This document shows, piece after piece, positions 1 to 64,000 of a DNA stretch of 64,000 nt (its first letter is position 1; the number at the start of each line of letters is the position of its first letter). The notes below the pieces were generated by a model. The model had not been told where the DNA came from. It did no database searches and saw only the letters and a program-made list of their open reading frames with translations. Origin of the DNA: Leeuwenhoekiella palythoae (GTDB lineage Bacteria > Bacteroidota > Bacteroidia > Flavobacteriales > Flavobacteriaceae). The translations under genes were made by a program, and so were the position numbers. Location: assembly GCF_900130045.1 (NCBI RefSeq), contig NZ_FQXT01000002.1:310001-374000 (forward strand). Direction: 5' to 3'.

Positions 1-368
1 CGGTTTAGGTCAGCTTTTGCATAACCTTTAATCCTGACTTTTTCAGACTTCTTTCTTGAGGTATAAATGACCAAACGATCTTCGTAAGCCTCCACATATT
101 TTATTTGAGAAAACCTGTAGTGGTAACTTCCGCCTTTTTCTAATTTAAAGGAAATCATCCGCCTGGTAAACCGTACATAGTTCTTCAGCTTAAAAGGAAT
201 AAAATGCGGAACAAACATAAGCAGCATACCCAGAGGTTGAATCACCATCCCTAATGCAGTTTCTTTTAAAGCAAGCATTCCCACTAAAAACAGAACAAAA
301 CCTACTGCAGGAACAGCTAGTCGCCAAGGCTCATTTTGATTGATAAATGTGATTTTCTTAGCGCTCAT
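1..368 (-). CDS. Hypothetical membrane protein, 3' end outside the window
   Basis: An open frame starts at the ATG at 366-368 and runs without a stop through 122 codons to the window edge, so only the N-terminal part is seen. The visible protein begins MSAKKITFINQNEPWR. It has two closely spaced hydrophobic segments (about residues 17-36 and 43-58), followed by a basic, beta-rich cytoplasmic-looking stretch with YRFSQIKYVEAYEDRLVIY, which resembles PH-like domains of small bacterial membrane proteins. Its start overlaps the stop of the upstream gene by 4 bases (ATGA), which implies translational coupling and a shared function. I do not recognise the family. Confidence 0.7.
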   Translation of the reverse strand, partial: MSAKKITFINQNEPWRLAVPAVGFVLFLVGMLALKETALGMVIQPLGMLLMFVPHFIPFKLKNYVRFTRRMISFKLEKGGSYHYRFSQIKYVEAYEDRLVIYTSRKKSEKVRIKGYAKADLN

Positions 369-772
369 GAATAGTTGTTTTTTAAAATCTTCTCGAAAAA
401 AAGAACATCTTCAGTAGCGTAAGACTCGAGGTCGAGTACTAATCCCGGACTTGCTTTAAATAGGATTTCAATGGATTTTCCGTTTACTTTAATTTTTGAG
501 ATCGCTTTTCTTTTTATGATTTGTTGAACCCCGGCGAGCTGCAGATTAATGCGTTTTTGGTCATATTGAACCCAATGTGCTTTTTGTTTGCGGTAACTAT
601 AGATGATAACGGGCAGTACACTAACCAGGCTATTAATAATGACGTAGGTGCTTACATCTTCAGTTTCTGAAAAAAGAATTTTATAACTAGAAAAGCCCAT
701 AGCCAGCAGAACGACTCCTAAAATAAGTAGATTGCTTGTAGACAAGGTTTTATAAAATTTAATGCGCTGCAT
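365..772 (-). CDS. Hypothetical two-TM membrane protein, 135 aa
   Basis: The protein has two hydrophobic segments near residues 13-33 and 41-59, followed by a soluble C-terminal half (LQLAGVQQIIKRKAISKIKV onwards) that looks like a short beta-sheet domain. The topology matches the truncated gene that follows and overlaps it by 4 bases, so the two probably encode partners or diverged paralogues. It is divergent from the secreted-protein gene at 864, with a 91-bp gap that must hold both promoters. I cannot assign a function; the operon pairing is the only clue. Confidence 0.65.
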   Translation of the reverse strand: MQRIKFYKTLSTSNLLILGVVLLAMGFSSYKILFSETEDVSTYVIINSLVSVLPVIIYSYRKQKAHWVQYDQKRINLQLAGVQQIIKRKAISKIKVNGKSIEILFKASPGLVLDLESYATEDVLFFEKILKNNYS

Positions 773-863
773 CTGTATAGTATAGGTTTACAATTTACCT
801 GATCTTGACCAAAAATAAAAGGGGTTATTTGTAACTTGGCGCAACTCTCATTAATCTGGCACT

Positions 864-2462
864 ATGCATATAAAATTACTCGTAAGCTTTTTGTTTTTTT
901 CTGTTTTGAGTTTTGCTCAAGGAGTAGCTTTTAAAAAAGTAAATGAATTTTACTTAAAAGGCGATACACGAGTTATAGGCAATACTATTTTAGGCGATCA
1001 TCCTACCCGTGCTTATGTGCGTCCTAAGGGCTTAAACGATCGTACAGAAATGGTGTATGTTGACGTAGATAAAAATGCTGCCACCTTTAGTTCCAGTAGT
1101 GCCACGCTTACAATGCCTAAAGATGCCACTATTAAATATGCCGGGCTTTACTGGGTGGCTACGTATCCCGGAGAGCGCGGTAAACAACGTGTGCGCAATG
1201 ACCGTGTTGAATATAAACTCAATAAAAAACGAAGTAAACCTTTTGACCTTGTAAAACTACAGCTGCCCAACAGCAAAACCTACCATAGCATTCAAGGGGA
1301 AGTCTTATACGATGGGATGCGGGATGAAGTTATCGAACTACAGAATGCCGCGCCTTATGTGTGTTACAGCGAAATTACATCACTTTTAAAATCTCAAAAA
1401 GCTTCGTCAGGCACGTACACTCTTGCAAATGTGACTGCATTGGAAGGCTATATGTACGGCGGAAGTTCTGCCGGATGGATGCTGTATATTATTTATGAAG
1501 ATGCGCAAGCACCTTTGCAGTATTTTACGGGGTATCATGGGTTTAGTTTTATCAATCCGAATAATTCACAGGAGATAGACTTTAATAATTTTAGAGTAGT
1601 CGAAAGCGGTGCCGTAAAAACCTCGATCATGCTGGCGGCTTTAGAAGGTGATCTGGTATTGCCCGGAGATGCGGTTTCAATTTTTAGCGAACAAGAAAAC
1701 GAATATGTAGCGCTTCAGAGCCGGGTGCGTTATGCCAATAACTTTTTTAACAGCAGTATCACGGTCAAAGACAAAAAGTATGTAAACAGAACTCCTAAGA
1801 GCTCCAACACGTTAGGCTTTGATCTGGCTAAAGTGGATATTCCGAATGAAAACAATGCGTTGATTGCTAACGATGCAACCCAAGTAAAACTTCAGTTCAA
1901 AACAGAATCAGACCGATTGTTTGTGTTTTTTAATGCTTTTCAAACCGAAATAAGCCCTGCTTATTATCAGCGCGTGGTTGTAGAAGGGAAAGCTGATAGT
2001 ATTCCATCAAAAATGCCGGTGGAAATTCCGCAGACCAAACAAGATATAGTAGAAGAACCTCTTCCTCAAACCGAAAGTCCTTCGGAAACCGAAGATGATG
2101 TACAACAGTACGGTAAAGACGGGGAACCCATACCGTCTAAGTCTTTGAGCACTATTAAAAATAGTACAAGATCTCAGGTGTTGCAAGATATGCTGGCTTC
2201 AAAACCTTTAACCGTACCGGGAATGGATCAAGGTTATTACATCGTAAATCACGTTTTTGCGCAAGGTGATAATGCATTGCGTTGGCAAGATAAGATGAAA
2301 TTAAGAGGTCTTACGCCCGTCAGGTTTGTAAATCCGGCAAACAACTATCACTACATTTATATTGATTACAGTACCGATCCTGATGCCTTATACGAGCGAT
2401 TGGTTGATTTTAGAAAATTGAATGATTTTGAAGATGCTTGGATTATAAAAGTAAATTTGTAA
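864..2462 (+). CDS. Secreted protein with beta-rich body and SPOR-like C terminus
   Basis: The 532-residue protein starts with a signal peptide (MHIKLLVSFLFFSVLSFAQG, cleavage near residue 19). The central body (about 30-370) is beta-rich, with the motifs KYAGLYWV and GSSAGWMLYIIYED that I associate with surface proteins of gliding or T9SS-carrying Bacteroidota; I cannot name the family. A Pro/Glu/Ser-rich linker follows (about 375-440). The last 80 residues (GYYIVNHVFAQGDNALRWQ to the end) read like a SPOR-type fold, which in other proteins binds denuded peptidoglycan. Inference: a periplasmic or outer-membrane-associated envelope protein anchored to the cell wall. It is followed 61 bp later by recJ in the same direction. 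Confidence 0.6.
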   Translation: MHIKLLVSFLFFSVLSFAQGVAFKKVNEFYLKGDTRVIGNTILGDHPTRAYVRPKGLNDRTEMVYVDVDKNAATFSSSSATLTMPKDATIKYAGLYWVATYPGERGKQRVRNDRVEYKLNKKRSKPFDLVKLQLPNSKTYHSIQGEVLYDGMRDEVIELQNAAPYVCYSEITSLLKSQKASSGTYTLANVTALEGYMYGGSSAGWMLYIIYEDAQAPLQYFTGYHGFSFINPNNSQEIDFNNFRVVESGAVKTSIMLAALEGDLVLPGDAVSIFSEQENEYVALQSRVRYANNFFNSSITVKDKKYVNRTPKSSNTLGFDLAKVDIPNENNALIANDATQVKLQFKTESDRLFVFFNAFQTEISPAYYQRVVVEGKADSIPSKMPVEIPQTKQDIVEEPLPQTESPSETEDDVQQYGKDGEPIPSKSLSTIKNSTRSQVLQDMLASKPLTVPGMDQGYYIVNHVFAQGDNALRWQDKMKLRGLTPVRFVNPANNYHYIYIDYSTDPDALYERLVDFRKLNDFEDAWIIKVNL

Positions 2463-2523
2463 TCAAATAGTTGTTGGTTGAGACCAACGAGAATACGAAT
2501 CCCGCTTAAAACTTGTTGCAGCA

Positions 2524-4215
2524 ATGCGATGGACACTCAAACCTATTCCCGAAACCGAAAAAATCAATGCTTTTGCAAAGCAACTGTCGATTCCTGAGAA
2601 AATCGCGCAGCTTTTAATTCAGCGCGGAATAGACACATATGACAAAGCCAAAGCGTTTTTCAGACCTTCGCTTGATGATTTGCACGATCCGTTTTTGATG
2701 AAAGATATGGATAAGGCCGTTGCTCGACTTAATCTTGCAATTGCTCAAAATGAAAATATTTTGGTTTACGGGGATTATGATGTAGACGGGACAACAAGTG
2801 TTGCGCTGATGAGTAGTTATCTCCAGACGTTGCACCCACAAGTGGCGACCTACATTCCAGATCGCTATGCCGAGGGTTACGGTGTTTCTTATACGGGTAT
2901 TGATTATGCGCACGACAATGATATTACGCTCATTGTTGCGCTCGACTGTGGTGTAAAAGCGATCGAAAAAATAGCTTATGCTAAAAAACTCGGGATCGAT
3001 TTTATTATTTGTGATCACCACCGCCCCGGTGCTGAAATCCCGGAGGCTGTTGCGGTTTTAGACCCAAAACGAGAGGATTGCGATTATCCGTACAAAGAGC
3101 TTTGCGGTTGCGGTGTGGGTTTTAAATTGATTCAAGCAATGGAACAGGAGAAAGGGCTTCCGGTAAAAACCTTGGTACCTTATCTGGATCTTGTGGCAAC
3201 CGCAATAGGTGCTGATATTGTGCCCATTACCGGCGAAAACCGAGTGTTGGCATTTTACGGTCTTGACGTGATCAATACGCTGCCACGTACCGGAATTCAG
3301 GCTTTGATCGAAAATGTGAATAAAGACGAACTCACCATTACCGATGTTGTTTTTATCATCGCACCACGCATCAACGCTGCCGGGAGAATCAAACATGGTT
3401 TACACGCAGTAGAGTTACTTACAGAACAAGATTATGAGCGTGCTCAAGAAATGGCTTCAGGGATCGAAGGTTTTAACGCAGAGCGGAAAGATCTTGACAA
3501 AGTAATTACACAAGAAGCCTTATTGCAGATCGAAACGAATAAGGAAGAAAACCGAAAAACCACCGTGGTTTTTCAAGAGAATTGGCATAAAGGAGTCATT
3601 GGTATTGTAGCTTCCAGACTAACCGAAACCTATTACCGGCCAACCTTAGTATTCACGAAAAGCGGCGAAAAATTAGCCGCGAGCGCACGTTCAGTAAAAG
3701 GTTTTGATGTGTATGATGCTTTAGAGCAATGTAGCGAGCATATAGAGCAGTTTGGTGGGCATAAATATGCTGCCGGACTTACTCTTGCCGAACATCAATA
3801 TGAGGGTTTTAAAAATAAATTTGAGGAGGTTGTGGGCAGTTCTATAGATGAGCGCTTGCTTATTCCTGAAATTACTATTGATGCGGAGCTAGAACTTGAT
3901 GACATCACTCTAAAATTTTACCGTATTCTTCGGCAATTTGCGCCGTATGGCCCGGGAAATATGACACCGGTGTTTATGAGTAAAAACCTTACCGATACCG
4001 GTTTTGGTAAATGCGTAGGCGCAGATGAAACGCATTTAAAGTGTAGCGTAAAGCAAAATGACAGTCAGACTATTGGCGCCATAGGTTTTGGGTTAGGTTC
4101 CAAATGTGATTTAATTCAGCATAGAAAGCCATTTAAAGCTGCTTATTCTTTAGATATCAACGAATGGAATGGCACTAAGAGTATTCAGTTGAAGCTTCGG
4201 GATCTACAAGAATAA
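2524..4215 (+). CDS. recJ: Single-stranded-DNA-specific exonuclease RecJ
   Basis: RecJ degrades single-stranded DNA 5' to 3' in recombination and mismatch repair. The DHH-family metal motifs are present: DYDVDG at residues 84-89, D141 in VALDCG, and DHHRPG at 164-169. The DHHA1 substrate-binding motif FGGHKYAAG lies near 410-418, and the C-terminal OB-like domain completes the 563 residues normal for bacterial RecJ. It lies between two genes of unknown function in the same direction, 61 bp after the first, with no terminator visible on either side. Confidence 0.95.
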   Translation: MRWTLKPIPETEKINAFAKQLSIPEKIAQLLIQRGIDTYDKAKAFFRPSLDDLHDPFLMKDMDKAVARLNLAIAQNENILVYGDYDVDGTTSVALMSSYLQTLHPQVATYIPDRYAEGYGVSYTGIDYAHDNDITLIVALDCGVKAIEKIAYAKKLGIDFIICDHHRPGAEIPEAVAVLDPKREDCDYPYKELCGCGVGFKLIQAMEQEKGLPVKTLVPYLDLVATAIGADIVPITGENRVLAFYGLDVINTLPRTGIQALIENVNKDELTITDVVFIIAPRINAAGRIKHGLHAVELLTEQDYERAQEMASGIEGFNAERKDLDKVITQEALLQIETNKEENRKTTVVFQENWHKGVIGIVASRLTETYYRPTLVFTKSGEKLAASARSVKGFDVYDALEQCSEHIEQFGGHKYAAGLTLAEHQYEGFKNKFEEVVGSSIDERLLIPEITIDAELELDDITLKFYRILRQFAPYGPGNMTPVFMSKNLTDTGFGKCVGADETHLKCSVKQNDSQTIGAIGFGLGSKCDLIQHRKPFKAAYSLDINEWNGTKSIQLKLRDLQE

Positions 4216-4224
4216 TTAGCATTC

Positions 4225-4245
4225 TATTTAGATTTGTTCTAAATA
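4225..4245. promoter_or_regulatory. Palindromic operator candidate (8-5-8)
   Basis: TATTTAGA and TCTAAATA form a perfect 8-bp inverted repeat separated by five bases. It covers the -33 TTG of the promoter for the gene at 4277, so a bound protein would block RNA polymerase. The TTAGA/TCTAA core resembles palindromes bound by metal-dependent repressors (DtxR/MntR or Fur type), but the regulator is not in this window. Confidence 0.5.
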
Positions 4246-4260
4246 ACTTTAGTATATTTG
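4234..4260 (+). promoter_or_regulatory. Flavobacterial promoter (TTG-16-TATATTTG)
   Basis: A -33 TTG at 4234-4236 and a -7 box TATATTTG at 4253-4260 match the Bacteroidota consensus TAnnTTTG, with a 16-base spacer slightly shorter than usual. The start codon of the 115-aa protein lies 16 bases downstream. Confidence 0.6.
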
Positions 4261-4276
4261 TTTCAAACCTTAGGTT

Positions 4277-4624
4277 ATGAAGCATATTGATATCATTTAC
4301 CGCAACGATAGTGGCATTTCCTTCTACTGGAAAACTTCAAAATATAGCAGTATTAAAGCGCAGGTCGTTTTTAGGGATATGGGTTTTTATTTCTCACTAG
4401 ATCAGCTTAAAGAATTTGCACATTTAACTCAAGATACTTTAGCGCAATACACCTGTAAAGACTGTCCTGCTCCAAGAGAATGTCGTTCCTTATTGCTCAA
4501 AACTCCGTCTCCGGATGTAGATTTAGCGGTAAGTCGTGATGAGGTTTATGAGATTCAAGATCTTTTAGATCAGACCATTTTAAGAATGGAAATGCATTTC
4601 TTTATGCAAACGGCTTTAAACTAA
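4277..4624 (+). CDS. Conserved small protein with Cys cluster, 115 aa
   Basis: This is a soluble 115-residue protein of unrecognised family. Its striking feature is TCKDCPAPRECR (Cx2Cx5C, about residues 57-68), which could bind a metal or be redox active. The rest is mixed alpha/beta with a helical C terminus (VYEIQDLLDQTILRMEMHFF). It has its own promoter with a palindrome over the -33 element. Its stop codon overlaps that of lpxH by 4 bases in a convergent arrangement (4621-4624). Inference: a small regulated protein, perhaps metal-linked given the Cys cluster and operator type; the function is unknown. Confidence 0.7.
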   Translation: MKHIDIIYRNDSGISFYWKTSKYSSIKAQVVFRDMGFYFSLDQLKEFAHLTQDTLAQYTCKDCPAPRECRSLLLKTPSPDVDLAVSRDEVYEIQDLLDQTILRMEMHFFMQTALN

Positions 4625-5400
4625 ATGCTGTATTCTTTCAGCTGAAAAGAGCTCCCATCAAAAACGCCATAAGTGTAATGTGAGATCCAATCGCCTAGAT
4701 TGTAGTAGGTTGATTGAGGACCTACCTGGATTTCCATAGGCAAATGCCGATGACCAAAAATGAAGTAATCGTAATGTGCGCTTTCTAATTTCCGCTTTGC
4801 GTATGCAGCCAACCATTCATTTTCTTCACCAAGGAAATTTTGATCGTCTTCTCCGCTGATCAACTTATTTTTTACGGACAGATGCTGCGCGACCCGCACT
4901 CCAATATCAGGATGCACCCAACGAAACAACCACTGAAAGAACGGCGAAGTAAACACTTTTTTCATTCGTTTGTAGCCCTTGTCTCCAGGGCCCAGACCGT
5001 CGCCGTGGCCTATAAAAAAGCGCTTGTTATTCAGATTAAAAATGCGTGGCTCGTGAAAAACAGGAATGTCGAGTTCGGTCTTAAAATAATCCTTCATCCA
5101 CAAATCGTGATTACCCACAAAAAAATAGATCGGGATACCCTTATCGCGAAGTTGTGCCAGTTTGCCTAGCACACGTACAAAGCCTTTAGGAACCACGGTT
5201 TTATATTCAAACCAAAAGTCAAACAGATCGCCCAATAGAAAAATCGCTGCAGCATCCGTCTCGATTGCGCTTAACCAAGCGATAAACTTTTTCTCGCGGG
5301 GTTTACTCGCTTCAGCAGTGGGTGCGCCCAAATGGTTATCACTTGAGAAATACACCTTTTTCCCTTCAGGAATATTTATTTGTACTATGGGTTGACTCAT
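4621..5400 (-). CDS. lpxH: UDP-2,3-diacylglucosamine diphosphatase LpxH
   Basis: LpxH hydrolyses UDP-2,3-diacylglucosamine to lipid X at the inner membrane, step four of lipid A synthesis. The calcineurin-like metal motifs are all present: D21 and H23 in SSDNHLG, GDLFDFW at 57-63, GNHDLW at 96-101, GHGDG at 131-135 and FGHRH near 215. The 259-residue length is typical. It follows queD by 27 bp and the two are probably cotranscribed. A paralogous Bacteroidota phosphoesterase acting on a different lipid precursor cannot be excluded. Confidence 0.85.
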   Translation of the reverse strand: MSQPIVQINIPEGKKVYFSSDNHLGAPTAEASKPREKKFIAWLSAIETDAAAIFLLGDLFDFWFEYKTVVPKGFVRVLGKLAQLRDKGIPIYFFVGNHDLWMKDYFKTELDIPVFHEPRIFNLNNKRFFIGHGDGLGPGDKGYKRMKKVFTSPFFQWLFRWVHPDIGVRVAQHLSVKNKLISGEDDQNFLGEENEWLAAYAKRKLESAHYDYFIFGHRHLPMEIQVGPQSTYYNLGDWISHYTYGVFDGSSFQLKEYSI

Positions 5401-5427
5401 AATAGAGGGTGAAAGCCGTGCAATTAT

Positions 5428-5880
5428 TTATGCGTTATCAGCGGCATACCATTCGGCAAAACTGGTATCGGTCTCTTGTAATTTCAGTGAAAATAATGTG
5501 ATGTTTTCCGGAAGGTGTTTCTTTATTTTTTCAGCAAAATCAATCACCATCATCTCGCTGGTGGGTTGATAATCAACTAACAACACATTGTGTCCACGGT
5601 CTGAAAGCTCTTTGGCCAGCTCAACGTGCGGCGTATTTTTATTAAAAACCGTGGCGTGGTCAAACACATCTACGATCTCACTTTTCACAATTTTTTTTAG
5701 GTCACCAAAGTCGATCACCATCCCAAACTTCACATTGTTGTTGTCTGAAATAGGCGTCCCAATCACTGTTACCGAAAGCTTATAACTGTGCCCGTGCACA
5801 TTGCGACACTTACCGTCGTAGCCGTAAAGCGCGTGACCGGTTTCAAAAGAAAACTGTTTGGTGATGCGTATGTTGCTCAT
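5428..5880 (-). CDS. queD: 6-carboxytetrahydropterin synthase QueD
   Basis: This PTPS-family enzyme converts dihydroneopterin triphosphate to 6-carboxytetrahydropterin, the first committed step to preQ0 and queuosine. Zinc ligands H16, H29 and H31 (TGHALYG and NVHGHSY), nucleophile C25 and the FDHATVFN and LQETDTSFAEW motifs are visible. Length is 150 residues, slightly longer than the minimal QueD. No other queuosine genes are in the window. A 31-codon membrane ORF ends 2 bp upstream, so the two form a micro-operon with lpxH downstream. Confidence 0.85.
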   Translation of the reverse strand: MSNIRITKQFSFETGHALYGYDGKCRNVHGHSYKLSVTVIGTPISDNNNVKFGMVIDFGDLKKIVKSEIVDVFDHATVFNKNTPHVELAKELSDRGHNVLLVDYQPTSEMMVIDFAEKIKKHLPENITLFSLKLQETDTSFAEWYAADNA

Positions 5881-5882
5881 AA

Positions 5883-5978
5883 TTACTTTTTAAATTTTCT
5901 AACCAAAACCACTACTATGAGCGCAATCGCAAAGATCAAGTATATGCCGGTTCCGCTTAAAAACTGTAAAATATCCAT
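5883..5978 (-). CDS. Small single-pass membrane protein, 31 aa
   Basis: ATG at 5976-5978 opens a 31-codon frame ending in TAA at 5883-5885, two bases before the queD start. The peptide is MDILQFLSGTG, then a run of about 16 hydrophobic residues (IYLIFAIALIVVVLV), then the basic tail RKFKK. That is a well-formed transmembrane helix with a positive-inside C terminus. The spacing to queD, the upstream AT-rich leader and the coherent composition argue for a real gene. Its function is unknown. It is too short for ordinary gene callers. Confidence 0.5.
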   Translation of the reverse strand: MDILQFLSGTGIYLIFAIALIVVVLVRKFKK

Positions 5979-6127
5979 AAATGATATGATTAATTAGGCA
6001 AAAGTAACAAAGTCTAAGCGCCGTACCTAGAAAATAATCAAGGGCTTGAAAATTGCGAATTTCGCAATGTTTTTTGTGCGTTATTTGCGCGCAATTCTCG
6101 ATCTCATTTTTGAGGATTTTGACGCCT

Positions 6128-6775
6128 ATGAACACGCAGCTTTTTGAGCAGGTAGATTTTATTGAAAACCCAGCCTACGAGCAGGTAATCACAGATTTAC
6201 TAGAATGTAATTATGCTATTGTTGATGACTTTTTTTCTTCGGAAGAAATTGACGAATTAAGACAATCGCTAAAGGAAGTTTACGAGGCAGACAGTTTTAA
6301 AAAGGCAGCCATTGGCAACAAGTTTAATGAAGAGACCGATAAGACCATTCGAGGAGACTTTATTAAATGGATCAATGAAGCCGAAGCGAGACCTAAAGAA
6401 CGTCTGTTTTTTGAGAAGATCAATGATCTCGTTGCTTATCTAAACCGCACGTGTTTTTTAGGAATTCTTCAGACGGAATTTCACTATGCGATTTACCCCA
6501 AAGGTACTTTCTATAAAAGGCATCTGGATACCTTTCAAAATGACGATCGCCGTAAACTCTCGATGGTTTGTTATTTAAACGACGACAGTTGGGTGGCGAG
6601 CAATGGAGGCGAACTCACGATCTATTTACCTGAAGGAAACGGAGAACGTGCGCTTGATATTATTCCTAAACCCGGGCGCGTGGTGATTTTTGAAAGTCAA
6701 ATTCTGGAGCACGAGGTAAAGCCGGTATTGGCTTCAGAGCGCTTGAGCATTACAGGCTGGTTAAAGACCCGATAG
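6128..6775 (+). CDS. 2OG-Fe(II) oxygenase (prolyl 4-hydroxylase-like)
   Basis: The double-stranded beta-helix dioxygenase residues are visible: iron ligands H132 and D134 (YKRHLDTF) and H195 (ILEHEVKP), with 2-oxoglutarate ligand R205 (SERLSITGW). The family hydroxylates protein or small-molecule side chains using 2-oxoglutarate and O2. I chose ATG 6128 (MNTQLFEQVDF, 215 aa). The longer frame from 6053 adds a non-conserved Cys-rich extension that reads through the likely promoter. It is convergent with the MATE gene, with only 4 bases between the stops. The substrate is unknown. Confidence 0.85.
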   Translation: MNTQLFEQVDFIENPAYEQVITDLLECNYAIVDDFFSSEEIDELRQSLKEVYEADSFKKAAIGNKFNEETDKTIRGDFIKWINEAEARPKERLFFEKINDLVAYLNRTCFLGILQTEFHYAIYPKGTFYKRHLDTFQNDDRRKLSMVCYLNDDSWVASNGGELTIYLPEGNGERALDIIPKPGRVVIFESQILEHEVKPVLASERLSITGWLKTR

Positions 6776-6779
6776 CTTT

Positions 6780-8114
6780 TTAAGCGACTTTTGGTTTAAA
6801 GCGTTTTCTGAATTTGAGAATCAGCGCGCCGCTTCGCACCATCATCCAAACGGAAAAGGCGATCCAGACCGCGTAGAGTTTCAGGCCAAAATAATCTCCT
6901 ATAAAAATAGCGGGAACAAAGCCCAGAAATGTGGCGGCCATCAGCACGTTGCGCAGGTATTTCATTTCGCCCATTCCTTTAAAGATTCCGTCAAAAATAA
7001 AGGCGAGGGCGTTTAAAGGCTGCATAAGAATTACCACAAAAAACAGCGCTGTAAATCGTGCGATCACTTCGGGTTCTTTGCTGAAAATTAATCCGATAGG
7101 TTCATATAAAAAGGCGGAGATAAGCATCAATCCGCCGGCGATGATCAAGCTATATTTGCTCAGCTTTTTGCTCATTTCCCAAAGACTTGTGTAATCTTTA
7201 GCGCCTAGAAAACGGCCTGCAAGAATATTTCCGGCAGCGGCATATCCGTCAATAAAAAATGCCGAAAATAGCCAGATGTTGATCAAAATAGTTTGTGCCG
7301 CGATGTAGGAAGCGCCATAATCTGTGGCAAACGAATTGGCGAGATACAAGGCGAGATTTAAAGCGATGGTACGCACAAAAAGGTTGAGCGCCATACCCAC
7401 GAGCCTCCATAATTCTGAATGAATTGGGAAGCGGAGTTTTAGGCTTACATCGGTTTTGATAAGCACAAGAATGAGTGATAAAACCGCCATTAACGCCTGT
7501 GCGCCTAGACTTGCATACGCAGCACCTTCAATCTGCATTGTGGGAATGTAGCCCTCGATTCCATAGACCAAAATAAAGTCAAGCAGAATATTTACGCCGG
7601 CTCCAATAAGCGCTACGACCATGGGCCAAAAGGTGTTTTGTAATCCTCTAAAAATGCCAAAAACAGCAAAGGTGAATAAGGTGAGTGGGAAGCCCCAAAC
7701 CCGAATGGAATAATACTGCACGCAATAGTCGAGAATGAGTCCGGATGCGTTGTAAAGTGAAAAAATAGCTTCAATAAAGGGAAGTGTGGTGACCAAGATC
7801 ACAATACTCAACAGGATATTGAAATAGATCGCCTGCGCCGGAAGTGTACTGATCTCGTCAATTTTATCAGCGCCATAATACTGGGCGATGATGGCTTGCA
7901 ATGCGCTACGCGTTTGGCCTAAAATCCAAATAAGCGCTGACAAAAACGAACCCACAATACCCACAGCGGCGAGGACTTCCGTAGCATTATCGGGCACATT
8001 GCCCACCACAGCCGCATCTGTAGCAGAAAGTATAGGTTCTGCAATACCCGCCAATAATGCCGGAACAGCAAGACGGTTTATATTTTTAAAAGAAAGCGGA
8101 TTGGTTGCGGTCAT
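6780..8114 (-). CDS. MATE family efflux transporter (DinF-like)
   Basis: This 444-residue inner-membrane protein has about twelve hydrophobic segments in two six-helix halves. The N-terminal ATDAAVVGNVPD and the corresponding second-half AAQTILINIW regions are characteristic of the MATE/DinF branch. Such proteins export cationic drugs or metabolites in exchange for Na+ or H+. It stands alone, 43 bp from the acetyltransferase gene upstream on the same strand, so the two may be cotranscribed. The substrate cannot be read from sequence. Confidence 0.88.
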   Translation of the reverse strand: MTATNPLSFKNINRLAVPALLAGIAEPILSATDAAVVGNVPDNATEVLAAVGIVGSFLSALIWILGQTRSALQAIIAQYYGADKIDEISTLPAQAIYFNILLSIVILVTTLPFIEAIFSLYNASGLILDYCVQYYSIRVWGFPLTLFTFAVFGIFRGLQNTFWPMVVALIGAGVNILLDFILVYGIEGYIPTMQIEGAAYASLGAQALMAVLSLILVLIKTDVSLKLRFPIHSELWRLVGMALNLFVRTIALNLALYLANSFATDYGASYIAAQTILINIWLFSAFFIDGYAAAGNILAGRFLGAKDYTSLWEMSKKLSKYSLIIAGGLMLISAFLYEPIGLIFSKEPEVIARFTALFFVVILMQPLNALAFIFDGIFKGMGEMKYLRNVLMAATFLGFVPAIFIGDYFGLKLYAVWIAFSVWMMVRSGALILKFRKRFKPKVA

Positions 8115-8157
8115 GAGTTTTAGCGTAAAGCGAAAATAAGATTTCTAAAGCCGGTAT

Positions 8158-8661
8158 TTACAGCACGAGTTCGTAGCAGTAAAACGGAAATTCACTTTGC
8201 TTAGGAAAATAGACCGGGTCAAGCTTTTGATAACCCCGTTTAGTATAAAAAATATTGTTCCTCTCATTTTTACTGAAGGTGTCTAGCCTAACGGAAGCAA
8301 AACCATGCTCTCGAGCATAATCTTCTGCAAATTGCATCATTTGCTGTGCGATTCCCTGACCTTGCGCTTCAGGATGAACCGCCAGCCGATGAATGTAGAT
8401 ACAGCGGGCGTCAGCAGGCGTCAGCCAGGTAATTTCCTCATAAATCTCATCTTTCAAAGTGGAAACTACAACAGTACCCAGAATACGCTCTTGCTGCGTG
8501 TAGATGTAAAGTTCGTTGCGTTTAATATCTTCCTCAAAAGCTGCGCGCGACGGGTAGTGTTCATTCCATTGGTAAATACCATTGGCGATCATTGCTTTTG
8601 CACAGGCGGCAGTAACTTGTAAGATTTCATCAACATCTGCAGAAGTAGCGGGTCGTATCAT
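8158..8661 (-). CDS. GNAT family N-acetyltransferase
   Basis: The 167-residue protein has the GNAT fold signature. The acetyl-CoA pyrophosphate loop is QGQGIA (residues 100-105) after the beta-strand IHRLAVHPEA, and the C-terminal motif NIFYTKRGYQKLD completes the domain. GNAT enzymes transfer acetyl groups to amines of small molecules or proteins; the substrate here is unknown. It precedes the MATE gene by 43 bp, and coupling of modification and export is possible but not shown. Confidence 0.85.
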   Translation of the reverse strand: MIRPATSADVDEILQVTAACAKAMIANGIYQWNEHYPSRAAFEEDIKRNELYIYTQQERILGTVVVSTLKDEIYEEITWLTPADARCIYIHRLAVHPEAQGQGIAQQMMQFAEDYAREHGFASVRLDTFSKNERNNIFYTKRGYQKLDPVYFPKQSEFPFYCYELVL

Positions 8662-8732
8662 TTAGGGAGGTTTTTTGCAAAAATGAGGCATTTACGCTGA
8701 ATGTAAAAAGCATCAGCAGCAAAAATGATAAT

Positions 8733-8765
8733 TGGAATGTTTATTAAGGAATTTGGTTATATTTA
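8733..8765 (+). promoter_or_regulatory. Probable tRNA-Ala locus promoter
   Basis: TTG at 8733-8735 and TATATTTA at 8758-8765 with a 22-base spacer approximate the Bacteroidota consensus. The box ends 12 bases before the degenerate 5' tRNA copy, the spacing expected for a tRNA promoter. It now lies about 320 bp upstream of the intact tRNA, with the endonuclease gene in between. Confidence 0.5.
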
Positions 8766-8777
8766 CGCCCTCCAAAT

Positions 8778-8845
8778 GGGGATGTAGCTCAGTTGGCTCC
8801 CCGCCCGAACGTACCTTTTCGGTTCGGGCGGGGAGTGCAAGACTG
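8778..8845 (+). pseudogene. Degenerate 5' half-copy of tRNA-Ala interrupted by a hairpin
   Basis: The first 21 bases (8778-8798) are identical to the 5' end of the intact tRNA-Ala through the D-loop. A 14-bp hairpin follows. After it, GAGTGCAAGACTG (8833-8845) matches tRNA bases 9106-9118 (GAGTGCTTGACTG) at 11 of 13 positions. The copy is therefore a tRNA 5' half whose D-loop holds the hairpin, and it has no 3' half, so it cannot make a functional tRNA. Confidence 0.6.
8797..8835 (+). repeat. GC-rich 14-bp perfect hairpin in the D-loop position
   Basis: CTCCCCGCCCGAAC (8797-8810) pairs perfectly with GTTCGGGCGGGGAG (8822-8835) around an 11-base loop. It is far more GC-rich than the surroundings. 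There is no U-run after it, so it is not a standard terminator. It would form in RNA made from the promoter at 8733. Confidence 0.75.
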
Positions 8846-8853
8846 TATGTAGA

Positions 8854-9093
8854 ATGTATTTTGTATATATTTTAGAGAGTTTAAGCTCTGGAAGAAAGTA
8901 TGTAGGTTTTACCCAAAATTTAGATGCTAGACTTTTAGAACACAATAGAGGAAATGTAACTTCCACTAAGCCTTTCCGGCCTTGGAAGAGAATTTACTCT
9001 GAAGAGCAACCAACCCAAATAGAGGCACGCACGCGTGAGAAATACTTAAAGAGCGCTGCCGGAAGGCGTTGGCGCAAAAAAATGGGGATGTAG
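8854..9093 (+). CDS. GIY-YIG nuclease domain protein, 79 aa
   Basis: This is a minimal UvrC/URI-type GIY-YIG endonuclease. VYI at residues 4-6 and YVG at 16-18 stand for GIY and YIG, R26 (DARLLEHN) is the catalytic arginine, N31 is conserved, and E57 (QIEARTREK) is the likely metal-binding glutamate. A basic tail (GRRWRKKMGM) ends the protein. The domain cuts DNA with one metal ion. The last two codons and the stop (9085-9093) lie inside the acceptor and linker region of the downstream tRNA-Ala, so gene and tRNA physically overlap. Small stand-alone members are common in Bacteroidota; their function is unclear. Confidence 0.85.
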   Translation: MYFVYILESLSSGRKYVGFTQNLDARLLEHNRGNVTSTKPFRPWKRIYSEEQPTQIEARTREKYLKSAAGRRWRKKMGM

Positions 9094-9104
9094 CTCAGTT
9101 GGCT
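9080..9104 (+). repeat. 25-bp direct repeat, second copy (first at 8774-8798)
   Basis: This is identical to 8774-8798. It covers four bases before the tRNA, the acceptor 5' strand, the D-stem and part of the D-loop. The first copy ends where the hairpin begins. Confidence 0.85.
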
Positions 9105-9157
9105 AGAGTGCTTGACTGGCAGTCAAGAGGTCGTGGGTTCGAATCCCATCTTCTCCA
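9084..9157 (+). tRNA. tRNA-Ala (anticodon GGC)
   Basis: The cloverleaf reads: acceptor GGGGATG/CTTCTCC, D-stem GCTC/GAGT, anticodon stem CTTGA/TCAAG with loop CTGGCAG (anticodon GGC), T-stem GTGGG/CCCAT with loop TTCGAAT, and discriminator A at 9157. G3-U70, the alanine identity pair, is present. U6-U67 is a mismatch in the acceptor stem. CCA is not encoded. The first ten bases overlap the end of the GIY-YIG gene. A strong terminator follows. Confidence 0.92.
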
Positions 9158-9163
9158 CAAAAG

Positions 9164-9194
9164 AAAACCTGAAGCAGTTCTGCTTCAGGTTTTT
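9164..9194 (+). terminator. Rho-independent terminator after tRNA-Ala
   Basis: AAAACCTGAAGCA (9164-9176) pairs with TGCTTCAGGTTTT (9181-9193) around GTTC and ends in a T-run, 6 bases after the tRNA 3' end. Confidence 0.9.
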
Positions 9195-9274
9195 GATTTT
9201 ATACGATGTTGATTTACTTTGCGTTATACATTTTGAGCTGGTATTAGCAGCTCGTAAACTAACCTACACGCAAG

Positions 9275-9628
9275 ATGAACCCCAAACCCGTATTAATTTC
9301 CATATTAATTTACTTACCCTCAGTGTTGCTCGCTGTTTTTTATGTTCCAACGGCGCTTGACAAATTGCTTGATCCTAATCAAACAGGGAAAATTGTACAA
9401 AGCAGTGCGGTGATGCTTACCGCAGGAGTTTTTATTCTTACGGGGCTTACCTTATTCTATTATCATAAAACAATGCTGTGGGGCGTAACGATGCTTTCGC
9501 TTTATATGCTTCCGGTTATTGGCATTCACCTGTATAAAGGTAAACCCGCCGAAGTATTAATGCTTATTCTAATGAGTACGCTATTTGCGGCATACCTTAG
9601 AAAGCCGGAAGTGTTTGCGAAGAATTAA
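9275..9628 (+). CDS. Small four-TM membrane protein (DoxX-like)
   Basis: The 117-residue protein has four hydrophobic segments, at about residues 6-26, 42-62, 66-86 and 92-110. FYVPTALDKLLDP near the N terminus resembles the start of DoxX-like proteins, which are small membrane proteins linked to redox or quinone functions. The assignment is tentative. Its stop overlaps the stop of the CLC gene by 4 bases in a convergent arrangement (9625-9628). Confidence 0.6.
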   Translation: MNPKPVLISILIYLPSVLLAVFYVPTALDKLLDPNQTGKIVQSSAVMLTAGVFILTGLTLFYYHKTMLWGVTMLSLYMLPVIGIHLYKGKPAEVLMLILMSTLFAAYLRKPEVFAKN

Positions 9629-10935
9629 AGCTCTTTATTTGCTCTTTTCTCGCTGATTTCAGAAAGCAAACTGCCTTTTTCGCTATCGTAGTTCTTGTTC
9701 TTAGGGCTTCCGATGATTTGCGCAGCATAAACTCCTGAATGACCAGAAAAGAGGTAAGCCGTGCTACACGCGATGGCGATAAACACGCCAGATTCAATCC
9801 CAAAAAGTTCGATACCCATAATGGTGCATGCAATCGGTGTGTTGGTCGCGCCGGCAAAAACAGCAACGAAGCCCATACCTGCGAGAAGATCCATCGGTAA
9901 GGGAATAAACCAGATCAATGCATTTCCTAAAGTTGCACCAATGTAGAACAAGGGAGTTACCTCGCCACCTTTAAAACCAGCTCCAAGCGTAAATGATGTG
10001 AACAATACTTTGACTAGAAAATCATATTTGTTCATCGCTTCGCTAAACGAATCCACAATGGTGGGAACTCCAAGACCTATGTATTTTGTGGTGCCTATTA
10101 AATACACTGCAATGACGATCACAACACCTCCAATAAAAGGTCTTAGCGGCGGATACTTAATATATTTTTTGAATTGCGAACTCCAAAAATGTGTGCTTTT
10201 TGAGAACAGCATACTCACCAAACCGAAAATAATTCCGGCGAGAAGCGCCCATAATAGATTGGCCGGGTTCATTTCGGCAATTGAATTGATATGATAATGC
10301 GTGTGACCCACATTCCAGGCTTGGCAGAAATAATCGGAAAGCACGGCGGCAAGAAAACTCGGTACGATAGCATCTAGCCGAATTCTTCCAAGAATAAGTA
10401 CTTCCAGAGCAAAAATCCCTCCGGCGAGCGGTGTTCCAAAAACCGAAGCAAAACCGGCACTTATCCCGGCGATGAGTAGAATTTTTCGGTCTTGATTATT
10501 CAGCTTAAAAATTTTGGTAAACTGATCGGCCACTGCGCCACCTATTTGTACTGCGGTACCTTCACGACCGGCCGAACCTCCAAAAAGATGCGTAGCGATG
10601 GTGCCAAATAGTACTAATGGCGCCATTTTAAACGGAATCACTTTTTTAGGCGTATGAAATTCTTCCAGCAACAGGTTATTTCCTTTTACGACGCTGTTTC
10701 CATAGAGATGATAAGAAAGACCAACAAGGAAACCGCCAATAGGAAGCAACGCAATAATCCATAAATGTGCTTCTCGATAATTGGTCGCCCATTCTAAACT
10801 GAGGAGAAAAAATGCTGAAATACTGCCTGCAATCGCCCCGATCAAGGTGCAGATAATAATCCATTTAAAAAGATAAACCAGAGAAGGAATTTGCTCGATT
10901 GAAGTGAGTGAGCGCTTGAATTTGTCTAAGTTCAT
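9625..10935 (-). CDS. CLC-type fluoride/proton antiporter (CLC-F)
   Basis: This 436-residue CLC-fold membrane protein has the gating glutamate E125 in GGSAGREGTAVQ. Two chloride-selectivity motifs are altered: GSGIP is replaced by KGNN (residues 84-87), and the GxFxP region reads KGGEVTPLF (about 318-328). I recall GREGT and a lost GSGIP serine as traits of the CLC-F clade, which exports fluoride in exchange for protons. The decisive evidence is a fluoride riboswitch directly upstream (10986-11038) with its own promoter. Role: fluoride detoxification at the inner membrane. Many pipelines would call it a voltage-gated chloride channel. Confidence 0.85.
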   Translation of the reverse strand: MNLDKFKRSLTSIEQIPSLVYLFKWIIICTLIGAIAGSISAFFLLSLEWATNYREAHLWIIALLPIGGFLVGLSYHLYGNSVVKGNNLLLEEFHTPKKVIPFKMAPLVLFGTIATHLFGGSAGREGTAVQIGGAVADQFTKIFKLNNQDRKILLIAGISAGFASVFGTPLAGGIFALEVLILGRIRLDAIVPSFLAAVLSDYFCQAWNVGHTHYHINSIAEMNPANLLWALLAGIIFGLVSMLFSKSTHFWSSQFKKYIKYPPLRPFIGGVVIVIAVYLIGTTKYIGLGVPTIVDSFSEAMNKYDFLVKVLFTSFTLGAGFKGGEVTPLFYIGATLGNALIWFIPLPMDLLAGMGFVAVFAGATNTPIACTIMGIELFGIESGVFIAIACSTAYLFSGHSGVYAAQIIGSPKNKNYDSEKGSLLSEISEKRANKEL

Positions 10936-10949
10936 ACTGCCGTATATAA

Positions 10950-10998
10950 ATGATTCTACTTTGACCTCGCGTTTGCGGGCCGGTTAAGTAGAAGTCAT
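10950..10998 (-). promoter_or_regulatory. Riboswitch expression platform (competing hairpin)
   Basis: On the minus strand the aptamer's 3' strand ATGACTTCTACTT (10986-10998) is complementary to AAGTAGAATCAT (10950-10961), with one bulged C and about 12 pairs. Pairing would dismantle the aptamer pseudoknot. The hairpin would end 14 bases before the ATG. Without fluoride the hairpin could impede translation initiation; with fluoride the strand is held in the aptamer and the start region is free. No U-run follows, so control is probably translational. Confidence 0.55.
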
Positions 10999-11038
10999 CA
11001 GCTTGCTAAGAAGCGGTTTGAGGCAGACCTCATTGCCT
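10986..11038 (-). promoter_or_regulatory. Fluoride riboswitch (crcB motif) aptamer
   Basis: The minus strand carries AGGCAATGAGGTCTGCCT, then CAAACCGCTTCTTAGCAAGC, then TGATGACTTCTACTT. This matches the known fluoride aptamer layout: stem AGGC/GCCT, hairpin GCTT/AAGC, the conserved TGATG, and a pseudoknot of GAGGTC with GACTTC. The CLC gene begins about 50 bases downstream. The promoter -7 box places the transcript start a few bases upstream of the aptamer. Confidence 0.92.
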
Positions 11039-11051
11039 GTGATTGAAGCAA

Positions 11052-11059
11052 CAAAGATA
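11052..11059 (-). promoter_or_regulatory. -7 box TATCTTTG for the fluoride-export transcript
   Basis: TATCTTTG on the minus strand matches TAnnTTTG exactly. Transcription would begin about 6 bases later, near 11046, just before the riboswitch aptamer. No clear TTG lies at the -33 distance. Confidence 0.6.
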
Positions 11060-11127
11060 AAATAAATCTTTAAAGCGCTTTATGAAAACAGCTTTTACTG
11101 AATAATCAAGATTTAAAAGCTTCGATT

Positions 11128-11517
11128 CTATTTATTCTGGTCAAATAAGGCTTTTACGTGCGGCTTGTTGATCTCAATAATTGAAAAGATTCCCAGAAGA
11201 ATTCCTAAAATACCGGTAAGGCAATTGAGAATGGCAACAATAAGCACAAAGGTATAATTACGTGCTTCACCAATGTATTTAGCGCCCATAAGGGTTACAA
11301 TCCCAAAAATTAAACTCACGACAAAGCCTATTCCGCAAATGATGCCGAAAAAGGTAGACATATCAAAAGGCGTCTCGGCATTTTGGTTTACTTCAGTAAA
11401 AATAAAATTCATAAAGAAGCCATAACCTATAAAGAAAACTGCACCTAGAAGGTTGAAGATGCCTTTTATGATGTAAAGTATGCGGTAGGTGTTAAGGTTG
11501 TTGGTTTGAGTTTCCAT
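11128..11517 (-). CDS. Hypothetical four-TM membrane protein, 129 aa
   Basis: A hydrophilic N terminus (METQTNNLNTYR) precedes four transmembrane segments at about residues 14-36, 50-74, 83-101 and 96-116 (the last two closely packed and Gly/Ile-rich). It resembles small DUF-type membrane proteins of Bacteroidota without a named function. It lies upstream of the fluoride riboswitch on the same strand. The separate promoter at 11052 suggests it is not part of the fluoride unit. Confidence 0.6.
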   Translation of the reverse strand: METQTNNLNTYRILYIIKGIFNLLGAVFFIGYGFFMNFIFTEVNQNAETPFDMSTFFGIICGIGFVVSLIFGIVTLMGAKYIGEARNYTFVLIVAILNCLTGILGILLGIFSIIEINKPHVKALFDQNK

Positions 11518-11590
11518 AATTTGATTGATGTTGATGATTTAAACTATAGGTAGGTAAAAACGAAAATTGTTACACTTCTTGTAATCGCAT

Positions 11591-11624
11591 AAAAAACCCC
11601 GAAGGTTTAAGCCTTCGGGGTTTT
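11591..11624 (-). terminator. Terminator downstream of the M1 peptidase gene
   Basis: AAAACCCCGAAGG (11593-11605) and CCTTCGGGGTTTT (11612-11624) form a 13-bp stem with a 6-base loop. On the minus strand it is followed by a T-run, 17 bases past the peptidase stop. Confidence 0.9.
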
Positions 11625-11641
11625 ACTTTTAAAAATTAAAC

Positions 11642-13585
11642 TTAGTTTTGATACTGTGCTACCGGCCAACTGTCGTTAGAGAAGTTGACATCTGGAAGCA
11701 TTTTGCTAGGGTCAATAACTACTTTAGAAACCTCCTTATTTGTTTCCAAAAGATAGTTCCAGTCGTTACCTCTTTGCCAGATCTCAACAGGAAGTTCTAC
11801 CATTTGAGTAGTATCATCAGCAAAAGTAACTTGCATTTTTACCGGCATTGGGATATCACCATTGTTTGAAAGGCTAATCACATAATTACCTTGATATTGA
11901 CGCACGCTATTTACCGCTAAATCAATATTACCGGTTCCATAGAACCAACCTTTAAAGAACCAAGCTAGGTTTTCACCGGCCACATTTTCCATATGATTGA
12001 AGAAATCACGTGGTTGTGGATGCTTGTATGCCCAAGTTTTAATGTAAGATTTAAAGGCGTTGTCAAAGCGCTCCGGTCCTAAAATATACTCGCGCAGCAT
12101 AAATAAACCTTGTGCTGGTTTTGCATAAGCGATCATCCCTAAGTTTCTTAAGTTAGTTACATCAGGATAGGTGTCAATCCCTTCACGATTAGGATTTGTA
12201 TACCAACCTAGCGCATTTCGGGTTTGATTGAGGTTAGAAGGATATTCGCCGTTATTAAATTTGTTTGAGCTGTAGTGATTGATGAACGTATTGAAACCTT
12301 CGTCCATCCAAGCATAGCGGCGCTCGTTTGTACCAACGATCATCGGGAACCAGTTGTGACCAAATTCGTGATCGGTTACTCCCCATAATCCGGCTCCGGT
12401 AGACTTCCAACTACAAAAACTAAGACCGGGATATTCCATTCCGCCGATGTCTGCAGCAACATTTACAGCTACAGGATAAGGGTATTCAAACCACATCTCA
12501 GAGTTGTTTTCAATCGAATGTTTGGTGTATTCTGTAGAACGTGCCCAAGCGCCTTGACCATCACTTTCAATAGGGTAAACTGATTGTGCCAACGCTTTCT
12601 TTCCGCTAGGTAAGTTGATTTTTGCTGCATCCCAAATAAAGGCTTTAGAAGAAGCAAAAGCAACATCGCGGGTGTTTTCCATTTTAAAATGCCACGTGAG
12701 TGTACCGCTTTGTTTTGCTCTCAACGACATATCGTCGAGTTCGTCTGCTTTTACCAGCATCACCGTCTCGTCGCTGTTTTTTGCTTTTTCCATACGATCG
12801 CGAAGTGTTGCTGAAAGTACGTCTCTTTCATTTTGCAAAGCGCCGGAAGCAACTACGATGTGATTGTAAGGAGCAGTGATTTTAAAATCATAATCTCCAT
12901 AATCGAGATAGAATTCACCGGCACCTAGATACGGCTCGATATTCCATCCTTCAATATCGTCAAGAACTGCCGCGCGTGGAAACCACTGCGCCAAGGCATA
13001 GATGGTACCGTTTTCAGTTTCCAGACGGCCCATACGGTCCATTCCTTTCACCGGAATTTTATAGGTAAAGTTCATAGAAACGGTCGCCTTACCACCATCT
13101 GCCGGAATGGGTTCGTCAAAAAAGACCTGCATACGCGTGTCTGTAATGATATGTTTTGATGAAGAACTGCGTTTTACTTTAGCCTCTAGATTGGTGATGG
13201 TGTATCCGCCATCTACATCCCCATTGTAACGATTGCCGTTAATAGGAGTGGTAAGCGTTCCGCGAGAATCTGCTGTAAAGCGATTTTGCTCTAGATGCAT
13301 CCAGATGAAATCAAGCTCCTGAGGACTGTTGTTGGTATATTCTAAAGTGAGCTTCCCGGTGATCGTGTGCGCTTGATCATCAAGCGTAGCTTCGATTTTA
13401 TAATCGGTTTCATTTTGCCAATAGTCTTCTCCCGGTTTACCGGTAGCTGTGCGGAATTCATTTCCGTTGTGATCTAAAAATTCATCAAAAAGCGATTGAT
13501 TGCTTTGCACTTCTTGCGCGTTGATTCCTGCATATCCGCCAATTATGAGAAGGGCCGCAGCGATTTTGTTTTTCATTTTATTCAT
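11642..13585 (-). CDS. M1 family zinc metallopeptidase, secreted
   Basis: This 647-residue aminopeptidase-type protein has a signal peptide (MNKMKNKIAAALLIIGGYAGINAQ). The gluzincin zinc site is H406-E407-F-G-H410 with third ligand E429 in WMDEGFN. The N-terminal beta-domain contains ITGKLTLEYTN, typical of the M1 fold. A C-terminal beta-region follows the helical domain. It probably trims peptides in the periplasm or outside the cell. The second ATG, four codons in, is an equally good start. A strong terminator ends the unit. Confidence 0.9.
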   Translation of the reverse strand: MNKMKNKIAAALLIIGGYAGINAQEVQSNQSLFDEFLDHNGNEFRTATGKPGEDYWQNETDYKIEATLDDQAHTITGKLTLEYTNNSPQELDFIWMHLEQNRFTADSRGTLTTPINGNRYNGDVDGGYTITNLEAKVKRSSSSKHIITDTRMQVFFDEPIPADGGKATVSMNFTYKIPVKGMDRMGRLETENGTIYALAQWFPRAAVLDDIEGWNIEPYLGAGEFYLDYGDYDFKITAPYNHIVVASGALQNERDVLSATLRDRMEKAKNSDETVMLVKADELDDMSLRAKQSGTLTWHFKMENTRDVAFASSKAFIWDAAKINLPSGKKALAQSVYPIESDGQGAWARSTEYTKHSIENNSEMWFEYPYPVAVNVAADIGGMEYPGLSFCSWKSTGAGLWGVTDHEFGHNWFPMIVGTNERRYAWMDEGFNTFINHYSSNKFNNGEYPSNLNQTRNALGWYTNPNREGIDTYPDVTNLRNLGMIAYAKPAQGLFMLREYILGPERFDNAFKSYIKTWAYKHPQPRDFFNHMENVAGENLAWFFKGWFYGTGNIDLAVNSVRQYQGNYVISLSNNGDIPMPVKMQVTFADDTTQMVELPVEIWQRGNDWNYLLETNKEVSKVVIDPSKMLPDVNFSNDSWPVAQYQN

Positions 13586-13790
13586 TAACTAAAAGGTTTT
13601 ACTTTAATTGTTAGATCCATTCAATTTATAGCGGTTTTGGAGCTCTACTCAGACGATTCGTTGCAAGTATTGCCGGTAGTTGAACTTTAAAAAAGTTATC
13701 CCACCGAAAACCACTTGAAAGGATCTGCTGATCCAAATTTAAAATTTAAGCAGCAGCTAAAGCCAACTTCTCTCTTAAATTATGAGATGG

Positions 13791-16496
13791 CTAGACCTCC
13801 TTTTCCATAAATGGCATATCAATATTCAAGAGTTCATCGATGAGTTGTAGCAGGTATTTTTCAAAAGTTTGTAGAAGTTCTTGGGAGAGTATGGTGTTTC
13901 GGTCTTCCGTAAGTTTTAAAAAGCCTGATTTTAAATTTTTAAAGGAAATGATACCGGCCTCACAATTGGCGGGCAGCCCCTCATTTTTGGCGATCATAAG
14001 CCCATAGCACAAAACTTGAAAGGCCTTAGATTGCTTTTTGTAATCTGTAATTAATTCGTCCCAATCTTTAATAACAAGTTGGCCTTTTTCGACCTTTCCG
14101 GTTTTATAATCCAGAATTCGAGTTATTCCGTTCACGGCATCTATGCGGTCAACGGTTCCTTTCAATTTAATCTCAGGGGTTAATTGTGCTACGTGTTTTG
14201 CTTCGAGGGCTTTAATGATGATTTCATCTCCGGCTTCAATGCGTTGCAATTCTTGATTTAAGAAATTATGTACAAACTGCTTGGCTACATTAAAAATGAT
14301 GAGGTTTTTACCGGTTTTAATATTAACCGCATTGTAGTTTTTTTCAAATTGCCGGCTTACTTCGGCATCAACTTTGGCTCGAATGGCTTGCAGTATAGGT
14401 TTGCTGAGTTGGGTGTTCAAATAAGGTTGATACAACTGATCTAATGTTTCGTGCACAACAGTACCCAATGTGTTGTGGGCAATGACATCTTCAACAGCAT
14501 CTAATTCTTCAATGCCCAGGACATAATTGTAATAAAAATCAATAGGATTTCTAATGTAGGTGGATAAAGCCGAAGGTGAAAATCCGGAAGCCGCGTGCTT
14601 CTTCAGGGCTTCAATAATTTCCGCAGTTTTTTTGATCTGTTTTAGGGCTACAGGTTCAACAGCTACCGAAGCTGCAGCACTCTGGTCAACAAAATTATAG
14701 TTAGCAGAAGTGTCTGTGGCCAGCTGTAATAAAAACCTACTTTTCTCACCGCTATTGAGTCCGCCTGCTTCATTATTGTAGATCAGGTTTACAGAAGCTG
14801 CACGTTGCAGGATTCTGAAAAAATGATAGGCATAGATTGCGTCTTTCTCGCGATAGGTTGGAAGCTTGGATTCGATCTTTAAATCAAACGGAATAAAACT
14901 ATTTTGACTTTTACCAGACGGAAAAGTGCCTTCGTTAAGGGAGGTAATGATGATGTGTTCAAAATCGAGCACGCGAGATTCTAGCACTCCCATAATCTGT
15001 AATCCTTTGTAAGGATCGCCTTTAAAATCCAGCGTTTCTTGACTCAGGATTTCTTTATAAAACTGTTTTAAGGTTTTTAAATCGCCGAGGTAAGCGTAGG
15101 TTTCGTTTAAGTTTTTCAAACGAGTAAAAACTTCCAGAAACGCATAGAGAAATTCAAGTTGTAGCCAGTTCTTTTTAGGATAAAGTAGCTCTTTAAGCTC
15201 TTGAATACTACTTAGAATTTGCTGTATTGCGATGCTACTATCGTTTACCCAATCTTTAAATAACAACTCACAATGTGCAGATGCCTGATCACCTAAAAGC
15301 TGCAGTGGATCTAGGTAAATTAGGTTTTTTTCGGTGATTGATTTTTTTAAAAGTTCGCGTTCCTTATCGAGTAAAAGGATGGCATATTGCTGGTCTAACA
15401 CAGCAAGAATATCTTTATAGTAATAGCCGTTATTTTGACGATTGATGTGCATTTGAAACCAGCTTTCAAAAAAAGCGGCCTGAGCAACTTGTTCTAGAGG
15501 TAATCCCATAGTAACATTCAAATGTGTTACAGATTCCGGTAAGGAATTTAGTAAGGGCAGAAGGAGCGCCTCATCGCCAAGAATAACTGCTGTGTTGTTT
15601 AATGCTGTGGCATCTAATGAATTTAATAATTGTCCTACGTATTTAACCTGGCCAATGTTTTGTGCAACTCCTGTTGCAGTTATGGTTTTGGTCGTATTAA
15701 AATTGCTTTCAGATTTTGGGAAAAATAGATTTTGTTTAGCATTTGTTGCCCAGCGTTTCATATAAGATTTGATGAATTTGCTTGCAACGTGATTATCGTC
15801 ATCTAAAAAATAAGGATCTATGTCCCAATAAATTTTAGTCGAAGGAATTTCTAGAAATCGGGTGATGATCTTTTGCTCGGCAGCATTAAGAGCGTTGAAT
15901 CCACAAAACAAATAATTCTGCGATTGATTTGCATTTAGAAAAGGTTCTAAATTTTCAACCGCCTTGCGATAAAGCATTCCTTGATAGCCTAAGCCTAAGC
16001 GCAACAGATGTTCTTGAAAGCGATCGTAATATTTATTGATCGACTTCCAAAAAGTCAGATAACTTGAAATCAGTTGAGAATCCTGATCTGTAGACCAGTG
16101 GTTTAATTCTTTGACTGCAGAGAGGTAATTAAAAAAGGGTTTCGTATCGATTAAGTGGCGATCAATTTCATTAAAATCGCCTAATAAGGTTTGTCCCCAT
16201 CCTAAAAAGTTTAAAAAGGGATCGGGAGTTTCACCCTCATAAACCGTTTGATAAATGTGGTATAACTCAATTTGTAATTGCGTTTGCGAGGCACTAGTTA
16301 AACCGGAGATTTCTTCAACAAGTTCTTCGATACTTATAACCTGCGGAAGAAAGCAAACCGTATCACCTAATTGCTGTTGTAAGCTTTGCAGAAAAAAGTT
16401 TCCGGCACGCCGAGAAGGAAGCACCACTACGGTTTGAGTAAGAGAAGGAGAGGCCTCTAAAAGGTTTGAGATTACCTCATCAATAAATGTAGTCAT
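13791..16496 (-). CDS. addB: AddB-type recombination nuclease subunit
   Basis: The 901-residue protein begins with a degenerate helicase-like region (VVVLPSRRAGNFFLQSL near residues 23-39) and ends with a PD-(D/E)XK nuclease domain (RILDYKTGKV, D795 and K797). This is the AddB layout: with AddA it processes double-strand ends for RecA. I see none of the cysteines that would form the AddB iron-sulfur cluster around the nuclease site, which fits the shorter Bacteroidota form. The AddA-type gene lies 3.2 kb upstream on the same strand, separated by two OmpA genes. A terminator lies only 14 bases before the start, so its promoter is unclear. Confidence 0.75.
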   Translation of the reverse strand: MTTFIDEVISNLLEASPSLTQTVVVLPSRRAGNFFLQSLQQQLGDTVCFLPQVISIEELVEEISGLTSASQTQLQIELYHIYQTVYEGETPDPFLNFLGWGQTLLGDFNEIDRHLIDTKPFFNYLSAVKELNHWSTDQDSQLISSYLTFWKSINKYYDRFQEHLLRLGLGYQGMLYRKAVENLEPFLNANQSQNYLFCGFNALNAAEQKIITRFLEIPSTKIYWDIDPYFLDDDNHVASKFIKSYMKRWATNAKQNLFFPKSESNFNTTKTITATGVAQNIGQVKYVGQLLNSLDATALNNTAVILGDEALLLPLLNSLPESVTHLNVTMGLPLEQVAQAAFFESWFQMHINRQNNGYYYKDILAVLDQQYAILLLDKERELLKKSITEKNLIYLDPLQLLGDQASAHCELLFKDWVNDSSIAIQQILSSIQELKELLYPKKNWLQLEFLYAFLEVFTRLKNLNETYAYLGDLKTLKQFYKEILSQETLDFKGDPYKGLQIMGVLESRVLDFEHIIITSLNEGTFPSGKSQNSFIPFDLKIESKLPTYREKDAIYAYHFFRILQRAASVNLIYNNEAGGLNSGEKSRFLLQLATDTSANYNFVDQSAAASVAVEPVALKQIKKTAEIIEALKKHAASGFSPSALSTYIRNPIDFYYNYVLGIEELDAVEDVIAHNTLGTVVHETLDQLYQPYLNTQLSKPILQAIRAKVDAEVSRQFEKNYNAVNIKTGKNLIIFNVAKQFVHNFLNQELQRIEAGDEIIIKALEAKHVAQLTPEIKLKGTVDRIDAVNGITRILDYKTGKVEKGQLVIKDWDELITDYKKQSKAFQVLCYGLMIAKNEGLPANCEAGIISFKNLKSGFLKLTEDRNTILSQELLQTFEKYLLQLIDELLNIDMPFMEKEV

Positions 16497-16503
16497 AGAC
16501 TAA

Positions 16504-16537
16504 AAATAAAAAACGCCCTGAATATTCAGGGCGTTTT
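16504..16537 (-). terminator. Terminator of the OmpA/TSP3 gene 1
   Basis: AAAACGCCCTGAAT (16510-16523) and ATTCAGGGCGTTTT (16524-16537) form a perfect palindrome. On the minus strand it is followed by a T-rich run, between the OmpA stop and the addB start. Confidence 0.88.
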
Positions 16538-16574
16538 CCATTTATATATTTCAGAATTTAATCTGAAGTGTTTC

Positions 16575-17960
16575 TTACTTTAAAGTAAGTTTTACACGTC
16601 TGTTAAGTTGCATACCAGCAGCAGTAGTGTTAGGAGCAATTGGCTTCTCTTCACCGTAAGCTTTGATTGAAAGCTGGCTACCGTTTACACCTTCTTTACT
16701 AGTTAAGTAATCAACAACAGATTGAGCTCTTCTTTCAGAAAGATCCATGTTGTAAGCGTTACTTGCGCGGCTATCAGCGTGACCTTCAACTTCAAAAGAA
16801 GCAGTAGGATATTCTTTAACGATGTTAGCAATTCTAGTTAAAGTCTCGTAAGAGCTCTTTCTGATTGTAGCTTTATCAGTATCAAATAAGATACGACCAG
16901 CTTCACCATTTAAAGTTTCTAATACAGCAGCATCAACTTCTGGGCAGCCGTCGTTAGAAGCAGGACCAGCAACATCTGGACACTTATCATCTTTGTCAGC
17001 TACACCGTCACCGTCTCTATCTGCAAATGGGCAACCATTGTTAGAAGCAGGACCAGCTTCGTTAGGGCACTCATCTTCTGAATCAATTACACCGTCACCG
17101 TCAGCATCTGGGCAACCGTTAGTTGCAGCAGGACCAGCAACATCTGGACAGTTATCTTCATTGTCAGGAATACCATCACCGTCAGAATCAGGACATCCGT
17201 TAAATTCTGGAAGACCAGCAACTTCAGGACAAGCATCTTCAGAATCTTTGATTCCGTCACCGTCAGTGTCAGGACATCCGTTGAACTCTTCTAAACCTGG
17301 AGTTTCTGGGCACTCATCCTCATCGTCATAGATACCATCACCGTCAGTATCAGTTCCGCCAAATGCAAAACCTACACCTACGATATGTTGCATGTGTCTT
17401 GTGTAGTAAGTACCAGGCATCATTGCGTGCTTGTAAGTAGAAGATAAATCAAGGTTGATGTTATCGCTTAACCAGATCTTTAAACCTACAGTACCGTTAA
17501 GAGTTCCGTGACTTGGCATATCACCAATGAACACGTAACCACCACCACCACCTAGGTATGGGTCAAACCAACCGCCTTCTCCAAAAAGAGCATCACGGAA
17601 GCTGTAAGAGAACATACCGTCAACAGAGTAGTACGCTAAATCATCAACAGGAAGATCTCCCATTTTGTCAATCTTGTTGATAGATCCTCTAACACCAAGA
17701 GCAAAACCTGCTCCAATGTAACGACCTACGTAAAGTGTAGATACAGATGGAAGAATGTTCCAGTGATCTTCTACGTTGTAAAACTCATCAGGGAAACCTC
17801 CAGTTAAAGGTCTGTTGTCTGGTGGGTATACAGGATAAGTATCCACTGCATTTACACCAATACTAACAGCCCAAGGGTTGTTTTTGTCTTGTGCGTTTGC
17901 AGTGTTAAGACCCACGAAGGTCAAAACTGCAAACAGAAATAATTTAGTAAGATTTTTCAT
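16575..17960 (-). CDS. OmpA family protein with TSP type-3 repeats (copy 1)
   Basis: Translation starts at ATG 17958-17960 (MKNLTKLFLFAVLTF signal peptide, cleaved near NAQ); the longer frame from 18029 only adds leader sequence. The mature 461-residue precursor has a membrane beta-barrel-like domain (about 24-220), then five calcium-binding thrombospondin type-3 repeats (DTDGDGI...DECP units, about 230-345), then a peptidoglycan-binding OmpA domain (LFDTDKATIRK, GHADSRASNAYN, SERRAQSVVDYL, NRRVKLTLK). It tethers the outer membrane to the cell wall. It has its own promoter and terminator and a paralogue immediately upstream. Confidence 0.92.
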   Translation of the reverse strand: MKNLTKLFLFAVLTFVGLNTANAQDKNNPWAVSIGVNAVDTYPVYPPDNRPLTGGFPDEFYNVEDHWNILPSVSTLYVGRYIGAGFALGVRGSINKIDKMGDLPVDDLAYYSVDGMFSYSFRDALFGEGGWFDPYLGGGGGYVFIGDMPSHGTLNGTVGLKIWLSDNINLDLSSTYKHAMMPGTYYTRHMQHIVGVGFAFGGTDTDGDGIYDDEDECPETPGLEEFNGCPDTDGDGIKDSEDACPEVAGLPEFNGCPDSDGDGIPDNEDNCPDVAGPAATNGCPDADGDGVIDSEDECPNEAGPASNNGCPFADRDGDGVADKDDKCPDVAGPASNDGCPEVDAAVLETLNGEAGRILFDTDKATIRKSSYETLTRIANIVKEYPTASFEVEGHADSRASNAYNMDLSERRAQSVVDYLTSKEGVNGSQLSIKAYGEEKPIAPNTTAAGMQLNRRVKLTLK

Positions 17961-17993
17961 GTTAAGTAAGTAAAATTTAAGTGTTAATTGAAG

Positions 17994-18023
17994 CAAATGT
18001 AATTTGTTAAAATCTAGCAACAA
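17994..18023 (-). promoter_or_regulatory. Promoter of OmpA/TSP3 copy 1
   Basis: On the minus strand TTG (18021-18023) and TACATTTG (17994-18001) are 19 bases apart, matching the consensus. The spacer contains TAGATTTTAACAAA, also found in the promoter of copy 2. Confidence 0.75.
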
Positions 18024-18113
18024 AGTCAAATTTAATAAAAATCATCAGTGCACATTAAAATTGAATCATTTTAGACCTGAATCTGTTGCTAGAATTATAA
18101 CAGTTGTTTTACA

Positions 18114-19490
18114 TTATTCTATAAGTGAAAGTTCTACACGTCTATTTTGCTGTCTACCAGCGGCAGTAGCATTAGTTGCAACCGGCTTAGATTCTCCAAA
18201 TCCTTCTGAAGATAATCGTGATGCAGGTAAACCTTGTTTAATTAAATAATCTTTAACTGAAGCAGCTCTTTCATCTGAAAGTTTCAAGTTATAAGCATCA
18301 GAACCTTGGCTGTCAGTATGACCTTCAATTAAGAATCTCGTATTAGGATATTCTTTCATAGTTTCTGCAACTGCATTTAAAGTTTCGTAAGACTCAGCTC
18401 TAATGGTTGCTTTATTCAAGTCAAACAATACAGTTCTTACTTGAACATTGATTTCTTCAAGTACTTCAACAGTTACTTCTGGACAACCATTGTTTGCAAC
18501 AGTTCCTGGTACAGTTGGGCACTCATCATCTTTATCTAAAACACCATCGTTATCTTGATCTTCATAAGGACAACCATTGTTCTCAGCAGGACCTGCTTCG
18601 TTAGGACACTCATCTTCAGAATCTTTAACTCCGTCGCCATCAGCGTCAGGACATCCGTTTAAAGCAGCAATACCAGCAACATCTGGACATTCATCTTCCG
18701 GGTCAGCTATACCATCACCATCAGAATCAGGACATCCGTTAAATTCTGGAAGACCAGCAACTTCAGGACATTCATCTTCAGAATCTTTAATTCCGTCACC
18801 GTCAGTATCAGGACATCCATTAAACTCTTCTAAACCTGGAGTATCTGGACATTCATCTACGTCATCATAAATTCCGTCACCATCAGTATCAGTTCCGCCA
18901 AAAGAGAAACCTATACCTGCAGTGTGCTGCATATGTCTGGTATAGTACCCTTCCATTGCGTGCTTGTAAGTAGATGAAAGGTTAATGTTGAAGTTGTCGC
19001 TTAACCAGAGTTTTAATCCGGCTGTACCGTTTAAAGTTCCGTGGCTTGGCATATCACCAATAAACACGTAACCACCACCACCGCCTAGGTATGGGTCAAA
19101 CCAGCTGTCCTCTCCAAAAAGTAGATCTTTGAAACTGTAAGAGAACATACCATCAACTGCGTAGTATGCAAGGTCGTTAGCTGGAGCGTCTCCTAATTTT
19201 TCAATCTTATTAAGAGAACCTCTTACTCCAAAAGTAAAACCGCTTCCAATGTAGCGGCCTACGTAAATTGTAGAAATCGAAGGAAGTATATTCCAGTGAT
19301 CATCTACATTGTAAAATTCATTTGGGAATCCTCCGGTCGTTGGGCGTTCTCCAGGCCATACAGGGTATGTATCGACTGCATTGACACCAACACTTAAATA
19401 CCAAGGATTATTTTCGTCTTGTGCTGTTGCGTTTTGTGAACCCACAAATAAGGCAACAAGTATAAGTAGCAAACTTGTATTTCTAATCAT
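18114..19490 (-). CDS. OmpA family protein with TSP type-3 repeats (copy 2)
   Basis: This 458-residue paralogue of the downstream gene has the same architecture: signal peptide (MIRNTSLLLILVALFVGSQNATAQ), barrel-like domain with DTYPVWPGERPTTGGFP and YVFIGDMPSHGTLNG, five TSP3 repeats, and an OmpA domain (LFDLNKATIRAESYETL, GHTDSQGSDAYN, NRRVELSLIE). The barrel halves of the two copies are nearly superimposable, while the OmpA domains have diverged more. It has its own promoter but no visible terminator, so read-through into copy 1 is possible. Confidence 0.92.
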   Translation of the reverse strand: MIRNTSLLLILVALFVGSQNATAQDENNPWYLSVGVNAVDTYPVWPGERPTTGGFPNEFYNVDDHWNILPSISTIYVGRYIGSGFTFGVRGSLNKIEKLGDAPANDLAYYAVDGMFSYSFKDLLFGEDSWFDPYLGGGGGYVFIGDMPSHGTLNGTAGLKLWLSDNFNINLSSTYKHAMEGYYTRHMQHTAGIGFSFGGTDTDGDGIYDDVDECPDTPGLEEFNGCPDTDGDGIKDSEDECPEVAGLPEFNGCPDSDGDGIADPEDECPDVAGIAALNGCPDADGDGVKDSEDECPNEAGPAENNGCPYEDQDNDGVLDKDDECPTVPGTVANNGCPEVTVEVLEEINVQVRTVLFDLNKATIRAESYETLNAVAETMKEYPNTRFLIEGHTDSQGSDAYNLKLSDERAASVKDYLIKQGLPASRLSSEGFGESKPVATNATAAGRQQNRRVELSLIE

Positions 19491-19521
19491 ATCGGTTTGG
19501 TTGTGTTAACAATTATCGGGG

Positions 19522-19551
19522 TAAAAGTAGTTTGTTAAAATCTACCGACAA
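19522..19551 (-). promoter_or_regulatory. Promoter of OmpA/TSP3 copy 2
   Basis: On the minus strand TTG (19549-19551) and TACTTTTA (19522-19529) are 19 bases apart. The intervening TAGATTTTAACAAA is shared with copy 1, so the duplication included the promoter. Confidence 0.7.
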
Positions 19552-19742
19552 AACGACAAGTGATAAAGTTTTATTAAACCTTTATTGTGAGTAATACCCA
19601 AGCACAAATAGCTGTTTAACAGAAGTTCATAGTAAAATTAATGAGGATTCACATCCTTAACACCTAAAAATAAGGTAGTTAGGTAATTCTATGGATGATG
19701 TTGAAAATGAGCGATTTACTTTGTAGGAATACTTATAAATTG

Positions 19743-22700
19743 TTAAATCAACACTACAGATTCTGGTGCATTTAAGTAAATTATAGCTTTCTTTTTAATG
19801 TGAAGCCCCATTTTTTGCAAGCTTTTTACATATAATTCTAATTGATCCTTATGGGAAACATTAGGACTTCCGGTTTTATAATCCAGCAGCCAAACATTAT
19901 TGTCTTTATCAATTTCTACACGATCAGGTCGTATCATCTGACCTTCTAAATGTATTGCGCGCTCATTTAAAACCGTATGCCTGTTATCAAAAAATCCGTG
20001 CGCTTTTAAGTCTGAAATAAGACGATGTAGCTGTGCCTGCAAGGTTTCTTTTTGATCGTTTTCAATCATTCCTCTGGTGAGTGCCCGTTTGATGGCTATT
20101 TCAATATCTGCTTCAGATTTTATGTCAGCCATCAGTTCGTGAATAATGTTTCCAAAAGTTATGGCTTCCTTTCTTTCAAAATCCCACAGGGCTTCAGCCT
20201 GAGTTACAATCGCTAGATTATGATCTTCCTTCGCAGTACTTATTAAATCAAGAAACGCAGCATCTTGTTTTAAACGCTTCGGTTGAGAAACGCGAGAAGC
20301 GCTTCCAAATGTGTAAACGTTTTGATTGCTATCAAAGAGCTGTTGCTGTTCTAGAAATTGAATAAACAGATCAGAGAAATTCTTTGGTTCTCCTTTTGTT
20401 TTACTGGTTTTGGTAATGATGTGCAGTTGCTCTACACTTCGCGTGAGTGCGACATATAAGACATTGATGGTGTCCAGTTGCTGCTGCATACGCTTATATT
20501 CATACAACATTGCGGTTTGCTCATTATAGGAGGTGAGCTCTGCTTTTTGACCAATTAATAAAGCCTCAAAGCCTAAGAATTCTTCTGGTTCCGGGAGATA
20601 CCAATTGTAGGAGTCTGAGCGGTTATCATACAATTCGGTGTGAGCAAAAGGGTAAATTACCACCGGAAATTCTAAACCTTTACTTTTATGAATGGTCATA
20701 ATTTGTACCGCTTGGGATGCGGGCGGAGTGCTTATGCTCAATTTATCTTGCTTGCGGTCCCACCACGTGATGAATTCTGGAATTCCGCCCGAATGCTTTT
20801 GAGAAAAATCATATACAGCATCTAAGAAAAACTGAAGATAGGCTCCGCCTTTTTGATGAAGATCAAAGGCTCTGATGATATACTCTGCAGATTCATAAAT
20901 AGGAAGCAACGCACATTGTTCAAAATCAAACCGCGAAGTATCAGGAAAAATTTGATTAAATAGAGTTGGGCCGTTTGATTCTAAATGGTTTTTATAAAAC
21001 GTGTGGCTATCTGCAAGATCAAAATAGTTTTCGGCCAAATAGGTCAATATTTTAATGCTAATGGCCCTTGAATTCGGCTCTACGGTATAGTGTAAAACAT
21101 CAACAATAAATTGAACTTGTGGTGATTGCTTCAGCAATAAGCTTTCACTGGAGATCACCGGGATAGTTTCTTCTTGTAAGCGCTGTGCGATTTCAATACC
21201 TTCTGCGTTGCGACGAACTAATATGCACAGTTCGTGTAATTGAAATCCGTTTTCAACACAACTGTTTACGGTTTTCACTACCTCGTCCAGATATAAAGGT
21301 TTTGCTTCTTCAGCCTTGTCAGCTTCAATGAAATTTATTGACACATAACCTCCTTTGCGATGATTATGTTTTTGGGAATTACCCGATAGATAGAGCTCTT
21401 TATATTCCGGATAGGCAAAGTTGTTTGCCACTTGAGTAAAAAACGAATTATTAAAATCGATCACCTGATCATAACTGCGGTAATTATGGGGAAGGGTAAT
21501 GGTTTTTTTATCTTGATTCTGAAAGGGATTATTCTCATTTTTTGAGAGACTTATAAATTGCTCAGCTTCACCACCGCGCCAGCGATAAATAGCTTGTTTA
21601 GGATCGCCAACGATCATCAGGCTATTAGCAAGTGTTTCGGTTTGAGCGGTACTAACGGCATTGTCTATCAGAGGCACTATGTTAGACCATTGTAAAACCG
21701 AAGTGTCCTGAAATTCATCTATAAAATAATTTTCATAACGTTCTCCTAAGCGCTCGTAAATAAAAGGTGTGGGTTGATTCGCTATATTTTTATGTATGAG
21801 TTCGTTGAAATCTGAGATCAAAACCAAATTATTTTCAGATTTGATCTTTTCCACTTCTTGCTGAATACTTTGCAGTACAGATAGCGGCGTGATTTTTTTG
21901 TAAAGTTCGTCTTCTAATTTCAGCTGAAGGATCAACGCCTTTATTGCATTAAACTGTAAGGTGATTTCTGGTGCAATTTGGTCTAAAATAGCTTTGATGC
22001 CTTCCTTTTGGGTTTTTGTATATAAAGGTTCTTGCCCTAAGTTTTGCACCCATTTCGTATCAAAATTCACGTTAAAATCAGCTTCAGCTATTTTGCTGAG
22101 GGCGTTGGGTAAATATTTTCTTGTGAAATGAGCGTGTTCCAATTGGTTTTCAGCAATAAACTGCAGCAAGCGCTGTGCTTTATCAACGATTACTTTTGAT
22201 TTCTCATTTCGGGATGTGTTGAAATGCTTCTTTAAAGCAGCAAAATCTTCCAGGGACCTCGACTGAATTTTCTTTAGATACTCACGGTCGTTTTCGCTGA
22301 GCAAAAGTTTACTGATCTCATAAAAATCTCTTGAGATGTCCCAGCTTTTGTCATTATCTATTTTCTCAAAGGCAAAGTCCAGAAGTACATTGGTGATCAA
22401 CTGATCCCTACCGGCTTTATCAATAAGGTTATCTACAGCTTGTTCTAAGATGTCCTGAGTGTTCAATTCGACTTCAAAATTCTGTGGAATTTTCAAATCG
22501 TATGCAAACGTGCGAATGATGCGGTGCGTGAAATTATCAATAGTCACCACGTCAAAAGAAGCGTAATCTTGAACAATATGTTTTAGAATACGTTTTGCTT
22601 TAAGCTGAATTTCCCCCGGAGCAAGACCGGTGGCTTCAACAATGGCGTTAAACATCGCATCTTCTTCAATTTGCTCATCACTTTGAGCAAAAGCTTCTAG

Positions 22701-22886
22701 ATTTTCAATAATTCGAAGCTTCATTTCGGCCACCGCTTTATTGGTGAAGGTAATTGCCAGAATGCGTCTGTATTTAAAGTCGTTTTTACTGCTAAAAAGA
22801 ATGGTGAGGTAATTTTTGACGAGCGCAAAAGTTTTACCTGCGCCGGCAGAGGCGTTATAAACAGAGATGGAATGATGATCTTGCAT
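19743..22886 (-). CDS. addA: AddA-type helicase-nuclease (UvrD superfamily)
   Basis: The 1047-residue protein has a Walker A motif NASAGAGKT (11-19), helicase motif II DEFQDTS (about 388-394), GDPKQAIYRWRGG (motif III), IMTIHKSKGLEFP (motif V) and VALTRSVEQLHI (motif VI). It ends with a RecB-type nuclease motif, WLLDYKTGSP (about 1000). It would unwind and degrade DNA ends together with the AddB-type protein at 13791. The C terminus is compact compared with Firmicutes AddA. It is divergent from the superoxide dismutase gene. Confidence 0.85.
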   Translation of the reverse strand: MQDHHSISVYNASAGAGKTFALVKNYLTILFSSKNDFKYRRILAITFTNKAVAEMKLRIIENLEAFAQSDEQIEEDAMFNAIVEATGLAPGEIQLKAKRILKHIVQDYASFDVVTIDNFTHRIIRTFAYDLKIPQNFEVELNTQDILEQAVDNLIDKAGRDQLITNVLLDFAFEKIDNDKSWDISRDFYEISKLLLSENDREYLKKIQSRSLEDFAALKKHFNTSRNEKSKVIVDKAQRLLQFIAENQLEHAHFTRKYLPNALSKIAEADFNVNFDTKWVQNLGQEPLYTKTQKEGIKAILDQIAPEITLQFNAIKALILQLKLEDELYKKITPLSVLQSIQQEVEKIKSENNLVLISDFNELIHKNIANQPTPFIYERLGERYENYFIDEFQDTSVLQWSNIVPLIDNAVSTAQTETLANSLMIVGDPKQAIYRWRGGEAEQFISLSKNENNPFQNQDKKTITLPHNYRSYDQVIDFNNSFFTQVANNFAYPEYKELYLSGNSQKHNHRKGGYVSINFIEADKAEEAKPLYLDEVVKTVNSCVENGFQLHELCILVRRNAEGIEIAQRLQEETIPVISSESLLLKQSPQVQFIVDVLHYTVEPNSRAISIKILTYLAENYFDLADSHTFYKNHLESNGPTLFNQIFPDTSRFDFEQCALLPIYESAEYIIRAFDLHQKGGAYLQFFLDAVYDFSQKHSGGIPEFITWWDRKQDKLSISTPPASQAVQIMTIHKSKGLEFPVVIYPFAHTELYDNRSDSYNWYLPEPEEFLGFEALLIGQKAELTSYNEQTAMLYEYKRMQQQLDTINVLYVALTRSVEQLHIITKTSKTKGEPKNFSDLFIQFLEQQQLFDSNQNVYTFGSASRVSQPKRLKQDAAFLDLISTAKEDHNLAIVTQAEALWDFERKEAITFGNIIHELMADIKSEADIEIAIKRALTRGMIENDQKETLQAQLHRLISDLKAHGFFDNRHTVLNERAIHLEGQMIRPDRVEIDKDNNVWLLDYKTGSPNVSHKDQLELYVKSLQKMGLHIKKKAIIYLNAPESVVLI

Positions 22887-23020
22887 TAGGTCAAGTTAAT
22901 ATTTTCTGTCTGAGAAAATTTTGTTTGTAGAGAAAAGAATTACACAAAATAAAATTAGAATAGTACAAAACCTTAAGACTATTATAACACGCTAAGCTTT
23001 AGATAAGGCGTATGAAGTCT

Positions 23021-23028
23021 TATCTTTG
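23021..23028 (+). promoter_or_regulatory. -7 box TATCTTTG for superoxide dismutase
   Basis: TATCTTTG matches TAnnTTTG exactly and lies 37 bases before the start codon. No TTG is found at the expected -33 position. Confidence 0.5.
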
Positions 23029-23065
23029 ATTATCAACTATTCTATTAACGAAAAAATATTAAAAT

Positions 23066-23674
23066 ATGTCTTTTCAACTTCCAGAATTAAAATATGCGAA
23101 AGATGCTTTAGAGCCGCATATTGATTCAAAAACTATGGAAATTCATCATGACAAGCATCATGCTGGATATACAAGCAAATTAAATGCAGCAATCGAAGGA
23201 ACTGATTTAGAAGGAAAAACTATAGAGAATATCCTAATAAATCTTGATATGACCAACAGCGCAGTGCGCAATAACGGAGGTGGTTTTTATAACCACAGCC
23301 TGTTTTGGGAAGTAATGTCTCCAGACGGAGGGGGAGAGCCTACAGGAGAATTAGCAGAAGCTATTGATGCTGCTTTTGGTTCTTTTGAAGCGTTCAAAGA
23401 TAAATTCAGTAGTGCAGCAGGTACTCAATTTGGTTCAGGATGGGCTTGGCTTTGTGTTCACGAAGGTGGAAAAGTAGAGGTTTGCTCAACTCCTAATCAA
23501 GACAATCCGCTAATGCCTGAAGTAGGTTGCGGAGGTACTCCAATTTTAGGTATTGATGTTTGGGAACACGCATACTACTTAAAGTATCAAAACCAGCGTC
23601 CTGCATATATTGATGCGTTTTTTAACGTAATCAACTGGAAAGAAGTTTCTAGCAGATACGCACAAAATAAATAA
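23066..23674 (+). CDS. sodA: Superoxide dismutase, Mn/Fe type
   Basis: The enzyme dismutates superoxide to O2 and H2O2 in the cytoplasm. Metal ligands are H27, H77 (YNHSLFW), D164 and H168 (DVWEHAYY). Q145 in TPNQDNPL is the Mn-type second-sphere glutamine; Fe-type enzymes usually carry it near residue 69 instead. Cambialistic use of iron cannot be excluded. Length 202 is typical. It is monocistronic, with a TAnnTTTG box upstream and a terminator 20 bases downstream. Confidence 0.93.
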
Positions 23675-23694
23675 GAAGTACTAAGTTTCTGATG

Positions 23695-23721
23695 AAAAGC
23701 CCGGTTGATCCGGGCTTTTTT
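23695..23721 (+). terminator. Terminator of superoxide dismutase gene
   Basis: AAAAGCCCGG (23695-23704) pairs with CCGGGCTTTT (23710-23719) around TTGAT, followed by Ts. Confidence 0.9.
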
Positions 23722-23782
23722 TATTGGTACCATCAAGATATATTCCTGTTTATTTTTTAAATAAATTTTCAATTTTGAGGCA

Positions 23783-23800
23783 TCCCGATAGTTAACGGGA
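23783..23800. repeat. Small palindrome TCCCG-N8-CGGGA
   Basis: This is a five-base-pair hairpin of the TCCCGATAG...CGGGA type that I have seen scattered in intergenic regions of flavobacteria. It lies between an imperfect inverted pair, GGTACCATCAA (23727-23737) and TTGATGGTGCC (23817-23827). The function is unknown. Confidence 0.4.
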
Positions 23801-23831
23801 CAGAGTATTAAACCCTTTGATGGTGCCAAAA

Positions 23832-23949
23832 AAAGGTGGAAAAACTCAAGGAGTGTAAACGATTCGCAGCGCAGATTTGACATTGCAGGAGCAAGAATTG
23901 TTTTCAGTTTGTTTAGGAATTCTTTTATTCAGATGATAGCTCGCCACCC
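23832..23949. repeat. 118-bp direct repeat, copy A
   Basis: It begins AAAGGTGGAAAA and ends GCTCGCCACCC. The repeat period to copy B is 121 bases. The ends GGTGG and CCACC are complementary, and an inner pair AAGAATT/AATTCTT is also present, so the unit can fold as a closed RNA. No convincing reading frame is conserved between copies. Confidence 0.75.
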
Positions 23950-23952
23950 TAA

Positions 23953-24070
23953 AAAGGTGGAAAATCGCAAGGAGTAAAAACGGCTCGCAGCGTAGGTTTA
24001 GTACTACTAGAGTAAGAATTGTTTTCCGCTAGTTTAGGTATTCTATTATTTAGATTGATGCTCGCCACCC
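23953..24070. repeat. 118-bp direct repeat, copy B
   Basis: This is an imperfect copy of 23832-23949: identical at both ends and in the CTCGCAGCG-like and AAGAATTGTTTTC blocks, with scattered substitutions between. The GGTGG/CCACC closing pair and a shorter AGAAT/ATTCT pair are kept. The stretch 23722-24238 contains no gene I can support. Confidence 0.75.
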
Positions 24071-24071
24071 C

Positions 24072-24128
24072 GATTTGGTGCAAATAAAAAAGGTGGAAAA
24101 AATCCACCTTTTTTATTTGCACCAAATC
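24072..24128. repeat. Perfect 26-bp inverted repeat
   Basis: Positions 24072-24097 are exactly complementary to 24103-24128 around a loop of five As. The inner part repeats the AAAAGGTGGA start of the 118-bp units. Transcribed from either strand it gives a long hairpin with a T-rich arm and could act as a two-way terminator for sodA and purF, although it is 110 bp past the purF stop. Confidence 0.7.
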
Positions 24129-24238
24129 TACCATGAACTTAACCTACTTATGTTATGGCAGTCACTAAAATATTATATGTTGCGGGGTGCAACCAAATCT
24201 TTTAGATAAAGTGCTGAATTATTAGTTAAAGCGCCTGT

Positions 24239-26137
24239 TTAATACGCTCTCTTTAAATTTCCTTCTACATAATTGATAAAAGCACGGTTTACCACACGAT
24301 TTCCTCCTACGGTAGGGTAATCTCCTGTAAAGTACCAGTCACCCAAATTCTTAGGACACGCCTTATGCAAATCGCTTACTTTTTGATAAATCACGCTAAC
24401 CTCTGGAGCGATGGTTTCATCTTTTAAAAGCTCAGCAATTTTATTAGAAATTTCTTCATCTGTAAAGGGTTCATAAATTTCTTTGACATAGTTAATTACA
24501 TCTACATCTTCAAAATCAACCTGACTTACACATTTCTCATAAACCTGATTGATGATCTCTTCTTTACCATTTTCTTTGAGCAAATCAATAGCAGCTCTAA
24601 AGGCAATGAAGTCTTGAAGTTTAGCCATATCAATTCCGTAGCAATCAGGATAACGAATTTGCGGCGCAGAAGAAACCACTACAATCTTCTTAGGATTTAG
24701 ACGAGAAAGCATTTTTATAATACTCTTTTTAAGTGTAGTTCCGCGTACGATACTGTCGTCAATAATTACAAGATTGTCAGACTCTTTAACCACACCATAA
24801 GTCACGTCATATACGTGTGCTACAAGATCGTCTCTACTGCTGTCTTCTGTTATAAAGGTGCGTAGTTTTACGTCTTTTATTGCGATTTTTTCGGTACGCA
24901 ATTTTTTAGACAGAATCGCTTCAAGCCCTTGCTTGTCTAATTCGTTTCTGCGCTCTAAAATTTCTGCTGCTTTCTGCTTATCTAATTCGGCTTGAGCTGC
25001 TTCGACCATTCCGTAGAATGAAGTTTCGGCAGTATTAGGAATATAACTAAACACACTGTTCTGCGTGTCGTGATCAATATGCTTAAGCACTTCAGGCATC
25101 AATAATCTACCTAATTCTTTTCGTTCTTGGTAAATTTCGGCATCGCTACCTCTCGAAAAATAGATGCGTTCAAAAGAGCAAGCTTTACGCTCGTGCGGCT
25201 CCTGAATCTTTTCAATAGAAGTTTTCCCACTCTTTTTAATGATCATTGCGTGACCGGGATCAAGCTCCTTTACATCTTCAAATTTCGCATTAAAAACAGT
25301 CTGAATCACCGGGCGCTCACTGGCAACTACAACAACCTCGTCGTCTTTATAATAATACGCCGGGCGAATCCCTGAAGGATCTCTCAATACAAAGGCATCG
25401 CCATGACCTAAAAGACCTGCCATCGCATAACCACCATCCCATTCTTTTGAAGCTTTCTTCAGGATTTTTGCAATGTTAAGACGTTCTGCAATTTGAGGAG
25501 AAGCTTCAAATTTAGAGAAACCTTCTTTTTTTAATTTCTTATAAATCTTAGCTACCGCGTCATCGAGAAAATGGCCTATCTTTTCCATCACGGTGATGGT
25601 ATCTGCTTTCTCTTTAGGGTGCTGACCGAGCTCTACAAGCTTATTGAAAAGCTTAAAAACATTAGTCATATTGAAGTTACCGGCAACGATAAGGTTACGA
25701 TGCATCCAGTTGTTTTGACGTAAAAATGGGTGAACACTCTCCACACTATTTTTACCAAAAGTACCATAGCGCACGTGACCTAAAAGCAGTTCGCCCACAT
25801 ATGGAACGTGTCTTTTTTGCAAAGCAACATCGTCTGCATACTCGGGGTTTTCTAACAAAACCTGATTGATTCTCGAATTTATTTGCGCAAAAATATCTTG
25901 AATAGGCTGTTGCGCGATAGAGCGCTGTCTACTTATATAGCGCTCTCCGGGTTCCATATCTAGTTTAATGCTGGCAAAACCTGCACCATCCTGACCACGG
26001 TTGTGCTGTTTTTCCATCATTAGGTACATTTTATTTACACCATAAAATGCAGTGCCATATTTTTCTTTATAATACTCTAGGGGTTTTAAAAGACGTATTA
26101 CTGAAATTCCGCATTCGTGCTTTATTGCGTCACTCAT
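24239..26137 (-). CDS. purF: Amidophosphoribosyltransferase (PurF family, long form)
   Basis: The enzyme makes phosphoribosylamine from PRPP and glutamine, the first step of purine synthesis. Cys9 after MSDAIKHE would become the N-terminal nucleophile after removal of an 8-residue propeptide. NRGQDGAGFAS is the glutaminase signature, and VIIDDSIVRGTTL (about 456-468) is the PRPP loop. At 632 residues it is longer than E. coli PurF (about 500) because of a helical insertion around residues 370-410. It lies 54 bp after a PfkB kinase gene. I infer PurF activity, but a PurF-like paralogue with another role is possible. Confidence 0.8.
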   Translation of the reverse strand: MSDAIKHECGISVIRLLKPLEYYKEKYGTAFYGVNKMYLMMEKQHNRGQDGAGFASIKLDMEPGERYISRQRSIAQQPIQDIFAQINSRINQVLLENPEYADDVALQKRHVPYVGELLLGHVRYGTFGKNSVESVHPFLRQNNWMHRNLIVAGNFNMTNVFKLFNKLVELGQHPKEKADTITVMEKIGHFLDDAVAKIYKKLKKEGFSKFEASPQIAERLNIAKILKKASKEWDGGYAMAGLLGHGDAFVLRDPSGIRPAYYYKDDEVVVVASERPVIQTVFNAKFEDVKELDPGHAMIIKKSGKTSIEKIQEPHERKACSFERIYFSRGSDAEIYQERKELGRLLMPEVLKHIDHDTQNSVFSYIPNTAETSFYGMVEAAQAELDKQKAAEILERRNELDKQGLEAILSKKLRTEKIAIKDVKLRTFITEDSSRDDLVAHVYDVTYGVVKESDNLVIIDDSIVRGTTLKKSIIKMLSRLNPKKIVVVSSAPQIRYPDCYGIDMAKLQDFIAFRAAIDLLKENGKEEIINQVYEKCVSQVDFEDVDVINYVKEIYEPFTDEEISNKIAELLKDETIAPEVSVIYQKVSDLHKACPKNLGDWYFTGDYPTVGGNRVVNRAFINYVEGNLKRAY

Positions 26138-26154
26138 AGCTTGTTTAAATGTTT

Positions 26155-26183
26155 GCGCCCCCTTCTGGTTAAGAAGAGGGCGC
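26155..26183 (-). other. Intercistronic GC-rich hairpin between pfkB-type gene and purF
   Basis: GCGCCCCCTTCT (26155-26166) pairs with AGAAGAGGGCGC (26172-26183) with one mismatch and a 5-base loop. It has no U-run on the minus strand, so it is more likely an mRNA-processing or stability element than a terminator. Confidence 0.45.
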
Positions 26184-26191
26184 GCGTTGTT

Positions 26192-27115
26192 TTATAGGTC
26201 TAAATTAAATTGCGTTAAGGCTTTAAATTTCAGCAAACGCTTTTCGATTTCTTCGGGTTTTAAATTTTGCATACGCTCGGTTCCAAATTTCTCTACGCAA
26301 AACGATGCGAGGTTAGAACCGTGTATGATTGCTCTTTTCATATTTTCAAAAGAAAGGTCTCCGGTACTGGTTAAATAACCGGCAAAACCGCCGGCAAAGG
26401 TGTCGCCCGCGCCTGTAGGGTCAAAAACTTCTTCAAGCGGCAAAGCCGGAGCAAAGAAAATTTTATCCTTTTCAAAAAGCAATGCGCCGTGTTCTCCCTT
26501 TTTTATAACCACAAAGCGAGGTCCCATTGCTGAGATTTTTTGTGCTGCAGTCACTAAAGAATACTCTCCACTTAGCTGGCGCGCTTCTTCATCATTTATT
26601 GTGATCACATCTACACGAGCAATCACTTTTTTAAGATCTTCAAGAGCGCTATCCATCCAGAAGTTCATAGTGTCTAAAATGGCAAGCTTAGGTTTTTTGT
26701 TCATTTGATCTAATACAGAAAGCTGAACGAGCGGGTGTAAGTTACCCAGCATAACAATTTCAGCATTTTTATAAGCTTCAGGAACTACCGGATTAAAGTC
26801 GGCCAAAGTATTTAGCTCTGTAATAAGCGTATCTCTAGAATTCAGATCGTTGTGGTAGCGGCCTTTCCAGAAGAAGGTTTTGCCGTCTTTTACAACTTCA
26901 AGTCCTTCCATATTGATACCTCTATTTTTAAGCAGGTCAATATATTCCTGAGGAAAATCTGATCCTACAACAGAAACGATCGCTTGGTCAACCTCAAAAT
27001 TAGAGGCGGCTAGACCGATGAAGGTTCCGGCTCCACCAAGAATTTTTCCGGTTTTTCCAAACGGAGATTCAATTTCATCAAAGGCACACGTGCCTACAAT
27101 TACCAGTTTATGCAT
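26192..27115 (-). CDS. PfkB family carbohydrate/nucleoside kinase
   Basis: This 307-residue ribokinase-fold enzyme has the N-terminal glycine motif GGAGTFIGLAAS and the C-terminal PfkB signature DPTGAGDTFAGGF (232-244), with catalytic base D238. It phosphorylates a sugar or nucleoside using ATP; the substrate cannot be told. Cotranscription with the PurF-type gene 54 bp downstream suggests a role in nucleoside or ribose salvage. A TATATTTG box at 27130 gives a very short leader. Confidence 0.85.
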   Translation of the reverse strand: MHKLVIVGTCAFDEIESPFGKTGKILGGAGTFIGLAASNFEVDQAIVSVVGSDFPQEYIDLLKNRGINMEGLEVVKDGKTFFWKGRYHNDLNSRDTLITELNTLADFNPVVPEAYKNAEIVMLGNLHPLVQLSVLDQMNKKPKLAILDTMNFWMDSALEDLKKVIARVDVITINDEEARQLSGEYSLVTAAQKISAMGPRFVVIKKGEHGALLFEKDKIFFAPALPLEEVFDPTGAGDTFAGGFAGYLTSTGDLSFENMKRAIIHGSNLASFCVEKFGTERMQNLKPEEIEKRLLKFKALTQFNLDL

Positions 27116-27129
27116 CCAAAAATTTTATG

Positions 27130-27137
27130 CAAATATA
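27130..27137 (-). promoter_or_regulatory. -7 box TATATTTG for the pfkB-purF unit
   Basis: This is an exact TAnnTTTG match on the minus strand, 14 bases before the start codon, so the 5' leader would be only about 8-10 bases long. Confidence 0.5.
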
Positions 27138-27260
27138 CAGTTTTGATAATGCAATTTTAAACTATGGTCGTTAGAGTGTTTCTAAACTTACGGTGCGCTT
27201 TTGCCTTAAAAGTAGAACGCGTAATATGTTGATGCTATTACGAATAGGGTCTTAGGTTTT

Positions 27261-27896
27261 TTATTTTCTGCCAAAATCAGCCGGAATTTCGCCCCAGGCT
27301 TTCGTTTCCCATTTGACAATTACCGTCTTATAAGTGTTGTTTTGAAGCCAGTTTTCGGCACGACGTACCAGATCGTACACATCTTTATTCTTTGAATTTT
27401 CTGAGAGTTTGGTATTGCATTTTTTCTTTTTTACCCAGCCAATGGCAATACGCGAATCTGAATAAATAATGCGGTCGCTGTTTTTTTGTTTGAGTAGCGC
27501 AAGACCGTGTACGAGCGCAAGAAACTCTCCTATATTGTTAGTGCCTTGTTTAAACGGACCTTGATGAAAGAGTTGCTTGCCGGTTTGGGTGTCTACACCA
27601 CGATATTCCATTATGCCGGGATTGCCGGAGCTTGCTGCATCAACAGCAATCGAATATAAATTAGGTTCGCCATATTTAGCTTTTTCTTCGGCAGTGAGCG
27701 TTTTTTTCTTTTTAGCAGAACCTTTTACGTCTTTGTAGTCTTTATTATAAGCAGCTTTAGCTTCAGGAAAGGTTGGGAAAGATTTGTATTGTGCCCCTGC
27801 AAACCCATCAATCATTGCTTTGCAGTCTTTCCAAGAGGTGTAAATGCCGGGCTTTTTGCCTTGCCAGACCACATAAAATTTCTCTTTCTTCGCCAT
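27261..27896 (-). CDS. rnhA: Ribonuclease HI with viroplasmin/hybrid-binding domain
   Basis: An N-terminal viroplasmin-type domain (KFYVVWQGKKPGIY, DGFAGAQYKSF; residues 5-50) binds RNA-DNA hybrids. A lysine-rich linker follows. The RNase H domain (about 80-211) has catalytic D86 (IAVDAASSGN), E124 (NNIGEFLAL), D147 (IIYSDSR) and D207 (IPADFG). It removes RNA primers and R-loops. The 211-residue length matches the short Bacteroidota form. It lies 56 bp after purN on the same strand, with a REP-like palindrome between. Confidence 0.9.
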   Translation of the reverse strand: MAKKEKFYVVWQGKKPGIYTSWKDCKAMIDGFAGAQYKSFPTFPEAKAAYNKDYKDVKGSAKKKKTLTAEEKAKYGEPNLYSIAVDAASSGNPGIMEYRGVDTQTGKQLFHQGPFKQGTNNIGEFLALVHGLALLKQKNSDRIIYSDSRIAIGWVKKKKCNTKLSENSKNKDVYDLVRRAENWLQNNTYKTVIVKWETKAWGEIPADFGRK

Positions 27897-27914
27897 AAAT
27901 AATTAATCTCTTTC

Positions 27915-27934
27915 ATTTCCGCGAAGGCGGAAAT
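27915..27934. repeat. REP-like palindrome ATTTCCGC-GAAG-GCGGAAAT
   Basis: A perfect 8-bp inverted repeat with a GAAG loop lies between rnhA and purN. Palindromes of this type are scattered through many flavobacterial genomes. It may act as an mRNA 3' stabiliser. Confidence 0.6.
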
Positions 27935-27952
27935 CCCTTCAACGCTATGCAG

Positions 27953-28522
27953 TTATTGGTTTTCTAGAATCTCTGCGATCACACGCGGAAAGTGCTCGTA
28001 TTCCAGTTCGTGAATTTTTGCTGCCAGACTAGCTGCGGTCTCCTCAGGCTCTAATTGAGTTTTAGCCTGAAAGATGACCGCTCCTTTATCATACTCAGCA
28101 GTCACTTCATGAATAGTGATGCCAGATTCTTTTTCGCCGGCCGCTACCACAGCTTGATGTACGTTCGCCCCATACATGCCTTTTCCGCCATAAGCAGGCA
28201 GCAGTGCCGGATGAATATTTATGATCTTGCCGGGGTAGGCTGCGATAATATTTTTAGGGAACAACCATAAAAACCCGGCCAATACGATCAGATCGGGCTG
28301 TGTAGCTTTAATAAGATTTAAAACTTGATCTGTCTCATAAAAGGCGCTTCGGTTAAAACTGAAGGCACTAATTTTAAGATTATTTGCCCGTTCAAGAACT
28401 TTTGCAGTGCTTTTATTACTTAAAATCTGAACAACTTGCGCATCTTTTCGGTCTTGAAAAAACTCTGTTATTCGTTGTGCGTTAGAGCCGCTTCCAGAAG
28501 CAAAAATTATGATTCGTTTCAT
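27953..28522 (-). CDS. purN: Phosphoribosylglycinamide formyltransferase PurN
   Basis: The enzyme formylates GAR using 10-formyl-THF, the third step of purine synthesis. The phosphate loop GSGSN (10-14), catalytic N103 and H105 (INIHPALLPAYGG) and D145 (EYDKGAVIF) are present. Length 189 is normal. It is divergent from acpP, as in many Bacteroidota genomes. Confidence 0.94.
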   Translation of the reverse strand: MKRIIIFASGSGSNAQRITEFFQDRKDAQVVQILSNKSTAKVLERANNLKISAFSFNRSAFYETDQVLNLIKATQPDLIVLAGFLWLFPKNIIAAYPGKIINIHPALLPAYGGKGMYGANVHQAVVAAGEKESGITIHEVTAEYDKGAVIFQAKTQLEPEETAASLAAKIHELEYEHFPRVIAEILENQ

Positions 28523-28661
28523 ATATTATAGGTGTTGCGAGACTACAAAACAACGCATTATTATTGTTTTAAAAGTGCAGTTTGCGTTTTATGTTCAGGA
28601 GGAAATGTTTAAATTAACGACACATTTTAGATAGGTAATGTGGTAAAACGGTAAAGTTTGC

Positions 28662-28669
28662 TATTTTTG
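28662..28669 (+). promoter_or_regulatory. -7 box TATTTTTG for the acpP operon
   Basis: An exact TAnnTTTG match lies 30 bases before acpP. No TTG is seen at -33. It is probably the main promoter of the acpP-fabF-rnc unit. Confidence 0.6.
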
Positions 28670-28699
28670 CCTCCTAATTAAAATTTAAAATTAAATATT

Positions 28700-28933
28700 A
28701 TGTCAGACATTGCATCAAGAGTAAAAGCCATCATCGTAGATAAACTTGGCGTTGATGAGAACGAGGTTGTTGCAGAAGCTAGCTTCACAAACGACCTAGG
28801 AGCAGACTCGTTAGATACAGTTGAGCTTATTATGGAGTTTGAAAAAGAATTTGATATTCAGATTCCAGACGACCAGGCAGAAAATATCGCGACTGTAGGT
28901 CAAGCTATTTCCTACATAGAAGAAGCAAAGTAA
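28700..28933 (+). CDS. acpP: Acyl carrier protein AcpP
   Basis: This 77-residue acidic helical protein carries the phosphopantetheine attachment serine S37 in [10 protein letters not shown]. It shuttles acyl chains in fatty-acid and lipid A synthesis. It is followed 19 bases later by fabF. No start ambiguity. Confidence 0.97.
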
Positions 28934-28952
28934 GAAGAAAGCAAATTACCAT

Positions 28953-30206
28953 ATGGAGTTAAAGCGAGTTGTAGTAACAGGTCTTGGTGCGCTTACGCCA
29001 ATCGGGAACAATATTGAAGAATATTGGGAAGGGTTGAGTACAGGTAAAAGCGGCTGTGCTCCTATTACTTATTTTGACACAGAAAAGTTTAAAACCAAAT
29101 TCGCTTGTGAGCTCAAAAATTTTAACGCTCAGGACTATTTTGACCGAAAAGAAGCTCGAAAGTTAGACCGTTTTGCACAATATGCATTAGTGTCTTCTGA
29201 TCAAGCGATTAAGGATGCAGGAATAGATCTTGATGTCGTAGATAAATTTAGAGTTGGTGTGATTTGGGGAGCCGGTATCGGCGGCCTAGAGACTTTTCAG
29301 GACGAAGTAATAAACTTTGCCGAAGGTGATGGTACTCCTAGATTTAATCCCTTCTTTATTCCAAAAATGATCGCAGATATTGCCCCGGGTAACATCTCGA
29401 TCAAACATGGATTTATGGGGCCAAATTATACCACGGTTTCTGCATGTGCGTCATCTGCCAATGCATTGATAGATGCACTAAACTACATACGTTTAGGGCA
29501 TTGTGATATCATTGTAACAGGAGGTAGTGAAGCAGCGGTAACAAAAGCGGGTATGGGTGGTTTTAATGCAATGCATGCCCTTTCGACCCGTAATGAAGAT
29601 CCCGCAACCGCTTCAAGACCCTTTGACGCTACACGAGACGGTTTTGTTTTAGGTGAAGGTGCCGGTGCGCTTATTCTTGAAGAATATGAGCACGCAAAAG
29701 CACGTGGCGCCAAAATTTATGCCGAGGTCGTAGGAGGCGGAATGTCTAGTGATGCACATCACATGACCGCACCGCACCCTGACGGAATAGGTGTAGAGCG
29801 CGTAATGCTTAATTGCTTACGTGACGCAAACATCAAACCGGAAGAGGTAGATGCCATAAACACTCACGGTACGTCAACTCCACTGGGAGATGTGGCCGAG
29901 CTTAAAGCGATTACCAAAGTATTTGGAGAGCACGCTAAGGACATCAATATCAATTCAACAAAGTCAATGACGGGACATCTTTTAGGTGCAGCAGGAGCTA
30001 TTGAAGCGATTGCTTCAATCCTTGCGATGGAGCATGGTCTTGTACCACCAACCATCAATCATACGACTGTTGATGAGAACATTGATAGTTCTTTAAACCT
30101 TACGCTTAATAAAGCACAAAAGCGCGAGGTTAATGTGGCGATGAGCAATACTTTTGGATTTGGAGGTCACAACGCTTGTGTCTTATTTAAAAAGTATAGC
30201 GAATAA
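28953..30206 (+). CDS. fabF: Beta-ketoacyl-ACP synthase II FabF
   Basis: This 417-residue thiolase-fold condensing enzyme has the catalytic triad C165 (SACASSANA), H305 (NTHGTSTPLGD) and H342 (GHLLGAAGA). It elongates acyl-ACP with malonyl-ACP. It is cotranscribed with acpP upstream and rnc 6 bases downstream, a gene order that is highly conserved in Bacteroidota. Confidence 0.97.
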   Translation: MELKRVVVTGLGALTPIGNNIEEYWEGLSTGKSGCAPITYFDTEKFKTKFACELKNFNAQDYFDRKEARKLDRFAQYALVSSDQAIKDAGIDLDVVDKFRVGVIWGAGIGGLETFQDEVINFAEGDGTPRFNPFFIPKMIADIAPGNISIKHGFMGPNYTTVSACASSANALIDALNYIRLGHCDIIVTGGSEAAVTKAGMGGFNAMHALSTRNEDPATASRPFDATRDGFVLGEGAGALILEEYEHAKARGAKIYAEVVGGGMSSDAHHMTAPHPDGIGVERVMLNCLRDANIKPEEVDAINTHGTSTPLGDVAELKAITKVFGEHAKDININSTKSMTGHLLGAAGAIEAIASILAMEHGLVPPTINHTTVDENIDSSLNLTLNKAQKREVNVAMSNTFGFGGHNACVLFKKYSE

Positions 30207-30212
30207 TCTCAG

Positions 30213-30959
30213 ATGAGTGTAATTCGCAACATATTTACTTCCCGTCCTGAAAAGGGCGGGAATTTTTTTGTTACCGTCAAAAAAATCATAGGTTTTAAAC
30301 CAAATACGCTAAGGCATTATGAAGAAGCATTTACCCATAGGTCTATGGCGCTTCAAGATGATAAAGGCAATGCCTTTAATTATGAGCGGTTAGAATTTTT
30401 AGGCGATGCGATGCTGGGTGCTGTGATTGCCGCCTATTTATTTGATGAAGTGGGCAAAGGCGATGAAGGCTATTTGACAAAAATGCGCTCTAAAGTAGTA
30501 AGTAGAGAGCATCTTAATGAATTAGGTCGGGATCTCGGACTATTAGGCTTGGTGAAATCGGCTATTCCTAAAGAGAATTTTGGAGCCAACATTCACGGGA
30601 ATCTTTTTGAAGCGCTCGTCGGAGCTATATATCAAGATAAAGGCTATAATTATGCTAAAAAGTTTATCAATAAACGAGTGATAGACCCTTATGTTGATAT
30701 TGAAAAGTTAGAAGGCCGTGTTATAAGTTATAAAAGCTTACTTATTGAATGGTGTCAGAAAGAAAAGCACAGTTTTGATTTTGATACGTATGAAGACACT
30801 GGTCAGGATGTAGTACGTCATTTTTCGGTGCGGTTGTCAATAGATGAGAAGCAAGTGGCGAAAGCCAGAGCAACTTCAAAAAAGAAAGCTGAAGAAAAAG
30901 CGGCAAAGCGCGCCTACTATGTGTTTCAAAATAAAATAGATGTGCATCGCTTTAACTAA
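30213..30959 (+). CDS. rnc: Ribonuclease III
   Basis: The RNase III signature YERLEFLGDAML (about residues 60-71) and the second acidic site in NLFEALVGAIYQDKGY (about 131-146) are present. A C-terminal double-stranded RNA-binding domain ends in ATSKKKAEEKAAKRAYY. The enzyme processes rRNA and cleaves structured RNAs. It begins 6 bases after fabF. Length 248 is typical, with a short basic N-terminal extension. Confidence 0.95.
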   Translation: MSVIRNIFTSRPEKGGNFFVTVKKIIGFKPNTLRHYEEAFTHRSMALQDDKGNAFNYERLEFLGDAMLGAVIAAYLFDEVGKGDEGYLTKMRSKVVSREHLNELGRDLGLLGLVKSAIPKENFGANIHGNLFEALVGAIYQDKGYNYAKKFINKRVIDPYVDIEKLEGRVISYKSLLIEWCQKEKHSFDFDTYEDTGQDVVRHFSVRLSIDEKQVAKARATSKKKAEEKAAKRAYYVFQNKIDVHRFN

Positions 30960-31055
30960 AATGGCAGGCTACTACTAGTCATTTTTACATTTAGATAAAG
31001 CCTAAGCCTATTATATCTCTTATAGTTTGATTATATTTAACGCTTATTTAAGAGT

Positions 31056-31544
31056 ATGGCTGCCCTCAAACTTTTGCTAGATGATGCGTTTGATTTTGAC
31101 TTTAGCTTAATAGCAATACACTGTTCTTTAGAAGATTATAGGCTTGCTTTTATGGCTAATAAATATGCGGGCTTACGCTTAAAAAGTTCAAAAGACGTTG
31201 ACTTTTACATCAAAAAACTAAAATATAGCTTTGCCTCGTTTAAATATGATGATCAAAAAAACTATCAAACCTTTACTTTGATAGCTAATAAATATAAATT
31301 AAAACAAGCACAACGCTTGGTAACCAGCGATTTGTTTGCAGATTCTGAGTCAGAGCACTACAAAACAGTTAACTTGATTCCAGAAGTTAAAAATGCAGAT
31401 TATCTTTTAAAAATAGAGAGTGACAACGGCAAGTCTCCCAGATTAAAATTGCTTGCTCACTTGAATCAAATACCACAAATAATTACCGCTTACGAGGTTG
31501 AGGTAAGCGCGTTAAAATCTAAACAAAATTTAATTTTTGAATAA
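31056..31544 (+). CDS. IPExxxVDY family protein
   Basis: This 162-residue soluble protein carries the family motif as IPEVKNADY (about residues 108-116), with alanine replacing the usual valine of VDY. Families with this motif occur almost only in Bacteroidota, next to pyk and rnc as here, and have no known function. Its stop overlaps the pyk start by one base (TAATG), so translation is coupled. Inference: an accessory factor of glycolysis or RNA processing, unproven. Confidence 0.8.
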   Translation: MAALKLLLDDAFDFDFSLIAIHCSLEDYRLAFMANKYAGLRLKSSKDVDFYIKKLKYSFASFKYDDQKNYQTFTLIANKYKLKQAQRLVTSDLFADSESEHYKTVNLIPEVKNADYLLKIESDNGKSPRLKLLAHLNQIPQIITAYEVEVSALKSKQNLIFE

Positions 31545-32980
31545 TGTCAAACACAAAGAAAACTAAAATTGTTGCTACACTAGGTCCTGCTACCAGTAAG
31601 AAGGAAGTCCTTCACAATATGATCAAAGCAGGTGTAGATGTTTTTAGAATTAACTTTTCTCACGCCGACTATGATGCGGTAAAAGAGCGTATAGATATGA
31701 TACGCAGCCTTAGCGAAGAGTTTGGTTATAACACAGCAATATTAGCAGATTTACAAGGTCCCAAATTGCGAGTTGGGATTATGAAAGATGAAGTTGTAGT
31801 TAACCCGGGAGACAAAATTATCTTTTCAACAAAAGAAGAATTTGAGGGCACTAAGGAGCGTGTTTATATGAACTATCAGCACTTTCCTCGCGATGTAAAT
31901 AAGGGAGAGCGCATACTTCTGGACGACGGTAAATTGATCTTTGAGGTTTTAAAGACAGATAATGAAAACGAAGTTGAGACTGTCGTAATTCAAGGCGGAC
32001 CTTTAAAGTCAAGAAAAGGGGTAAACCTTCCTAATACTAATATTTCGCTTCCTGCACTTACAGAAAAAGATGTCGAAGATGCCATTTTTGCGATCAATCA
32101 AAAGGTTGACTGGATCGCCCTTTCTTTTGTGCGTCACGAAGGTGATCTAATTCAGCTTCAGGATTTAATTAAAGAACACTCTGAGCATAAAATCCCTATC
32201 ATTTCTAAGATCGAAAAGCCAGAGGCAGTAAAAAATATAGATAAGATCGTAGCTTATAGTGATGGTCTTATGGTTGCGCGTGGTGATCTTGGTGTGGAAG
32301 TTCCTGCTGAGGAAGTTCCGCTTATTCAAAAGCAATTGGTACTTGCTGCTAAAAAAGCACGTATTCCGGTAATCATCGCAACACAAATGATGGAAACAAT
32401 GATCGACAGCCTTACGCCTACGCGTGCTGAGGTGAATGACGTTGCAAACTCTGTTATGGACGGTGCAGATGCGGTAATGTTGAGTGGAGAAACCTCTGTA
32501 GGTAAATATCCTGTTCAGGTTATTGAGCGTATGGCTTCTATCTTAGCTAAGGTTGAAGATTCACCATTGATCAAAGTACCTCAGAATCCACCTCACATTC
32601 GTACCAAGCGCTACATCACAAAATCTATTTGTTATCACGCGGCGCTTATGGCAAATGATATTGATGCTAAAGCCATTACCACACTTACTAACAGTGGTTA
32701 TACTGCATTTCAAATTTCAGCGTGGAGGCCTAATGCGCATATTTTAGTCTTTACCTCAAACCGAAATATTTTAAGTCAGCTTAATTTACTTTGGGGTGTT
32801 AAAGCATTTTATTACGATAAGTTTGTTTCAACCGACGAAACTGTGCGTGATGTAAACCGTATCGCTCGCGACAGCGGTTACCTCAACGTAGGTGATATGG
32901 TCATTAGCCTTGCGGCGATGCCTATCAGCGAAAAAGGTATGGTAAACACGCTTAGAGTACGTGAGATTCAAGGAAATTAA
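31544..32980 (+). CDS. pyk: Pyruvate kinase
   Basis: The enzyme converts phosphoenolpyruvate and ADP to pyruvate and ATP. The N terminus TKIVATLGPATS, the active-site region PIISKIEKPEAVKN, the signature VARGDLGVEVP and IIATQMMETMI are all visible. Length 478 and the C-terminal regulatory-type domain are typical of class I bacterial forms. It is coupled to the IPExxxVDY gene by a 1-base overlap and ended by a strong terminator. Confidence 0.96.
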   Translation: MSNTKKTKIVATLGPATSKKEVLHNMIKAGVDVFRINFSHADYDAVKERIDMIRSLSEEFGYNTAILADLQGPKLRVGIMKDEVVVNPGDKIIFSTKEEFEGTKERVYMNYQHFPRDVNKGERILLDDGKLIFEVLKTDNENEVETVVIQGGPLKSRKGVNLPNTNISLPALTEKDVEDAIFAINQKVDWIALSFVRHEGDLIQLQDLIKEHSEHKIPIISKIEKPEAVKNIDKIVAYSDGLMVARGDLGVEVPAEEVPLIQKQLVLAAKKARIPVIIATQMMETMIDSLTPTRAEVNDVANSVMDGADAVMLSGETSVGKYPVQVIERMASILAKVEDSPLIKVPQNPPHIRTKRYITKSICYHAALMANDIDAKAITTLTNSGYTAFQISAWRPNAHILVFTSNRNILSQLNLLWGVKAFYYDKFVSTDETVRDVNRIARDSGYLNVGDMVISLAAMPISEKGMVNTLRVREIQGN

Positions 32981-33004
32981 TTACTCCTAATCTCTTAAAA
33001 ATTC

Positions 33005-33036
33005 AAAGCTCTTTCCTGATCGGAAAGAGCTTTTTT
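33005..33036 (+). terminator. Terminator of the acpP-pyk cluster
   Basis: AAAGCTCTTTCC (33005-33016) pairs with GGAAAGAGCTTT (33022-33033) around TGATC, followed by Ts, 25 bases after the pyk stop. Confidence 0.92.
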
Positions 33037-33050
33037 ATTGGTGCCGCTGG

Positions 33051-34157
33051 CTAAAATTCAAACTTGAGTTGTACTGCGATTTCCTTTTTTTCAGCGGGTT
33101 TCTCGCGTTTATCTTCGGTATTTAAATTGGCTAGCGTTATACCTAATAAGCGCACGCTGTTTTCCATCTTTTCCTGATACAGAAGTTCTTTTGCGGTCTC
33201 GTAGATCACTTCTTTAGACCTGATGTAATATTGAAGTGTTTTGCTTCGGGTTTTCAGCGTAAAATCGCTGTATTTTATTTTGAGCGTCACTGTTTTGCCG
33301 GCAACATTAGATTTTTTGAGTCGGCGTTCTATTTCTTCAGCGATATTCTCCAGGCGTTCAAGCATAAAAATTTCCGAAGAAATATTCTCGCTAAAGGTAC
33401 GCTCTGCACCTAAAGATTTTCTAATGCGATGCGGTTTCACTTCGCTCAGGTGAATACCACGCACCACATTGTAATAGTGGTTTCCACTCTTACCGAATTT
33501 CTCCTGTAAAAATTCTAGACTTTTGCTTTTTAGGTCATTTCCTGTAAAAATACCCAGTTGATACATTTTTTCGGCGGTAACCTTACCTACACCATAAAAC
33601 TTTCTGATGTCTAAAGCCTCTAAAAACGGAAGCACTTCTTCTGGATTGACCGTTTTTTGTCCGTTGGGTTTGTTTACATCACTGGCAACTTTAGCAATAA
33701 ATTTGTTGATAGAAATTCCTGCGGAAGCATTGAGTCCGGTCTTCTCTTTGATTTTAGCACGGATTTCTTTTGCGATCAACGTGGCGCTGGGATTTCCCTT
33801 TTTGTTCTCGGTGACATCCAGATAAGCCTCATCGAGGGAAAGCGGTTCTACAAGGTCTGTATATTCGTGAAACACCTCTCGAATTTGTCCGCTGATCTCA
33901 CGATAGCGATCAAAACGCGTTTTTACAAAAATAAGATCAGGGCAAAGTTTACGAGCCAGCGCACCGGCCATCGCACTACGAACACCAAATATACGCGCCT
34001 CATAGCTTGCAGCACTTACTACTCCGCGTTCAGAGCCGCCGCCAACAGCAACAGGCTTTCCGCGCAAATCGGGGTTGTCCAATTGCTCTACAGAAGCGTA
34101 AAACGCGTCCATATCAACGTGTATGATCTTTCTACTTTTAGGAGGTTCTTCCATCAA
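33051..34157 (-). CDS. dinB: DNA polymerase IV (DinB, Y-family)
   Basis: This 368-residue translesion polymerase has catalytic D15 and D17 (HVDMDAFYASVEQ) and D109-E110 (PLSLDEAYLDVT), helix-hairpin-helix motifs around KFYGVGKVTAEKM, and a little-finger domain. The C terminus QLKFEF fits a beta-clamp-binding motif. It starts at MMEEPPKS; the second Met is an alternative. I see no LexA box. It is divergent from the gene at 34265. Confidence 0.95.
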   Translation of the reverse strand: MMEEPPKSRKIIHVDMDAFYASVEQLDNPDLRGKPVAVGGGSERGVVSAASYEARIFGVRSAMAGALARKLCPDLIFVKTRFDRYREISGQIREVFHEYTDLVEPLSLDEAYLDVTENKKGNPSATLIAKEIRAKIKEKTGLNASAGISINKFIAKVASDVNKPNGQKTVNPEEVLPFLEALDIRKFYGVGKVTAEKMYQLGIFTGNDLKSKSLEFLQEKFGKSGNHYYNVVRGIHLSEVKPHRIRKSLGAERTFSENISSEIFMLERLENIAEEIERRLKKSNVAGKTVTLKIKYSDFTLKTRSKTLQYYIRSKEVIYETAKELLYQEKMENSVRLLGITLANLNTEDKREKPAEKKEIAVQLKFEF

Positions 34158-34264
34158 TTCTGCAAATTTAACTACAAAACTTCAGCCAAACTGCGCGACC
34201 ATTTGATACTTGTGCGATTATAAAATCAAATTGTACCTTGTATACTCATATTTAGATACAGACT

Positions 34265-34927
34265 TTGAAAAAAACAGCACTCATTCTCGGTATTACCGGC
34301 GTTACAGGTACGCTACTTGCGAGACATCTTTTTGATGATGATCGTTTTGAAAAGGTAATCAGTTTTCATCGCCGTAAATCGGGTTTGCAGCACCCTAAAT
34401 TAGAAGAGCATATTGTTGATATGTTTGAGTTAGACAAACATCAAGATAGGTTTAAGGCAGATGTGGTTTTTTGCTGTGTAGGCACTACGCAATCTAAAAC
34501 CAGCGATAAAGAAACCTACAAAAAGATCGACTACGGAATTCCGCTGGCGGCGGCAAAACTTTGCGTAGCCAATGGTATCGAGCGCTTGGTTGTGATTTCG
34601 GCCTTGGGGGCAGATCCTGAAAGTAGGGTGTTTTATAACAAAACAAAAGGTGAGATGGAGCGTGATGTTTTAGCCGAAAAACCAAATAACACGTATTTGT
34701 TAGAACCGGCATTGCTAGCTGCAGAGCGAGAGGAAAAACGAACCTCAGAAAAAATAGGAATTATGGTCTTTAAGGTACTCAATCCGTTTTTGATTGGCCC
34801 GCTGAAAAAATTTAGAAGTATCAAACCGGAAGCTTTAGTGAAAACGATGCTCTATTTAAGTTTCAATTCCTATGAAAACGCCCGAATCACTTCAGATGAA
34901 ATTCAAAAAATAGCTGATAATGCTTGA
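34265..34927 (+). CDS. NAD(P)-binding Rossmann protein (epimerase/oxidoreductase-like)
   Basis: The start codon is TTG at 34265-34267 (not ATG), giving MKKTALILGITGVTGTLLARHL with the glycine motif GxTGxxG for NAD(P). Length 220 and the pattern VVFCCVGTTQSK and VVISALGADPES match the atypical short-chain/HTATIP2-like group. No YxxxK catalytic pair is evident apart from FYNKTKGEME. It overlaps the CYTH gene by 8 bases. The substrate is unknown. Confidence 0.8.
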   Translation: MKKTALILGITGVTGTLLARHLFDDDRFEKVISFHRRKSGLQHPKLEEHIVDMFELDKHQDRFKADVVFCCVGTTQSKTSDKETYKKIDYGIPLAAAKLCVANGIERLVVISALGADPESRVFYNKTKGEMERDVLAEKPNNTYLLEPALLAAEREEKRTSEKIGIMVFKVLNPFLIGPLKKFRSIKPEALVKTMLYLSFNSYENARITSDEIQKIADNA

Positions 34928-35390
34928 AATCGAACGAAAATTTTTAGTCAAAACTGATGCTTTTAAGGCGGAAGCATTCCGTGAGCACGTGATAAAACAA
35001 GGTTATCTCAACAGTAATCCTGAGCGTGCCGTGCGCGTGCGTATTAAAGACGACTCGGGTTTTTTAACTATTAAAGGGAAATCAGATGACACAGGAACCA
35101 CGCGATTTGAGTGGGAAAAGGAGATAAGTAGGGAAGAGGCCGAAGCCCTGCTCAAATTATGCGAACCGGGAGTTATTTCTAAAGTGAGATTTCTCGTGAA
35201 AGCGAGGCAGCACACCTTTGAGGTAGACGAGTTTTTTGAAGAAAACCAAGGCTTGTATCTGGCGGAGATTGAACTGCAGTCAGCTACCGAAGATTTTAAT
35301 AAACCAGACTGGTTAGGGGAAGAGGTAACAGGAGATCCACGTTATTACAACTCGCAACTCAGTAAAAATCCGTTTGTATTATGGAAGTAA
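34920..35390 (+). CDS. CYTH domain protein (triphosphate tunnel metalloenzyme)
   Basis: The 156-residue protein opens with the CYTH signature ExExK as E3-I-E5-R-K7 (MLEIERKFLV), followed by alternating charged beta-strands (RAVRVRIKDD, TIKGKS, FEWEKEIS, FEVDEF, LAEIEL) that form the tunnel. Relatives hydrolyse inorganic triphosphate or bind polyphosphate. It overlaps the upstream gene by 8 bases. Confidence 0.9.
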   Translation: MLEIERKFLVKTDAFKAEAFREHVIKQGYLNSNPERAVRVRIKDDSGFLTIKGKSDDTGTTRFEWEKEISREEAEALLKLCEPGVISKVRFLVKARQHTFEVDEFFEENQGLYLAEIELQSATEDFNKPDWLGEEVTGDPRYYNSQLSKNPFVLWK

Positions 35391-35395
35391 AAATT

Positions 35396-35878
35396 ATGGT
35401 TAAAATAGGACTTTTGAGCCTTCTGTTATGGGCGTGTAAGGAAAAGGAAGCCGAAAAAGAGGTTCCTGTGTTGAAGAAAGAAAATAGCAAAACGGTTTAT
35501 GAACTACAAGCAGAACTTAAAGAAGCGGGGTATCTGACGATGAATTATGTTGATGAGAAGACTAGAGATACTGTGATTATGCAGCAGTATTTTATCGCAT
35601 TTTTAAAAAGTGGTCCTAATCGGGATCAGCCAAAAGATGTTGCAGACAGTCTTCAGAACCTACATTTAGAACACTTAGGCAGAATGTATGAGTTGGGCTA
35701 CGCGGATATTTCGGGGCCTTTTGGTGACGATGGAGAAATCCGCGGAATTACAATTTATAATACTCCAACACAACAGATGGCAGATAGTCTGGCGAACCTT
35801 GATCCTATGGTGCAAGCCGGAAGGTTGCAGATTGAAATTCATCCGTGGTGGGCAGCAAAAGGCTTTCCGTTACGGTAA
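35396..35878 (+). CDS. YCII-like lipoprotein
   Basis: I chose ATG 35396 (MVKIGLLSLLLWAC), which gives a clean lipoprotein signal with lipobox LLWAC and avoids a 10-base overlap with the CYTH gene; ATG 35381 is the alternative. The mature part contains YFIAFLKSGP, HLGRMYELGYADISGPFGD and IEIHPWWAAKG, which resemble the YCII/dehydrase-like fold of small ferredoxin-like proteins. The function is unknown, but an envelope location is likely. The bidirectional terminator at 35903 ends it. Confidence 0.7.
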   Translation: MVKIGLLSLLLWACKEKEAEKEVPVLKKENSKTVYELQAELKEAGYLTMNYVDEKTRDTVIMQQYFIAFLKSGPNRDQPKDVADSLQNLHLEHLGRMYELGYADISGPFGDDGEIRGITIYNTPTQQMADSLANLDPMVQAGRLQIEIHPWWAAKGFPLR

Positions 35879-35902
35879 TAATCTACTTGTGTGACACCCA
35901 TA

Positions 35903-35940
35903 AAAAAATCCGAAGTACTATGAGGCACTTCGGATTTTTT
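35903..35940. terminator. Bidirectional terminator
   Basis: AAAAAATCCGAAGT (35903-35916) pairs with ACTTCGGATTTTTT (35927-35940). T-runs on both strands serve the lipoprotein gene (+) and the efflux operon (-). Confidence 0.9.
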
Positions 35941-35970
35941 ACAATTCAGGAATGAAAGGCGATTTTAGAT

Positions 35971-37371
35971 TTATTGCCAGCCTCCGCCTAAGGCTTCATA
36001 AAGATCAACTACAGATTGTAGTTGCGTTAATCGTGTATCTATTAGGTCAAGACTTGAGTTGAGCGCGTTTTCTCGCGCGGTTAACACCTCTAAATAATTA
36101 GCAAGACCATTGTTTAACAGCTCTTCAGAATATTCGGTAGCCGTATTGTAAGATTCAAACTCGTTGCGCTTTACTTCTAATTTTTCAGTTGAAGCCTGAT
36201 AGGTGTATAACGCGTCAGAAACTTCCTGAGAAGCAGTGAGCAAGGCTTGCTTAAATTGAAGGCGTGCTTGCTCCTGTTGTGCTTGAGCCACTTCATATTG
36301 CGTTTTAATAGCTCTTCGGTTAAAAATAGGCTGCGTTAGTCCGCCAATAAGTGTAGCAAAAAGCGAATTTGTATCAAACAATTGATCTAACTGTAGCGCT
36401 TGCAAACCGCCGGTCGCACTCAAGGTAAGCGAGGGGTAAAAGCTGCTACGCGCTACATTAGTAAGTTCAAAAGCGTTGATAAGTGCAAATTCTGAAGCGC
36501 GCACGTCAGGTCTATTGCTTAACAACTGAGAAGGAACTCCGGTTTTTAAGGGAGTTTCTATGCGCTGCTCACGTAAACTTCCGCGAGTGATAGCGCCCGG
36601 TTGCTGTGCTAAAAGAATAGAAAAACTGTTCTCTAGCAAGCGTATCTGATTCAATAAATCAATTCGTAAAGCTTGAGCAGTATAGAGTTGCGCTTCGGTT
36701 TGTTTAACACCTACTTCGGTTACATTACCAGCCTCTTTTAAGGCTTTAGTAGTTTCAAGACTGCTGCTGCGCGTTTCAATGGTTTCTTCGGTAACGCGCA
36801 ATTGCTCATCTAAAGCCAAAAGCTGATAATATGAGGAAGCGATCATCGCCACCAACTGGGTTTTTACAGCCTTGTGCGCTTCTACAGTTTGCAAATACTG
36901 CGCTCCGTATGCGCGCTTATTACTTCTGATTTTTCCCCAGATATCGGCTTCCCAAGAAAGGCTTCCGCTTAATTCATACTGATCAAGAGAAGAGAACAAA
37001 CCACCAAACTGACTATTAGAAGAAAGCTCTTGGTGCGTCAATTGTGCGGTAGCATCAAGTGTTGGGAAATATCCTGCCTTACCTTGTTTAAAATAAGCCT
37101 CTGCGGCAAGAATCTGTTGTACCGCAACTCTGATGTCTATATTGTTCTCAAGACCAGTCTCGATATAAGACTGTAAGGTAGGATCAGAAAATAACTCTTT
37201 CCAGGAAACCACCGCCATATTTGTGCTGTCTTGCTTAATAGCATCGGTGCGGTAGTAGGTTTCATCGATCAATTCTTGAGGACGCTCATATTCCTTAGCT
37301 GCAAAGCAAGAGGCCAGCAGCATAGGAACAGAAGCGATTAACAATAATCTATATATTAATTGCTTTTTCAT
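35971..37371 (-). CDS. TolC/NodT-type outer-membrane efflux lipoprotein
   Basis: I chose ATG 37369-37371 (MKKQLIYRLLLIASVPMLLASC), which gives a lipobox LLASC; the longer frame from 37467 reads back into the RND gene. The 466-residue protein has two repeated OMF helical units (QTEAQLYTAQALRIDL and AQQEQARLQFKQALL). Together with the two upstream gene products it would form a tripartite pump spanning the envelope. It begins one base after the RND gene stop. Confidence 0.92.
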   Translation of the reverse strand: MKKQLIYRLLLIASVPMLLASCFAAKEYERPQELIDETYYRTDAIKQDSTNMAVVSWKELFSDPTLQSYIETGLENNIDIRVAVQQILAAEAYFKQGKAGYFPTLDATAQLTHQELSSNSQFGGLFSSLDQYELSGSLSWEADIWGKIRSNKRAYGAQYLQTVEAHKAVKTQLVAMIASSYYQLLALDEQLRVTEETIETRSSSLETTKALKEAGNVTEVGVKQTEAQLYTAQALRIDLLNQIRLLENSFSILLAQQPGAITRGSLREQRIETPLKTGVPSQLLSNRPDVRASEFALINAFELTNVARSSFYPSLTLSATGGLQALQLDQLFDTNSLFATLIGGLTQPIFNRRAIKTQYEVAQAQQEQARLQFKQALLTASQEVSDALYTYQASTEKLEVKRNEFESYNTATEYSEELLNNGLANYLEVLTARENALNSSLDLIDTRLTQLQSVVDLYEALGGGWQ

Positions 37372-37372
37372 A

Positions 37373-40300
37373 TTAATGAGTTTCTTCGGTTTGAGTTGGA
37401 GTTCCTGAGATCTTTTCTTGTAGCCACTGGAACATGATGTATAAGATAGGGATGACAAAAACACCAAGCAGGGTTCCTATCAAAAGACCACCTACCGCAC
37501 CGGTACCAATAGAACGGTTACCTTCGGCACCAACACCAGTAGCGAGTACTAAAGGCATTAAACCTAGAATAAAGGCAAAAGAAGTCATTAGAATAGGTCG
37601 TAGTCGTGCCTTAGCACCATCAATAGCAGAGTCTACTATAGACTCCCCGTTTTTACGCCGCTGTATGGCAAACTCTACGATTAGAATCGCATTTTTGGCC
37701 AGCAGCCCCACCAGCATTATCAGTGCAATCTGGAAGTAGATGTTGTTCTCAAGACCCATTACTTTAGTAGAGAAAAAGGCTCCAAAAATACCTAACGGAA
37801 GCGATAAGATCACGGCTAACGGCAGCAGGTAACTCTCGTACTGCGCCGAAAGTAAGAAGTATACAAAAACCACACAAAGTAAGAATACCACTATAGTTTG
37901 GCTTCCGGCACTTACTTCTTCACGTGTAAGACCTGAATACGCGATATCATAATTATTGGCAAGTTTTGCTGCTTCGGCTTCAACAATAGAGATACCGTCT
38001 CCCGAACTGTATCCCGGGTTCATCGAAACATTCACTTTTGTTGAATTGAATAGGTTGAAACGCGTAACCGCTTGTGGCCCATATACACGTTCAAAACTTA
38101 CATATTCGCTCAATGGTGTCATATCGCCGGCACTGGTTCTGATATACATAGAGTTCAAATCATCAGTATCTGCGCGGTAGTCAGGATACGCCTGGATGTA
38201 CACACGGTATTGTTTACCAAAGCGAGAAAAGTCTGCTGCGTAAATTCCACCAATGTAGCCTTGTAGCGAAGAGAATATATCGCTGATCGCAACACCGGTC
38301 TGTTTTGCCAGCGGTACATTGATATCCATTTGATATTGTGGGTATCTGGTGTTGAACGAAGACTGTGCATATTGAACTTCAGGGTGCGCCATAATGTTAC
38401 CCATAAATTCTTGATTAGCCTGGTCAAGATCTGTGATTGAGCCACTAGCACGGTCAAGTAGATTTACTTCAACTCCAGAAGAAATACTAAAACCTGGAAT
38501 ACTCGGAGGCGCAAAGAAAATTATGTTGGCGTCAGGATATCCTGCTGCAATTCCAAAGAGTTTTGCAGTAATCGCATCTACAGAAAGCGAATCTTCTCCA
38601 CGTTCTGAGAAGTCATTAAGTTTGATAAATCCTAAAGCGTTGTTGCTACCTTGACCACTGATCAAACCACGCCCTGCAACGGTACTTACACCTTCAATAC
38701 CCGGCACATCTTTAATCTTGTTGTATAAGTCGGTTACCGCTTCATTAGTACGGTCAAGAGACGACCCCGGAGCAAGAGAAAGATCTATAAACAATACTCC
38801 ACGATCTTCATTAGGAACAAATCCTGTACGTGTAGTAGTGGCAGACCAATAGATCCCTACACCAGCTAAAATAAGCATAGCAAAAGTGATCCACTTTCTT
38901 TTGTATAAAAATTGAAGCGAACTTCCGTAGCGTTTAATTGTGGCGTCAAAACCTTTATTGAACTTGTCATAAAAACGCTGAAGGAAGCTTTTTTTCTTAT
39001 GTTCTTCCTCTTCATCATGTGCTTTTAAGAAAAGTGCACACAAAGCCGGACTCAACGTTAATGCGTTAATCGCTGAAATTATGATCGCAACGATTAGGGT
39101 AATACCAAACTGCTCATAGAAAACCCCGGTAGGTCCTGTGATAAAAGTCACCGGAATAAATACCGCAGCCATTACCAGCGTAATCGAGATGATCGCTCCC
39201 GAAATTTCGTGCATAGCAGTCGTCGTCGCAGATTTGGCACTTTTTGCTCCTTCGTCAATCTTTGCGTGAACGGCTTCAACAACTACAATCGCATCATCAA
39301 CCACAATACCAATAGCCAGTACCAGTGCAAATAACGTAAGTAGGTTTATAGAGTACCCAAAGAGATTCAGGAAGAAGAACGTACCAACAATAGATACTGG
39401 TACCGCAATTGCAGGAATTAAGGTAGATCTAAAATCTTGTAAGAAGATAAATACCACAATAAATACCAGAATAAAGGCCTCGATTAAGGTATGTGCCACT
39501 TTTTCAACAGAAGCTTCTAAGAATTCATTGGTGTTATACGGAATAAAAACCTCAAGCCCTTCCGGAAGGTTGGCCTCAATGGTTTCTAATTCGCCCATTA
39601 CGGTTTCAATAATTTCCTGAGCATTAGAACCCTTAGTTTGATAGATCGCAAAACTTACACTTGGGTATCCTTTTGTCTGCGAACTCGCACTATACGTTTG
39701 TGCATCAAGCTGAATATCTGCAACATCTTTTAATCTTAAGAATTGGCCATTGTCAAGAGCTTTAATGATAATATCTTGATATTGACCTTCTTCTTTATAG
39801 CGCCCGGGATATTTAATGGTATATGAAAAGGTTTCCCCATTGTTTTGTCCTAAGGTACCGGCAGCTGCTTCTAAACTTTGCTCGTTAAGTGCTGCAGTAA
39901 CATCGGCAGGTACGAGATTATAAGCTTTCAAACGATCTGGCTTTAACCAAATACGCATTGCATAATCTTGCTGCGAGAATACGTTAACATCACCTACACC
40001 ATTAATACGCTTAAAGGCAGGCACTACGTTAATGTTAAGGTAGTTGTTGATAAAGGTCGCGTCGTATTCAGGGTTTGTTGAATACATAGACATAAACATC
40101 AATGATCCTGTCTGGCGTTTTTGAGTAACAACACCCGCTTGTGTTACCTCTTGCGGTAAAAGCGGACTAGCAAGTGCCACACGGTTCTGTACGTTTACCG
40201 CATCAATATCTGGGTCTGTGTCCTGATCAAAATATACCGTGATTTCAGCAGTACCATTATTGGTAGCAGTAGAAGTAATATAGTCCATTCCTTCAACCCC

Positions 40301-40510
40301 GTTGATTTGTTCTTCAATAGGGATTATCACACTTTCTAGAATGGTTTCGGCACTGGCACCGGTATAGGTAGCAGTCACCTGAACGGTAGGCGGAGCAATA
40401 TCAGGATATTGTTCTACCGGTAATGAGGTAAGTCCTAGTACTCCCAGAATCACTATGATAATAGAGATTACGGTAGAAAGTACAGGTCTTTCTATAAATG
40501 TTTTTAACAT
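37373..40510 (-). CDS. RND multidrug efflux permease (AcrB/HAE1 family)
   Basis: This 1045-residue inner-membrane protein has 12 transmembrane segments and two large periplasmic loops. It carries FIERPVLSTVISI at the N terminus, the proton-relay motif GIVVDDAIVVVE (about 403-414), AMRIWLKPDRL, and the second-half GLLAKNAILIVEFA and LRPILMT. It uses the proton gradient to drive drugs out. It lies between the membrane fusion gene (15 bases upstream) and the TolC-like gene. Confidence 0.95.
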   Translation of the reverse strand: MLKTFIERPVLSTVISIIIVILGVLGLTSLPVEQYPDIAPPTVQVTATYTGASAETILESVIIPIEEQINGVEGMDYITSTATNNGTAEITVYFDQDTDPDIDAVNVQNRVALASPLLPQEVTQAGVVTQKRQTGSLMFMSMYSTNPEYDATFINNYLNINVVPAFKRINGVGDVNVFSQQDYAMRIWLKPDRLKAYNLVPADVTAALNEQSLEAAAGTLGQNNGETFSYTIKYPGRYKEEGQYQDIIIKALDNGQFLRLKDVADIQLDAQTYSASSQTKGYPSVSFAIYQTKGSNAQEIIETVMGELETIEANLPEGLEVFIPYNTNEFLEASVEKVAHTLIEAFILVFIVVFIFLQDFRSTLIPAIAVPVSIVGTFFFLNLFGYSINLLTLFALVLAIGIVVDDAIVVVEAVHAKIDEGAKSAKSATTTAMHEISGAIISITLVMAAVFIPVTFITGPTGVFYEQFGITLIVAIIISAINALTLSPALCALFLKAHDEEEEHKKKSFLQRFYDKFNKGFDATIKRYGSSLQFLYKRKWITFAMLILAGVGIYWSATTTRTGFVPNEDRGVLFIDLSLAPGSSLDRTNEAVTDLYNKIKDVPGIEGVSTVAGRGLISGQGSNNALGFIKLNDFSERGEDSLSVDAITAKLFGIAAGYPDANIIFFAPPSIPGFSISSGVEVNLLDRASGSITDLDQANQEFMGNIMAHPEVQYAQSSFNTRYPQYQMDINVPLAKQTGVAISDIFSSLQGYIGGIYAADFSRFGKQYRVYIQAYPDYRADTDDLNSMYIRTSAGDMTPLSEYVSFERVYGPQAVTRFNLFNSTKVNVSMNPGYSSGDGISIVEAEAAKLANNYDIAYSGLTREEVSAGSQTIVVFLLCVVFVYFLLSAQYESYLLPLAVILSLPLGIFGAFFSTKVMGLENNIYFQIALIMLVGLLAKNAILIVEFAIQRRKNGESIVDSAIDGAKARLRPILMTSFAFILGLMPLVLATGVGAEGNRSIGTGAVGGLLIGTLLGVFVIPILYIMFQWLQEKISGTPTQTEETH

Positions 40511-40525
40511 GATTTCAGCTTCTTT

Positions 40526-41662
40526 TTATTGAAATAATTTCTCCACAGGTTTGGCAATACTGTCAAAAGGAACTTCTTGAGGTTCGAGTGCTGTGCCGGG
40601 ACGTACTTTGTTAGCCCCTTTCGCAATAATTTTGTCTCCGGCTTGTACGCCAGATTCTACCACATATAAATTTCCAATGGTAGCACGCGTAATTATTTCG
40701 GCTGTCTGGGCTTTGTTGTCATCGCTAACTTTGTATGCAATTATTTTACCTTGTTGCTCAAAAGTAGAGTTTAGCGGTACTACAGGTACATCTCTATATT
40801 CGATTGGAATTTTTAAGGTCCCGCTGTTACCGTTAGTGATAAGTTGGTTAGGGTTGTCAAAAATAGCTCTAAAGCTAACCGTACCGGTAGTACGATCTAC
40901 TTGCGCTGTAACCGTCTGAATCTTACCTTTTTGCTCATATTCTTTACCATTGGCAAGAACGAGAGTAACCTCCGGGAAATTTTCAATTTTTTCCTGAAGT
41001 GTGGCACCTTCAGTTTTCTGAATAAAGTTTAAATACTCAGACTCATTCATTGAGAAGAAAGCATATACCTGCTCAATATCAGCAACTGTGGTAAGTGGTG
41101 TAGTATCAGTAGGTCCTACCAATGCTCCTTCGCGATACGGTATCGCTCCTACATAACCGTCTACCGGACTTTTTACCGTAGCATAGCTAATGTTTGCTGC
41201 GATACTTTCATAATTACTTTTAGCCTGCTCTAGTTGAGCTTTAGCAGTTTCTAATTGCACATTACTAATAATGCCTTTATCTACAAGAGGTTTTAGCTTG
41301 TCAACTTCTACTTGAGCAGCATTTACATTGGCTCGTGCAGCATTGGCATCCTGGCTCAAAGATTGAGTCTCTAGTTTAAAGAGCGCCTGACCTTTGCGCA
41401 CCTTTGCTCCTTCATCAACAAGTACATTAGAAATATAACCTTGTATTTTAGCACGCACGCCGCTGTTTACAATACCTTCTATACTGGCAGGGTATGAACT
41501 GTAACCGGTAAGCGTTTGTTGCGGGATACTAATTACAGGTAATTTTTGCGCTTGTTGTGCTTGCGCCTGACCCTCACCAGATGACTTGTCTTCTCCACAG
41601 GAGGTAGTAACAAGAACTCCCAGTAGGGCGGGAATGAGATAATTAAATATTCTTTTTTTCAT
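40526..41662 (-). CDS. RND membrane fusion lipoprotein (AcrA-like)
   Basis: This 378-residue HlyD/AcrA-family protein has a lipoprotein signal (LVTTSCGED), a lipoyl-type domain split as GVRAKIQGYISNVLVDEGAKVRKG and SPVDGYVGAIPYREG around an alpha-hairpin, and a beta-barrel. It links the permease to the outer-membrane channel. It is 14 bases after the regulator gene and heads the structural part of the operon. Confidence 0.94.
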   Translation of the reverse strand: MKKRIFNYLIPALLGVLVTTSCGEDKSSGEGQAQAQQAQKLPVISIPQQTLTGYSSYPASIEGIVNSGVRAKIQGYISNVLVDEGAKVRKGQALFKLETQSLSQDANAARANVNAAQVEVDKLKPLVDKGIISNVQLETAKAQLEQAKSNYESIAANISYATVKSPVDGYVGAIPYREGALVGPTDTTPLTTVADIEQVYAFFSMNESEYLNFIQKTEGATLQEKIENFPEVTLVLANGKEYEQKGKIQTVTAQVDRTTGTVSFRAIFDNPNQLITNGNSGTLKIPIEYRDVPVVPLNSTFEQQGKIIAYKVSDDNKAQTAEIITRATIGNLYVVESGVQAGDKIIAKGANKVRPGTALEPQEVPFDSIAKPVEKLFQ

Positions 41663-41676
41663 GGTTGAGGATTTAT

Positions 41677-42180
41677 TTATTGTTTGTTCTTTTCTAAAAG
41701 TCTTTCGCGTATGCGTTTTAAAGATTCACTCGCTTGCTCTAGATAGTTGAGGTAATCCAGATGAAACTCGAGGTCAAAATGCAAATCGATGTTTTCAGGA
41801 TCTACTTGATTTATCTTCTCTTTATAATTCATTATTGCGATATGAAGATGCTTTTCTTTCTCCCAAGTATCTAGCATTTCCCCCATATGAATGATCATAC
41901 TGTTCGGGTTCATGATGAAATACTTCTTGCGATCTCCACAAACTGTGTAATAGGTGATGGTTTTTAAATGCTGAAGGTTGTTAAGATGGGTAGAAACCGT
42001 GCTTTTACTGGCTTGAAGATTGGTGACCAATTCTTCAAAAGTGCAGCCTTTTTTTCCGGTTAGGATCAAAGTCGAAACAATACGCGCAGCAAGTGGCGGT
42101 ATATTATCCTTTTTCTCTATATGAACACCTAGGCGTTCTATCAACAATTGTTTTTCTTCATTCAGCGCTTCCAACTCCAT
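41677..42180 (-). CDS. GbsR/MarR-type transcriptional regulator
   Basis: This 167-residue winged-helix protein has the recognition helix in CTFEELVTNLQASKSTVSTHLNNL (about 62-85, long helix-turn-helix) and a coiled C terminus for dimerisation. It is the first gene of the efflux operon, with a palindrome embedded in the promoter, so it probably represses its own operon and is released by a pump substrate. The ligand is unknown. Confidence 0.88.
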   Translation of the reverse strand: MELEALNEEKQLLIERLGVHIEKKDNIPPLAARIVSTLILTGKKGCTFEELVTNLQASKSTVSTHLNNLQHLKTITYYTVCGDRKKYFIMNPNSMIIHMGEMLDTWEKEKHLHIAIMNYKEKINQVDPENIDLHFDLEFHLDYLNYLEQASESLKRIRERLLEKNKQ

Positions 42181-42200
42181 GTCTTGATCATTTGAACGAG

Positions 42201-42235
42201 CAAAATTAGTATTGGTTCGGAAAAAACCGAACCAA
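42201..42235 (-). promoter_or_regulatory. Promoter of the efflux operon
   Basis: On the minus strand TTG (42233-42235) and TAATTTTG (42201-42208) are 24 bases apart, a little long for the consensus. The operator palindrome occupies the spacer. The regulator's start codon is 21 bases after the -7 box. Confidence 0.6.
42212..42235. promoter_or_regulatory. Operator palindrome TTGGTTCGG-N6-CCGAACCAA
   Basis: A perfect 9-bp inverted repeat with an A/T spacer lies between the -33 and -7 elements of the efflux operon. It is the natural binding site for the GbsR/MarR-type product of the first gene. Confidence 0.75.
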
Positions 42236-42271
42236 GCGTACTATAAAATTTTGTTAAGAGAAAAGTTAAAA

Positions 42272-44638
42272 CTAGGCAGGCCTTATTTCTAACGTTTGCG
42301 CCTGCGTGTTGCCCTGCGCGTCAGTTGCCGAAATCGTGTATTTTCCGGGCTTTAAAGCCATGGAAAGCTCATGAAATGTAGTTGTAGACCCCACATAAAT
42401 GCCATCTAAATACCAATAAACCGTAATGTCAGGATCACGATGTGCAAGTTTGAAAACTACTTCTTGTGTGCCGCTGAAATCTTTCGGAAGTAAAATTTGC
42501 TCTCCTTTTTTAGGAAAAATAAAGGCCATCACAGCTTGTTCTTCAGGGGAGCATCCCGGCGCAAAAGGAGGTAGGGTTTTATATTCCGGATGTAGCGGTG
42601 CGTAATAATATTCCCAAACGGTTGGCAGATCAAACCAGGGTTCTGCAATGAGTTTTCCTATGGGGTAACAGTTCGCGTTGACTTGTAAACTACGCGCTTC
42701 ATTTAAAATTACTTGCTTATGGTAGGAGCAGGCCATTGTGCGCGTTCCATTTTTAGGAATCCATTCTGTTGTGGTTTCTGGGCAATACAACCCGGCAAGA
42801 TTTCCGCTTTGCGTGCAAACTGAAGCTTCTACAAGTTCGTCATAAGGTGTTTCAAACCAAGAAGCATTAGGCAAAAGGTTGAGCACGTCAAAAAGAATGG
42901 GCGCTGCTGCTTCGACGCCGGTGATTCCCGGTCTGCCTTCTCCGTCTGCATTACCTACCCAAACCCCAATAGCATATTTTGGAGTCACCCCTACTGCCCA
43001 GGCATCTTTAAATCCATAGCTGGTTCCGGTTTTCCAGGCTAGCGGTTGCGCATCGGTAAAAAACTCCCAGTTTTTTGAGCCCTGAGGGCGGTTCACTTCT
43101 TTTAAAGCTTCTAAAGTTTTGTATATCGCTCCCGCGTCAAGCACTTCAGGATTCGGCATTTTTTCGCCATAATCATAATTTGAATCTTGAATGTACACAG
43201 GCTCTTGAAATGCCTGCTGCGGATATTCGCTCGAAGTATTATTGAAGTGATTGAGTGTTGCTGCTAATCCGGCGTAAGCGTTGGTAAGGTCCCAAAGATT
43301 GCTTTCGGCACCGCCAAGAATCAAGGATAATCCATAATAATCTGCCGGTCGCTTGATGGTTTTAAAATGCAACTGATGCAGCTTATTGTAAAATTTTTGG
43401 AGTCCGTATTCTTGAAGAAGCGTTACAGCGGGAACATTGAGGGAGCGCGCTAAAGCTTGAGAGGCAGGCACAGCACCTTGATAACTCTGATCAAAATTTT
43501 GCGGATTGTACCCGTTGATACTCGTGGGTACATCAGCGACCAAGCTATGAGGTAACAATTGGCCTTCACCCATTAAAGCCGCATATAAAAAAGGCTTTAA
43601 TGTACTGCCGGTGCTGCGGTTGCTGCTGATGATATCTACATAGTTTGCGTGTTCTTTAGTGGTAGGAGCGTTGCCTACATAACTCAACACCTCTCTGGTA
43701 TTTACGTCAAGAATCAGAACAGCTAAATTGTGTATTTGATTTTGATTCAGTCTATAATGGGCTTCTTCGGTGATTTGATTCACGCGTTTTTGAAGATTGA
43801 ATTGCAACGTGCTGTTGATGCGCTCGCCTTGATGTTCCCGGGCCAGTCTTTCGGTGAAATGCGAGGCGATATCCGGAAGCTCTAAAGGTTTTCCGGGAAG
43901 ACTTTCTGCAATAGCCAACTCGTAAGTGGTTGCATCAATAATGCCTTCTTTATTTAGTTTTTTTAAGAGGCGGTTTCGCTTAGCTTCAAAAATCAATTCG
44001 TTTTTCCCCGGAAATACAAGCGCCGGAGCATTGGGAAGCACCGCGAGTGCCGCTGCCTGGCCCCAGCTGAGCTCGCTAGGCTCAATGCCAAAATACCGCC
44101 AACTGGCACTTTGCAGGCCCACGACATTACCACCAAAAGGAGCTTGGGAAGCGTAAAAATTTAAAATTTCTTTTTTAGAGTAACCGGCCTCTAAACGTGT
44201 AGCAAGAAAGGTTTCAAGAAGTTTTTCAAAATATGTGCGGTCAGGATTGTTGCGGGAAAGCCGTATGACTTGTTGGGTTATGGTGCTTCCTCCACGTCTT
44301 TTAGAAGTGGTTAGGTTTTGCCAAAAAGCTTTAGCCATGGAAACAGCATTAAATCCGGGGTGCTTATAAAAATAGGCGTCCTCAAAATTTAAAATACAAG
44401 TCTCAAAACGAGGAGGAACTTCATCAATCGGCGGAAATCTCCATTGTCCATCTTGGGCAATACGCGCGCCCATAAGTTGACCTTCGGCGCTGGTAACCAC
44501 GGTGGCGGTTGGGGTATTAAAAAGAGGTTTGGGTAACGCAAATAACCACAAGGTAAAAACAACTAAAAGCACTGCTAGCGCAATTTTATACTTGTTGCAC
44601 CAAGCGTAGAGGTTACCGCGAAGGCTTCTGAACTTCAA
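42272..44638 (-). CDS. pbpC: Penicillin-binding protein 1C
   Basis: This 788-residue bifunctional class A PBP has one N-terminal membrane anchor, a GT51 glycosyltransferase domain (EDAYFYKHPGFN, RRGGSTITQQVIR), a transpeptidase domain with nucleophile motif STLKP (in SNRSTGSTLKPFLY) and KTGTSYGFKDAWAVG, and a C-terminal BiPBP_C beta-domain. It polymerises and cross-links peptidoglycan. It begins 8 bases after the alpha-2-macroglobulin-like gene, the same pair as in E. coli. Confidence 0.94.
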   Translation of the reverse strand: MKFRSLRGNLYAWCNKYKIALAVLLVVFTLWLFALPKPLFNTPTATVVTSAEGQLMGARIAQDGQWRFPPIDEVPPRFETCILNFEDAYFYKHPGFNAVSMAKAFWQNLTTSKRRGGSTITQQVIRLSRNNPDRTYFEKLLETFLATRLEAGYSKKEILNFYASQAPFGGNVVGLQSASWRYFGIEPSELSWGQAAALAVLPNAPALVFPGKNELIFEAKRNRLLKKLNKEGIIDATTYELAIAESLPGKPLELPDIASHFTERLAREHQGERINSTLQFNLQKRVNQITEEAHYRLNQNQIHNLAVLILDVNTREVLSYVGNAPTTKEHANYVDIISSNRSTGSTLKPFLYAALMGEGQLLPHSLVADVPTSINGYNPQNFDQSYQGAVPASQALARSLNVPAVTLLQEYGLQKFYNKLHQLHFKTIKRPADYYGLSLILGGAESNLWDLTNAYAGLAATLNHFNNTSSEYPQQAFQEPVYIQDSNYDYGEKMPNPEVLDAGAIYKTLEALKEVNRPQGSKNWEFFTDAQPLAWKTGTSYGFKDAWAVGVTPKYAIGVWVGNADGEGRPGITGVEAAAPILFDVLNLLPNASWFETPYDELVEASVCTQSGNLAGLYCPETTTEWIPKNGTRTMACSYHKQVILNEARSLQVNANCYPIGKLIAEPWFDLPTVWEYYYAPLHPEYKTLPPFAPGCSPEEQAVMAFIFPKKGEQILLPKDFSGTQEVVFKLAHRDPDITVYWYLDGIYVGSTTTFHELSMALKPGKYTISATDAQGNTQAQTLEIRPA

Positions 44639-44646
44639 ACCGACTC

Positions 44647-47600
44647 TTATTGTTTTACTTCAACCCATTGCCCTTTTGAACGTGCAAAATAATCCCGATC
44701 GTACATCGCCTCTACTTGAGTACCCGGAAGATAATAGGTTCCTAAGAAGGAAGCATTGAGGTCTACCGTAAAGGTGCGCGTTGCATTAGGCTTTAGATCA
44801 AAGTAGAAATTCACCCGATCATCTCTAATGTCTTTATAGCGTGCTTGACCACTGGCACCACCATTTAGACTGGTGAAACTTGTATTTACAATTTCCCATC
44901 CACTCGGAAAAATTTGAGATAAAGCCACATTGTCAACGGCGTTTAACGTAGGATTGGTCACCGTGATTTTTGCGGTAATTCCGGTGGCTTGTCGCAGATT
45001 GCTGACGTCTATTTTCTTGCCGTTTCCGTCTAAGAATTGGGTGTTTAGAATCAAGTTGTTTTGGCTTGCTAGCTCCTTGCCTAAAGGTAATTGCCCCTGT
45101 TGGATCAAGCTTACATAGACACGATTGCTTTCTTTGTTTTTAATAGTCAGGGTATTCTTTCCTTCAGTAACCTTTAGCGCTTTTCGAGCAAATCCTTTAG
45201 CGGAACTTAAGGTTTGATCTGCTGCCGTTACGTTAATGGTTTTTCCGCCGTTGGCGATTAACATCTTAGACAAACTCAATAACGCAAAGGCCGTAGTTTG
45301 TGTGCTGTGCCAAGTGGCGGCGTTTAGTTCTTTAGCAATACTGTTAGCCAACTCATTTTGTCTGGTGTCATTCAGTAAAACCATTGTTTCTAAAGCCATC
45401 GCTTTATTTCTTAAGACAGAACCATAAGTGTACTGAAGTTCTCTTTTTGTAGCAAAATCTAAAGATGCGTTATTAACGAGTTCTTGTGCCACTTGTTTTT
45501 TACCAGCTAACGCATAGGCAGCTGCCAAGCGCCATCTGGAATCATTGTTCAATTCACCCGATTCTCGCAAGCGGTTCATCGCAGCCAATTCCGGCTGCCC
45601 GGCTAGAGCTAAGGTGTAAAGTCGGTATGCTTGAGTCAAGCTGCTGTTGTATGCGGTAGCAACATTGCGCCATTGTTTAGCTGCATTTTTCTGATAGTTC
45701 AGCCAGTTAGAAAGAAAGGTTATAGGCGGAGCATATCCTTGCTTTTGGGCTTCTAAAATAAAATGACCGGCATAACTGGTAGCCCAGGCATCAGACTCTC
45801 GTTCACCCGGCCAGTAGCTTACACCACCTGATGGATTTTGCAGCATACCAAGACGATCTAACGTCGCTTTGATATTTTTCACGGTTTCTTGATTTTGAGA
45901 GGTTTCTAAATCAAAGATCGATGCAAGATACAGCTGCGGGAAGCCACTTGAGGTTGTTTGTTCAGCACAACCATAAGGGTAATCTATCAAATATTGAAGA
46001 CGTTTGGTAAAGTCTATTTGAGGTAAGGTAGAGAACTCTAGGGTTGCACCATTGCTTCCAGCAACACCAAAGGGCGTAAAATCTACAGACAATTTGGCAT
46101 CGGGCTCCAGCGTATAATAGGTCGCTTTCTGTGAAATAGGGTTTGGGTTTTCTACATCAAGAGTCACCTCATAACTGGCCTGTTCACCGCCTCCTTTTGC
46201 GACGATCTCAAAACGCTGAGGTGCTTGGGCTTCAAGTACCTCAAACTCAAAATTCACCATAGTTTCGCCGGGCTGGCTAAACGTGATTGTTTTCGATTTA
46301 CTGCCAATTGCTTTGAGGGCGCTGCTGCTTTTGACGGTTATGGTAGCTTGCTTCACTTTATCGTCCATTGCAAAAACCGTGACGGGCAATGTGAGTTGTT
46401 CTCCGGGAGCCAATCTGCGAGGAATAGACGCTAAAACCATTAGAGGTTTACGCACCGGAGTTGTTTTTTCGGTGGTTCCATAGGCGCCGGTGGTGTTATC
46501 TCCTGCAATTAACATCGTGCGTACCGAGCCCACATAATTAGGCATATGCAATTTATGAGAGGCGGTCTTGCCTGCTTCTAAATGAAACGGGCCTAAAAAT
46601 TGTACTACCGGTTTAAAACGCTGTGCTTTTCGGTTTTTAGCACCTGCGGCCATATCACCACCACCTATGGCATAAATATTATCAACACTTCCCGAGTAAG
46701 CGCCAATAACATAATCATAAATATCAAATGTTTTAACCCCTAAAGCCTGGCGGGCATAAAATGCTTTGTGAATATCAGGTGTTGCAAAACGTGTTAGATC
46801 AAGCAATCCCTCGTCAACCACGGCCAAAGTATAAGTCATCTCTTTATTTGACGCTTCGCTGACTTTGATGGTATAATCGGTTTCGGGTTTTAATTCTTGC
46901 GGCATGCTAAGTTGAGGTCGCAATACAGTTTGCGGATCTTCTACTAATAGCGGAATGACGCCATAAAGGCGTATGGGCCTGTCATTCAATGTTTGTGCGT
47001 GTGGTTGCAGCAGGCTGATGTGTACGTAAACATTTGGAGCCATCGCCTTGGTGATCGGGATGCGTACTACCGTTTCTTCTTTGGTGGTTTTTACCCATTG
47101 TTTTGAAAGAACTTCAGTACCATTTTCTAAACTTACCAATGCGTTTCCGGCTTCTGCGGAAGGAAATTTTATCACGGCTTCTTCGCCTACAGTGTACTGT
47201 TCTTTATCTGCATTGAAGATCAGCATTTTTGCGCTTTCGGCATTTGCCGAAGGTGCATTGCTCCAATTACGGTAAAAATAGGTGATGAGTCCGGTAGCAT
47301 GCCCGGATTCTTTATCTATCACACGCAGTAAATAACGGCCACCATCTTTCTCGGGAACATTGATCTTTGCTGTGGCTTTTCCTTTAGCGTTAGTGGTTAC
47401 TTCAAAATCTTGAACAGGTTTATACACCGAAGTATTGTCATACCGCGATAGATTATCGTAGCCGCGACTGTACCACCAGCGCCATTCCATTTTAAACAGT
47501 TGAACCTGCAGGCTGCGATTAGGGGAAGGTTTGCCGGTTTCAGTAAGGTTTACGAGATCAAATTGAATGTCTTCATCTGTAAAATAAGCATCATATTTTT

Positions 47601-50220
47601 GAGGCTCAGGTGCTTTAAGCCCTACAAAATGGGTGTATGGAGCGATCGTTTTAGAAAAAACATCTACCGAAAAATCGCCACCTCCTTCAAAGACCTTGGT
47701 CAAAAAGTTGGCTTTTAGCATTCCCGGAGCTTTGTTACTCAATTCAATTTTTTGATTGAAGTTAAGTTTACCATTGGCATCAAGCGTTTTGTCTTTAAGC
47801 AGCGGTAACTCTACTTCAGAAAACTTTCGCACAGGATCTATAAAACGATACTGCTCATAATTTTTAAAGGAAGCTTCGGTAGCTGTTAAGGTCGTAGTTA
47901 GCTCAGCTTTTAAGTTTCGGGCTGCGGCGCCATGAAGCCATTGGGCAGAAATGCTTCCGGTAAGTGGTTCTTTAGTCGATAGTATTTCAGAATTAAAATC
48001 AAGAGCGATTTTTAATCGGTTGGGTTTTACTGTAGCAATGCGTAGGGTTTTTGAAAATTGAACTCCTCCCACGCTTATGGTCGCGTGCCAATTTCCTGTA
48101 GGATCAGTGCTTTGAGTTGGGATTGGAAAATAATAAAATCCGTGGCTGCTTCCGCCGGAAACATTTTTATTAGTCAAGGTTGAACTCAACAAGGTGCGCT
48201 GCACTAGTTTTCCTCGCGCATCTGTCACTTCGAGTTTTACAGGGTGTTCTTTTGGTAATGGGTTGGCAATGTCGTTGAGAACAAAGCTAAGATGGATGCT
48301 GTCTCCTGGGCGATGTACGCCGCGTTCAGTATATATAAAACCGCGCAGACCTTTTTGCAGTTGTGTTCCGGCAATATTAAAATTACTTAACGATAGCGCA
48401 TTCCCATCATCTAGCTTGGCATAAGCAAAATTGTTGCGTTGTTGTGCGACCACAAAGGCTGCATTTTTATCACTTTTAAATGAAGCAAAACCTTTTAAAT
48501 CTGTTTTTAGATTTTTAATAAGTTGCTGTTGATAGTTGTAAATTCTGATGTCTACCCCTATTTCCGGAGCAGCGGTCAGGAGGTTACTGGTCACAAAGTC
48601 ATAGGAGCCGTTGTCACTTTCTTTTACGATTAAACCAAGATCAGAACCTATAATGTTAGTCTGTGCAAATCGCTCTTCATTGTAATAAGCCGGGTGGCAA
48701 GGGTTGTCCTCTTCTTCCCAGTTGTATACTCTATTTCGCCAAGAATACAATTCGTTATCCCAATAACGCTCTTCTCGTTCTTCTTCCTCGTTATCTAGAT
48801 TGGTCTTGTAATAATCTTCATAAGATTCTTCAAGATAGATGTCTTCTTTACTTCTGGTAATTTCTTCAGCGTCATCGCTACACGGGTACAGGCTGTATTT
48901 TTGATCAAAACTGAATTCAACCCGATACATAGCCCCGGGATCTGCTTTAAATAATTCTGAAAGATCTACGGCATAGGCTTTCCATAATCCGGTTTGGCCA
49001 ATGCTGTTATTGATTAGAGGAATGGTTTTTTTAGCGACGCGTCTTCCTACGCGCTGTAAATCATAAGTCGAAGTGCTGTTCAGATTTGACTCCTGTAAAT
49101 ACTGAAGCATATTATCTTCAAAAACTTTGATCACACGCACGTCAACCGCAGATAAATTTACTGCCTCAAAGTAAAGTGGTGTTTTCATCGAAGCGGGTAA
49201 AATGCTTCCTTTAGAGAGTAGGCGTACTTGAGGTTTGAGTTGTTGAAAAGATATTTTTTGAGCGTAAGTAGCTTGTAGTGCCGCTCCTTCTGCATTTTTA
49301 ATTCCTCTATTTAGCGTGAGGTCTAACGTGCCAGAAACCGGTTGCTTGGGATAAATATTGAGCACATTACCCTGTACTTCGTAACGCAAATTTGTCAAAC
49401 TGTCTAACTGAACCAGCCCTTCAAAGTTCTGTTCCATCATCAGCGGATCAGAAAAATTAACGGTTATTGCACTTTCCGGACTTAAAGCACTTACTACATC
49501 AACCACAGTAAATTGAGCTTGGCCGGGAATATTTAAGGTACTTTGACCTTGCGTAGTACTTTCAATAGGTTCACCATCCCAAGCTATGCGTATTTGCGAA
49601 TTCTCTTTTTTACGGTGAATACTGTCTATAGTGAAATTGAAAAAGGTGCCGTTTTGTTGCTCATTCGGCCAGTCGATGTGCAGATTTTTTCCTTCTTGAG
49701 AAGCGCGCACGAGTTGACTGGCTAGTGTAGCATCAACCTGATCTGAGGTTTCTACAGAGCCCGTGAGGTACTGCCATTCTTTAGAATACGACTGAAGATT
49801 GCCTAAGTTCAGCTTAAAATTAGGGGTGATGGTTTTAAACCCAAACGTGTAATTTTTGTATTCGGGATCTATGTCTTCAAAAAACCGACTCAATTTAAGT
49901 GTTACGCTGTATTCTGTGTCCGGGCGTAAAGGTTCTTCGGGCTTAAAAAGCAGGGTTGAGCCATTTTCTATATAAAAGGAACCTTCAGTCTTAGGATTGA
50001 TTATCAGATACTCTGACGGAATTTCTTGATTATTTTGGTACTGGTCAGTGGGCTGAGCTAGAACCACGCGAATGGGTGAGGCAATAGAAACCTCGCCAAA
50101 CGTATTGAAGGCGATATATTCTTTGAAACGAAAAATATTATCGGGCTCAGGTTTTGTTTTTGTACAGGAAAGTACAGAAATAAAGACGAGAGCGATATAG
50201 AGAAATTTAGTGGTTTTCAT
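44647..50220 (-). CDS. Alpha-2-macroglobulin family lipoprotein
   Basis: This 1857-residue precursor has a lipoprotein signal (MKTTKFLYIALVFISVLSC). It carries MG-type beta-domains, a thioester motif PYGCAEQTTS (C1418, E1420, Q1421) and an alpha-helical thioester domain followed by a receptor-like C terminus. Bacterial members trap proteases in the periplasm and thereby protect the envelope. Pairing with pbpC suggests a defence and wall-repair unit. An acidic stretch near residue 460-490 (EDIYLEESYEDYYK) looks family-specific and flexible. Confidence 0.92.
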   Translation of the reverse strand: MKTTKFLYIALVFISVLSCTKTKPEPDNIFRFKEYIAFNTFGEVSIASPIRVVLAQPTDQYQNNQEIPSEYLIINPKTEGSFYIENGSTLLFKPEEPLRPDTEYSVTLKLSRFFEDIDPEYKNYTFGFKTITPNFKLNLGNLQSYSKEWQYLTGSVETSDQVDATLASQLVRASQEGKNLHIDWPNEQQNGTFFNFTIDSIHRKKENSQIRIAWDGEPIESTTQGQSTLNIPGQAQFTVVDVVSALSPESAITVNFSDPLMMEQNFEGLVQLDSLTNLRYEVQGNVLNIYPKQPVSGTLDLTLNRGIKNAEGAALQATYAQKISFQQLKPQVRLLSKGSILPASMKTPLYFEAVNLSAVDVRVIKVFEDNMLQYLQESNLNSTSTYDLQRVGRRVAKKTIPLINNSIGQTGLWKAYAVDLSELFKADPGAMYRVEFSFDQKYSLYPCSDDAEEITRSKEDIYLEESYEDYYKTNLDNEEEEREERYWDNELYSWRNRVYNWEEEDNPCHPAYYNEERFAQTNIIGSDLGLIVKESDNGSYDFVTSNLLTAAPEIGVDIRIYNYQQQLIKNLKTDLKGFASFKSDKNAAFVVAQQRNNFAYAKLDDGNALSLSNFNIAGTQLQKGLRGFIYTERGVHRPGDSIHLSFVLNDIANPLPKEHPVKLEVTDARGKLVQRTLLSSTLTNKNVSGGSSHGFYYFPIPTQSTDPTGNWHATISVGGVQFSKTLRIATVKPNRLKIALDFNSEILSTKEPLTGSISAQWLHGAAARNLKAELTTTLTATEASFKNYEQYRFIDPVRKFSEVELPLLKDKTLDANGKLNFNQKIELSNKAPGMLKANFLTKVFEGGGDFSVDVFSKTIAPYTHFVGLKAPEPQKYDAYFTDEDIQFDLVNLTETGKPSPNRSLQVQLFKMEWRWWYSRGYDNLSRYDNTSVYKPVQDFEVTTNAKGKATAKINVPEKDGGRYLLRVIDKESGHATGLITYFYRNWSNAPSANAESAKMLIFNADKEQYTVGEEAVIKFPSAEAGNALVSLENGTEVLSKQWVKTTKEETVVRIPITKAMAPNVYVHISLLQPHAQTLNDRPIRLYGVIPLLVEDPQTVLRPQLSMPQELKPETDYTIKVSEASNKEMTYTLAVVDEGLLDLTRFATPDIHKAFYARQALGVKTFDIYDYVIGAYSGSVDNIYAIGGGDMAAGAKNRKAQRFKPVVQFLGPFHLEAGKTASHKLHMPNYVGSVRTMLIAGDNTTGAYGTTEKTTPVRKPLMVLASIPRRLAPGEQLTLPVTVFAMDDKVKQATITVKSSSALKAIGSKSKTITFSQPGETMVNFEFEVLEAQAPQRFEIVAKGGGEQASYEVTLDVENPNPISQKATYYTLEPDAKLSVDFTPFGVAGSNGATLEFSTLPQIDFTKRLQYLIDYPYGCAEQTTSSGFPQLYLASIFDLETSQNQETVKNIKATLDRLGMLQNPSGGVSYWPGERESDAWATSYAGHFILEAQKQGYAPPITFLSNWLNYQKNAAKQWRNVATAYNSSLTQAYRLYTLALAGQPELAAMNRLRESGELNNDSRWRLAAAYALAGKKQVAQELVNNASLDFATKRELQYTYGSVLRNKAMALETMVLLNDTRQNELANSIAKELNAATWHSTQTTAFALLSLSKMLIANGGKTINVTAADQTLSSAKGFARKALKVTEGKNTLTIKNKESNRVYVSLIQQGQLPLGKELASQNNLILNTQFLDGNGKKIDVSNLRQATGITAKITVTNPTLNAVDNVALSQIFPSGWEIVNTSFTSLNGGASGQARYKDIRDDRVNFYFDLKPNATRTFTVDLNASFLGTYYLPGTQVEAMYDRDYFARSKGQWVEVKQ

Positions 50221-50436
50221 AGGAAGAAGTATCAGAATACTTTAAGAACTGAAAATTACTGTATTTATCGTGGAAGTACTGTAATTGTTTACAGATTTTA
50301 CTAGGGCATTAGCAAGAAGAGCGTTGCTAAAGGTCTTGTTTTATTGTACTTGTATAAAATTTATATCCAAATGCGACTCAATTTGTCTTACAAAATAAGA
50401 GTTGATAAAACAAACAACGAAGAAATACATTTAATT

Positions 50437-50580
50437 ATCGATGAAATGCATAGTTTTGCATTGGTAATCGATAAAGTACATTTTTAAATCATCGATAAAG
50501 TGCATTTTAGAACGCTATAAAGTGTTAAATTTTAGCTTAAATTTGTTAAAATTAGACAAAACATCGATGAAATACACAAA
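50437..50580 (+). promoter_or_regulatory. Array of four ATCGATRAARTRCAY direct repeats
   Basis: Copies begin at 50437, 50467, 50491 and 50563 (ATCGATGAAATGCAT, ATCGATAAAGTACAT, ATCGATAAAGTGCAT, ATCGATGAAATACAC), with a weaker one near 50417. All point the same way, toward the CAP-domain gene. This fits the binding array of a direct-repeat regulator (for example LytTR type), but no such regulator is in the window. The 434-bp gap 50221-50654 has no gene I can support. Confidence 0.55.
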
Positions 50581-50654
50581 ATAACGGTTGAAGTGTTGTA
50601 GGAACAAAAAATCCTACTTATGTTTGTGCCAACATAACTCATAAACCCCAAATC

Positions 50655-51155
50655 ATGAGAACTTTTACAACCAACTTGTTGGCGATTACTTTTGCCATTT
50701 TCCTTACCAGCTGTTCACAAGATGAAGAGCTAATGACTACTAATGATGAAGCAACATTAGAAGTTTCTGCAGATCTAACTGTTGAAGACGCTTTTGCACA
50801 AGAAATTCTTGTGGAAGTAAACAAACACCGCTCAAGCATTGGCCTTTCTGAATTAGCCTTTAACAACGATTCTAAAGTGAAGGCGATTGAGCATTCAAAA
50901 TATATGGCTACTAAAAATGAGATCAGCCATGATAATTTCTTTCAACGTTCAGATTATTTAAAAGCAAAGGGTGCAGCACGTGTAAGTGAAAATGTAGCTT
51001 ACGGATACCGTAGCGCACAAGAAGTAGTTGCTGCTTGGTTGAAGAGTGAAAGCCATAAAGAAGCGATTGAAGGTAACTTTACCCATAGCGGTCTTTCGGT
51101 TGTGAAGAATGAAAAAGGTATTGCATTCTTTACTCAAATTTTCATCACAAAATAA
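50655..51155 (+). CDS. CAP (SCP/PR1) domain lipoprotein
   Basis: The 166-residue precursor has a lipoprotein signal (MRTFTTNLLAITFAIFLTSC) and a CAP domain from about residue 50 (VNKHRSSIGLSELAFN, HSKYMATKNEISHDNFFQR, VSENVAYGY, AWLKSESHKEAIEGNFTHSG). H/E residues of the CAP cavity (SHDNF, SENV, HSGLS) are kept. Such proteins are often secreted and of unclear function, sometimes lipid- or protease-related. An unusual repeat array lies upstream. Confidence 0.88.
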   Translation: MRTFTTNLLAITFAIFLTSCSQDEELMTTNDEATLEVSADLTVEDAFAQEILVEVNKHRSSIGLSELAFNNDSKVKAIEHSKYMATKNEISHDNFFQRSDYLKAKGAARVSENVAYGYRSAQEVVAAWLKSESHKEAIEGNFTHSGLSVVKNEKGIAFFTQIFITK

Positions 51156-51209
51156 AACGCTTATAATTTTAAGCAGTTTACCCCCCCAAAAAATCTTAAA
51201 TCCCCCAAT

Positions 51210-51318
51210 GACCTGACCCAACAGGTCGCAAAATCAATTACGACACACAACATATTTACAAAATTTACAGCTTTAAGTTGGTTTTGTTATGTTAGATGCA
51301 GCAGGTGGGGGCCTGCTG
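51210..51318 (+). other. Unexplained intergenic region with two hairpins
   Basis: GACCTG/CAGGTC (51210-51227) and CAGCAGG/CCTGCTG (51299-51318) form hairpins. The second is followed by TTTCGCTTTTCTC and may terminate the CAP-gene transcript or a small RNA. No coding frame is evident. Confidence 0.35.
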
Positions 51319-51352
51319 TTTCGCTTTTCTCCTCGCGAGAATTACTTACTGA

Positions 51353-51384
51353 AAAACCCTTAAGTTTTTACTTAAGGGTTTTTT
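51353..51384. terminator. Bidirectional terminator
   Basis: AAAACCCTTAAG (51353-51364) pairs with CTTAAGGGTTTT (51371-51382), flanked by A/T runs. It is downstream of both the CAP gene (+) and the ABM gene (-). Confidence 0.88.
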
Positions 51385-51415
51385 CATGATAAAATAGTTG
51401 AGGTAGGTTACTACC

Positions 51416-51736
51416 TTAGTTTTCCGTATTAAAATGATATTCACGTTCTACTTTACACACGCGTACCGAATATTTTGAATACCATTTGTCCTTTCCGGTT
51501 TGTTGCGCTACGAGATGATCTACTTGATTTTTCCAGCCGGCGATGGCGGCTTCGGTTTTCCAATAGGATATGGTAATCCCTAGTTCGCTTCGGGCGTGTT
51601 CCATTCCCAGATAACCCGGTTGCTCTTGTGCAAGGGTTTCCATTTTGCTAGCCATTTCGGCGTAGCCGGAAGTATTTTCAGTTTGAATTGATGTAAAAAT
51701 TACCGCGTAATACGATTGATCTTCGGTGAGCTCCAC
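51416..51736 (-). CDS. Antibiotic biosynthesis monooxygenase (ABM)-fold protein
   Basis: This 106-residue dimeric alpha-beta-barrel protein carries YYAVIFTSIQTE, YLGMEHARSELGITISYWKTEAAIAGWKNQ and WYSKYSVRVCKVER, typical of ABM proteins that include heme-degrading and quinone monooxygenases. The actual substrate is unknown. It begins 5 bases after the asparaginase-type gene, so the two are cotranscribed. Confidence 0.85.
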   Translation of the reverse strand: MELTEDQSYYAVIFTSIQTENTSGYAEMASKMETLAQEQPGYLGMEHARSELGITISYWKTEAAIAGWKNQVDHLVAQQTGKDKWYSKYSVRVCKVEREYHFNTEN

Positions 51737-51741
51737 GAGAA

Positions 51742-52800
51742 CTAGTTTTCGTTTTCTTTGTAAATACCAAGAGTCAATTCGCCTTGGTCATTCATATAAG
51801 CACGGTACATTCCTTCGGTATTAAATTCCATCGAAGGGTTTCCGTAGTGATCTAGTGCTACGATCCCGCCGGTACCACCAAGTTTGGTCAGCTTTTCTTG
51901 AATTACATTTGCTGTAGCTTCAGACAGACTTTTTTCAGCATATTCCATTTGCGCGCTGATATCGTAAGCCACCTGACCACGGATGAAATACTCCCCCCAG
52001 CCGGTTGAAGACACACCGCAAGTTGCATTATTTGCATACGTCCCGGAGCCAATGATTGGCGAATCACCGATGCGGTTATAACGCTTGTTGCTCATCCCTC
52101 CGGTCGAAGTTCCTGCGGCAATATTTCCGTTTTTATCTAATGCTACGCAGCCAACAGTACCAAATTTTTCATCCTTAATATAAGGATCATAAAAAGCAGT
52201 TGCTTTACTCAATGAATCTTGCTTTTCGCGATCAAGCGCACGTTGCAGTGCATCGTATCTATTCTGAGTAAAAAAGTAAGACGGGTCAACGAGTTCAATG
52301 CCTTTTTCTTTAGCAAAAGTTTCTGCGCCTTTGCCGCTAAGCATCACATGTTCAGAATTTGTCATTACCTCATAGGCCAGATTGATTGGGTTTCTCACTG
52401 TGGTAACGCCGGCAACCGCGCCCGCATTTAAAGTAGCACCATCCATAATAGAAGCGTCTAGTTCATTTTTACCATCGTGAGTAAACACCGCACCTTTAGC
52501 CGAATTGAACAGCGGAGAATCTTCCATCACATTTATAGTGCGTTGCACCGCTTCAAGACTGTTTCCACCATTTTTAAGGATCTCATAGCCAGTTTTGATG
52601 GCCTCAGTAAGCTTAGCTTTATAAGCCTGTTCCATAGAATCAGTCATATTCTTTTTAAGAATCGTGCCTGCTCCGCCGTGTATGATGATGGCAAATTCTT
52701 GTTGTTGGGGAGTTGGTTTAACAGTTGTTTGAGGAGCGTTTTCTTGTTTACAAGCGAAACACAAAAAACTTAGCAATAAAACAGTTAGCAATGACTTCAT
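51742..52800 (-). CDS. Isoaspartyl peptidase/L-asparaginase, lipoprotein
   Basis: This is an Ntn-hydrolase with autocleavage at T215 (FGTVGCVALD), followed by GTSTGGMSNKRYNRIGDSPIIGSGTYANN, the type 2 asparaginase signature. The N terminus MKSLLTVLLLSFLCFAC is a lipoprotein signal, so the enzyme is in the envelope. It hydrolyses beta-aspartyl dipeptides and asparagine. Length 352 is normal. Confidence 0.92.
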   Translation of the reverse strand: MKSLLTVLLLSFLCFACKQENAPQTTVKPTPQQQEFAIIIHGGAGTILKKNMTDSMEQAYKAKLTEAIKTGYEILKNGGNSLEAVQRTINVMEDSPLFNSAKGAVFTHDGKNELDASIMDGATLNAGAVAGVTTVRNPINLAYEVMTNSEHVMLSGKGAETFAKEKGIELVDPSYFFTQNRYDALQRALDREKQDSLSKATAFYDPYIKDEKFGTVGCVALDKNGNIAAGTSTGGMSNKRYNRIGDSPIIGSGTYANNATCGVSSTGWGEYFIRGQVAYDISAQMEYAEKSLSEATANVIQEKLTKLGGTGGIVALDHYGNPSMEFNTEGMYRAYMNDQGELTLGIYKENEN

Positions 52801-52860
52801 AAAAATTGAATTTTAAGCTTCTAAAATACAGAAAAACCTTCGAGAAACTCTGTGTCACTA

Positions 52861-52894
52861 TTGTTTTATCCCACTTTATTATGTTGTAATTTTA
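52861..52894 (+). promoter_or_regulatory. Promoter of the haaO gene
   Basis: TTG (52861-52863) and TAATTTTA (52887-52894) are 23 bases apart, 17 bases before the start codon. Confidence 0.45.
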
Positions 52895-52910
52895 GCCTAA
52901 ATACGAGATT

Positions 52911-53444
52911 ATGGCTATTGCAAAACCTTTTAACTTAATCCAATGGGTTGAAGAAAACCGGGATTTATTAAAACCACCGGTTGGGAATAAAAATTTATAT
53001 AAAGACGCAGATGATTATATCGTGATGGTGGTTGCGGGACCTAATGCCCGAAAAGATTATCATTATAATGAGACCGAAGAGTTGTTTTATCAACTAGAAG
53101 GTGAAATCGAAGTACACGTGCAAGACGAAGGCGAAAAGCGAAAGATGAAATTAGGTCCTGGCGATATGTATTTGCATCCTGCAAAAGTGCCTCATTCTCC
53201 GGTGCGTAAAGCTGGTTCTATAGGTCTTGTTGTTGAACGAAAACGCGCAGATCTTTACGGAAAAGACGGTTTATTATGGTTTTGTGATAATTGCAATCAC
53301 AAACTCTATGAGGTTTATTTTCCGCTGAATGATATCGAGAAAGACTTTTTAAAACACTTTAAAGTATTCTATGGAAGCGAAGAATTACGTACCTGCGATA
53401 ATTGCGGTACGATGATGGAAGCTGATGCTCGATTTGTAGAATAG
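52911..53444 (+). CDS. haaO: 3-hydroxyanthranilate 3,4-dioxygenase
   Basis: This cupin enzyme opens 3-hydroxyanthranilate in the kynurenine pathway to NAD+. Catalytic iron ligands H51, E57 (DYHYNETEELF) and H95 (VPHSPVR), substrate residues R47 and E110, and the C-terminal rubredoxin-like iron site C125/C128/C162/C165 (FCDNCNH, TCDNCG) are all present. This is the long bacterial type. No other kynurenine genes are in the window. A terminator follows. Confidence 0.95.
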   Translation: MAIAKPFNLIQWVEENRDLLKPPVGNKNLYKDADDYIVMVVAGPNARKDYHYNETEELFYQLEGEIEVHVQDEGEKRKMKLGPGDMYLHPAKVPHSPVRKAGSIGLVVERKRADLYGKDGLLWFCDNCNHKLYEVYFPLNDIEKDFLKHFKVFYGSEELRTCDNCGTMMEADARFVE

Positions 53445-53463
53445 TAGGAATGCTATATGATTT

Positions 53464-53491
53464 AAAAATGCGCTGTTTTAGGCGCATTTTT
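53464..53491 (+). terminator. Terminator of haaO
   Basis: AAAAATGCGC (53464-53473) pairs with GCGCATTTTT (53482-53491) around TGTTTTAG. Confidence 0.88.
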
Positions 53492-53585
53492 AGTTTGCTA
53501 ATCTTCTAATTTTCACTTTAAATAGAGGTTGGTATTTGTTAACTTCGAAGAATACAAACATAAATTATAAGAAAACTACAATATA

Positions 53586-55139
53586 ATGGCTCATATCACT
53601 GATAACGCAGCAATAGCTGAAACGCTAAAAGCATTAGAGATCACTTCTGAAAATGCAGGAACTTCAACCGGTTTACAAACGAGTAATTCGGGTAAATTGA
53701 TTACTTCCGTTTCTCCCGTTGACGGAAAAAACATTGCATCAGTGACGCAAACCACTCCGGAAGAATATGAGCAAGTGGTTCAAACTGCAGCTGAAGCATT
53801 CAAAGTATGGCGCGTGATACCAGCACCACAGCGAGGCGAAGTGGTGCGCCAGTTTAATGAAGAGCTGCGTCGACTTAAAGAGCCGCTGGGAAAACTCGTT
53901 TCTTATGAGATGGGTAAAAGTTATCAAGAAGGTCTGGGAGAAGTTCAAGAAATGATAGATATCTGTGACTTTGCAGTAGGACTTTCGCGCCAACTTCATG
54001 GTTTGACGATGCATTCTGAGCGTCCCGGGCATCGTATGTATGAGCAGTATCATCCTTTAGGGATTGTAGGGATTATTTCAGCATTTAATTTTCCAGTTGC
54101 GGTATGGAGCTGGAACACGGCTTTGGCTTGGGTTTGTGGTGATGTATGTATCTGGAAACCTTCAGAAAAAACGCCGCTTACGGGGATTGCTTGTCAAAAA
54201 ATTGCAGCACGTGTGTTTGCAAAGAATAACCTGCCTGAAGGAATTTCGTGTCTCATCAACGGCGATTATACTGTAGGCGAATTGATGACTAAAGATGAGC
54301 GTGTACCGCTGGTCTCGGCCACCGGTTCTACCCGAATGGGAAAGCAAGTAGCGCAGACTGTTGGTGCTCGCTTAGGAAAATCACTTCTGGAATTGGGCGG
54401 AAACAACGCGATTATCGTTACTCCGGATTCTGATCTTAAAATGACGGTGATCGGTGCTGTATTTGGCGCGGTGGGAACTGCCGGTCAGCGCTGTACTTCA
54501 ACCCGAAGATTGATCATTCACGAGAGCATTTATGATAAAGTAAAAAATGCAATTGTAGATGCATATGGCCAATTACGCATTGGGAATCCGTTGGATGAAA
54601 ACAATCACGTGGGGCCGGTAATCGACAAAGACGCAGTGAAAAATTATCAAAATGCTTTGACTAAAGTGGTTGAAGAAGGTGGTAAAATTTTAGTGGAAGG
54701 TGGCGTCCTGGAAGGTGAAGGTTATGAGAGTGGTTGCTATGTAAAACCAGCCATTGCAGAAGCAGAAAATCATTATGAGATTGTACAGCACGAGACTTTT
54801 GCTCCGGTACTTTATTTAATGAAATACAGTGGAGAAGTGGAGAATGCGATTGAACTGCAAAACGGTGTACGCCAAGGGTTGTCTTCAGCGATTATGACCA
54901 ATAACCTGCGTGAAGCAGAACGCTTCTTAAGTGTTGCCGGTAGTGACTGCGGGATCGCCAATGTAAACATTGGTACCAGTGGTGCAGAAATTGGAGGTGC
55001 TTTTGGTGGTGAAAAAGAAACCGGTGGCGGGCGCGAGAGCGGTTCTGATGCCTGGAAGGTGTATATGCGTCGCCAGACCAACACCATCAATTATACCACT
55101 GAATTGCCGCTGGCACAGGGAATCAAGTTTGATTTGTAA
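53586..55139 (+). CDS. Aldehyde dehydrogenase, ALDH7/antiquitin type (AASADH)
   Basis: This 517-residue NAD-dependent dehydrogenase has catalytic C303 (GQRCTSTRR) and E269 (LLELGGNN). The antiquitin-like C terminus (GAFGGEKETGGGRESGSDAWKVYMRRQ) points to alpha-aminoadipate semialdehyde oxidation in lysine breakdown. It lies downstream of haaO but behind a terminator, so it is probably a separate unit. Another aldehyde substrate is possible. Confidence 0.9.
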   Translation: MAHITDNAAIAETLKALEITSENAGTSTGLQTSNSGKLITSVSPVDGKNIASVTQTTPEEYEQVVQTAAEAFKVWRVIPAPQRGEVVRQFNEELRRLKEPLGKLVSYEMGKSYQEGLGEVQEMIDICDFAVGLSRQLHGLTMHSERPGHRMYEQYHPLGIVGIISAFNFPVAVWSWNTALAWVCGDVCIWKPSEKTPLTGIACQKIAARVFAKNNLPEGISCLINGDYTVGELMTKDERVPLVSATGSTRMGKQVAQTVGARLGKSLLELGGNNAIIVTPDSDLKMTVIGAVFGAVGTAGQRCTSTRRLIIHESIYDKVKNAIVDAYGQLRIGNPLDENNHVGPVIDKDAVKNYQNALTKVVEEGGKILVEGGVLEGEGYESGCYVKPAIAEAENHYEIVQHETFAPVLYLMKYSGEVENAIELQNGVRQGLSSAIMTNNLREAERFLSVAGSDCGIANVNIGTSGAEIGGAFGGEKETGGGRESGSDAWKVYMRRQTNTINYTTELPLAQGIKFDL

Positions 55140-55156
55140 TAGAAACTATGATAACT

Positions 55157-55188
55157 AAAAAAGCCGCTTAAGTAGCGGCTTTTTTTTA
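55157..55188 (+). terminator. Terminator of the aldehyde dehydrogenase gene
   Basis: AAAAAAGCCGCT (55157-55168) pairs with AGCGGCTTTTTT (55174-55185), followed by Ts, 17 bases after the stop. Confidence 0.92.
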
Positions 55189-55218
55189 TTGGTGTTGCCA
55201 AAGGTTTGATATTCTCAT

Positions 55219-56310
55219 TTACTTGCTGAACAAATACACCAATCCAAAAAGAAGGATGCCCGCTAATACCGCAAAGAAAATCTTCCAGAAGGAATATGGG
55301 CGTTTTCCCGAAATGCTTCCGTTTTCTCCATTTACAAAGAAGCTGTATTCATTTCCTTTATAACGATACGCCGAAATGTAAACCGGTAGCAAAATATGTT
55401 TGAAGGTTTCTTCTTCCAGATTGATGTTTAACGTATTTACGCGTTGCTCGTCACCGCCAATATCGCGACGCGCCCAGGTGTCTGCAATGCGACGCATTTC
55501 TTCCTGAGCTTCGAGATGCCCATCCTTAAGCGGAATCGTATATTTTTCGGTAACAAATCCTGCGAGAAAGCTGCTTTCAAAAGACTGTAGCTTTTTTAAA
55601 TTCCACAGTGCGACACCACGAGGTACTTTGCCGGTGTGTTGCTTTGAGGCGTTGATAAGGGTGTCATCTACAAAACCGCTAATGTTTCCGCTGATGGGAA
55701 TCCAACGAGTTTTGCGCACGCGACGTGTTTGTCTCCGGCCTTTGCTGTCTTTGTAGGATTGTGTTTCGTAATAATAATCACCCCGAGCACCGCTATATTG
55801 ACCATAAAGTTGCGCGTCAAACGTCCAATACGGTAAATACAAACCTTTAGTGAACTGAGGGTCTAGCGTTGCTTTTTTTAAATCGTTGGGTGCCCACCAA
55901 AGTCCGTTTACCCATTTTTTAAACCGAAGAATCGCTTCTTGTTGTGTAAGCTGAAAAGGCAACACCGCGCCCGGAAGAATCCACTGTTCGGTTTTTGCAT
56001 CTTCTCTGATTAGCGGCGTGCCGCAATACACGCAATGCAAAGACTTATAATTCTCTTCAACGTGCTGATTGGCGCCGCAATTTTTACAGTGCAGTATGCT
56101 TATTTCTTCGCTGTTTGCCTGAGCTCCTTTTTCCTGAAGAAATTGCCGAAGCGGTAATTCTTTGATAGGATCGGTTTCCAGTGCGATTTGCTCTTGGTTT
56201 CCGCAGTATTCGCACGTAATCGTTGTGGTGCCTGGTTTGTATTTAAGCTCGGCACCACAATTTTTACAGGCTTTTTTGAGTTCAGATTTTTGAATGGAAG
56301 GTTCGGTCAA
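55219..56310 (-). CDS. Zinc-ribbon membrane protein, partner of SPFH protein
   Basis: The ATG at 56406 would overlap the SPFH gene by 79 bases; TTG at 56308-56310 (17 bases after the SPFH stop) is a better start and gives 363 residues. The protein then has two zinc ribbons (C15/C18/C33/C36 and C75/C78/C93/C96), a beta-rich middle with PYWTFDAQLYGQY and one C-terminal transmembrane helix (FWKIFFAVLAGILLFGLVYLF). The combination with an SPFH protein resembles the YdjG/YdjI membrane-stress pair of Bacillus subtilis. The start is uncertain. Confidence 0.75.
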   Translation of the reverse strand: MTEPSIQKSELKKACKNCGAELKYKPGTTTITCEYCGNQEQIALETDPIKELPLRQFLQEKGAQANSEEISILHCKNCGANQHVEENYKSLHCVYCGTPLIREDAKTEQWILPGAVLPFQLTQQEAILRFKKWVNGLWWAPNDLKKATLDPQFTKGLYLPYWTFDAQLYGQYSGARGDYYYETQSYKDSKGRRQTRRVRKTRWIPISGNISGFVDDTLINASKQHTGKVPRGVALWNLKKLQSFESSFLAGFVTEKYTIPLKDGHLEAQEEMRRIADTWARRDIGGDEQRVNTLNINLEEETFKHILLPVYISAYRYKGNEYSFFVNGENGSISGKRPYSFWKIFFAVLAGILLFGLVYLFSK

Positions 56311-56327
56311 AGCAGCTTTGAAATTAA

Positions 56328-57449
56328 TTATTGACCCGGAAGTGGCGGTGGTGTGTTTCCGCCTAAAAAGGGTTTCAATTCTTCGATCTCCTGAAGTGCT
56401 TTCCATTCGCTCATGCCTTGTTTCCAGATCAAGGAATTTCTATTGATCGCACGCGAGGCGAAAAGTGCCTGTAACTGATCAAAACTCACAGGTCCCTGCT
56501 GTGCATTATTTTGTGCATAATAATACTGTGTAGCGACTGGCATTGGAGGAGGCGTTGCAGCGGCTTGCGGTTGCTGAGCTTGTGGCTTGCTCATTGCATT
56601 TCCCATTTGTTGGGCAAGCGCAAAGCCCATTCCCATTCCCATACCGGCACCGGCGGTACCTCCTTCGTTATTTGCAGCAGCTTCAATAGCTTTTGCAGTT
56701 TTAAATTTGGTTAATTTATCAAGGTCGAGTTTATCGATTCGGCTGTATTCGAAGATCTCTTTTTTGAGCTCTTCGGGCATCGATACATTTTCGATATAGA
56801 ATTTTTCAAGCGAAATTCCCACCGAAGTAAACTCGGGTTGCATCACTTCTTTACACGTCTCAGAAAGTTCTGTAGTGTTTGCAGCATACAATTCTATCGG
56901 AAGGTTGGCTTCTCCAACGGTGTCTGTAAATCGCGTTGCGATCAGGCTTTTGAGATGCTCGTTGATCTCAAAGTTGGTGAAGTTATTATCAGTGCCTACA
57001 ATGTCTTTAATGAACGTTCCGGCGTCGCTTATTTTAAACGCGTAGGTTCCAAAGGCTCTGATTTCTACCAGGCCAAAACGATCGTCACTTAAGGTAATTG
57101 GGTTTTTTGTTCCCCATTTTTCGTCAGTAAATAAATGGGTGTTCACAAAATATACTTCAGCCTTAAACGGACTGTCAAAACCATATTTCCAGCCTTTAAG
57201 CGTTGTTAAAATAGGAAGGTTTTGTGTGTTTAAGGTGTAGGTTCCGGGTGTGAAAACATCGGCAAGTTGGCCTTCGTTTACAAAAACAGCAGTCTGCCCC
57301 TCACGAACGATGAGTTTTGCGTTGTTTTTAATTTCGTTTTGATAGCGCTCAAAACGATGTGCAATGGTATCTGGCGTATAATCGAGCCACTCGATGATAT
57401 CGATAAATTCGTGGCTGAGTTTTTCTTTAATCTTATCAAATATTCCCAT
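56328..57449 (-). CDS. SPFH-domain protein with C-terminal GYF_2 domain
   Basis: An SPFH/virion core-type domain (about residues 20-240, with EFIDIIEWLDYTPDTIAHRF at the start) is followed by a Gly/Met-rich linker (GMGMGMGFALAQQMG) and a GYF_2 domain (YYYAQNNAQQGPVSFDQL, MSEWKALQEI). I see no transmembrane helix, so membrane association would come from the SPFH domain or its partner. It resembles YdjI-type proteins that gather membrane-stress factors. The zinc-ribbon gene follows immediately. Confidence 0.88.
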   Translation of the reverse strand: MGIFDKIKEKLSHEFIDIIEWLDYTPDTIAHRFERYQNEIKNNAKLIVREGQTAVFVNEGQLADVFTPGTYTLNTQNLPILTTLKGWKYGFDSPFKAEVYFVNTHLFTDEKWGTKNPITLSDDRFGLVEIRAFGTYAFKISDAGTFIKDIVGTDNNFTNFEINEHLKSLIATRFTDTVGEANLPIELYAANTTELSETCKEVMQPEFTSVGISLEKFYIENVSMPEELKKEIFEYSRIDKLDLDKLTKFKTAKAIEAAANNEGGTAGAGMGMGMGFALAQQMGNAMSKPQAQQPQAAATPPPMPVATQYYYAQNNAQQGPVSFDQLQALFASRAINRNSLIWKQGMSEWKALQEIEELKPFLGGNTPPPLPGQ

Positions 57450-57563
57450 AGGATGTTTCGGTTTTAATAAAGCTGTATGCTTATGAGTATCAAAAGTCTA
57501 TATTTTGTTTCAAACTATTTTTTCGATAATCGAGATTTAAATGCTCTAAAGTTTGCTCTAGGT

Positions 57564-58295
57564 TTATCCATTTCGGCCTTCTTCATTAGGATACAAGGTG
57601 TAAACAGGATCACTTTGCCAGAATTCCTTAGTATCAGCATCTATGATCGAAAGCTTTCCTTTAAAGGCGGCTCCTGTATCTACATTCCAAACATTGGCCA
57701 TTTGTGTAGGTTCGTCTCTGGCTATACGCGTTACAGGGGTATGACCAATAAAGATCTCTTTATGATACTGTAGTCGCATAGGATATTCCGGGTCCTCTTT
57801 GTTAATGCGTTTGTCTAGGCTTACTGCCATCTCCCAAAAGGTGCGATCCCAATAAAAAGCCGTGCTGTAGTGTTCAAACTCGGGACCGTTTCGGTTTTGA
57901 AAACCTGCGTGAACAAACATGCGGTTTTGTTTATCAATATGGTAATCTTTCAGGTTTTTATAGAATTCTATATGCTTTTCTTTGGTTTCTCGAGAAAGAT
58001 CTTCGTAAGACTTTAGCGTACTTCTACCGCCGTGATTGAGCCAAGTGTCATTTTTAGTATTGTCCCGCAACCACTGATAGGTCAGATCATCGTGGTTACC
58101 GCGCATAAAAATGCAGTTGTGGGTTTTTGATAATTCGATTAAAAAGGAAACTGTTTGTGCGCTTTCGCTCCAGCCGTCAACATAATCTCCTAAAAAAATC
58201 AGTAAGTCGTCTTGGGTTGTTTTAGCGCGCTCAAGAATTTGTTTAAGTGCTCTCAGGCCGCCGTGAATGTCGCCTATGGCGAGGGTACGTGTCAT
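57564..58295 (-). CDS. Metallophosphoesterase (PPP-type phosphatase)
   Basis: This 243-residue calcineurin-like enzyme has the metal motifs D9/H11 (GDIHGG), D37 (GDYVDGW) and N67/H68 (RGNHDD), plus VHAGFQN and IFIGHTPV for the remaining histidines. Relatives are serine/threonine or diadenosine-tetraphosphate phosphatases. It overlaps the upstream AlbA_2 gene by 4 bases (ATGA), so they are translationally coupled. Confidence 0.9.
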   Translation of the reverse strand: MTRTLAIGDIHGGLRALKQILERAKTTQDDLLIFLGDYVDGWSESAQTVSFLIELSKTHNCIFMRGNHDDLTYQWLRDNTKNDTWLNHGGRSTLKSYEDLSRETKEKHIEFYKNLKDYHIDKQNRMFVHAGFQNRNGPEFEHYSTAFYWDRTFWEMAVSLDKRINKEDPEYPMRLQYHKEIFIGHTPVTRIARDEPTQMANVWNVDTGAAFKGKLSIIDADTKEFWQSDPVYTLYPNEEGRNG

Positions 58296-59431
58296 GAATT
58301 GTATTTTACTTTTCGCAAAATGCGAATGTTTTCTTTGTATGCATTATAAAGTTTGGTTCCGTATTTTCTAAGATAAGGCCGAATACTTTCTAGCTTGTCA
58401 AGCGCCGGTTCAAAGCCATTGAGATAGCAAATCAAATACGTTGCCGGCAGATTGTAAAGGTCTTCAAGTTCGCCTTTGTTGAGCTCTTTATTAGCCAATA
58501 CTTTCTTAAGAATCGTATTGTTATTGTTATAAATGTGATAGAGCAATTTTCGGTCAAATTGTGGCGGCTCAAAAACCAGATTACTGTCAATGGTGTACGA
58601 ACCATTTTCATTAAAATTGATCGTCAATTCTTCTAACGGGTAATATTTGTATTCATTTTGAAGCCCTAACAATACGTATTCTAAAATGGTAAAATGATCG
58701 CTGGTCATCGTGATCGAAACTTCGTCTAAAGCCGAATAAAAAAGCCGCACTTGCTCGTTGATCAATTCGATATCCACACGACTAAAATAGGTGTTGCCCT
58801 TAACCTCTTTTTTATTCCCTGCCCAGCATACCACAAATTGCTCTTTAAACACTTTGTACTGTGTGAAGAGGTCTGCATGTCGCACGTTAATAAAATCGAT
58901 CACACCATCTAAAGTCAGCTCAATACTGTTGTGTGCGTGTTTTTCAATCGTGGCGACGATCTCGCTATTTACATCTAAAATCTCACTTTGAAAGATTTTA
59001 GGCATCGAGATGCTTCCGTCTCTAAAAAAGGCAGTGCCGCCCCAGTATTTCCAGATGTTTTTCTTTAGCGCTGTGAGTTTATTGATGGGTCTAATGGTGA
59101 CCAAACCTATCACCTGATCTGAAGGCAAATGCGGAAACGGAATGTTTTCATAAGAAATCAGCGGCGGATTGGTCAAATAGGCGTTCACCAAATTTTGAAT
59201 TTTGCTATCATCAAAAAACGGAACACCTAGGATTTCGTTAGTTTCATCCTCAACTCCAATCACAATATAACTGTTGTTTTTGGGGTTTGAATTAGATAGC
59301 GCACAGACGTGTTTTAAAAACTTGGCCTTGCCCTCTTTGGTGCTGATGTCAACTTTTCGCTTTTTGTCATAAAAACTGTTCTCGTCATTATGCGCGAGTA
59401 AGTTTTTAATGAGCAGGCGTTTGTTGATCAT
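58292..59431 (-). CDS. AlbA_2 (Schlafen-like) nucleic-acid-binding domain protein
   Basis: The N-terminal domain (about 15-130: NSNPKNNSYIVIGVEDETNEILGVPFF) matches the AlbA_2 putative DNA-binding fold, which is often found in regulators and defence proteins. The C-terminal 200 residues are helical and not recognised. No ATPase or winged-helix motif is evident. It is coupled by overlap to a phosphatase gene, so the two probably act together. The function is unknown. Confidence 0.75.
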   Translation of the reverse strand: MINKRLLIKNLLAHNDENSFYDKKRKVDISTKEGKAKFLKHVCALSNSNPKNNSYIVIGVEDETNEILGVPFFDDSKIQNLVNAYLTNPPLISYENIPFPHLPSDQVIGLVTIRPINKLTALKKNIWKYWGGTAFFRDGSISMPKIFQSEILDVNSEIVATIEKHAHNSIELTLDGVIDFINVRHADLFTQYKVFKEQFVVCWAGNKKEVKGNTYFSRVDIELINEQVRLFYSALDEVSITMTSDHFTILEYVLLGLQNEYKYYPLEELTINFNENGSYTIDSNLVFEPPQFDRKLLYHIYNNNNTILKKVLANKELNKGELEDLYNLPATYLICYLNGFEPALDKLESIRPYLRKYGTKLYNAYKENIRILRKVKYNS

Positions 59432-59552
59432 AGCATAAAGTTACGGGTTACCTGTTTAAAGTTGAACGATCATTCGTTTTAAAAACTTCTAGATTTTTAA
59501 ATGAGATGTGATGTGCTATCTCGCAAGTCAACAATAGTAATCACAATAATAA

Positions 59553-60308
59553 TTATTGCTTATTCACCACTGTAGAAGATGCTTGGTCTACACTCATAAC
59601 TACCAGATCTGCAATGTTTACGTGGTAAGGGCGGGTGACAACAAAATGAATGATATCTGCTATATCTTCTGCTTGTAAAGGTTTAAACCCTTGATACACT
59701 TTATCTGCTTTTTCTGAGTCACCTTTAAAACGCACTTCGCTGAATTCAGTCTCAACCATTCCCGGATTAACCGCTCCCACACGTATGTTATGGCCATTTA
59801 AGTCTATGCGCATTCCTTGATTAATTGCATCAACAGCATGTTTACTAGCGCAATACACGTTGCCTTTGGGGTACACTTCCTTACCGGCGGTTGAACCGAT
59901 GTTGATAATGTGACCACTGTTTTGAGCAATCATTTTTGGGATGATCATATCACTCACATAAAGTAAGCCTTTTACATTGATGTCCAACATCGCGTCCCAA
60001 TCTTCTGTGTTTCCCTCTTGAATAGGGTCAAGACCGTGCGCGTTACCCGCGTTGTTGATCAAAATATCTATGTGCTGAAAAGCTTCCGGTAATCCATTGA
60101 TCGCATTTGCTACATCTTTTTTATTTCGCACATCAAAAGTCAAGGTGTGTACGTTTACTTGATTTTGCAGTTCAGCCTTTAGCGCATCTAAGCGTTCTTG
60201 ACGTCTTCCGCAGAGAATGAGGTTGATTCCGTTTTTGGCAAAATACGTTGCTGTTGCTGCTCCGATACCGCTTGTGGCACCGGTAATAAATGCTGTTTTA
60301 GTCGTCAT
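59553..60308 (-). CDS. SDR family NAD(P)-dependent oxidoreductase (YdfG-like)
   Basis: This is a classical short-chain dehydrogenase: cofactor loop TGATSGIG (9-16), CGRRQER (NADP-preferring), NNAGN (85-89) and catalytic S139, Y152 and K156 (YCASK). Length 251 and the PKGNVYCASKHAVDAINQGMR region resemble YdfG-type 3-hydroxy acid or serine dehydrogenases. It stands alone. Confidence 0.9.
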   Translation of the reverse strand: MTTKTAFITGATSGIGAATATYFAKNGINLILCGRRQERLDALKAELQNQVNVHTLTFDVRNKKDVANAINGLPEAFQHIDILINNAGNAHGLDPIQEGNTEDWDAMLDINVKGLLYVSDMIIPKMIAQNSGHIINIGSTAGKEVYPKGNVYCASKHAVDAINQGMRIDLNGHNIRVGAVNPGMVETEFSEVRFKGDSEKADKVYQGFKPLQAEDIADIIHFVVTRPYHVNIADLVVMSVDQASSTVVNKQ

Positions 60309-60382
60309 AGTTTAGGGTTGTAATACAAATTGAAAATTACAAGAATGTTTTTTGAATGCCTGCTTTAATCCAGATTCATTTA

Positions 60383-60413
60383 TTGATAAAAAATACTAAA
60401 TCCTGTATCTTTG
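60383..60413 (+). promoter_or_regulatory. Promoter of the moxR operon (TTG-20-TATCTTTG)
   Basis: TTG (60383-60385) and TATCTTTG (60406-60413) have a 20-base spacer, a full consensus match. The transcript would start near 60419, leaving a leader of about 185 bases. Confidence 0.7.
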
Positions 60414-60603
60414 AGGAGCAATCTGAAAAGGTTGCATTTTTTTTGCAACATTTCTCGTGAAATGTCGTCATTAGAATTACCCCTAAAAGCCTTCCATAAG
60501 CCGTGCTTACAGGGGATTTTAACCATTGCTTAACAAAATGGTTAGTAATAAAGTATAACCTTGTAGACCTCAGAGTCATATAAAACGCACATAAAATAAA
60601 AGT
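60414..60603 (+). other. Long structured leader of the moxR operon
   Basis: Several hairpins are visible: GTTGCA/TGCAAC (about 60431-60449), CATTTC/GAAATG (about 60449-60464) and AACCATT/AATGGTT (about 60521-60543). A 23-codon ORF (60462-60533) also lies in it. Flavobacterial leaders are usually short, so control at the RNA level is possible. No known riboswitch motif is recognised. Confidence 0.4.
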
Positions 60604-61608
60604 ATGGAAGATACTAGCGCATCTGTTGATATAGGAGCGATTAACGAAAAGATCGAAAAAGAGAGTGCTTTTGTAAAAATACTTACGATGGAAATGAACA
60701 AAGTCATCGTAGGGCAAAAGCATATGGTAGAACGCTTGCTTATAGGCCTTTTAGGACGTGGGCATATTTTGCTGGAGGGAGTTCCCGGTCTGGCAAAGAC
60801 CTTGGCGATTAATACGCTATCTCAAGCAGTTCACGGAAGCTTTAGCCGTATTCAGTTTACGCCAGATTTACTTCCGGCTGATGTTGTGGGTACCTTGATT
60901 TACAATATGAAACTGAATGATTTCAGTATAAAAAAAGGACCTATTTTTGCCAATTTCGTCCTCGCAGATGAGATTAACCGTGCGCCGGCCAAAGTACAGA
61001 GTGCATTGCTTGAAGCGATGCAGGAGAAACAGGTGACCATTGGTGATGAGACGTTTAAGCTAGACAGACCGTTTTTGGTTATGGCAACTCAAAACCCGGT
61101 TGAGCAAGAAGGAACGTACCCGCTTCCTGAAGCGCAGGTTGACCGTTTTATGCTTAAAACTGTAATTGACTATCCTAAACATGCCGAAGAACAACTCATC
61201 ATTAGAGCCAACCTAAAAGGTTCTTTTGAGAAAGTGAATCCGGTGGTTTCTATAGAGCAGATCTTGCGTGCGCAGGAGGCTGTAAAAGAGGTGTATATGG
61301 ATGAAAAGATCGAGAAATATATTCTTGATATTATCTTTGCAACGCGTTATCCTGAGAATTATAAGTTGGCAGATTTAAAACCCTTGATCAGTTTTGGGTC
61401 TTCTCCACGGGGTAGTATCAACTTAGCAACGGCCTCAAAATGTTATGCGTTTATTAAAGGTCGCGGTTATGTGATTCCTGAAGATGTGCGTGCGGTAGTA
61501 CACGATGTATTGCGTCACCGTATCGGGATCACTTATGAAGCGGAAGCCGAAAACGTAACTACTGTTGAAATTATAAACAAGATCGTAAACGAGATCGAAG
61601 TACCATAA
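60604..61608 (+). CDS. MoxR family AAA+ ATPase
   Basis: This 334-residue chaperone-like ATPase has Walker A GVPGLAKT (59-66), Walker B LADEIN (120-125), MATQNPVEQEGTYPLPEAQVDRF and sensor FGSSPRGSINLA. It activates or assembles protein complexes together with a downstream DUF58 protein in Bat-type operons linked to stress tolerance. Confidence 0.94.
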   Translation: MEDTSASVDIGAINEKIEKESAFVKILTMEMNKVIVGQKHMVERLLIGLLGRGHILLEGVPGLAKTLAINTLSQAVHGSFSRIQFTPDLLPADVVGTLIYNMKLNDFSIKKGPIFANFVLADEINRAPAKVQSALLEAMQEKQVTIGDETFKLDRPFLVMATQNPVEQEGTYPLPEAQVDRFMLKTVIDYPKHAEEQLIIRANLKGSFEKVNPVVSIEQILRAQEAVKEVYMDEKIEKYILDIIFATRYPENYKLADLKPLISFGSSPRGSINLATASKCYAFIKGRGYVIPEDVRAVVHDVLRHRIGITYEAEAENVTTVEIINKIVNEIEVP

Positions 61609-61692
61609 ACTAAGCATTAGAAATCAGTTCGCAGTTCTTGCTTGAAAAATAGCAACTACTGCCTACTGATTTTCTTTTTTGATTGATTACTC

Positions 61693-62559
61693 ATGGACAC
61701 TAAAGAACTTCTAAAAAAAGTACGCAAAATTGAGATCAAGACCAGAAGACTGTCTGATCATATTTTTGGCGGGGAATACCATTCTACGTTTAAAGGGCGT
61801 GGTATGACCTTTAGTGAAGTGCGTCAATACCAGTTTGGTGATGATGTGCGTAATATAGATTGGAATGTTACCGCGCGCTACAATGAGCCATTTGTAAAGG
61901 TTTTTGAAGAAGAGCGCGAGCTTACCATGATGCTCGTGGCAGATGTGAGTGGTTCAGAATTCTTTGGTACAGATCAGCAGTTGAAGTCTGAAGTGGTTAC
62001 AGAAATTGCCGCAACATTGGCATTTTCGGCATTGCAGAATAATGATAAAATCGGGCTCATTTTATTTTCTGATGGGATCGAATTGTACATTCCGCCTAAA
62101 AAAGGTAAGTCGCACGTACTGCGCATCATTCGCGAACTTTTAGAATTCAAACCGAAAAGTAAAAAGACCGATGTGGCACAGGCTTTGAAATTCCTTTCTG
62201 GAGTGATGAAGAAAAAAGCCATTGTCTTTGTGCTTTCAGATTTTATTGCAGACGACTATCAGGACACAATGAAGATCGCCGCCAAGCGTCACGATATTAC
62301 AGGCATACGTATTTACGATCAGCGTGAGGAAGAAATTCCGAGTTTGGGAATTGTGCAGATGGAAGATGAAGAAACCGGGGAATTATTGCTAGTCAATACT
62401 ACATCAAGAAAGGTGCGTAACAGTTACGCAAAATATTACCGCGATCGCGTGGCATATTATAAAGATAGTTTTACAAGAAGCGGTGCCGGAGTAATCGATG
62501 TGCGTACCGATGAAAGCTATGTCAAAAAATTACTAGGTTATTTTAAACGAAGAGGATAA
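61693..62559 (+). CDS. DUF58 domain protein (VWA-like, Bat operon)
   Basis: The 288-residue protein carries the DUF58 signature EVRQYQFGDDVRNIDWNVTARYNEPFVK, then a VWA-like fold with the MIDAS-type DVSGSEF (about 88-94). It is presumed to be a substrate or adaptor of the MoxR ATPase 84 bases upstream. A BatD-like gene starts 7 bases downstream. Confidence 0.92.
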   Translation: MDTKELLKKVRKIEIKTRRLSDHIFGGEYHSTFKGRGMTFSEVRQYQFGDDVRNIDWNVTARYNEPFVKVFEEERELTMMLVADVSGSEFFGTDQQLKSEVVTEIAATLAFSALQNNDKIGLILFSDGIELYIPPKKGKSHVLRIIRELLEFKPKSKKTDVAQALKFLSGVMKKKAIVFVLSDFIADDYQDTMKIAAKRHDITGIRIYDQREEEIPSLGIVQMEDEETGELLLVNTTSRKVRNSYAKYYRDRVAYYKDSFTRSGAGVIDVRTDESYVKKLLGYFKRRG

Positions 62560-62566
62560 CACAACA

Positions 62567-64000
62567 ATGAACAGTAACCTTAATAATCATATTCCTAAAT
62601 CAAGTTTTTATAACATAAGAGCGTTTGCTTTCGCAATGATTATTGCTTTTTTAACCACATTGAATGTGCAAGCGCAGCAGGTTAAAGGAGCGGTTGACAC
62701 CACGTCAATTCGTATTGGTGAGCAAATCACCTATGAATTTCAAGTAGAAGCAGATTCTACAGATTTGGTGCTGTTTCCTGAAGGGCAAACCTTTCAGCCT
62801 TTAGAAATGATCGAAGCCTACCAGGTTGACACTTCCTACGCCGGTGCAAAAATGAACTTGATCAAACGCTACGGCCTAACCCAGTTTGATAGTGGTTCGT
62901 ACACGATTCCACGGCAATTGGTGTCTATCAATCAACAACCTTTTTATACAGATTCGGTAGCGATTGAAGTAAACAATGTAGTCATCGACACGACCAAACA
63001 AGGCCTTTACGATATTAAAGATATTGTGGCTGTAGAGCGCGCAACCAGTAAATTCTGGGAGTATTTACTGTACTTTTTATTGCTTGCTGCAGTAATAGGT
63101 GGATTCCTGTTTTTTATCATTCGACGTAGTCGTAAAAAAGCAGCAGCAGAACAAAAGCTTCCGCCGTTTGAGCAGGCACTATTTTCTTTAAAGCAACTTG
63201 ACGAAGAGTACAAAGAACCGGCGCGCGGCATTGATGAGCGTGACGCGACTAAAGCATATTACTCAAAACTTACTGATATTGTAAGAAGGTATCTTGATGA
63301 AGAGGTTTATGACCGTTCTATGGAAAGTACTTCTTCAGAATTGATCGAGCGTTTAATGCTCGAAAAAGAGGAAGGTAAAATTGATTTGAGCAAAGAAACC
63401 ATTCTTAAGCTAGACCAAATCTTAAAACGTGCCGACCTTACCAAGTTCGCTCGTACTTCTCCTGGAGCGGGTCAGGCTGAAGCAGACCGTATTGTAGCTG
63501 AAGAGATCGTAAAAGAGACTAAAGAAGCGATTCCACCACCTACGGAAGAAGAATTGATGCGTGATGCAGCTTACCGTGAAGCCTTAGCAAAACGTCGCAA
63601 GCGTAAGCTCATTTTGACTTCGATCATTGGGGTTTTCGGGATTTTAGTGATCGCCACCGGAATTTTGATTGCCACCAAAGGTTTTGATTTTGTAAAAGAT
63701 AATTTCATCGGGCATCCTTCAAAAGATTTGCTTGAAAGCGATTGGGTGCGCAGTGAATACGGGTATCCGCCGGTAATCATCAGTACTCCTAGAGTTTTAG
63801 AGCGTAATGAGATCGCATTGCCAGATTCGCTCAAGCAACAGATGGATATGAGCACCTTTACCTACGGAAGCTTGATCGACGACTTTTATGTGGTGGTGAA
63901 TAATACCCGTTTTGGCGGAAAGAATGAAGCCAATTTAGAAGCTTCGGCGCAAGGATTTATTAGTACGATTGAAGCCAACGGCGCTAAAAACCTGATCGTA
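62567..64000 (+). CDS. BatD-like membrane protein, 3' end outside the window
   Basis: The frame opens at ATG 62567 (MNSNLNNHIPKSSFYN) and continues without a stop to base 64000 (478 codons). It has a signal-like segment (AFAMIIAFLTTLNVQAQ), a periplasmic beta-domain (TSIRIGEQITYEFQVEA), a membrane helix near residue 165-185, a cytoplasmic helical domain (PPFEQALFSLKQLDEEY, ARTSPGAGQAEADR) and a second membrane helix near 347-370. The layout and position match BatD/TPR-type proteins of the aerotolerance operon. Confidence 0.8.
   Translation, partial: MNSNLNNHIPKSSFYNIRAFAFAMIIAFLTTLNVQAQQVKGAVDTTSIRIGEQITYEFQVEADSTDLVLFPEGQTFQPLEMIEAYQVDTSYAGAKMNLIKRYGLTQFDSGSYTIPRQLVSINQQPFYTDSVAIEVNNVVIDTTKQGLYDIKDIVAVERATSKFWEYLLYFLLLAAVIGGFLFFIIRRSRKKAAAEQKLPPFEQALFSLKQLDEEYKEPARGIDERDATKAYYSKLTDIVRRYLDEEVYDRSMESTSSELIERLMLEKEEGKIDLSKETILKLDQILKRADLTKFARTSPGAGQAEADRIVAEEIVKETKEAIPPPTEEELMRDAAYREALAKRRKRKLILTSIIGVFGILVIATGILIATKGFDFVKDNFIGHPSKDLLESDWVRSEYGYPPVIISTPRVLERNEIALPDSLKQQMDMSTFTYGSLIDDFYVVVNNTRFGGKNEANLEASAQGFISTIEANGAKNLIV

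Follow-up and report, generated by a model that had tools for sequence, protein, structure and literature searches.

The window, a stretch of 64,000 nucleotides from the genome of Leeuwenhoekiella palythoae (family Flavobacteriaceae), contains an intact tRNA-Ala(GGC) gene at 9084..9158 (Rfam RF00005, 66.5 bits; plus strand, as for all features below unless stated otherwise), which is preceded by a partial copy of itself. An exact direct repeat of 25 bp, made up of 4 bp from upstream of the tRNA and tRNA nucleotides 1-21, occurs at 8774..8798 and 9080..9104 with a start-to-start distance of 306 bp, and its left copy forms a 5' remnant of the tRNA gene. Between this remnant and the tRNA lies an open reading frame (ORF) of 79 aa (8854..9093), which matches the GIY-YIG nuclease domain PF01541 (E 4e-16). 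Repeat and ORF had been noticed in a preliminary description of this DNA and were found as described there, but two features had been missed. The upstream tRNA copy extends beyond the 25 bp but is split by a palindrome of 33 bp at the D-loop position (8800..8832), after which tRNA sequence (GAGTGC...GACTG) resumes at 8833..8845, where comparison with the intact gene identified GAGTGC as the 3' strand of the D stem, followed by a degraded anticodon-arm stretch, AAGACTG. At the homologous loci L007 and L008, the remnant reaches as far as TTGACTGG(C/T)A in the anticodon arm. The ORF, in turn, has no stop codon ahead of the tRNA and terminates at a TAG that forms nucleotides 8-10 of the intact gene.

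The palindrome, designated PAL-2, has perfect 14-bp arms (8797-8810/8822-8835) and differs by one base from the version that is identical in three relatives. When folded as single-stranded DNA, the palindrome stretch of the window reached a z-score of -4.4 with 0 of 200 shuffles as good, and the corresponding values for relatives were -3.8 (0/200; L008) and -2.6 (5/200; L006). A sequence presumably of the Bacteroidetes TTTG/TAnnTTTG promoter type (TTTGGTTATATTTAC, 8752..8766) now precedes the remnant, and the tRNA gene is followed by a hairpin and T-rich sequence that probably acts as a terminator (9164..9193, inverted repeat I3). In a relative without the element (G004), the tRNA is preceded by the same sequence, TTTTGGTTATATTTACGCCC, in agreement with the earlier suggestion that the original tRNA promoter lies before the upstream copy. 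The arrangement recurs in three further Leeuwenhoekiella genomes at the same tRNA as well as beside many other tRNA genes, which indicates that it did not arise by chance.

To compare this site within the genus, 13 Leeuwenhoekiella genomes were analyzed, each of which gave exactly one match to tRNA-Ala(GGC) at E 1e-15. A GNAT gene lies near the tRNA in 12 of the 13 genomes, which identifies the locus as orthologous. The element is present in four genomes (G000, which is that of the window, G003, G005, and G007), and the site is clean in the other nine. Relatives with an empty site, as had been predicted, thus exist, and an arrangement fixed in all relatives as an ancestral state is contradicted. 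Empty and occupied genomes sharing the sequence before the tRNA were available as G002/G007 and as G006 and G010/G005, while G004 (empty) shares a shorter stretch with G000 and G003 (occupied). In the occupied genomes, the shared sequence runs into the remnant, which shows that the promoter-like host sequence stays before the remnant, with the complete tRNA downstream of the nuclease gene; this supports the earlier proposal, made on the basis of the window, of an element at tRNA-Ala that keeps the tRNA intact. In a pattern of four occupied sites among 13, precise losses and gains look alike.

The ORFs of G003 and G007 differ with a dN of 0.12 and a dS of 1.7 and keep the catalytic columns; the ORF is under purifying selection. 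No base of the 33-bp palindrome differs among G003, G005, and G007 (33/33 between G003 and G007). At a dS of 1.7, this identity points to a far stronger constraint on the palindrome, or a more recent origin, than applies to the neighboring silent sites. In G005, the nuclease copy is split into two frames. Dispersal of PAL-2 within Leeuwenhoekiella was considered and rejected, as the sequence was found with up to 3 mismatches only at the nuclease locus, in four of the 13 genomes. PAL-1, a second palindrome, was found with up to 1 mismatch in three of the 13.

The GIY-YIG domain is the sole Pfam domain of the protein and corresponds to the catalytic part. Among 90 aligned rows, Y5 is conserved in 89, Y16 and R26 in 90 each, and E62 in 88, and we take these columns to be the catalytic ones. 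The conserved residues place the protein in the GIY-YIG superfamily, and the element is assigned to this superfamily only. A group I intron was rejected as an explanation, as no intron family was found at E <=1 (Rfam, 8600-9400) and the adjoining tRNA is complete; the NCBIfam model grpIintron_endo scored 17.4 bits, far below its cut-off of 56.05. Cargo of a phage or plasmid was likewise rejected, with no phage or plasmid record matching the nuclease at E 1e-5. The 306-bp unit contains one further ORF of at least 60 aa, which lies on the minus strand, encodes 67 aa, and is too short for an integrase.

To learn more about the distribution of such loci, we searched 299 genomes forming an even draw from a larger group of the same bacterial family, of which 75 contained matches to the window protein at E <=1e-10. 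The resulting 91 family loci comprise 3 first seen in the genus search and 28 and 60 from the family search, with 15 of the weakest places left out. Duplicates were dropped before (L011-L017, L046, L047, and L051) or after (L067, identical to L038) locus classification, as was L078, which gave no match in the profile search. A second query with a tRNA-Leu-type nuclease (E 1e-14) added only two further places. Loci were classified as type A when an intact tRNA started within 150 bp downstream, and as type B, the mirror form, when a tRNA ended within 400 bp upstream. A same-strand tRNA adjoins 82 of the 91 family loci (71 type A and 11 type B). The earlier suspicion of a little-noticed family is supported. 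A nuclease gene without an adjoining tRNA, named beforehand as an observation that would speak against the proposal, occurs at the remaining nine loci. The chance of finding a tRNA in a random same-strand stretch of 550 bp is estimated at well under 1%, given ~45 tRNAs per 4 Mb, and none of the 168 rows had its closest tRNA, within 400 bp, on the opposite strand. Among 36 loci from the genome_contigs set, 12 were type A, 9 were type B, and 15 had no adjoining tRNA; the type A hosts among them (MAGs) include Uhrbacteria (tRNA-Glu), Saganbacteria (tRNA-Pro), Bacteroidales (tRNA-Pro), and Marinoscillum (tRNA-Leu). A gene of the same kind was also seen directly downstream of the tmRNA gene in a Patescibacteria MAG (L066); this is adjacency only, with no tmRNA remnant, and the tmRNA is not claimed as a target.

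When compared with 60 shuffles, a tRNA remnant on the far side of the nuclease gene outscored every one of them in 77 of 86 type A and 8 of 22 type B rows. The remaining 14 type B rows gave no remnant above shuffles, and the weak ones mostly concern tRNA-Asn and tRNA-Gln. Type A remnants derive from Ala-GGC, Arg-TCG, Arg-ACG, Leu-CAA/TAA, Met-CAT, Ser-TGA, Asp-GTC, Pro-TGG/GGG, and Glu-TTC. For type A loci with a continuous remnant of nucleotides 1-22 and an alternative allele in the set, the best match was the tRNA allele of the own host in 33 of 36 cases, with two ties and one exception (L043). The remnants have thus been made from, or kept homogeneous with, the tRNA of their host. At L142, a further exception, remnant and intact copy of tRNA-Leu(CAA) differ in the acceptor stem, possibly through transfer or a swapped tRNA. 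The overlap of the nuclease gene with the tRNA recurs as well. The position of the stop codon was determined in 80 type A rows whose tRNA is no more than 60 bp from the end of the domain: 51 rows have it within the intact tRNA, 4 across the tRNA start, and 25 ahead of the tRNA, 18 of these at tRNA-Leu. Stops inside the tRNA fall on nucleotide 8 in 18 of 20 Ala rows and on nucleotide 21 in 14 of 25 Arg rows.

Where a type B locus has a clear remnant, an intact tRNA with its terminator comes first, followed by the nuclease gene, a 3' tRNA remnant, and a second terminator, and the palindrome is located in the anticodon or T arm of the remnant. The genome of the window itself contains a mirror form at tRNA-Phe(GAA) (L004, G000:C6:335206-335436), in which the 3' remnant carries the palindrome CCCCGAAGCATCGGGG. 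Judged by eye, L004, L055, and L145 each have two near-identical terminators, and L044, L095, L109, and L144 two different ones. Different terminators are what one expects if the element brought its own tRNA 3' half and terminator. We infer that a small circle carrying a 5' or a 3' tRNA part, inserted by a single crossover, gives rise to both types.

Tandem arrays of the gene were observed at 17 of 134 loci, with a spacing of mostly 290-390 bp and at most eight units. The longest (L099, G185:C34:6988-9763) consists of eight GIY-YIG units of ~364 bp with fragments resembling tRNA 3' ends and TCCGCC..GGCGGA palindromes; no intact tRNA was seen in the examined stretch, which is possibly an array that outlived its tRNA. 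Units without a nuclease gene were also found. At the tRNA-Asn loci L160, L180, L258, and L140, the sequence TCCTCCTTA-PAL-1-(G/A)CTCAGAACTGAGC stands upstream of the intact tRNA with no GIY-YIG gene in between, and similar units occur at tRNA-Ile (L169) and, in two copies on the 3' side, at tRNA-Thr (L159). These look like non-autonomous versions of the element. L258 and L140 have a GIY-YIG gene downstream of the tRNA-Asn as well. Strong palindromes of the kind GAAGTAGAGC..GCTCACTTC lie between the tRNA-Asn and the GIY-YIG gene in L125, L137, L140, L141, L143, L146, and L258. The tRNA-Ile(GAT) of L169 has remnants on both sides, with a PAL-1-bearing 5' remnant upstream and a repeated 3' end downstream.

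Analysis of the palindromes revealed two main families, PAL-2 (CCCGCCCG...CGGGCGGG) and PAL-1 (CCTGCCTGCCGGCAGGCAGG and variants). In type A loci, a palindrome interrupts the remnant at tRNA nucleotide 22 (Ala, Arg, Met, and Asp) or 24 (Leu), and/or at about nucleotides 9-11. A one-sided AACG stands beside the stem in 32 of 42 distinct PAL-2 sites among the loci analyzed. PAL-2 was found in either orientation at a given tRNA position (e.g., L027, L038, and L052 versus L018, L031, and L032) and therefore behaves as a unit of its own. At L022, a second palindrome is nested in the PAL-2 loop within a remnant of tRNA-Arg(ACG).

The association of palindromes with nucleases was traced on a protein tree of 93 rows that leaves out inner array copies, rows with a domain stretch below 60 aa, and weak type B rows. 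With few alignment columns (75), 25 of its 90 inner branches were strongly supported. Palindrome labels were assigned by regular expressions, which were revised twice, the first version also giving five changes (67 tips). In the final version, the palindrome family changes five times across 75 labeled tips, the minimum for four families being three; the 15 of 90 tree loci that carry none of the four were left out of this count. At least 24 changes were needed in 200 free shuffles and at least 12 in 200 shuffles within tRNA types, and the tRNA isotype changes 14 times on the same tree. Palindrome and nuclease are thus inherited together and switch tRNA more often than they switch each other, although physical linkage alone, within ~100 bp, could produce such a pattern. 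Two separate parts of the tree contain elements at Arg-TCG, with PAL-1 in the one and PAL-2 in the other, and G003 possesses both nuclease-palindrome pairs at different tRNAs.

Both palindromes also occur as bare, dispersed copies. The exact 20-bp PAL-1 was found in 56 of the 299 genomes, with 1-19 copies where present, and the PAL-2 pattern in 27, with a maximum of 28 copies in G171, whose single listed nuclease locus carries the loop variant of at least one listed dispersed copy. Reversed patterns, searched as controls in the same 299 genomes, gave no genome for PAL-1 and three genomes with one site each for PAL-2. For the following comparison, copies lying 300 bp or less from a nuclease ORF were removed, and genomes were assigned to nuclease clades by the best protein match at >=38% identity among the retrieved loci. 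Dispersed PAL-1 is present in 21 of the 38 genomes that have a PAL-1-clade nuclease and in 31 of the 261 that lack one (odds ratio 9.2, p 8e-9), and dispersed PAL-2 in 10 of 25 with and 13 of 274 without a PAL-2-clade nuclease (odds ratio 13.4, p 1.5e-6), whereas the cross pairs gave odds ratios of 3.0 (p 0.02) and 3.5 (p 0.016), host phylogeny being ignored throughout. Genomes without a detected matching clade hold 97 of the 190 dispersed PAL-1 copies and 29 of the 73 PAL-2 copies. Six palindrome-rich genomes of this kind were inspected, five of which contain other small GIY-YIG genes; the sixth, G106, lacks small GIY-YIG genes and carries PAL-1 in 18 copies. Among 30 loci (of 40 places) in the six genomes, only L258 (tRNA-Asn) has both a tRNA and a palindrome close to the gene, and L275 has a tRNA alone.

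For one dispersed PAL-1 copy, which lies in a repeat of ~110 bp, a counterpart without the palindrome was found. The copy of the repeat in G003 (L147/L241) and the copy beside the same gene in G000 (L242) differ by exactly the 20-bp PAL-1, with no target duplication; they lie in opposite orientation and are hence not strictly orthologous. The intergenic repeat, AAGCCTnGAnTTT..TTGGTTCTTT or similar, seen at L147 and L150 (G003) and L242 (G000), is itself a landing place of PAL-1 in Leeuwenhoekiella.

A nuclease gene and a hairpin between a broken and a whole tRNA thus look like an unrecognized kind of minimal mobile element. Mobility is supported by the presence and absence of the element at orthologous tRNA loci and by the tandem arrays. 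The preliminary description was right about an element at tRNA-Ala, but the pairing of palindromes with nuclease clades, the other tRNA targets, the mirror form, the arrays, the copies without an ORF, and the bare palindromes had escaped it. As the best explanation, which we are modestly inclined to accept, we hypothesize that a GIY-YIG nuclease is paired with a hairpin in the manner of REP/RAYT systems and seated at tRNA genes. The unit of ~300-390 bp would consist of a small GIY-YIG gene and its cognate G+C-rich palindrome, embedded in a partial tRNA copy. The nuclease may read its own palindrome as a hairpin, either single-stranded or cruciform, and nick there, and the nick could initiate recombination between the tRNA repeats, leading to excision, single-crossover insertion of a small circle, and amplification into arrays. 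Acting in trans, it might also move bare palindromes, which would be by-products or passengers. Through its own 5' or 3' tRNA part, the unit would leave one complete tRNA after each insertion and so be nearly harmless. In type A loci, the nuclease would be expressed from the tRNA promoter. As 5' ends of tRNAs are processed by RNase P, processing may remove the stop codon from the nuclease message wherever the stop lies inside the tRNA, and thereby limit output as a built-in brake.

The element had originally been called homing-type, and a free-standing homing endonuclease would cut the empty tRNA allele, which is then repaired from the occupied one, the palindrome serving only to destroy the leftover target in the remnant. 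The GIY-YIG fold, the strict position at the tRNA, the patchy presence at one orthologous locus, and the recurring places of the palindromes in the remnant (~nt 9-11 or 22/24, anticodon or T loop) are all consistent with this explanation. A homing insert, however, interrupts the cleavage site and makes the occupied allele immune (PMC1564403). The designation is not supported in this classic form, in which the insert destroys the site of its enzyme, as a complete tRNA gene remains here. Type A and type B loci are defined by an intact tRNA next to the element, and any site contained in this tRNA is preserved. With such a site, the enzyme would also cut the occupied allele and there would be no homing immunity; the scheme may work if the cleavage site spans the 5' boundary of the tRNA. 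Homing also leaves the dispersed bare palindromes and their match with nuclease clades unexplained, and Pfam finds the catalytic domain alone in the 79 aa. We therefore regard this explanation as unlikely.

We find it less probable still that the arrangement is passive, with tRNA genes that duplicate often, a GIY-YIG gene that rides along, and an unrelated enzyme spreading palindromes that collect in useless remnants. Palindromes in genomes lacking the respective nuclease clade, such as G106, would fit, as would the palindrome-bearing remnants without an ORF beside tRNA-Asn, tRNA-Ile, and tRNA-Thr. A passive origin does not, however, account for the fact that 75 of 90 tree loci can be assigned to one of four palindrome families, near-constant within each nuclease clade and at recurring tRNA positions, for a palindrome conserved at 33/33 while the silent sites of the gene are near saturation, or for an association with the matched clade that exceeds the cross association. 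A domesticated host function, with nuclease and tRNA-like leader acting in tRNA or stress regulation and inherited vertically with losses, would agree with purifying selection on the ORF, the overlap of its stop codon with the tRNA, and a divergence between G000 and G007 (77% for the whole nuclease protein) resembling that of the GNAT neighbor (71% over 101 residues), but is highly improbable given its absence from nine of 13 congeners with clean sites, the broken copy in G005, the switches between tRNA types, and the tandem arrays.

If the preferred reading of a tRNA-seated nuclease-hairpin pair is true, the element would be the smallest self-sufficient tRNA-seated mobile element known to us. 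It would add an enzyme class to palindrome mobilization, which to our knowledge has so far rested on tyrosine transposases, and provide a source for the dispersed palindromes of Bacteroidota, for which we know of no explanation. The nuclease-palindrome pairs are short, and each gives a direct prediction for purified protein and oligonucleotides. A bolder form of the preferred reading is a second invention of a REP/RAYT-like system with GIY-YIG chemistry, in which each clade has its own hairpin, tRNA genes act as a safe nursery, the tRNA 5' or 3' half is the recombination site, the stop codon in the tRNA imposes self-limitation, and palindromes are sown across the family; we hold it tentatively, with doubt slightly outweighing belief. 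Among the matches listed in a search of titles and the start of abstracts, which covered the open-licence literature and left subscription journals and bioRxiv outside, none described GIY-YIG genes with tRNA remnants and palindromes. We rate the element family as categorically new, with precedents for each of its ingredients.

The element resembles free-standing GIY-YIG homing endonucleases of the Seg/I-Tev kind in its GIY-YIG catalytic domain, patchy distribution, and conserved target gene. It differs from them in that Pfam detects no separate DNA-binding domain, the occupied allele keeps an intact tRNA, and the palindrome also occurs free. Islands, satellites, and prophages that integrate at tRNA genes are flanked by direct repeats of a tRNA part, leave the tRNA whole, and form tandem arrays. 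The element shares with them the direct repeat of a tRNA part at both ends, the restored tRNA, and the arrays, but has no integrase, measures only ~0.3 kb, uses mainly the tRNA 5' half, and carries a palindrome inside the remnant. By sequence, the nearest solved structures are distant ones of the UPF0213/SLX1 type, 7wme (SLX1) and 1zg2 and 1ywl (UPF0213), at E 0.003-0.012; we know of no association of such proteins with tRNAs or palindromes.

REP/RAYT systems combine a small ORF with a short imperfect palindrome, bare copies of which are dispersed in correlation with the gene and number 37-427 in Stenotrophomonas (PMC2817692). The present element contains a GIY-YIG nuclease instead of an HUH tyrosine transposase related to IS200/IS605 and is seated at tRNA genes with a tRNA remnant. 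Its copy numbers are lower, at 0-28 per genome for the two patterns searched. In place of two inverted flanking REPs, the window has one palindrome 5' of the ORF and the tRNA directly after it; relatives have one to three palindromes on the remnant side, and L140 has palindromes on both sides of the gene. The GTAG-type head of REPs is absent, the palindrome being preceded by GGCTC in the window and by GCTA in three relatives. The correlation of gene and palindrome was found here as presence or absence of dispersed copies, with many exceptions and with host phylogeny ignored. Like REP/RAYT, the element thus joins a small ORF to a short palindrome, the same palindrome is dispersed in bare form, and the presence of the gene correlates with that of its cognate palindrome.
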